Virus record (IMG/VR): IMGVR_UViG_3300046810_000180 | Span: 1 to 22,425 of that record | Direction: 5' to 3' (one strand) | DNA: 22,425 nucleotides | Origin: a virus | Shown here: positions 1 through 22,425 of the stretch, in pieces | Numbering within the stretch: the stretch's first letter is position 1 | Layout: each line of letters begins with the position of its first letter | The notes under the pieces: model-generated | What the model was told of the DNA's origin: nothing | Database searches by the model: none | What the model saw: the letters and a program-made list of their open reading frames with translations, nothing else | Translations under genes and position numbers: made by a program

Positions 1-246
1 CACGGCGACCTTCGCCGCCTCGATCCTGGGTTCATGGCCGCCGACCGACTCGAGCGTCAGCTGCTGGCGACCGAAGATAGGTTCGGCATGAACCCGGCCG
101 AGCGCCAGCGCATCGTCGCGGCGCGGATCAACAGCGGTTCGGGCGACCTGTTCGGCGGTGACACCGCCAAGCGCGACGGCGATCCGGCGAGCAAGGCGGC
201 CGAACCCGCTAAGCCGATCGAGTCGCCGGTCGGAATGTTGAACTAG
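1..246 (+). CDS. Terminase small subunit, P27-like (5' partial)
   Basis: The frame is open from the first base to TAG at 244-246, so this is the C-terminal 81 residues of a gene beginning upstream; the ATG at 34 is probably internal. Small terminases recognise the packaging site on phage DNA and hand it to the large subunit. The visible part ends in a helical segment (LERQLLATEDRFGMNPAERQ) like the end of P27-family small terminases, where a helix is followed by a 'glTPaaR' type turn, and then a low-complexity Ala/Pro/Lys tail. The large terminase gene follows after 3 bases, which strongly supports the assignment. The DNA-binding N-terminus is outside the window, so the family name rests on the C-terminus and context. 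Confidence 0.75.
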   Translation, partial: HGDLRRLDPGFMAADRLERQLLATEDRFGMNPAERQRIVAARINSGSGDLFGGDTAKRDGDPASKAAEPAKPIESPVGMLN

Positions 247-249
247 CCC

Positions 250-1971
250 ATGGCGGCGAGGTGCGCGGCGCCGGCTCGCCCGCTGGCGCTGGCCCGCTTC
301 CCGAACGCCACCTGGGACGCGGCCGACAGCGTCTGGCGCGACGGCGATTACTGGTACGACGAGGCAACCGCCGACAAGGCGGTGCGGTTTTTCCACAACC
401 ACGTCTGCCTGACCGAGGGCGAGTGGGCCGGCAAGCCCTTCATCCTGGAGCCGTGGCAGGAACACGACATCGTTCGCCCGACCTTCGGCTGGAAACAGGC
501 CGATGGTCGCCGCCGCTTCCAGCGGGTGTTCATCTGGGTCGCACGGAAGAACGGCAAGACCGAGTTGGCCGCCGGCCTGGCGCTGTTGATGCTGCTGGGC
601 GACGGCGAACCGGCCGGGCAGGTCTTCTCGATCGCGTCCGACCAGCCGCAGGCGACCCTGGTCTTCAAGAAAGCCGCCGCGATGGTGGCCTATTCGGAGA
701 CCTTGAGCGCCGCCATCGACTGCATGCAGAAGGCTATCTACTGCTCGCAGCTGAACGCCTCTTTCCGACCGCTTTCCGGCCGCCCCCAGGGTAAGCACGG
801 GCTGAGCATGTCGGGCCTAGTGGGCGATGAAATCCACGAATGGCGCGACGGCGACCTCTACACCTTCGTGCATGACAGCGCGGCGGCCCGCCGCCAGCCG
901 CTCGAAGTTCTGATCTCCACGGCCGGCGTGAAAGGTACGCACGGCGAAGAGGTCTGGGAGGAATGCCAGCAAATCCTGGCCGGTGAGATCGATGCGCCCG
1001 ACACGCTGGTCATCGTCTACGCCGCCGACCCCGATGACGATTGGACCCAGCCGGAAACCTGGCTGAAGGCCAACCCGAACCTGGGCATTTCGGTCAAGCG
1101 CGACGCCTTGGCCCTGGCCTGTCGCCGGGCGCAGCAGCTGCCGCGCCTTGAGAACGACTTCAAACGCTACAGGCTGAATATGTGGACCGAACAGGCCGTG
1201 CGCTGGCTGCCGATCGACAGCCTGGACGACGAAGGAAACAAGTTCGGTTGGGATCACTGCATCGGCGACACCGATTGGCGCGCCCTTGAGGAGCGCCTGC
1301 GGTTCAAGCGGTGCTTCGGCGGGCTCGACCTGTCGGCCGTGCAGGACCTTTCGGCCCTGGTCTGGTGGTTTCCGATCCAGGAAGGCCTCGATCGGCCCGC
1401 CCTGCTGGCCCGTTTCTGGAAGCCGGCGGGCCTGATCAAGGAACACACCAAGCGCGACAAGGTCCCATACGACCGCCTGATCACCGAGGGCGCGTTGCTG
1501 ACCACGCCGGGCAACGTCATCGACCATGAAGCCATCCGTGCCCGCGTCCTGGCCGACGCCGAGCTGTTCCGCGTCGCTTTCCGTGACGAGAAACGCGAGG
1601 CCCACCAGGGCGGCATCGCCATCGACCGGTTCGACGCCACCGAGACCCTGGTCAAACTGACCGGCGAGGGCATGCCGGTCGCCAAGTTCGGCCAGGGCTT
1701 CGTGTCTATGAACGCCCCGGCCAAGGCGCTGGAGCGCCTGGTGCTGAGCAACGGCTTCGACCATGGCGGGCATCCCTTGCTCCGCCGCCACGCCCAGGCG
1801 GCGGCCGTCGAAACCGACGCCGCCGGCAACATCAAGCCGTCCAAGGAGAAATCGACCATGCGTATCGACGGCATCGCCGCGCTTTGCATGGCGCTGGGCA
1901 TCTCGGCGAGCGACCAGGGCGCCGCCCCGGCCTCCCCGTGGGAAGATCCAGACTTCAGCGTGGCCGCCTGA
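250..1971 (+). CDS. Terminase large subunit (packaging ATPase/nuclease)
   Basis: 573 residues, normal for HK97-type large terminases. It pumps DNA into the prohead with its N-terminal ATPase and cuts the concatemer with its C-terminal RNase H-like nuclease. Visible motifs: a Walker A-like loop ARKNGKTE at residues 98-105, and Walker B LVGDE at 190-194 with catalytic Glu194. Nuclease acidic residues are likely Asp360 in GGLDLS and Asp459/Asp462 in AIDRFD. An aromatic stretch before the ATPase (WQEHDIVRPTFGW) is typical of the family adenine-binding region. ATG 250 lies 3 bases after the small-subunit stop; the first ~15 residues are Ala/Pro rich and a slightly later start is possible. The TGA stop shares its last A with the portal ATG. 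Confidence 0.96.
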   Translation: MAARCAAPARPLALARFPNATWDAADSVWRDGDYWYDEATADKAVRFFHNHVCLTEGEWAGKPFILEPWQEHDIVRPTFGWKQADGRRRFQRVFIWVARKNGKTELAAGLALLMLLGDGEPAGQVFSIASDQPQATLVFKKAAAMVAYSETLSAAIDCMQKAIYCSQLNASFRPLSGRPQGKHGLSMSGLVGDEIHEWRDGDLYTFVHDSAAARRQPLEVLISTAGVKGTHGEEVWEECQQILAGEIDAPDTLVIVYAADPDDDWTQPETWLKANPNLGISVKRDALALACRRAQQLPRLENDFKRYRLNMWTEQAVRWLPIDSLDDEGNKFGWDHCIGDTDWRALEERLRFKRCFGGLDLSAVQDLSALVWWFPIQEGLDRPALLARFWKPAGLIKEHTKRDKVPYDRLITEGALLTTPGNVIDHEAIRARVLADAELFRVAFRDEKREAHQGGIAIDRFDATETLVKLTGEGMPVAKFGQGFVSMNAPAKALERLVLSNGFDHGGHPLLRRHAQAAAVETDAAGNIKPSKEKSTMRIDGIAALCMALGISASDQGAAPASPWEDPDFSVAA

Positions 1972-3245
1972 TGTTCGCCCGCCTGTTCAATCGAGGCGAA
2001 CGCCGTTCGTCGTCTCTGGAAAATCCGGCGGTGGCGCTGAGTTCGGCCGCTGCGCTGGAGATTTTCGGCGTGACGATGTCGGCTTCAGGCACCGTGGTCA
2101 GCCACCACAACGCCGACCGCGTCCCGGCGTTCTGGTGCGGGGTCAACTTCATCGCCGCGTCGGTGGCTAGCCTCCCGGTCGGCGTGTTTGAGGGGCCGCG
2201 CGAGGCCCGTGTTCCGGTCACCACGGACCTCAACAACACCTTGGACCTGGTCATCAACGATGAGCTGATGACCTCGTTCTATTGGCGGCAGATCATGCTG
2301 TGCTCCGTCCTCTCGCGAGGCCGGCACTACACCTTCATCGAACGAAACCGACGTGGCGACGTCATCAACCTGTGGCCGCTGCTGTACGATTCCATGACGG
2401 TGGAGCGGGTCGCGGGCCGCAAGCGCTATCGCTACAACGACGCGGGCCGCACCATCATCTATGACCCCGCCGAAATCATCGACGTGGCGTGGAAGCTGAA
2501 GGACGATGGCATCTGCCACGTCGATCCGATCGCCAAGTTGGCCGACACGTTGGGCCTGGCGTTAGACGGGCAGACCTATTCGTCGCAGTTCTTCGCCAAT
2601 GGTGGTGTTCCGCCTCTGGCCCTTGAGGGGACGGCGGCCTCGCCGGCGGCGATCACGCGGGCTCAGACCGACATGGCGGCGGCGATCAAGGCCGCGCACA
2701 AGGATAAGCGCCACGTCCTCTATCTGCCCACGGGTCACAAGCTAACGCCGGTCGGGTTCGACCCTGAGAAGGGCCAGTTGCTGGGCTCGCGGCAGTACGC
2801 CGTCATTGAGATCGCCCGCATCTTGGGCCTTCCACCTATCTTCCTGATGGACCTGACCAACGGCACGTTGGCCAACACCTCCCAAGCTGACCTGTTCGTC
2901 GGCAAGCACTGCATCGCCCATTGGGCCGACCGGATCGAGGCTGAGATCAGCGTCAAGATCGGCGGGCGCCGGCCGACGCAGTTCGTCGAGTTCGATCTCG
3001 ACGGCGTCTATCGCGGTGACCTCAGGACGCGAATGGAAGCGCTCGCTCGCGCGATCCAGACCGGTCAGCTCAAGCCGAACGAAGCGCGGCGTCTGGAGAA
3101 CCGCCCGCCCGCCGAGGGTGGTGACCGGCTGTTCATCCAAGGCGCGACCGTTCCGCTCACGATGGCCGGCCAGGTTCAAGCCCAGCCCCAGCCCGCCCCC
3201 GAACCCGAACCCGTAGGAGAGCCCGTTGGCCCTGCCGAAGACTGA
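1971..3245 (+). CDS. Portal protein (HK97 family)
   Basis: 424 residues, the usual size of HK97-type portals. Twelve copies form the ring at one capsid vertex through which DNA passes and to which the tail connectors bind. The start is ATG 1971, in a TGATG one-base overlap with the terminase; the open frame extends further upstream but only inside the terminase gene. Family-like stretches include the N-terminal WCGVNFIAASVASLPVGVF, the segment GLALDGQTYSSQFFANGG, and ILGLPPIFLMDLTNGTLANT. The C-terminus after about residue 390 is a flexible Pro/Gln/Glu tail. Codons 8-14 are encoded by one copy of the recurring palindrome (1992-2012), giving RGERRSS in a probably disordered N-terminus. Confidence 0.95.
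   Translation: MFARLFNRGERRSSSLENPAVALSSAAALEIFGVTMSASGTVVSHHNADRVPAFWCGVNFIAASVASLPVGVFEGPREARVPVTTDLNNTLDLVINDELMTSFYWRQIMLCSVLSRGRHYTFIERNRRGDVINLWPLLYDSMTVERVAGRKRYRYNDAGRTIIYDPAEIIDVAWKLKDDGICHVDPIAKLADTLGLALDGQTYSSQFFANGGVPPLALEGTAASPAAITRAQTDMAAAIKAAHKDKRHVLYLPTGHKLTPVGFDPEKGQLLGSRQYAVIEIARILGLPPIFLMDLTNGTLANTSQADLFVGKHCIAHWADRIEAEISVKIGGRRPTQFVEFDLDGVYRGDLRTRMEALARAIQTGQLKPNEARRLENRPPAEGGDRLFIQGATVPLTMAGQVQAQPQPAPEPEPVGEPVGPAED
1992..2012 (+). repeat. Palindromic repeat, copy 1 (in portal 5' end)
   Basis: Core CGAAC-GCC-GTTCG flanked by GAGG on the left, 21 bases after the portal ATG. The 21-base stretch is identical to copy 3 (11773-11793). In RNA the arms give a 7-bp stem with one G-U pair. 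Here it encodes RGERRSS. Confidence 0.75.
3215..3220 (+). promoter_or_regulatory. Ribosome binding site for the TTG-started protease
   Basis: AGGAGA sits 5 bases before TTG 3226, inside the last codons of the portal gene. It is the main reason for choosing this rare start codon over later ones. Confidence 0.75.
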
Positions 3246-3849
3246 GCGCCGCACGGTCGGCGAGATCGTTGAATTTCGCGCCGAGCCGCAGGGCTCGGCC
3301 GATGGCCGCCTGATCGTCGGCTATGCGTCGGTGTTCGACTCCGTCGCCGACATCGGTTGGTTCCGCGAGGTGGTCAAGCCGGGCGCGTTCGCCAAGGCGA
3401 TCCTGCGCGACGACGTCCGCGCCCTGATCAACCACGACCGGGGCCTGGTGCTGGGCCGCAACAAGGCCGGCACGCTTCGCATGTCCGAGGACGCTCGCGG
3501 CCTTCGCTGCGAGATCGAAGTACCCGATACGCAGTTCGCCCGCGACCTGATGGTCAGCATGGATCGGGGCGACATCACGCAAATGTCGTTCGGCTTCGAG
3601 GCTATGGTCGAGACCTGGGACGACAGCGGCGAGACGCCGCTGCGCACGCTGGTCGAGGTCGGCCTGTTCGACGTCTCAGTGGTGACCTACCCGGCTTACG
3701 AGGACACCGAAGCCGAGGCCTCGGGCAAGCGCTCATTCGACCTGTGGCGCGCCGCCAACCCCATCGCCCCGGCCGCCCCGTCGGCCGCCGACTCCGCTCG
3801 CCTGCGCATGAAACGCGCCCAGGCCGAGCGCCTTCCTTCGCGCCTGTAG
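3226..3849 (+). CDS. Prohead maturation protease (HK97 family)
   Basis: 207 residues with an unusual TTG start supported by AGGAGA five bases upstream; it overlaps the portal by 20 bases. HK97-type serine proteases are packed in the prohead and remove the capsid delta domain, then themselves. The expected triad is visible: His70 in ALINHDRGLVLGR, Ser121 in TQMSFGF, and an acidic residue at Glu144 in TLVEVGLFDVS. The segment VGYASVFDSVAD near residue 31 is the usual family N-terminal strand. The last ~50 residues (Ala/Pro/Arg rich) are likely disposable after self-processing. Its position between portal and capsid is the classic order. Catalytic assignments are by motif, not by alignment. Confidence 0.95.
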   Translation: MALPKTERRTVGEIVEFRAEPQGSADGRLIVGYASVFDSVADIGWFREVVKPGAFAKAILRDDVRALINHDRGLVLGRNKAGTLRMSEDARGLRCEIEVPDTQFARDLMVSMDRGDITQMSFGFEAMVETWDDSGETPLRTLVEVGLFDVSVVTYPAYEDTEAEASGKRSFDLWRAANPIAPAAPSAADSARLRMKRAQAERLPSRL

Positions 3850-3871
3850 GCATCCCCGCAGAGCGATCCCC

Positions 3872-3887
3872 GGCCGCCTTCGCGGCC
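3872..3887 (+). other. Short stem-loop before the capsid gene
   Basis: GGCCGC, a 4-base loop CTTC, then GCGGCC form a perfect 6-bp GC stem in the 61-base gap between protease and capsid. No T-run follows, so a classical terminator is unlikely. It may shape the capsid mRNA 5' end or act as a processing/stability hairpin. The capsid Shine-Dalgarno GGAGAA at 3902 lies downstream and is left free. Confidence 0.35.
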
Positions 3888-3910
3888 ATCCTGAGCAGCT
3901 GGAGAACATC

Positions 3911-5188
3911 ATGCTCGTACTGAAAGAACTGCGGGAAAAGCAGGCCCGCCTGGTGACCCAAGCCCGCGCGCTGCTGGCCGATATCAAGCCCGACACCACG
4001 GCCGAGCGCGCCGCCGAGCTGGAAGCCCAGCACGACGCCGCCATGGCCGAATACGACCAACTCGAAGAGCGGGCCGTGAAGCTGGAAAAGCTGATCAAGG
4101 CCGAACGCGCGATGGAAACGGGCGACGATCGCCGCCCGCGCGGCGAAGACCGCAGCTCGGACCAAGACCCGGATCGCGACCGCCAGCAGTCGCGCTCGGA
4201 AGACGAAGTGCGTTCCGCCTTCACGCAACTGATCCGGCTCGGCGCCGGCGAACTAGCGCCCGAACAGCGCGCCCTGCTGTCGCAAATCCGGGCCAACCTG
4301 ACTCCGGAAATGCGGGCGCAGTCGATCGGCACGACCACGGCCGGCGGCTACTTGGTCCCGCAGGGCTTCCTGCCGGAACTGACCAAGACCATGGCCCTGT
4401 GGGGTCCGATGCTCGACGAGTCGGTGATCCGCATGCTGACCACCGACAGCGGCAATCCGCTGCCCTGGCCGACCGTGAACGACACCGCCAACACCGGCGA
4501 GGACCACGTCGAGAACGCCGCTGCGGCCGACCAGGACGTGGTGTTCGGCCAAAAGCAGCTGGGCGCCTACGTGTTCGACTCGGGCATCGTCAAGGTGTCG
4601 CTGGAGCTGCTGGCCGATAGCGGCTTCGACGTGCCGGCCCTGCTGAACGAACTGTTCGGCGAGCGCCTGGCCCGCCGGGCCAACACCAAACTGACGACCG
4701 GCGCGGGCGGCGGCGCGGCTCCGTCCGGCATCGTCACCGGCTCGACCCTGGGCAAGACGGCGGCCTCGGCCACCGTCATCGCGGCCGACGAGATCATCGA
4801 CCTGTTCCACTCGGTCGACCCGGCCTATCGTGAAGCGCCCAAGGCGGCCTTCATGATGAACGACACCACCCTGGCGGCGACCCGCAAGCTCAAGGACGGC
4901 CAGGGCAACTATCTGTGGTCGATGGGCGACGTGCGGGCCGGCACCCCGCAGACCCTGCTGGGCAAGCCGGTGCGCGTGAACCAGGCCATGGCCAGCATCG
5001 CCACCGGCAACAAGGCCATGCTGTTCGGCGACCTGGGCAAGTACATCGTGCGCAAGGTGAAGGACAACACCCTGCTGCAACTGCGCGAGCGCTTCGCCGA
5101 GGCTCTGCAGGTGGGCTTCATCGCCTACAACCGGCTGGACGGCCTGCTGGCCGACCCCGCCGCGGTGAAGCACTACAAGCTGGCCTAA
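3911..5188 (+). CDS. Major capsid protein (HK97 fold) with delta domain
   Basis: 425 residues. The first ~70 residues are a charged, Ala/Glu/Lys-rich coiled coil (LKELREKQARLVTQ onward), followed by an Arg/Asp-rich linker. This is the scaffold-like delta domain that the upstream protease removes. The mature shell protein probably begins near residues 135-138, just before IGTTTAGGYLVPQGF, the typical first strand after cleavage in this family; the exact site is inferred. The body contains recognisable HK97 segments such as FMMNDTTLAATRKLKDGQGNYLW and LLGKPVRVN. ATG 3911 is preceded by GGAGAA at good spacing. Small stem-loops follow the stop, consistent with mRNA stabilisation or partial transcription control after a highly expressed gene. 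Confidence 0.96.
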   Translation: MLVLKELREKQARLVTQARALLADIKPDTTAERAAELEAQHDAAMAEYDQLEERAVKLEKLIKAERAMETGDDRRPRGEDRSSDQDPDRDRQQSRSEDEVRSAFTQLIRLGAGELAPEQRALLSQIRANLTPEMRAQSIGTTTAGGYLVPQGFLPELTKTMALWGPMLDESVIRMLTTDSGNPLPWPTVNDTANTGEDHVENAAAADQDVVFGQKQLGAYVFDSGIVKVSLELLADSGFDVPALLNELFGERLARRANTKLTTGAGGGAAPSGIVTGSTLGKTAASATVIAADEIIDLFHSVDPAYREAPKAAFMMNDTTLAATRKLKDGQGNYLWSMGDVRAGTPQTLLGKPVRVNQAMASIATGNKAMLFGDLGKYIVRKVKDNTLLQLRERFAEALQVGFIAYNRLDGLLADPAAVKHYKLA

Positions 5189-5189
5189 C

Positions 5190-5237
5190 AGCCTTTCGGC
5201 TCCCTCAAGCAGAGGCGGGGCGGCCCTAGGCCGCCCC
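5190..5237 (+). terminator. Stem-loops after the capsid gene (terminator-like)
   Basis: A weak hairpin (AGCC-TTTC-GGCT, 5190-5201) is followed by a perfect 9-bp stem: GGGGCGGCC at 5217-5225, loop CTA, and its exact complement at 5229-5237. There is no T-run, so intrinsic termination would be inefficient. Partial attenuation after the capsid gene, or protection of the capsid mRNA 3' end, fits the position between capsid and minor head genes. Confidence 0.4.
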
Positions 5238-5246
5238 GACACCTTC

Positions 5247-5468
5247 ATGAAAATCAAAGTGCTTGTCAGCCTCGCGGGCGACCGGTTCGCCGTGAATCCG
5301 GGTGATGTGGTCTCGGTGGACGACGACGAGGGCCAGCGCCTGGTCGCCGCTGGCTTTGCCCGTGCGCTGTCGGACAAGGCCAAGGAAACCGCCGTCTTCG
5401 GCCACAGCGACAAGGCCATCGCCGAAGCGCCCGAGACCACCGAAGGCCTGGGCGGCGAAACGCGATGA
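5247..5468 (+). CDS. Small phage head protein, function unknown
   Basis: 73 residues, not assigned to a named family. The first half (KVLVSLAGDRFAVNPGDVV, then DDDEGQRLVAAGFA) reads as a compact beta domain of the sort found in small proteins encoded just after HK97-type capsid genes. The second half is a charged, probably flexible tail. It lies between the capsid and the head-tail adaptor, and its stop overlaps the adaptor start by 4 bases (ATGA), so it is almost surely expressed with the head genes. It might be a minor head or decoration protein, or a connector accessory; the sequence does not decide. Confidence 0.75.
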   Translation: MKIKVLVSLAGDRFAVNPGDVVSVDDDEGQRLVAAGFARALSDKAKETAVFGHSDKAIAEAPETTEGLGGETR

Positions 5469-6034
5469 CCTGGACCCGCCTCGTTCTGGAAGCCAAGCCC
5501 AACGTCCTGGCGCTGAGCGTGGCGGACGCCAAGGTGCATCTGCGCATCGACGGCAACGACAGCGACGCCGATGTGCTGGCGGCGGTCAACGACGCCGCCA
5601 GTTACATCGAAGGCCCAAACGGCAAGGGCTTGGCCCTGACCACCCAGACCTGGAAGCTGTCGCTGATGGGCTTCGGCGCTGGGCCGATCGTTCTGCCGAT
5701 CTGGCCCGTCCAGTCAGTCGAGTCGATCGAGTACCAAGACGGCGATGGGGTAACCCAGACCCTCGACCCGGCGGCCTATGTCGCCGATGTCGTCGCCAGC
5801 CCGGCGGCCGTCTATCCGGCTTGGGGCGCGACCTTCCCGAGCGGCCGATCTGGCCCCGGCGCCGTGATCGTCACCTTCAAGGCCGGGTTCGGCGACGCCG
5901 CGTCCGACGTCCCCGGCGCTCTGACCAGGGCCATGCGCCTGCTGGTCGGCCACTTCTTCGAGTACCGCGAGGGCCAGGCCATGCCTGACGCCATCGACAA
6001 CCTGATCGCCAAGTACGCGGTCGGGACGATCTAG
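5465..6034 (+). CDS. Head-tail connector (gp6-like adaptor)
   Basis: 189 residues. Adaptor proteins of this type form a dodecamer under the portal. The N-terminus has the usual helix (LALSVADAKVHLRIDGNDSD then LLAAVNDAASYIEG), matching the 'ls..eaK.hLRv..d.dD..i..li.aA..yie' pattern of gp6/gp15-type connectors. A beta region with IVLPIWPVQSVESIEYQDGDG and a C-terminal helix (PGALTRAMRLLVGHFFEYRE) complete the pattern. The start overlaps the previous stop by 4 bases. The TAG stop falls inside a copy of the recurring palindrome at 6033-6050. Confidence 0.9.
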   Translation: MTWTRLVLEAKPNVLALSVADAKVHLRIDGNDSDADVLAAVNDAASYIEGPNGKGLALTTQTWKLSLMGFGAGPIVLPIWPVQSVESIEYQDGDGVTQTLDPAAYVADVVASPAAVYPAWGATFPSGRSGPGAVIVTFKAGFGDAASDVPGALTRAMRLLVGHFFEYREGQAMPDAIDNLIAKYAVGTI

Positions 6035-6050
6035 GCGAACGGCGTTCGTT
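6033..6050 (+). repeat. Palindromic repeat, copy 2 (adaptor stop / head closure leader)
   Basis: AGGCGAAC-GGC-GTTCGTT overlaps the last bases of the adaptor TAG stop and lies before the head closure gene. The outer positions would pair as G-U and A-U in RNA, giving up to 8 bp with a 3-base loop. Confidence 0.7.
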
Positions 6051-6072
6051 TCCACTGTCCGGAGGGCCGACA

Positions 6073-6411
6073 ATGAAGGCTGGCGACCTGGACCGCCGCG
6101 TCGCCCTGCTGGCGCGTGTGGAGACCAAGAACGGCTTCAATGAGGTCGTCGAGACCTGGCCGGAACCGGGCCTGAAGGTCTGGGCCAGCTATGAGCCGGT
6201 CAAGGATGCCGAGCGCGTTCGGGCCGCCGAGGTGGCCGCCTCGATCACGGCCCGGTTTCAGGTGCGATGGTCGACGGCTCTGGTCGCGCTCGATCCGACT
6301 TGGCGTCTGGCCTTCGATGGCCGCTCCTTCGACATCGTCGCCGTCAAGGAAATCGGACGCCGCGAGGGGCTGGAGATCAGCGCCACGGCGCGCGCGGAGC
6401 GGGCGGCATGA
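6073..6411 (+). CDS. Head closure protein (head-tail joining)
   Basis: 112 residues, the size of SPP1 gp16/HK97-type head closure proteins, which form the ring that plugs the connector after DNA filling. The opening MKAGDLDRRVALLARVE resembles the family 'm..g.LrhRitiq' start, and the core contains VWASYEPVKDAER and a TWRLAFDGRSFDIVAV strand pair, with R/I-rich closing strands. ATG 6073 has GGAGGG six bases upstream at 6061-6066. The next gene starts in an ATGA overlap. Confidence 0.9.
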   Translation: MKAGDLDRRVALLARVETKNGFNEVVETWPEPGLKVWASYEPVKDAERVRAAEVAASITARFQVRWSTALVALDPTWRLAFDGRSFDIVAVKEIGRREGLEISATARAERAA

Positions 6412-6887
6412 AGCCCACCTTCAAGGTCGAGGCCCAGGGCTTCCGCGACCTCGACAACGCCCTGGGCGAGCTGCCCAAGGCGACCGCCAAGAACACGATG
6501 CGCCGGGCGGCCATCGAAGCGCTCAAGCCCATGGCCCAGGAATACGCCGACAAGCTGGCGGCGGTCGGCGCGGTGCTGAGCGGGGCGCTGCGCGACAGCA
6601 GCACGGCCGGGACCAAGCTGTCGCAGCGGCAGGCCAGCCTCAACCGCAAGGCCGAGGGCAAGTCCTACGTCGAGGCCTTCATGGGTCCCGGCCCGCTGGC
6701 CCAGGCCACCCAGGATGAATTCGGCAATGAGCACCAGGCGCCGCGCCCGACACTCCGCCAGACCTGGGACGCGGGATGGCGCGACCTGCTGGAGCGGGTG
6801 CGCGTCGCGCTCGCGGGCCAGATCGAAAAGGCCGTCACCCGCATCGCTCGCAAGGCGGCGCGCGATGCCGCCAAGCTCAAGGGGTAG
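6408..6887 (+). CDS. Tail completion / HK97 gp10-type neck protein
   Basis: 159 residues from ATG 6408 (ATGA overlap with head closure). The frame is open further upstream, but that part overlaps the head closure gene and has no support. gp10-family proteins sit at the tail end that joins the head. Family-like features are the opening KVEAQGFRDLDNALGELPKA, a long helical section with MRRAAIEALKPMAQEYADKL, and PTLRQTWDAGWRDLLERVR near the C-terminus ('P.lrpA.d...'). The C-terminus is a basic helix. Its place between head closure and tail terminator matches HK97-like gene order. Confidence 0.88.
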   Translation: MKPTFKVEAQGFRDLDNALGELPKATAKNTMRRAAIEALKPMAQEYADKLAAVGAVLSGALRDSSTAGTKLSQRQASLNRKAEGKSYVEAFMGPGPLAQATQDEFGNEHQAPRPTLRQTWDAGWRDLLERVRVALAGQIEKAVTRIARKAARDAAKLKG

Positions 6888-6890
6888 TCG

Positions 6891-7283
6891 ATGGAAGAGG
6901 CGCTGATCGCCTATCTGCTGGCGGGTCCCGCCGTGGCGGCGCTGCTGGGCGACCGCCTGACGCCGGGGGTTCGCACCCAGGGCGCGCCGCTGCCGGCGGG
7001 CGTGTTCAACGTCATCAGCGACTTGCCCGATTACACCAACTCCGGGCCGTCCGGGACGGTGCAGGTCCGCATCCAGCTGGCCGCCTATGGCGACACCTAC
7101 GCCAGCGCCAAGGCCCTGGCCCGCGCCATGCGCGACCGCCTCTCGGGCCTGTGGGTGACGACCGGCGGCTGGCACATCCAAGGCGTGTTTCAGCAGAACG
7201 CCCACGACACCTTCACCCACGACGCGCCCGAGAAAATTCACGGCGACGTCCGCGACTTCATCGTCTGGGCCAACGCGGCCTAA
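6891..7283 (+). CDS. Tail terminator (DUF3168 family)
   Basis: 130 residues. DUF3168 proteins cap the tail tube and set its end for joining to the head. The N-terminus EEALIAYLLAGPAVAALLGDRLTPG and the core GTVQVRIQLAAYGDTYASAKALARAMRDRL are characteristic ('l..ll.ad..v.all..ri.p' and 'v.vqvd.wa.t...a..la..v...l'). ATG 6891 follows the previous stop by 3 bases. The tail tube gene follows after a short leader. Confidence 0.9.
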   Translation: MEEALIAYLLAGPAVAALLGDRLTPGVRTQGAPLPAGVFNVISDLPDYTNSGPSGTVQVRIQLAAYGDTYASAKALARAMRDRLSGLWVTTGGWHIQGVFQQNAHDTFTHDAPEKIHGDVRDFIVWANAA

Positions 7284-7306
7284 CCCCTCAGAACCGGAGA
7301 ACCACC

Positions 7307-8002
7307 ATGGCCGCTACCGCCGTAACCATCGGCTACAACACCACGTTCGCGATCGACGATATCCCGACCTCGGGTGGCTATGTCGAGGTGGCGGAGGTCA
7401 CCAACCTCAGCCCGCCGTCCGACAGCATCGCCATTGTCGACGCCACCCACATGAAGAGCCCCAACGGCACCAAGGAATACATCATCGGGCTCAATGACCC
7501 CGGCGACTGCAAGTTCAACATCAACTTCATCCCCGGCGGCCCCGGCGACGCCAAGATCCAGGCGGTTCGCGCGGCCCGCAAGAAGGTCAGCTGCCGGATC
7601 ACCTGGCCCAATGGCGTGGCCTGGACGTTCGAAGGCATCCTGACCGGCTACGCCCCGACCGCCCCGACCGAAGACAAGATGACCGCCGAAGTCACCTTCA
7701 AGGCGACCGGCGCCTACGTCACCGTGCCGGCCGCCGTGGTGGCCAACTCGGTCCTGCCAGCCGTCAGCGGCGTGGCCCAGGTCGCCCAAACCCTGCGCGC
7801 CCTGGTCGGCGTCTGGAGCGGGCCGGCCGTCTTCACCTTCCAATGGAAGAAGGGCGGTGTGAACATCGCTGGCGCCACCGCCGAAACCTACGTCCCGGTG
7901 GGCGGCGATGTCGGCGCGGCGATCACCGTGGCGGTCACCGCCACCAATGCGGCCGGCGCGGCGACGGCGACCAGCGCCGCCACCGCCAATGTGATCGCCT
8001 AG
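7307..8002 (+). CDS. Major tail tube protein with C-terminal Ig-like domain
   Basis: 231 residues from ATG 7307, with GGAGA six bases upstream. Residues 1-~143 are the tube domain: VEVAEVTNLSPPSDSIAIVDATHMKSP is the common 'i.gvtgi..p....e.id.T.h' pattern of siphophage tube proteins, and later strands include AEVTFKATGA. Residues ~145-231 form an Ig-like domain, with FTFQWKKGGVNIAGATAETY followed by GAAITVAVTATNAAG, the usual phage Ig-like signature ('y.W...g..i.gAt..ty'). Such domains decorate the tail surface and may bind host surface sugars weakly. The open frame upstream of 7307 overlaps other genes and is not used. Confidence 0.93.
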   Translation: MAATAVTIGYNTTFAIDDIPTSGGYVEVAEVTNLSPPSDSIAIVDATHMKSPNGTKEYIIGLNDPGDCKFNINFIPGGPGDAKIQAVRAARKKVSCRITWPNGVAWTFEGILTGYAPTAPTEDKMTAEVTFKATGAYVTVPAAVVANSVLPAVSGVAQVAQTLRALVGVWSGPAVFTFQWKKGGVNIAGATAETYVPVGGDVGAAITVAVTATNAAGAATATSAATANVIA

Positions 8003-8003
8003 C

Positions 8004-8375
8004 ATGGATGCGGTCACAAGACCGGCCCGCGTCAGCACGCCCGCCAACGGCGTGCTGACGTTCGAGGCCGATGGCCAGACCTGGCGGCTGTGCGCCTCGG
8101 TCAACGCCTTGTGCGAGTTGGAAGCCCTGGTGCCCGACGCCGAACAGGTCGCCCTGCTGATGTCGGGCGGGCAAGCCAACATCACCACCATCCGCACCGG
8201 GTTCTGCGCCTTCCTGCGGGATAACCACCCGGACCTGACCCAGACCGACGCGGGCCTGCTGCTCGATCACATCGGCCTGTCGGCCGCCGGCTCCAAGCTG
8301 GCCCAAGCCCTGATGATCGCCTTTCCGGCGGCCGACCCTGCCCGCCCTCCGAAGGCGGCGCGGAAGAGGGGCTAG
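8004..8375 (+). CDS. Tail assembly chaperone (GTA-type, upstream partner)
   Basis: 123 residues. The sequence GVLTFEADGQTWRLCASVNALCELEALV and the later TDAGLLLDHIGLSAAG match the pattern of the small chaperones encoded between tube and tape measure in gene transfer agents and related phages (Phage_TAC_11 type). These coat the tape measure protein during tail assembly, like gpG of lambda. It starts one base after the tube stop. A second open frame in -1 register overlaps its 3' end and lacks a normal start, so this gene probably also yields a longer frameshifted product. The C-terminus (PPKAARKRG) is short and basic. Confidence 0.85.
   Translation: MDAVTRPARVSTPANGVLTFEADGQTWRLCASVNALCELEALVPDAEQVALLMSGGQANITTIRTGFCAFLRDNHPDLTQTDAGLLLDHIGLSAAGSKLAQALMIAFPAADPARPPKAARKRG
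8367..8375 (+). other. Candidate -1 recoding site at the chaperone stop
   Basis: The chaperone ends AGG-GGC-TAG. A ribosome with Gly-tRNA on GGC and the TAG in its A site could slip back one base onto GGG and continue in the -1 frame. No textbook X-XXY-YYZ heptamer is present in the overlap between 8225 and 8375, so the exact slip site is a guess. The recoding itself is inferred from the missing start codon of the downstream frame. Confidence 0.35.
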
Positions 8376-8674
8376 GCTGGGATTGGGACGCCCTGTTCGG
8401 CCAATGGGTCGAGGCGGGTTTTGATCCCGACAGCTTCTGGCGTCAGACTCCGCGTCGCCTGGAAATCGTGTTTACAGCCACCGGCCGCCGCCGCGACCGA
8501 GAGCATGACGCCCGCGCCTGGCAGGCGTGGACCACGGCCTGCATCCCCTACATGAAGCCCGTTCCCGAACTGGCGGACCTGATGTCCAAGGCCGCCGGCC
8601 CCAAGCCCCAGACGATCGAAGAGCAAATCTCGATCGCCATGGCGTGGACGGCGGCCATCCAAGCCCAGCCCTAA
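8372..8674 (+). CDS. Tail assembly chaperone extension in -1 frame (gpT-like)
   Basis: The frame is open from 8225 to TAA at 8672-8674. After the upstream stop it reads WDWDALFGQW, then DPDSFWRQTPRRLEIVF, then an Arg-rich helix and EEQISIAMAWTAAI. The 'FW.lTPre' motif is typical of the small tail-chaperone partners next to the GTA-type chaperone. The first in-frame ATG/GTG/TTG is GTG 8468, which would delete this motif. Expression is therefore probably by -1 frameshifting from the gene at 8004, as for lambda gpG-gpGT, giving a fusion. The coordinate chosen is the first codon after a slip at GGC-TAG. Alternatives are a CTG start at 8393 or the truncated GTG start. The tape measure gene follows after 15 bases. 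Confidence 0.7.
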   Translation, partial: LGWDWDALFGQWVEAGFDPDSFWRQTPRRLEIVFTATGRRRDREHDARAWQAWTTACIPYMKPVPELADLMSKAAGPKPQTIEEQISIAMAWTAAIQAQP

Positions 8675-8689
8675 ATCTCAGGAGTCCCC

Positions 8690-10528
8690 ATGGGAATGAG
8701 CGCGGTCATCGGCGCGCTGCGCGTCGTTCTGGGCATGGATACCGCCCAGTTCGAAGCGGGCGCCGAGAAGGGGCGGAAGGCCGCCTCGGGCCTGCATGGG
8801 GCGCTCAGCGGGTTCTCTTCCAAGTTCGCGCTGTTCGCGAGCGGCGCGGCCGTGGGCACGGCGGCGGTTACGGCCTTCAGCACCGGCATGAAGCTGGCGG
8901 CCGATGCGGCTCAGTATGCCGACGACATCGCCGCTCAGTCCTACAAGCTGGGCGTCTCGGCCGAATATCTGCAAAAGTTCAACTATGCCGCCGAGGCCTC
9001 GGACGTCCCGGTCGAGGCCGCTGGTGAGGCCTTGCTTGGCCTGTCGGCGGCGATCGGCGCTCTGCAAACGCGGGTCGGCGACGGGAAAATCCGCAAGGCC
9101 ATGGAGGCCCTGGGCGTATCGCAGGAGCAGATTCAAAGCTTCCGATCCGCCGAAGACGCCTTGCCCGTCCTGGCGGACAAGATCAGTCAGCTGGGCACCG
9201 TCACCGAGCAACTGCAGTTCGCCAAGAAGTTCGGTATCGAGGCGCTGTTGCCGCTGCTCAAGCAGGGCTCGGAAGGCATCAAGGGCCTGATGGGCAACGC
9301 CCAGCAGCTGGGCCTGGTGCTCGAAAACGGCACGATCGCTCGCCTTGCTGACATGAGCGAGCGCCTTCGTGTCGCCGATGAGCAGGCCCGCGCCGCCGGG
9401 CGTGGCCTGGGCGCGAGCTTCACGCCGGCTCTGGTCGCGATGAAAGAGGCGGCGGTCGAGGGAATCAAGTGGCTCGACCAGATGATCGACCGCTTCAACA
9501 AGTTGGGCGACCGGTCTGCGGCGACTCTGGAAAAGCAGATCAGCGAGAAGCGCGAAAAGCTTCGGCAGCAGGTGATTCACGGCGCCGGCGACAGCGGCAT
9601 GGCCGACTATCTGCGCAACGAGATTTCCCAACTCGAAGAGGCGATGCGCAACAACAACCGCGCCGCGATGCGCCGGAAGGCTGCGGAGAAGGCGGCGGCC
9701 CCGCCCGCCGGGGTTGTCGGCGACTATGGCGGTGGCGGTAGTGGCGGCTCATCCCGCGACCGCTCGCCTTCAGCTTCGGACATCGCCGCCGCCCGCGCCC
9801 GCGCCGAGGGCCGCGTTGCTGGCCCGAGTCCAGAGGAGATGTGGGGCACCGACGACTGGACGAGCGAGCTGAACGACAAGACGGTCAGCGTCGAGGACCT
9901 GCTGCCGTTGAAGGAGATCAAGGCCGGGGTCACTGAGTCGGTGTCCGATGGCGGCCTGGCTGGCCACCTGGACGCGCTGACGCGGGCCAAGGACCAATTG
10001 CGCGAGGGCTTCCGCTACGCCCTGGGCGATGGCCTGTACGCCGCCATTCACGGCGGTGGCAAGGGCCTGATGCAATGGCTGGCTGCACAGTTCGAACGCA
10101 GCTTTGTCGACGGTATCAGCAAGGCCCTGTCGAACATCCTGGCCGACGCCGGCAGCAGCGGCAAAGGCGGTTGGCTGTCGTCCATCGCGTCGGCCGCCGC
10201 CAGCGTGTTCGGCATCGGACAGAACGCCAATGGCACCACCAACTGGCGCGGCGGTCTGACCTTGGTGGGCGAGCGCGGCGCCGAGCTGTTGAACGTGCCG
10301 CGCGGTTCGCAGATCACCCCCGCCCATGCGCTGAGCGGCCTGGGTTCGGGCCAGGCCAAGGTCCAACTCTCGGTCAGCCCCTCGCGCTATTTCGACGTGG
10401 CGGTGCAGAGCGCGGCCCAGCCGATGGTCGAGCAATACAGCCTTGCTGCCGCCGAGGGCGGGGCCACCTTGGCGGAGACCAACATGGCCACGCGTCGTCG
10501 CACCACCCTGGGCTCGGGTCGCCGCTGA
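8690..10528 (+). CDS. Tail tape measure protein
   Basis: 612 residues. The tape measure spans the tail lumen and sets tail length; by the usual rule of ~1.5 angstrom per residue this suggests a tail of roughly 90 nm (estimate). The N-terminus ALRVVLGMDTAQFEAGAEKG is the common tape-measure opening. A Gly/Ala hydrophobic segment near residues 38-65 and an Ala-rich helix follow. The C-terminal segment with WRGGLTLVGERGAELLNVPRG is the standard 'GG..lVGErGpElv..p.g' ending. The region around residues 345-375 (Gly/Ser/Ala/Arg rich) is a linker. ATG 8690 has AGGAG at 8680-8684. Its stop overlaps the next ATG by one base (TGATG). Confidence 0.95.
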   Translation: MGMSAVIGALRVVLGMDTAQFEAGAEKGRKAASGLHGALSGFSSKFALFASGAAVGTAAVTAFSTGMKLAADAAQYADDIAAQSYKLGVSAEYLQKFNYAAEASDVPVEAAGEALLGLSAAIGALQTRVGDGKIRKAMEALGVSQEQIQSFRSAEDALPVLADKISQLGTVTEQLQFAKKFGIEALLPLLKQGSEGIKGLMGNAQQLGLVLENGTIARLADMSERLRVADEQARAAGRGLGASFTPALVAMKEAAVEGIKWLDQMIDRFNKLGDRSAATLEKQISEKREKLRQQVIHGAGDSGMADYLRNEISQLEEAMRNNNRAAMRRKAAEKAAAPPAGVVGDYGGGGSGGSSRDRSPSASDIAAARARAEGRVAGPSPEEMWGTDDWTSELNDKTVSVEDLLPLKEIKAGVTESVSDGGLAGHLDALTRAKDQLREGFRYALGDGLYAAIHGGGKGLMQWLAAQFERSFVDGISKALSNILADAGSSGKGGWLSSIASAAASVFGIGQNANGTTNWRGGLTLVGERGAELLNVPRGSQITPAHALSGLGSGQAKVQLSVSPSRYFDVAVQSAAQPMVEQYSLAAAEGGATLAETNMATRRRTTLGSGRR

Positions 10529-11121
10529 TGGCTATCACCCTTCCTGACACGCCCAGCTGGGCTTCGGCGACTCCGACCCTGCTGGACTTCGGTGCGGTGC
10601 TGGAGCCGGGCCTGGGTGGGCCGAGCCAATATGTCGGCCGCCTTGGCGATAGGTTTGAAGTGGCGGTGCAGATGCCGCCCATGGAAGCCGAGGTGGCGCG
10701 GGTTTTCATCTCGCGCCTGGCTCAAGCCAAGAAGTCGTCGCTGCTGATGCCGTTTCCGAACGCCGGCATCGTCGTTGGCGCCGAGGGGGCGCCGCGTGTC
10801 AACGGCGCCGGCCAAGCCGGAACCCTGCTGGCGCTGGATGGATTGCCGGCCAACAAGGCGTTGAAGGAAGGCTGGCCGCTTTCGATCATCGTCGCCGGCA
10901 GGCGGTACGTTCACCTGATCGCTGGTGATACGGCAGCGAATGCAGGGGGTGAGGCGGTGCTTCCCCTTGAGCCCATGCTGCGCGTCTCGCCCAGCGACAA
11001 CGCCGTGGTCGAACTGGCCGTGCCGATGATCGAGGGCTTCGTCCAAGGCGACGGCCTGCCCTGGTCGATCGACGTGGCGGCCCATGTCGGCCTTTCCTTC
11101 ACCGTTCGAGAAATCGAGTAG
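10528..11121 (+). CDS. Distal tail protein (position of Dit/gpM)
   Basis: 197 residues, starting at ATG 10528 in TGATG overlap with the tape measure. The sequence is beta-rich with no enzyme motif: TPTLLDFGAVLEPGLGGPSQ, then DRFEVAVQMPPMEAEVARVF, and a closing strand GLSFTVREI. The position directly after the tape measure is where siphophages encode the first distal-tail ring protein, which joins the tube to the tip. The assignment is from position, length and fold character; I do not recognise a named family with certainty. Confidence 0.7.
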   Translation: MAITLPDTPSWASATPTLLDFGAVLEPGLGGPSQYVGRLGDRFEVAVQMPPMEAEVARVFISRLAQAKKSSLLMPFPNAGIVVGAEGAPRVNGAGQAGTLLALDGLPANKALKEGWPLSIIVAGRRYVHLIAGDTAANAGGEAVLPLEPMLRVSPSDNAVVELAVPMIEGFVQGDGLPWSIDVAAHVGLSFTVREIE

Positions 11122-11126
11122 ACCCC

Positions 11127-11771
11127 ATGCCATTGCCAACGGCTTTGGCCGACGACCTGCAAAGGGCGTCGGTCGTGATGTTCTGCGCCACGCAGATCGA
11201 TCTTCCGGACGGTCCGCTGCGCACGCTGACGGACGGCGCCGGCTTCGTCACCTTTATGGTCGACGGCGAGGCCGCCACCTTCACCGGCCGCAACGCCACC
11301 TACGGCGTTATGGGCGGCGTCACCGAGATCGTCGACGGCGTGGCGACCGAGGCTCCGACCGTCTCGCTGAACTTGTTCCCGAAGACCAACGCCGCCTTGG
11401 CCGCGTTCTCGGCCCCCGCCGCCCAGCGCTCGCGCGTTCGAATCTGGGTGGGCAGCGTCAACCGCGCGACCGGCCAGGTGACGGCCGTCGACCAGTGGTA
11501 CGACGGCGACAGCAACGTGCCGACCCAGAACGTCGGCAAGGGCACGCGGGTGCTGCCGCTGACCATCAATTCGGCGCTGAGCAAGTTCCTGGAACCTGAC
11601 GAGGGCGCGCGGCTGAACGACGGCTTCCACCGCCAGGCCTGGCCCGATGAGCGCGGCCTGCAGCACATCAACAGCATCGAGATGATCGACGTGTGGGGCT
11701 CGGACGCACCGAAGTCGGCCGTGACCTATGCGCCGCCGGTCAGCACCCGCCTGCCGGAGAATTTGCGATGA
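11127..11771 (+). CDS. Minor tail protein (gpL/DUF2163-position)
   Basis: 214 residues. Beta-rich with alternating hydrophobic strands (FVTFMVDGEAATFTGRNATYG, SRVRIWVGSVNRATGQV) and the segment DEGARLNDGFHRQAWPDERGLQ. The last stretch resembles the 'r.n.a..q..ypgD.gf.yv' end common to tip proteins that lie between the distal-tail ring and the central hub in lambda- and GTA-like tails. Such proteins often carry metal-binding cysteines; only one Cys is visible here. The stop overlaps the next start by 4 bases (ATGA). Function is from position and the C-terminal pattern. Confidence 0.7.
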   Translation: MPLPTALADDLQRASVVMFCATQIDLPDGPLRTLTDGAGFVTFMVDGEAATFTGRNATYGVMGGVTEIVDGVATEAPTVSLNLFPKTNAALAAFSAPAAQRSRVRIWVGSVNRATGQVTAVDQWYDGDSNVPTQNVGKGTRVLPLTINSALSKFLEPDEGARLNDGFHRQAWPDERGLQHINSIEMIDVWGSDAPKSAVTYAPPVSTRLPENLR

Positions 11772-12193
11772 CCGAGGCGAACGCCGTTCGTCGCGTGCGC
11801 GCGACCCAGGCCACCCTCGACCGCTTCCTGGGCAAGACCTACAAGCTGTCGACCGTCGATTGCGGGCGGATGCTGGGCCTGCACCTGCGCAAGATGGGCC
11901 GCAAGGTCGAGGTCCCGAAGATCGGCGCCTATTCCACCTATGCCGGCGCGCTGAAGTGGTTGAAGCAACGCGGTTGCGACAGCCTGGAAGCCTATCTCGA
12001 CAGCCTGGGCTTGCTGCGCATCGCGCCGGCCGAAGCCCTGGTGGGCGATGTCCTGACCCTGCAGAGCAACGATCTGCTGTCGGCGCCGGTGATCTATGTG
12101 GGCGATGGCCGCTACCTGGGTTTCCTCGAAGACAGTGACCGCGCCGAGCTGCTGAAGCCGACCGCCTTCGAACAGGCTTGGAGGGCGATCTAG
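11768..12193 (+). CDS. DUF6950-like tail tip protein (NlpC/P60-related position)
   Basis: 141 residues from ATG 11768; the frame is open earlier but only over the upstream gene. In this position, GTA-like and lambda-like tails usually encode an NlpC/P60 peptidase. A Cys at residue 32 in STVDCGRMLGLHL fits the catalytic-Cys helix, and APVIYVGDGRYLGF with a C-terminal FEQAWR fits the DUF6950-like 'v.y.Gdg..lg......aWr' pattern. The His expected just before the VIYVGDG strand is absent (the only His is residue 39), so peptidase activity is doubtful. Codons 3-9 lie within a copy of the recurring palindrome. The stop shares its G with the GTG of the tail hub gene. Confidence 0.72.
   Translation: MTEANAVRRVRATQATLDRFLGKTYKLSTVDCGRMLGLHLRKMGRKVEVPKIGAYSTYAGALKWLKQRGCDSLEAYLDSLGLLRIAPAEALVGDVLTLQSNDLLSAPVIYVGDGRYLGFLEDSDRAELLKPTAFEQAWRAI
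11773..11793 (+). repeat. Palindromic repeat, copy 3 (in DUF6950-like 5' end)
   Basis: Identical over 21 bases to copy 1, starting 5 bases after the ATG of the DUF6950-like gene, but read in a different codon register (EANAVR). Nucleotide identity in two registers argues for a DNA or RNA element rather than a shared peptide. Confidence 0.75.
12180..12185 (+). promoter_or_regulatory. Ribosome binding site for the GTG-started tail hub
   Basis: GGAGGG lies seven bases before GTG 12193. This favours GTG over the TTG at 12178, which has no comparable signal and would add five residues. Confidence 0.75.
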
Positions 12194-15048
12194 TGTCCAA
12201 AGCCGCCAAGCTGATCGCCGCCGTCGTCGTGACGGTGGCGGCTGTCGTCACGCTCGACCCGAACTTGATCCGCGCCGCTATCGCCATGGATACAGCGCTG
12301 ATCGTCGACGCCGCCACGCCCAAGCAGAAGGTCACGTCGGCCGGCCAGGAAACCAAGTGGAGCGCCAATCCGCGCGACGGCATCCCCTATCCGGTCGGGC
12401 GCTGCGCCACCGCCGGCAACCAGGTGTTCATGCGCTCCGCCCCGGCGAACAGCGGCAACAAGTACCGCAACTATGTGACCGTCTACGGCGCCGGCGGCCC
12501 CATGCAGGCGCTGGAGGGGTTTTACGCCAACGACGTGCTGACACCGTTCACGGCGGACGGCGGCGAGGGCGCGAGCGGCTATTATCTGAACCGGATGTGG
12601 CTGAAGACCCAGCTGGGGACGGCCAACTCGCCGTACCTGCACTGGACCGCCACGGGTTCGAAGGACACCCCGGCCGACCATGGCGGCATGCCTGCCGAGT
12701 GGTCGGCTGATCACCGCTTGTCGGGCTACGCCGCCAGCCTGTGGGGGCTGGAGTGGGACACCACCCGCTATGCCGGCGGCGTGCCGGCGCCCAAGATGGT
12801 CGGCAGCTGGGTCAAGGTCTATGACCCTCGCAAGGACAGCACCTATCCCGGCGGCGCCGGGCCGCACCGCTACGCGGAGCCGTCCGACAAGGCGGCCTAT
12901 CTGGCGGCGATGGCGACCTGGGAATGGTCGGCCAATCCCTACCTGCATGGCCTGATGTGGGCGCTGGGCCGCTGGACGGGGGACCCGGCCTATCCGGCCA
13001 TGCCGCTGGTCAAGACCCATGGCCTGGGCGCGCCGTTGTCGGTGATCGACGTGGCCAGCTTCGTCGAGGGCGCGAACGTCGCCCAGGCCAACGCCTGGAC
13101 CCTGGGCGGCGTGGTCAAGAGCACCGACGACAAGTGGGAGGTGCTGAAGCAATTCCTGGAAGCGGGCGGCGGCGAGCCGATCCTGCTGGGCCACAAGCTG
13201 GCCTGCATGGTCAACGCGCCCAAGGTGAGCCTGGCCACCCTGACCAAGGCCGACGCGATCGGCGACGTCAGCGTGGCGGGCGCCGTGGCGATCGAGGACC
13301 GCCTCAACACCATCTGGCCGTCCTACACCGAGGAAACCCAGAACTGGACCGTGGTCCCGTTCGACACTCCGGTGCAGGTCGCCGCGTACCTGGCCCCCGA
13401 CAAGGGCGTGCGGTCGACCGAGATGTCCCTGCCCCTGGTGCAAAGCCCGGTGCAGATGGCGCAGCTGGCCCGCTACCGGATCGAAGATAGCCGCGAGCTG
13501 ACGCCGATCGTGATCCCGGCCAAGCCGTGGACCATGTGGCTGCGGCCCGGCGACTGCATCACGGCCAATGAACCCGAGTGGGGGCTGAACGGTCAGAAGC
13601 TGCTGATCATGCAGCGCAAGCGCGACCCGGCGACGATGAAAGTCACCTTCATCTGCCGCACGGAAACGGACGGCAAACACGCCTTCGCGCTGGGCCAGAC
13701 CGCGACTCCGCCCGACACCCCGGCCCTGACCGGCATTGACGCGAGCATCGTGCCGCTGCCGGCTGGCGACGCCTTCGCGATCATCGACGGTCAGGTGGCG
13801 GGGCCTGGCGGTTCGCTACCGGCCATCGTGCTGCACGGCGAGGCCGACCTTTACGACGCTGTGACGATCGTCGTCGACTATCGCCGGGTGCTGCCCGAGC
13901 CCGTGGGCGAGTGGAAGTCCAAGTCATTCCCGGCCTCGGCGACGACTCTGGTGGTCGACGGCGTCGAGGCCGGCGCGCGGTATCAGGTCCGAATCCGCTA
14001 CATCACGGCCAAGGGTGTCGAGAACCCCGACGCCAACACCGACCTCGGCGAGATCGTGGTGGGCGGGGTCGATGCTGGGTCGGTGGCGGGTAAGCCGGCC
14101 CAAGAAGTGGTCGACGATCTGGCCGCCAACTTTCAGGAGTTGGCTCGCCAAATCCTGATCCTGCAGAATTTCGTCTCGTACCAAGAAGCGCTGAACTACG
14201 ACGGCGACGGCACGTCCACCAAGCTGGTCGCGCTGGACGCCATCGCCAAGGCGGCGACCGCTATTCAGCGCATGGCGCTGCTGGCGGCCGTCGCGCCGGG
14301 CGGCTTGAGCATGATCCTCAACGCCGCTACCGCCATCGCCGACAGCGACCACACGATCGGCACGCTGGCCAGCATCGTCACCAGCACCCTGGGCGATGGG
14401 ACCATCACGGTCAGTCAGATCATGGAGGCGATCGACGGGCAGGCCGGGCGGATCGCGTTCGCGGTCAACAGCGGAGATCAGGTGGTCGGCCTCGACCTCG
14501 GGATTCGCGGCAACACCGCCTATCTCGATCTGGTCTCGCCGAACGTCCGGTTCATCGATCCGGACGGGGTCGGCGGGCCGCTGGTGGTGCTGTCCTATTC
14601 GAACGCCTTGGGAAAGTGGACCGTCTCGACCGACGTGGCGATCGACGGCGACCTGACGATCACCGGCACGCTGACGACACCGAAATACGCGGACAACTCG
14701 GTCATCGTGCCCGTGGTCGTGACCGCCTCGTCCGCGGTCTATTGCGACGGAACCGACAAGGTCATGATTTCCGGATCGGTGACCCTGCCTTATCCGGGCA
14801 CGATCTACGCCACCAACTTCCTGGCCCCCGGCTTCCCGTCTGGCGACAAGACCTGGACCGCGAAGCTGTTCATTGACGGTGATCAGGTCTTCACCCTGGG
14901 CACGGCCGCCAACGCCGCCGACAGCATGGCCTTGGGCGGCTCGGCCTATCGCGCCGCCGGGACCTATCTGGTCGAGGTGACGCTGAATTCGCACAGCAGC
15001 GTCTTCGTCGGCAGCAGGACCCTCAACATCCAGGGGATCATGAAATGA
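12193..15048 (+). CDS. Large tail tip / central hub protein (host specificity type)
   Basis: 951 residues from GTG 12193, chosen for its Shine-Dalgarno and the TAGTG overlap. Position and size match the central tail-tip hub (gpJ-type) that contacts the host and opens the path for DNA. Residues 7-21 are an uninterrupted hydrophobic run (LIAAVVVTVAAVVTL) after a Lys-containing start, resembling a membrane segment. Residues ~40-500 form hub-like beta domains, ending with IVIPAKPWTMWLRPGD. A fibronectin-III-like section follows (~505-625: PPDTPALTGIDAS through ARYQVRIRYITAKG). Next come an Ala-rich helix (VVDDLAANFQELARQILIL) and a C-terminal beta domain (~830-951) with WTAKLFIDGDQV. There is no obvious peptidase or glycosidase motif. 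The stop overlaps the next start (ATGA). Confidence 0.85.
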   Translation: MSKAAKLIAAVVVTVAAVVTLDPNLIRAAIAMDTALIVDAATPKQKVTSAGQETKWSANPRDGIPYPVGRCATAGNQVFMRSAPANSGNKYRNYVTVYGAGGPMQALEGFYANDVLTPFTADGGEGASGYYLNRMWLKTQLGTANSPYLHWTATGSKDTPADHGGMPAEWSADHRLSGYAASLWGLEWDTTRYAGGVPAPKMVGSWVKVYDPRKDSTYPGGAGPHRYAEPSDKAAYLAAMATWEWSANPYLHGLMWALGRWTGDPAYPAMPLVKTHGLGAPLSVIDVASFVEGANVAQANAWTLGGVVKSTDDKWEVLKQFLEAGGGEPILLGHKLACMVNAPKVSLATLTKADAIGDVSVAGAVAIEDRLNTIWPSYTEETQNWTVVPFDTPVQVAAYLAPDKGVRSTEMSLPLVQSPVQMAQLARYRIEDSRELTPIVIPAKPWTMWLRPGDCITANEPEWGLNGQKLLIMQRKRDPATMKVTFICRTETDGKHAFALGQTATPPDTPALTGIDASIVPLPAGDAFAIIDGQVAGPGGSLPAIVLHGEADLYDAVTIVVDYRRVLPEPVGEWKSKSFPASATTLVVDGVEAGARYQVRIRYITAKGVENPDANTDLGEIVVGGVDAGSVAGKPAQEVVDDLAANFQELARQILILQNFVSYQEALNYDGDGTSTKLVALDAIAKAATAIQRMALLAAVAPGGLSMILNAATAIADSDHTIGTLASIVTSTLGDGTITVSQIMEAIDGQAGRIAFAVNSGDQVVGLDLGIRGNTAYLDLVSPNVRFIDPDGVGGPLVVLSYSNALGKWTVSTDVAIDGDLTITGTLTTPKYADNSVIVPVVVTASSAVYCDGTDKVMISGSVTLPYPGTIYATNFLAPGFPSGDKTWTAKLFIDGDQVFTLGTAANAADSMALGGSAYRAAGTYLVEVTLNSHSSVFVGSRTLNIQGIMK

Positions 15049-15458
15049 TCGTGGTCTTCTATGAGCCGCTGCCCGACGATCCGGACAGCGGCCCGATCGT
15101 CTGCTGTGTCGAGGCCCCGCAAGCGGTGATCGACGCGTGGGGAAAACCCTATCTGGTGGTCGATCAGCGCCGCAACGATTGGGACGTCACCCATGAAGTG
15201 GTCGGCCGCCAGGTCGTGGCCCGCGCCGCCGCCGCCGTGGCCGACGATCGCCTGACCGAGGCGCTGGCGCGGCTGAGAATCCAGCGCGGGCCCCTGCTGC
15301 GCGAGGTCGACAGCATCAACCCCATTCGCTGGTCCGCCCTGTCGGAGGCCGATCGCGCCGGCCTGGCCGCCTATCGCCAGGCCCTGCTCGACTGGCCGGC
15401 GACCGAACCCGACCCGCTGAACCCGACGCCGCCGCCAGTTCCGAGCTTCCTGGGCTGA
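15045..15458 (+). CDS. Tail fibre assembly chaperone-like protein
   Basis: 137 residues. The C-terminal half carries a pattern widespread in phage tail-fibre assembly chaperones: an Arg-containing helix with RIQRGPLLREVDSI, then an aliphatic/Trp segment and AYRQALLDWPA ('R..lL...D......s......YRqaLrdlp'), and a Pro-rich end. The N-terminal half is a small beta domain of unknown role. It lies between the hub and the long fibre gene, overlapping the former by 4 bases, which is the usual place for such helpers that fold or attach the fibre. Function is by motif and context. Confidence 0.75.
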   Translation: MIVVFYEPLPDDPDSGPIVCCVEAPQAVIDAWGKPYLVVDQRRNDWDVTHEVVGRQVVARAAAAVADDRLTEALARLRIQRGPLLREVDSINPIRWSALSEADRAGLAAYRQALLDWPATEPDPLNPTPPPVPSFLG

Positions 15459-15462
15459 CCTG

Positions 15463-18400
15463 ATGACCATTTCCGTACCTGATCCGTCGTTCTTTCTGGA
15501 CGACGGCACGACCACCTACGCGCCGGCTGGCGGCGGCACGGCCTATGGCCATGTCGACGGCGTGCTGCGCGTCTGGGACAGCCTGGCCGGTCTCACGCGC
15601 TGGGACGGCCTAGTCGCGTTCGACGTCCAGGCCCTGGCCACGGCGGGCGGCGACGAGGTCTATGCGCTGAGCGTGCAGGGCTCGAACACCGCCGACTTCA
15701 GCGGCGCGGTGCAGACCCTGGCGACCTTCTCGCCGACCATCGTCGGCCAGCAGATCGTGCCGCTGTACTCGGACTTCAACGAGACGCGGTATCGCTACTT
15801 CCGCCTGCTGGTGCAGACCTATGGCGCCGCGCCGTCGATCAAGGTTCTGACCTTCGTCCAGCCGCTGGCGGCCTTGGCGGCGCTGTCGCTTCCCCAGCTG
15901 ATGCAGGTGCAGAGCCTGCATTGGGGCAACTACGCCACGGCGACCAGCAACTTCCGCGCCTGGATGGCGGGCGTTGTCGGCGGCGGCCCCGAGGGCGATG
16001 GCCGGTATTATCTGAGCGACGGCCAAGGCAACGGCGTCCTCGTGCTCTGCCCGGCGGCCATCGCCGATCTGGCGGCCGGGGCGGTGCAGGGCGTGGTCAA
16101 CTTCACGCGCTATCGGCTCAAGCACGGCTATCCCGATACCCAGGCGGGCCACCGCGCGACCCTGGACGCCCTGATGGCCGACGACGACGTGGCGGTGATC
16201 GAAACCGACCTGGGCGAATGGTCGCCGCACTGGAGCGGCACGCTGCCGCCCAACGTCCGCAAGCTGCTGCGTGGCCTGCCGGGCTCGGTCCTGAAGGCGA
16301 CGGATCGCACGCCGATCCTGCAATGCGAGTCGCCGCCGGTGTGGGTGTCGGCCGTCTCGGCGATCACCCGCCAGACGGGCGTGAACCTGTCGCAAGACCC
16401 GGCCATCGTCACCAGCAACACGGTCGACGTCCTGACGCTGGCGGTGGCGCACGCGGTCTCGCCGGGCGACCGCGTCAAGGTGGTGGCCAACGACATCATC
16501 CCTGGCTCCAAGAGCGACAGCGCCGGGGATCGGCGGGAGGGTGAGTTCGCGATCGTCGCGCTGTCGAACGCGGCCGACACGACCAAGATCACCCTGACCG
16601 CGCCCTTGCGCGGGACCTATACCGACACCGTCCGCGTGGCCTTGATCCCCGACAGCGCCTTGTCGATCGTCGGCTACACCTTGGACGCTGACCCCGCCCT
16701 GATCGGCACGGGACTGACGTTCTCCCGCGCCATCCGCCTCATGGGCATGGTCGGCCCGCGCGTCTTTACCGACCGATCCAAGCGGGCACTGGCGACCGGC
16801 ATCGAGTTCGCGGGCTGCTTTCAGCCGATGGGCTATGACCTCGATCTGCATGGCCACCAGAACATTCCGGGGGCAGGGCAATTCGGGTACGGCGTGGTCT
16901 TCGCCAGCTGCGAGGGCCCGGTCCTGGCCAACTCGCAATTCAGCTGGTTGCGCCATCCGGTCGACACGGCGACGACCAGCTGTCTGGCCGGCGACGCGGC
17001 GATCTGGAAGTACGGCCCGACCCGCGACATGGTCGTGGCCAACTGCACGGCCGTCGCCTGCCAGAACGGCTACAGCACCCACGACGAGGTCATCGGGGCG
17101 CTGTTCATCGGCAACCACGCGGCCAACTTCTATCAGGGGGCGGCGTCGGGCGGCGCGGCCTACGCCATGCGCGGCCGGCATGTACGGATGTTCGGCAACA
17201 GCGACGATAACTGCCGCTCCGGTTTGACGATGAGCACGATCGAGGGCGGTCATGTCAGCGGCCACCGCAGTCGCAACGCCCGGCTCTACGGCCTGGCGAT
17301 CACCGGCGGGACGTCGACCGAGCCGCAGGACACCCGCGTCAAGGTCGAACATTCCAGCTTCCACCTTCACCCCGACACCACCTCGGCCTCAGCCCTGCTG
17401 CTGCGGCCGACCGCGAGCGCCGTCATTGTGGATCGTGGCGCGGGTTATTCGGTCAACGACCTCATCACGCTGGTTGGTGGCGATTATGTCTCGGCGGCCC
17501 AGCTGCTGGTGCGCACCGTCGACGGGTCCGGGGCGATCACTTCGGTGCGCGTTGACGATCCCGGCTTCTACAACACCCTGCCGGCCAACCCGGCGGCCGT
17601 GACTGGCGGCGCCGGGACCGGCGCGACGTTCAACTGCGCTTTCAAGACCGCCTATCTGGAGATCGGCGAGGGGGTCGATCTGGCCGTCGAAAGCACGATC
17701 GACAGCCAACGGGTCGTCGATTTCGCCCGCGCCCAGATCACCGGCCATGGCCCGAACATCGACGTCAGCAAGGTGGTACCGGGCGGCGCGCCGACTGGGA
17801 TCAGCATCTTCCGTCAGCAGAACTATGATGACAGCCTGATCCGCTTCGATCCCGGCCGGGGCGTGCGGATCAAGGCCGGATCGACCAAGGTCGCCCAAAT
17901 CTGGAACGGCGGGGTGGACGGCGCTGACACCCCGTTCACCAATGCCCATGAGTTTCCCGACACCTATGTCGAGGCCGACGTTGAGATCTTCGGCGCGTCC
18001 ACTCTCAACCCGGCAGGCATCTACACTCCCCGCTGGCCGAACCTGGGCTGGAGCCTGGTCAAGCGCATCGCTGGGGTGACGATCCGTTCCGACTATATCG
18101 AGACCGGGCCGACCGCCACCGTCGACCTGTTGACCTGCAAGCGCCTTGACCGGCGACTCGTGTTCCGGATCACCTCGTCGACCATCTACGCTGGCGTGAC
18201 CTTGACCGATCTCGACTACACCCGCCTGCCGCGCGGGGCCGAGGTGGTGATCATCAATTCTGCGGTCGGGCCGGTGGCCCTGAACGGCCTGACCATTCCG
18301 CCGAACAACACCGCCGTTCTTCAGTTCCGATCCAACGGCGCCATGGCGGTGATCTCGCGCACCTGGTCGTGGCCCTTCCGCCTCGCGACGGTGCGGACGG

Positions 18401-18705
18401 GCAGTTACACAACCGGCAGCGGTCAGGTTGGCGGGCTTCAGCTGCTCAACAGCGGCACGGCCAAGACCATCACGCCGCACGCCACCGCCAAGCCCGGCGA
18501 CAGGATCTATTTCGAGAACCTGGGCGCTGGCGCTTGGCAGTTCATCAACGGCGCCGTGTCCACCGTGGTCTCCCCGGCCGACTTCGTGTCCGCGCCGCCC
18601 TTCACCCGCACCGGGGGCGCGGGGACCACCTGCTACCTCGAATGTGTCGCCAACGCTGACGGGGCCTCGGCCGCGTGGGTGATCGGCGGGACTGTCGCCG
18701 CCTAG
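15463..18705 (+). CDS. Tail fibre / tailspike with beta-helix region
   Basis: 1080 residues. The N-terminal ~130 residues form a beta-sandwich-like section (WDGLVAFDVQALATAGGDEV, RYRYFRLLVQTYG) that probably attaches to the tail. From about residue 440 to 640, short repeated strands such as MVVANCTAVACQNG, ALFIGNHAANF and MSTIEGGHVSGHRSRNARLYG look like parallel beta-helix turns, as in tailspikes. Residues ~656-727 are an inserted module with DRGAGYSVNDLITLVGG and TGGAGTGATFN, a motif seen in many phage fibres. The C-terminus (TVRTGSYTTGSG onward) resembles a small jelly-roll cap. It probably binds, and perhaps degrades, a surface polysaccharide; no catalytic residues can be named. A palindrome copy follows the stop. 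Confidence 0.85.
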   Translation: MTISVPDPSFFLDDGTTTYAPAGGGTAYGHVDGVLRVWDSLAGLTRWDGLVAFDVQALATAGGDEVYALSVQGSNTADFSGAVQTLATFSPTIVGQQIVPLYSDFNETRYRYFRLLVQTYGAAPSIKVLTFVQPLAALAALSLPQLMQVQSLHWGNYATATSNFRAWMAGVVGGGPEGDGRYYLSDGQGNGVLVLCPAAIADLAAGAVQGVVNFTRYRLKHGYPDTQAGHRATLDALMADDDVAVIETDLGEWSPHWSGTLPPNVRKLLRGLPGSVLKATDRTPILQCESPPVWVSAVSAITRQTGVNLSQDPAIVTSNTVDVLTLAVAHAVSPGDRVKVVANDIIPGSKSDSAGDRREGEFAIVALSNAADTTKITLTAPLRGTYTDTVRVALIPDSALSIVGYTLDADPALIGTGLTFSRAIRLMGMVGPRVFTDRSKRALATGIEFAGCFQPMGYDLDLHGHQNIPGAGQFGYGVVFASCEGPVLANSQFSWLRHPVDTATTSCLAGDAAIWKYGPTRDMVVANCTAVACQNGYSTHDEVIGALFIGNHAANFYQGAASGGAAYAMRGRHVRMFGNSDDNCRSGLTMSTIEGGHVSGHRSRNARLYGLAITGGTSTEPQDTRVKVEHSSFHLHPDTTSASALLLRPTASAVIVDRGAGYSVNDLITLVGGDYVSAAQLLVRTVDGSGAITSVRVDDPGFYNTLPANPAAVTGGAGTGATFNCAFKTAYLEIGEGVDLAVESTIDSQRVVDFARAQITGHGPNIDVSKVVPGGAPTGISIFRQQNYDDSLIRFDPGRGVRIKAGSTKVAQIWNGGVDGADTPFTNAHEFPDTYVEADVEIFGASTLNPAGIYTPRWPNLGWSLVKRIAGVTIRSDYIETGPTATVDLLTCKRLDRRLVFRITSSTIYAGVTLTDLDYTRLPRGAEVVIINSAVGPVALNGLTIPPNNTAVLQFRSNGAMAVISRTWSWPFRLATVRTGSYTTGSGQVGGLQLLNSGTAKTITPHATAKPGDRIYFENLGAGAWQFINGAVSTVVSPADFVSAPPFTRTGGAGTTCYLECVANADGASAAWVIGGTVAA

Positions 18706-18713
18706 GCCACGCC

Positions 18714-18734
18714 GAGGCGAACGCGGTTCGCCTC
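18714..18734 (+). repeat. Palindromic repeat, copy 4 (fibre / exported protein gap)
   Basis: The most complete copy: GAGGCGAAC at 18714-18722, spacer GCG, and its exact 9-base complement at 18726-18734. It lies in the 57-base gap after the fibre gene. Confidence 0.8.
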
Positions 18735-18762
18735 CCACCCCTCTTCACCCTGGAGACCTGAC

Positions 18763-19257
18763 ATGAAGACCCCGCTCACGCGGGCGGCCTTTGGGCTGCT
18801 CGCGCTCTTGGCCTGCGCGTTCGCCGCGCCGGCCTTCGCCGCCGATTGCTCGACCGTGACCACGCCGAATACGTTGGGAACCACGGCGAACGCCCAGTTC
18901 GAGATTCTGCAGAAGCTGTGCGCGGGCATCACCACGCCGGGCTATGCCGCCAGCGGCGTGACTCCGGTCAGCAGCACGTTCACCGCCACGGGCCAGAGTG
19001 CGTCCTTCACGCCGTTGGCGGGGCGGCCGTTCAACGTTTCGGTGCAGGGGACCTTCGTCGCCACCTGCCAGCTGGAACGGCAGATCAACAGCGTCTGGCA
19101 GCTGCTAACGGTCAGCGCCTCGGGGTCGGTCGTACAGCTCTACAAATGGTCGACCCCGGCCAGCGAAATCGTCGTCGAACCGGAGTTCGGCATTCCCTAC
19201 CGCATCAACTGCACGGCCTACACCTCGGGCACGGTTAGCTATCGGGTGTCGCAATGA
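18763..19257 (+). CDS. Exported beta-rich phage protein (Sec signal peptide)
   Basis: 164 residues. The N-terminus is a clear Sec signal peptide: MKTPLTRAAF, a Leu/Ala core, and APAFA before Ala27 as the likely cleavage site. The mature protein has four Cys (29, 53, 102, 150), able to form two disulfides in the periplasm. Residues ~78-164 (SASFTPLAGRPFNVSVQG through GTVSYRVSQ) read as a beta domain resembling small domains of phage tail-associated proteins. GGAG at 18752 supports ATG 18763. It overlaps the SGNH esterase gene by 4 bases, so the two exported proteins are probably made together. Export is unusual for a tail-module gene: a role at the cell surface (receptor masking, superinfection exclusion) or as a partner of the esterase is possible but unproven. 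Confidence 0.8.
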   Translation: MKTPLTRAAFGLLALLACAFAAPAFAADCSTVTTPNTLGTTANAQFEILQKLCAGITTPGYAASGVTPVSSTFTATGQSASFTPLAGRPFNVSVQGTFVATCQLERQINSVWQLLTVSASGSVVQLYKWSTPASEIVVEPEFGIPYRINCTAYTSGTVSYRVSQ

Positions 19258-20645
19258 TCGCTCGCCTTATCCGTTGGGCCCTCGCCCCCATCCTGGCCCT
19301 GGCCCTGGCTTCGCCGGGGCTCGCCCAGGTCGATCCCGTCGCTCGCGGCCTGGGGGCCGCCAGCCTGTCCGGGGTCAACCGCACCACGCTGAACGAAAAG
19401 CTGCGGGTGGCGATGAACCGCGCTGCGGCCTTCAACCCTGAAGACGCCGACGTCGCGACGGGTGTCACGATGTCGGTGGCGGGCACGCTCGACGCCAGCC
19501 TGACCAAGTCCTACGTGGCTGGAACTGACTATCAGCAGTTCGGCTGGACCGGCGGCAAGCCGACGCTGGACAACAGCGTGCGCATCCAGATGCCGGTGGC
19601 GTCGCTGGCCCCGGCCAACGGCAACCTGTCGTCCACCCTGCCGGCGACGCCCAGTTACAACGCCAATGGCTGGGAGATGAAGTTCTGGTCGGACAGCCCG
19701 CTGATCCAGATCCGGATGGGCGGCAACACGGCGCGCGGCTTTCGCGTAGTGGTCGATGGCCGGTATGTCACCAAGTCGATCACCAACTACGCGGCCAACA
19801 GCAGCGCCAACTATATCACGCTGGACTTCGCGGGCGTCTACAAGCCGCGCCGCATCGAGCTGCATGCCGGCGGCGCTGACGAGTTTGTCGCCGCCTATGT
19901 GATGCCGCTGGCCTCGATCTGGCCCCCGGCCACGCCCGGCGTTACGGCGGTCACGTTCGGCGACTCCTATGGCGAGGGGCAGGGTATCTCGCCGGCCGGG
20001 GCGACCCAGGCGTGGCCGAAGCTGACCGGCCGCATGATGGGCTGGGACGAGGTCCGCCAGTTCAACGTCGGCTCGACCGGCTACTTGTCCGACAACGGCG
20101 GCCTGCGCTCGACGCTGCGCACTCAATTGGCGAGCATCATGACGCTCAATTCCGACCTGGTCCCGGCCGACGTCGGTGTCGTGGTCATCGGCAATGGCTA
20201 TAACGATCTGTCGTTCGGCGGCTCGGCGGTGCAGGCCGAAGTGGCGATCGTCCTGCCGATGATCCGAACGATGTTCCCCAACGCCCGCATTGTAGTGCTC
20301 GGGTCCTGGGCCGGCGCGCGCGGGCCCGGGTCTTCGACGGTGTCGATCGAGCAAGGCATTCAGGCCGCCTTCAACGCCTGGGGCGATCCCAACAGCGACT
20401 TTATCCCCGTGTCGCCGGTGGCCAGCAGTTCGGCCTCGTGGTTCTGGGGCACGGGCTATGTCGGGGCGACGAACGCATCCGGCAACAGCGACCGACTGGT
20501 CGGCACGGACGGCACGCACCCGACCGTGGCCGGCCAGGAAGTGATCGCCCGGCGCATCGCCTCGGCGTTGCGGGCGTCCTGGGCGCGGCTTGGGCCGCTG
20601 GCGGCGAATGATAATGACCGTTCGGTGACGGTGTTGGCGGCTTAA
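19254..20645 (+). CDS. Exported SGNH/GDSL-family esterase
   Basis: 463 residues. The signal peptide is at 1-25 (IARLIRW, then PILALALAS, ending GLAQ). Residues ~60-225 are beta-rich, probably a jelly-roll accessory domain (YITLDFAGVYKPRRIELHAGG). The SGNH hydrolase domain follows: block I TFGDSYGEG with nucleophile Ser238; a block II Gly in NVGSTGY (273/276); block III GYND with Asn317; block V DGTHP with Asp419 and His422. All catalytic residues are present, so an active esterase or deacetylase is expected. Likely substrates are O-acetyl groups on surface polysaccharide, but none can be proven. The start overlaps the upstream exported protein (ATGA). It could remodel the lysogen or infected-cell surface, or be a virion depolymerase; the signal peptide argues for export from the host. 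Confidence 0.88.
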   Translation: MIARLIRWALAPILALALASPGLAQVDPVARGLGAASLSGVNRTTLNEKLRVAMNRAAAFNPEDADVATGVTMSVAGTLDASLTKSYVAGTDYQQFGWTGGKPTLDNSVRIQMPVASLAPANGNLSSTLPATPSYNANGWEMKFWSDSPLIQIRMGGNTARGFRVVVDGRYVTKSITNYAANSSANYITLDFAGVYKPRRIELHAGGADEFVAAYVMPLASIWPPATPGVTAVTFGDSYGEGQGISPAGATQAWPKLTGRMMGWDEVRQFNVGSTGYLSDNGGLRSTLRTQLASIMTLNSDLVPADVGVVVIGNGYNDLSFGGSAVQAEVAIVLPMIRTMFPNARIVVLGSWAGARGPGSSTVSIEQGIQAAFNAWGDPNSDFIPVSPVASSSASWFWGTGYVGATNASGNSDRLVGTDGTHPTVAGQEVIARRIASALRASWARLGPLAANDNDRSVTVLAA

Positions 20646-20651
20646 ACCGTA

Positions 20652-20677
20652 CCGGGCGCGGCCTTTGCCGCGCCCGG
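20652..20677 (+). terminator. Strong stem-loop after the esterase gene
   Basis: An 11-bp perfect stem (CCGGGCGCGGC, loop CTTT, exact complement) begins 6 bases after the esterase stop. It is the strongest hairpin seen in the window and separates the fibre/exported module from the lysis module. No T-run follows, so termination may be partial. It also matches the GC-rich stem-loops seen after the capsid gene. Confidence 0.5.
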
Positions 20678-20702
20678 CCATCCTTCATAGGGGAGGCCGC
20701 CC

Positions 20703-20951
20703 ATGGGGGAGGCTATCGTGGTCGGCCTCGTATCGGCCGGCAGCGCCGTGCTGGGCGTCGGGCTGAAGTCGCTGTTCGACTGGCTCAACGAACGCACGCG
20801 GGCCAAGGCCCCCGCCAGCATCGCCGCGTCACAGGCCGCGTTCGCGGCGGCCCTCAACACCCAGGCCGAGGGCTTTATCCGCATCCTTCAGGCTGATCGC
20901 ACCCACCTTGAAGAGAAGGTGGCGGCGCTCGAGGCCAAGGTCGATGAGTAG
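20703..20951 (+). CDS. Membrane-anchored coiled-coil protein, first part (ends at amber)
   Basis: 82 residues before TAG at 20949-20951. ATG 20703 has a good Shine-Dalgarno (AGGGGAGG, 20689-20696). An N-terminal hydrophobic helix (AIVVGLVSAGSAVLGVGL) may insert in the membrane; then comes an Ala-rich helix ending in heptad-like EEKVAALEAKVDE. The same frame stays open past the stop with matching coiled-coil character until TGA 21209, so the full product would be about 168 residues. I do not recognise the family. Being next to the holin suggests a lysis or late membrane role. It may be a nonsense-mutated gene, a read-through gene, or two genes sharing a frame. Confidence 0.6.
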   Translation: MGEAIVVGLVSAGSAVLGVGLKSLFDWLNERTRAKAPASIAASQAAFAAALNTQAEGFIRILQADRTHLEEKVAALEAKVDE

Positions 20952-21209
20952 GACACCAAGATTCGAGAACAGGACGGCGTGATCGAGGCCCTGAAGCGCG
21001 CTCACGAGGACTGTCTCGGCGAAAACCGCCAAGCCGACCAGCGCTACCACTCCCTGGAATCCGAGCTGCGACGGCTCGGCGTCCCCATCCACGCCAGCGC
21101 CAAGGCCACCGGCCTGATCGAACTGTCAGGCGGCAAGGCGACGGTGCTTATGCCCACCCATGAAAAGCCGGTGCGCCGTCGTCGGCGACCGAGAAAGGAC
21201 CTCCCGTGA
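20952..21209 (+). CDS. Continuation of the coiled-coil protein after the amber codon
   Basis: 85 codons in the same frame after TAG, starting with IREQDGVIEALKRAHEDC; the helix continues, then GVPIHASAKATGLIEL and a very basic tail (RRRRRPRKDLP). An independent start is possible at GTG 20979 with AGGA four bases upstream, giving 76 residues. The continued helical register across 20949 suggests one ancestral gene rather than two. The TGA overlaps the GTG of the holin-like gene by 3 bases, as in a coupled operon. Coordinates show the open part after the amber codon. Confidence 0.5.
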   Translation, partial: DTKIREQDGVIEALKRAHEDCLGENRQADQRYHSLESELRRLGVPIHASAKATGLIELSGGKATVLMPTHEKPVRRRRRPRKDLP

Positions 21210-21499
21210 TCAGGATCGACGTCAGCAAGGTCAAAGGCCCCGGCTGGCCCGACCAGCGTGGCTGGATGGCCATGGGCATGTACGCCATGAGCGGGTGGGT
21301 CCTGTGGCTCGCCCGGCCCCTCAATGGCGCGGAGCCGTCCGAGTTCTTCAAGACGCTGGCCAGCGCCGTCGTCGTGACCGGCTTCCTCAACGGCGTGCTC
21401 GGGTTCCTCTACACCTCCAGCAAGGCCACGGCCGAGGCGCGCGAGCAGACGGGCAAGGCTCTCGACATCGCCCACGCCGCGACCCGCTCCAACACCTGA
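21206..21499 (+). CDS. Holin-like membrane protein (two TM segments)
   Basis: 97 residues from GTG 21206, which overlaps the upstream TGA. Two hydrophobic segments are visible: ~20-37 (WMAMGMYAMSGWVLWLA) and ~48-68 (FKTLASAVVVTGFLNGVLGF), separated by a short loop, with a hydrophilic helical C-terminus (ATAEAREQTGKALDIAH). This layout and the position before a wall enzyme and spanins fit a class II-type holin, which makes the inner-membrane holes that trigger lysis. A palindrome copy follows in the gap. There is no sequence motif that proves holin function. Confidence 0.72.
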   Translation: MIRIDVSKVKGPGWPDQRGWMAMGMYAMSGWVLWLARPLNGAEPSEFFKTLASAVVVTGFLNGVLGFLYTSSKATAEAREQTGKALDIAHAATRSNT

Positions 21500-21504
21500 C
21501 CCGC

Positions 21505-21519
21505 GCGAACCTGGTTCGC
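21505..21519 (+). repeat. Palindromic repeat, copy 5 (holin / wall enzyme gap)
   Basis: GCGAAC-CTG-GTTCGC, a perfect 6-bp palindrome with a 3-base spacer, in the 42-base gap between the holin-like gene and the L,D-transpeptidase-like gene. The loop differs from the other copies but the arms are kept. Confidence 0.65.
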
Positions 21520-21541
21520 ATTCCCGACATCGGAGAACACC

Positions 21542-21904
21542 ATGACCTGGCAATGGGACCAGAGCGCGGGCGAGATTTCGCGCGCGGGCAAGGTCGTGTC
21601 CCGAGGCTATTCCGGCTTCGGGCGCGGCAAGAACAATCCGTCGATGCAGGCGGCGGTCGGGGTCGGCCCGATCCCGGCCGGCCGCTGGACGATCGCCGAG
21701 CGCTATGACAGCGCCAATGTCGGACCCTACGCCCTGAAGCTGGAGCCGGTCGACCATGCCGCCCTCGGGCGCTCGGCCTTCCGCATCCACGGCGATTCCG
21801 TCGCCAATCCCGGCAGCGCCTCGCATGGCTGCATCATCCTGCCGCGCGCGGTGCGGGAACTGATCTGGAAGAGCGGCGACCGCGACCTGGTGGTGATCGC
21901 ATGA
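21542..21904 (+). CDS. L,D-transpeptidase-like (DUF2778-type) wall enzyme, candidate endolysin
   Basis: 120 residues, a single compact domain. The signature is FRIHGDS with His83, then PGSASHGCIILP with Ser94, His95 and Cys97, the 'HG......SHGCI.l' motif of YkuD/DUF2778 L,D-transpeptidase-like folds; Cys97 would be the nucleophile. Earlier segments (YSGFGRGKNNPSMQ, VGPIPAGRWTIAE) fit the DUF2778 N-terminal half. There is no signal peptide, so access to peptidoglycan would be through the holin. It sits exactly where an endolysin is expected, between holin and spanins, and no other wall enzyme is visible. It could cut or exchange peptide crosslinks. GGAGAA before ATG 21542 supports the start; the stop overlaps the i-spanin start (ATGA). 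Confidence 0.85.
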   Translation: MTWQWDQSAGEISRAGKVVSRGYSGFGRGKNNPSMQAAVGVGPIPAGRWTIAERYDSANVGPYALKLEPVDHAALGRSAFRIHGDSVANPGSASHGCIILPRAVRELIWKSGDRDLVVIA

Positions 21905-22425
21905 TCGCCGCAGCGTCCGCCGCCCTCGGCGCCCTGGCGGATTTCGCGCGGTCGACGGCGGGCCGGCGCATTCTGGGCGGCGTGGCGGCCGTCGTCGTGA
22001 TCGTTGGCGGCGGGCTGCTGGCCCGCGCGCACTGGATCGCGGTCGGTGTCGATCGCGAGAAAGCGGCCGAAGCGGAGCTCCTGCGCAACGCTCAGCCGGC
22101 CATCGCTAGGGTCGAGGCCGGCGGCCGATCGATCACCGCCGCGACCGACCACCAGGCGGCCCAGCGCCAAGCCGAAATCCGCGCCGTCACCAAGGTCCTG
22201 AAAGAGGAGGTTCCCGTCTATGTCACCGTTGAAGCTGATCGCCGCTGCGACGTGTCTGCTGGCTTTGTCAGCCTGCACGACCAAGCCGCTGCTGGCGTGC
22301 CCCAGGTTCCCCGACCTGCCGGCCTCGTTCTCGACGCCCCTTCCGGCGTTGCGCTCTCTGCCGTCGCCGACACCGTCGTCGACAACTACGGGACCGCCCA
22401 GCAATACCGAGAAGCCGCGCTAGCC
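21901..22425 (+). CDS. i-spanin (Rz-like), 3' partial
   Basis: 175 codons are visible and the frame is still open at the window end. ATG 21901 overlaps the upstream TGA. A short N-terminus is followed by a TM segment (LGGVAAVVVIVGGGLLA, ~25-41), then a long charged periplasmic helix (REKAAEAELLRNAQ, HQAAQRQAEIRAVTKVLKEE). After this comes VPVYVTVEADRRCDVSAGFV and DTVVDNYGTAQQYREA, a pattern common in alphaproteobacterial phage Rz-like proteins. Spanins link inner and outer membranes and fuse them after the wall is cut. A complete lipoprotein gene is nested in another frame from 22220, which is the classical Rz/Rz1 arrangement and makes the assignment strong. Confidence 0.85.
   Translation, partial: MIAAASAALGALADFARSTAGRRILGGVAAVVVIVGGGLLARAHWIAVGVDREKAAEAELLRNAQPAIARVEAGGRSITAATDHQAAQRQAEIRAVTKVLKEEVPVYVTVEADRRCDVSAGFVSLHDQAAAGVPQVPRPAGLVLDAPSGVALSAVADTVVDNYGTAQQYREAALA
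22205..22210 (+). promoter_or_regulatory. Ribosome binding site for the nested o-spanin
   Basis: AGGAGG (within AGAGGAGG) lies nine bases before ATG 22220, inside the i-spanin reading frame. It is among the strongest Shine-Dalgarno sequences in the window and decides that the nested frame is translated. Confidence 0.8.
22220..22423 (+). CDS. o-spanin (Rz1-like lipoprotein), nested in i-spanin
   Basis: 67 residues, complete (TAG 22421-22423), in the +1 frame within the i-spanin gene. The N-terminus is a lipoprotein signal: Lys5, a hydrophobic core, and lipobox LSAC with the lipid-bearing Cys at residue 19. The mature part (~49 residues) is rich in Pro, Ser and Thr (FPDLPASFSTPLPALRSLP), as expected of Rz1 proteins, and has a second Cys at 27. 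It would be anchored in the outer membrane and bind the i-spanin C-terminus. The strong AGGAGG upstream supports real expression. Confidence 0.88.
   Translation: MSPLKLIAAATCLLALSACTTKPLLACPRFPDLPASFSTPLPALRSLPSPTPSSTTTGPPSNTEKPR

Follow-up and report, generated by a model that had tools for sequence, protein, structure and literature searches.

Two genes with signal peptides between the tail fibre and lysis genes

The window, by which we mean the whole stretch of DNA analysed here, is a 22,425-base virus record that carries the genes for TerL, portal, prohead protease, major capsid, tape measure, tail tip, fibre and lysis proteins in the usual order. Because the named phages nearest to its major capsid protein (47–51% identity) infect rhizobia and Roseibium, the host is likely to be an alphaproteobacterium. 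Between the tail fibre and the lysis genes lie two genes on the plus strand: gene 1 (18763–19257), encoding a 164-aa adaptor-like protein (P0001), and gene 2 (19254–20645), encoding a 463-aa predicted SGNH esterase (P0002), which overlap by 4 nt (ATGA). An earlier note on this DNA had described two overlapping exported genes here, each with a Sec signal peptide; the open reading frames bear out the first part of that description and the N-terminal sequences, as follows, the second.

Signal peptides were scored by a home-made rule of thumb for the n-, h- and c-regions. By this rule, P0001 starts with a Sec signal peptide of residues 1–26 (18763–18840, plus strand; MKTPLTRAAFGLLALLACAFAAPAFA, ending in APAFA before AD; score 44.5) and P0002 with one of residues 1–24 (19254–19325, plus strand; MIARLIRWALAPILALALASPGLA, ending in PGLA before QVD; score 33.1), each having the positively charged n-region, short h-region and AxA-type site of a Sec/SPase I substrate, with the site conserved in relatives. 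The rule was positive for 18 of 19 proteins from the slots of exported pairs and for none of 12 non-exported homologues, against a background of 4 of 61 annotated coding sequences of other phages. It also picked out one of the 18 other window genes scored, that of the tail-tip protein. The tail-tip (J-like) proteins of the window (12193–15048) and of contigs L014, L023 and L026 have a hydrophobic N-terminal stretch that mimics a signal peptide (for example, MSKAAKLIAAVVVTVAAVVTL).

Such N termini might instead stay uncleaved, as helices that contact a membrane or the particle, and the two proteins would then be ordinary virion spikes. The hydrophobic N terminus of this phage's own tail-tip protein is in keeping with that, as are the megatron N termini of RcGTA, which are thought to enter the outer membrane (PMC7296036). 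The charged n-regions, short h-regions and conserved AxA-type sites are, however, unlike the N termini of virion homologues that have no signal peptide, and we consider uncleaved helices very improbable; P0001 and P0002 are, in our reading, very probably exported.

The lysis region that follows the pair has two peculiarities of its own. Its first gene (20703–20951) has an in-frame TAG after 82 aa with the rest of the frame open, and in the counterpart of the sister phage L009 the same frame runs to 168 aa; the TAG is either a nonsense mutation or an assembly error. At the place expected for an endolysin (21542–21904), flanked by holin-like and Rz-like genes, the window encodes a 120-aa protein containing a Tlde1/YkuD (L,D-transpeptidase-like) domain, and the related contig L008 encodes a different protein there.

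Gene 2 encodes a predicted SGNH esterase with an intact active site

The SGNH hydrolase domain of P0002 (19944–20591, plus strand) was identified by PF13472 (42–44 bits, above the curated cut-off of 32.9), by alignments and in a structure model. D237–S238 (Ser238 codon, 19965–19967), G273, N317, D419 and H422 are all conserved among homologues, in agreement with the earlier description of an intact site built on Ser238, Asn317, Asp419 and His422. The additional beta-rich domain described with it is also real: in the model, strands at residues 139–216 precede the SGNH fold and, together with the fold search, delimit a beta-sandwich of about residues 139–222 (19668–19919, plus strand). Because the mean pLDDT of the model is 54, we trusted it for topology only.

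A Foldseek search with this model was led by the acyltransferase SsfX3 and the CE2-type acetylesterases Est2A, CtCE2 and CjCE2; the E values against CE2 enzymes were about 1e-10 to 1e-11, but with low TM-scores and from a model of pLDDT 54. A phmmer search of the PDB with the P0002 sequence found no known CE2 member. Since SsfX3 and CE2-type enzymes lead the fold matches, polysaccharide O-deacetylation is our best guess for the reaction, and P0002 may plausibly be a polysaccharide deacetylase of CE2-like fold, with a jelly-roll joined to the SGNH domain. The nearest sequences are phage proteins, from Bradyrhizobium phage BDU-MI-1 (36% identity over 83%) and Caulobacter phage DMCA (32%), followed by those of Bacillus phage Mater, which RefSeq lists as a tail protein, of Streptomyces phage LibertyBell and of Gordonia phages, where the annotation is esterase; by the n/h/c rule, a signal peptide was found in none of them. 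Viral scans with P0002 alone, with its first 63 residues or with P0002 plus the BDU-MI-1 protein returned no confirmed relative, and a plasmid search returned only SGNH relatives, in Cupriavidus and Streptomyces.

The position of the pair directly before the lysis genes would also suit an exported peptidoglycan O-acetylesterase with a helper, clearing the way for the endolysin, and such enzymes do occur among the P0002 fold matches, although at low rank (4k3u, 8gld). Several observations weigh against this: the leading folds include the polysaccharide-directed CE2 enzymes, the nearest sequences are phage proteins of tail or receptor type, and in L009 an unrelated hydrolase of family phrog_16653 replaces the gene while the lysis genes are still 95% identical. 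We rank it as the least probable of the alternatives considered here, and retain a polysaccharide as the candidate substrate.

Gene 1 encodes an adaptor-like protein

Behind its signal peptide, P0001 consists of two domains. The N-terminal domain (18841–18960, plus strand), defined by comparison of relatives and by the structure model, belongs to a type that we call N1 (DCxTxTxPNTxGTTANA...C, with C29/C53 and a helix at 40–56). The C-terminal domain (residues 67–164; 18961–19254, plus strand), defined by homologues, model and fold matches, is a predicted jelly-roll-like sandwich of a type that we call A; most of its blocks have a pLDDT of about 65–82, in a model whose overall confidence is low to moderate (mean pLDDT 59). 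The fold matches are weak and of one kind, mostly tailed-phage proteins of 100–125 residues, C1q and a pentameric phage capsid protein (4dmi/4e27). In Microcystis phage Mae-Yong1326-1 the C-terminal domain is a stand-alone 107-aa protein without a signal peptide. Gene 1 resembles a jelly-roll adaptor such as two-part spikes have. Homologues with signal peptides are encoded in L008, L009, L011 and L013, and comparison with L008 indicated purifying selection (dN/dS 0.19 overall; 0.31 for the signal peptide, 0.19 for the N-terminal and 0.15 for the C-terminal domain); with the gene-1 N terminus as the query against genome contigs, no relative was confirmed.

The four cysteines that the earlier note took to suit a periplasmic or surface setting do follow the signal peptide (residues 29, 53, 102 and 150), although only the C29/C53 pair recurs in all relatives of this N-terminal type. 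Other gene-1 relatives have between none and four cysteines, and pairing is not universal among gene-1 proteins (three cysteines in L013); we therefore dropped the cysteines as general evidence of export.

Related phages keep the signal peptides and exchange the domains

With gene 1, the tail tip and SGNH proteins as queries, IMG/VR yielded at least six other phage contigs with a signal-peptide-bearing pair, so that a proposed search for the same pair elsewhere was successful. Signal peptides are present on both genes in the window, L008, L009, L011, L013, L030, L036 and L037, where those of L036 and L037 were judged by eye and L011 gene 2 fails the rule on account of a long N-region. The ATGA overlap recurs in six of the eight pairs. 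Looser parallels occur in L031, L026 and L023; similar exported pairs of a small and an SGNH protein are sited in the head module of L031 and after the lysis genes of L026. Small proteins with signal peptides are also encoded at L014:16772–17659, L031:4960–5478 and L023:17213–17674, and the L031 protein matches the C-terminal domain of the tail-fibre family phrog_11393.

Within this set the domains are exchanged. L008 has a full-length gene 1 that is 85% identical and a gene 2 with a related N terminus (QAIDPVARGVGAAAL) and a different SGNH enzyme. The sisters L009 and L016 have the same fibre and lysis genes as the window and a similar gene-1 N-terminal domain, joined to a different C-terminal domain; in place of the SGNH esterase their gene 2 encodes the phrog_16653 'hydrolase', which in our own reading of the L009 sequence may be beta-helix-like. 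Both genes of L013 are related to those of the window, gene 1 at 50% across the aligned region and gene 2 at 29%. In L030, L036 and L037, gene 2 is 82–87% identical to that of L013 and the gene-1 C-terminal domain is also as in L013, but the N-terminal domain, which is coiled-coil-like, and the signal peptide before it are both different. L011 carries gene 1 and two SGNH-type genes, one of them with its long N-region ahead of the hydrophobic stretch. Typing by pairwise scores against shuffles resolved gene 1 into two N-terminal and two C-terminal types that occur in mixed combinations. What is constant across the loci is the signal peptides and the pairing, while the enzymes are several and unrelated. 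Because sisters exchange the enzyme yet keep the signal peptides, the pair probably edits sugars of the host surface rather than merely joining the particle. Export and modularity are both well supported by these comparisons of sequence.

The exchange also offers a clue to how the two proteins might interact. The mature N terminus of P0002 carries the motif QVDPVARGLGAASLSGVN (19326–19379, plus strand), partly common to sisters with a different enzyme, which we propose as a docking peptide. Gene-1 C-terminal type A always occurs with an enzyme whose mature N terminus is Q-x(0-1)-D or nearly so, and type B with another, type B being represented by a single case (L009). Because jelly-roll type and N-terminal motif co-segregate, the comparison suggests that the gene-1 jelly-roll may bind the N-terminal peptide of the enzyme, by analogy with the head spike of RcGTA, in which residues IALGLGLGL of the fibre Rcc01080 sit on a pentamer of the base protein Rcc01079 (PMC7296036).

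The exchanged stretch begins within gene 1

DNA comparison with L009 and L016 located the replaced stretch at 18924–20647, with flanks that are 93–95% identical: L016 matches the window at 93% as far as 18923, which falls in codon 54 of gene 1, shows no similarity across the stretch and matches again at 95% from 20648. An 11-bp hairpin after gene 2 (20652–20677) marks the right edge of the swap, because identity to L016 resumes at 20648; L009 retains this hairpin with a matching change in both arms (CCGGG/CCCGG to CCAGG/CCTGG). On the left, a palindrome (GAGGCGAAC-GCG-GTTCGCCTC; 18714–18734) lies between genes of the late gene row, outside the replaced stretch, with a decayed copy at the same place in L008. 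It is one of four near-copies of GAGGCGAACNNNGTTCGCCTC in the window, at 1993, 6032, 11774 and 18714 (chance expectation, 0.04).

The earlier note had seen the pair as a discrete cassette bracketed by this palindrome and the strongest hairpin. Both elements exist, although a perfect 12-bp stem at 8030 makes 'strongest' inexact, and the right edge of the swap does coincide with the hairpin at 20652. The left edge contradicts a cassette that runs from hairpin to hairpin, since similarity to L009 and L016 stops at 18923, inside gene 1.

Relatives without signal peptides belong to virion modules

Relatives that share these domains and have no signal peptide sit in the virion modules of other phages: the Bacillus phage Mater protein is annotated as a tail protein, that of Caulobacter phage DMCA is encoded downstream of the tape measure, that of Streptomyces phage LibertyBell between the major tail protein and the tape measure, and that of L029 in a head module. 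The 'head decoration' family phrog_9703 matches parts of both the window fibre and P0002. In the sister L014, the same slot holds a small protein related to DMCA_022 and a fibre that starts with MPGLSLGLGLGL; because both are free of signal peptides, the slot of the exported pair appears to be filled in this relative by a cytoplasmic spike-like pair. A short peptide with a similar motif, DMCA_023, adjoins the SGNH gene of DMCA. The Leu/Gly plug motif is present in L014 and DMCA and absent from P0002 and the whole window. In DMCA (L003:7329–7472), a 47-aa protein (MALSLGLGMGLNR...) encoded between a base-like gene and an SGNH gene has, on its own, a motif resembling the head-fibre plug of RcGTA.

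This kinship is the strength of the main rival explanation, in which adaptor and enzyme are virion parts assembled outside the cytoplasm: after their export, lysis would set them free to attach as spikes to completed particles. All domains have relatives among virion proteins, the corresponding slot of L014 is taken by a cytoplasmic spike-like pair, the head module of L031 encodes an esterase and a tail-fibre C-terminal domain that are both exported, and enzyme swapping is typical of receptor-binding proteins. Against it, the gene-1 N-terminal domain that would have to hold the particle is itself exchanged behind the same upstream fibre (L013 versus L036), and spike assembly after lysis is not known to us from any tailed phage. 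We regard decoration of particles after lysis as unlikely.

The second rival is lysogenic conversion, by which the pair would be exported from the prophage and alter the host surface to the benefit of lysogen and prophage, like lom and bor of phage lambda. Lambda lom, which follows J, is a precedent for exported genes beside tail genes, and several of the pair-bearing phages have integrases (L009, L011 and L013). The pair nevertheless lies inside the late gene row, and around it we found neither a sigma-70-like promoter nor an intrinsic terminator above chance, by a search that could miss an alphaproteobacterial promoter; lysogenic conversion is, in our judgement, improbable.

Proposed role of the pair

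The reading that we favour, with a probability of roughly 0.55, is that the pair is a two-gene unit derived from a phage spike or receptor-binding module, re-routed through Sec and acting late on a glycan of the envelope or surface. At the level of sequence it draws on two predicted signal peptides, an intact catalytic site, coupled genes, domain swapping and virion-type homologues. Gene 1 would be an exported adaptor in which the N-terminal anchor domain can be swapped and the C-terminal domain is a jelly-roll. Gene 2 would be a carbohydrate-active enzyme that is likewise exported, in this phage a CE2-like SGNH polysaccharide O-acetylesterase, whose mature N-terminal peptide would dock on that jelly-roll much as the RcGTA head-fibre N terminus does on its base protein. 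The complex would be produced late, when the tail and lysis genes are expressed, accumulate in the periplasm or envelope and act on an acetylated glycan there or at the surface, before and at lysis. As no route past the outer membrane is known, it might reach only periplasmic glycan before lysis. Its purpose may be to avoid readsorption, exclude superinfection or ease release: progeny would be freed without sticking to debris, and superinfection would be limited. The earlier note had imagined a surface-modifying system, for example one that deacetylates the receptor polysaccharide so as to block superinfection or free progeny; export, linkage of the two genes and a plausible deacetylase support that idea in part, and the kinship with virion proteins and the modularity of the pair go beyond it.

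A broader proposal is tentative, and we lean against it: some temperate phages, probably alphaproteobacterial, may carry diversifying secreted spike complexes of adaptor and enzyme that are assembled outside the cytoplasm and either edit the host surface or decorate progeny after lysis. If it is true, host specificity would depend in part on proteins left out of particle assembly in the cytoplasm. Phage receptor-binding enzymes are usually regarded as particle parts of cytoplasmic origin, and a recurring, domain-swapping Sec pair would mean either a secreted arm of the arms race between phage and receptor, editing the surface before lysis, or extracellular assembly of particle parts. A signal peptide ahead of spike or fibre domains is a pattern that can be scanned for in any phage genome.

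Comparison with known systems

The SGNH receptor-binding proteins of Klebsiella prophages are active esterases, with G7C gp63.1 as an earlier precedent (PMC13123978). The window resembles these systems in having an SGNH hydrolase beside the tail-fibre genes, in the likely O-deacetylation of a surface polysaccharide and in the swapping of enzymes between related phages. Those proteins are particle-borne fibres, whereas the window enzyme and its partner bear Sec signal peptides; the pair thus has the virion-module homology of particle-borne SGNH fibres and spikes, and not their synthesis without a signal peptide. The term 'signal peptide' is absent from the text on the Klebsiella prophage fibres (PMC13123978). 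In the literature searched, which lay outside preprints and most subscription journals, we found no description of exported tail-fibre or esterase genes in phages, nor of a signal-peptide-bearing version of such a pair, and this is weak evidence that none has been described.

With the RcGTA head spike the pair may share the combination of a small jelly-roll protein and a larger glycan-directed protein, and in the related phage L014 the very same slot is filled by a pair that has the Leu/Gly plug motif; the window pair differs in being exported, in having no LGLGLGL motif and in the additional N-terminal domain of gene 1. The CE2 carbohydrate esterases CtCE2, CjCE2 and Est2A have a jelly-roll followed by an SGNH catalytic domain, the order that the P0002 model suggests at low confidence, but P0002 has no detectable sequence similarity to them in the PDB search, is phage-encoded and comes with a partner protein. 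For phrog_9703 and the BDU-MI-1 and DMCA relatives, the beta domain and SGNH region align with much of P0002; these proteins have no signal peptide, and the neighbours of the DMCA gene are a base-like gene and a peptide with the plug motif. The literature already describes receptor-binding enzymes of the SGNH type, CE2 esterases and spikes in two parts; what may be new here is the signal-peptide-bearing version of such a pair.
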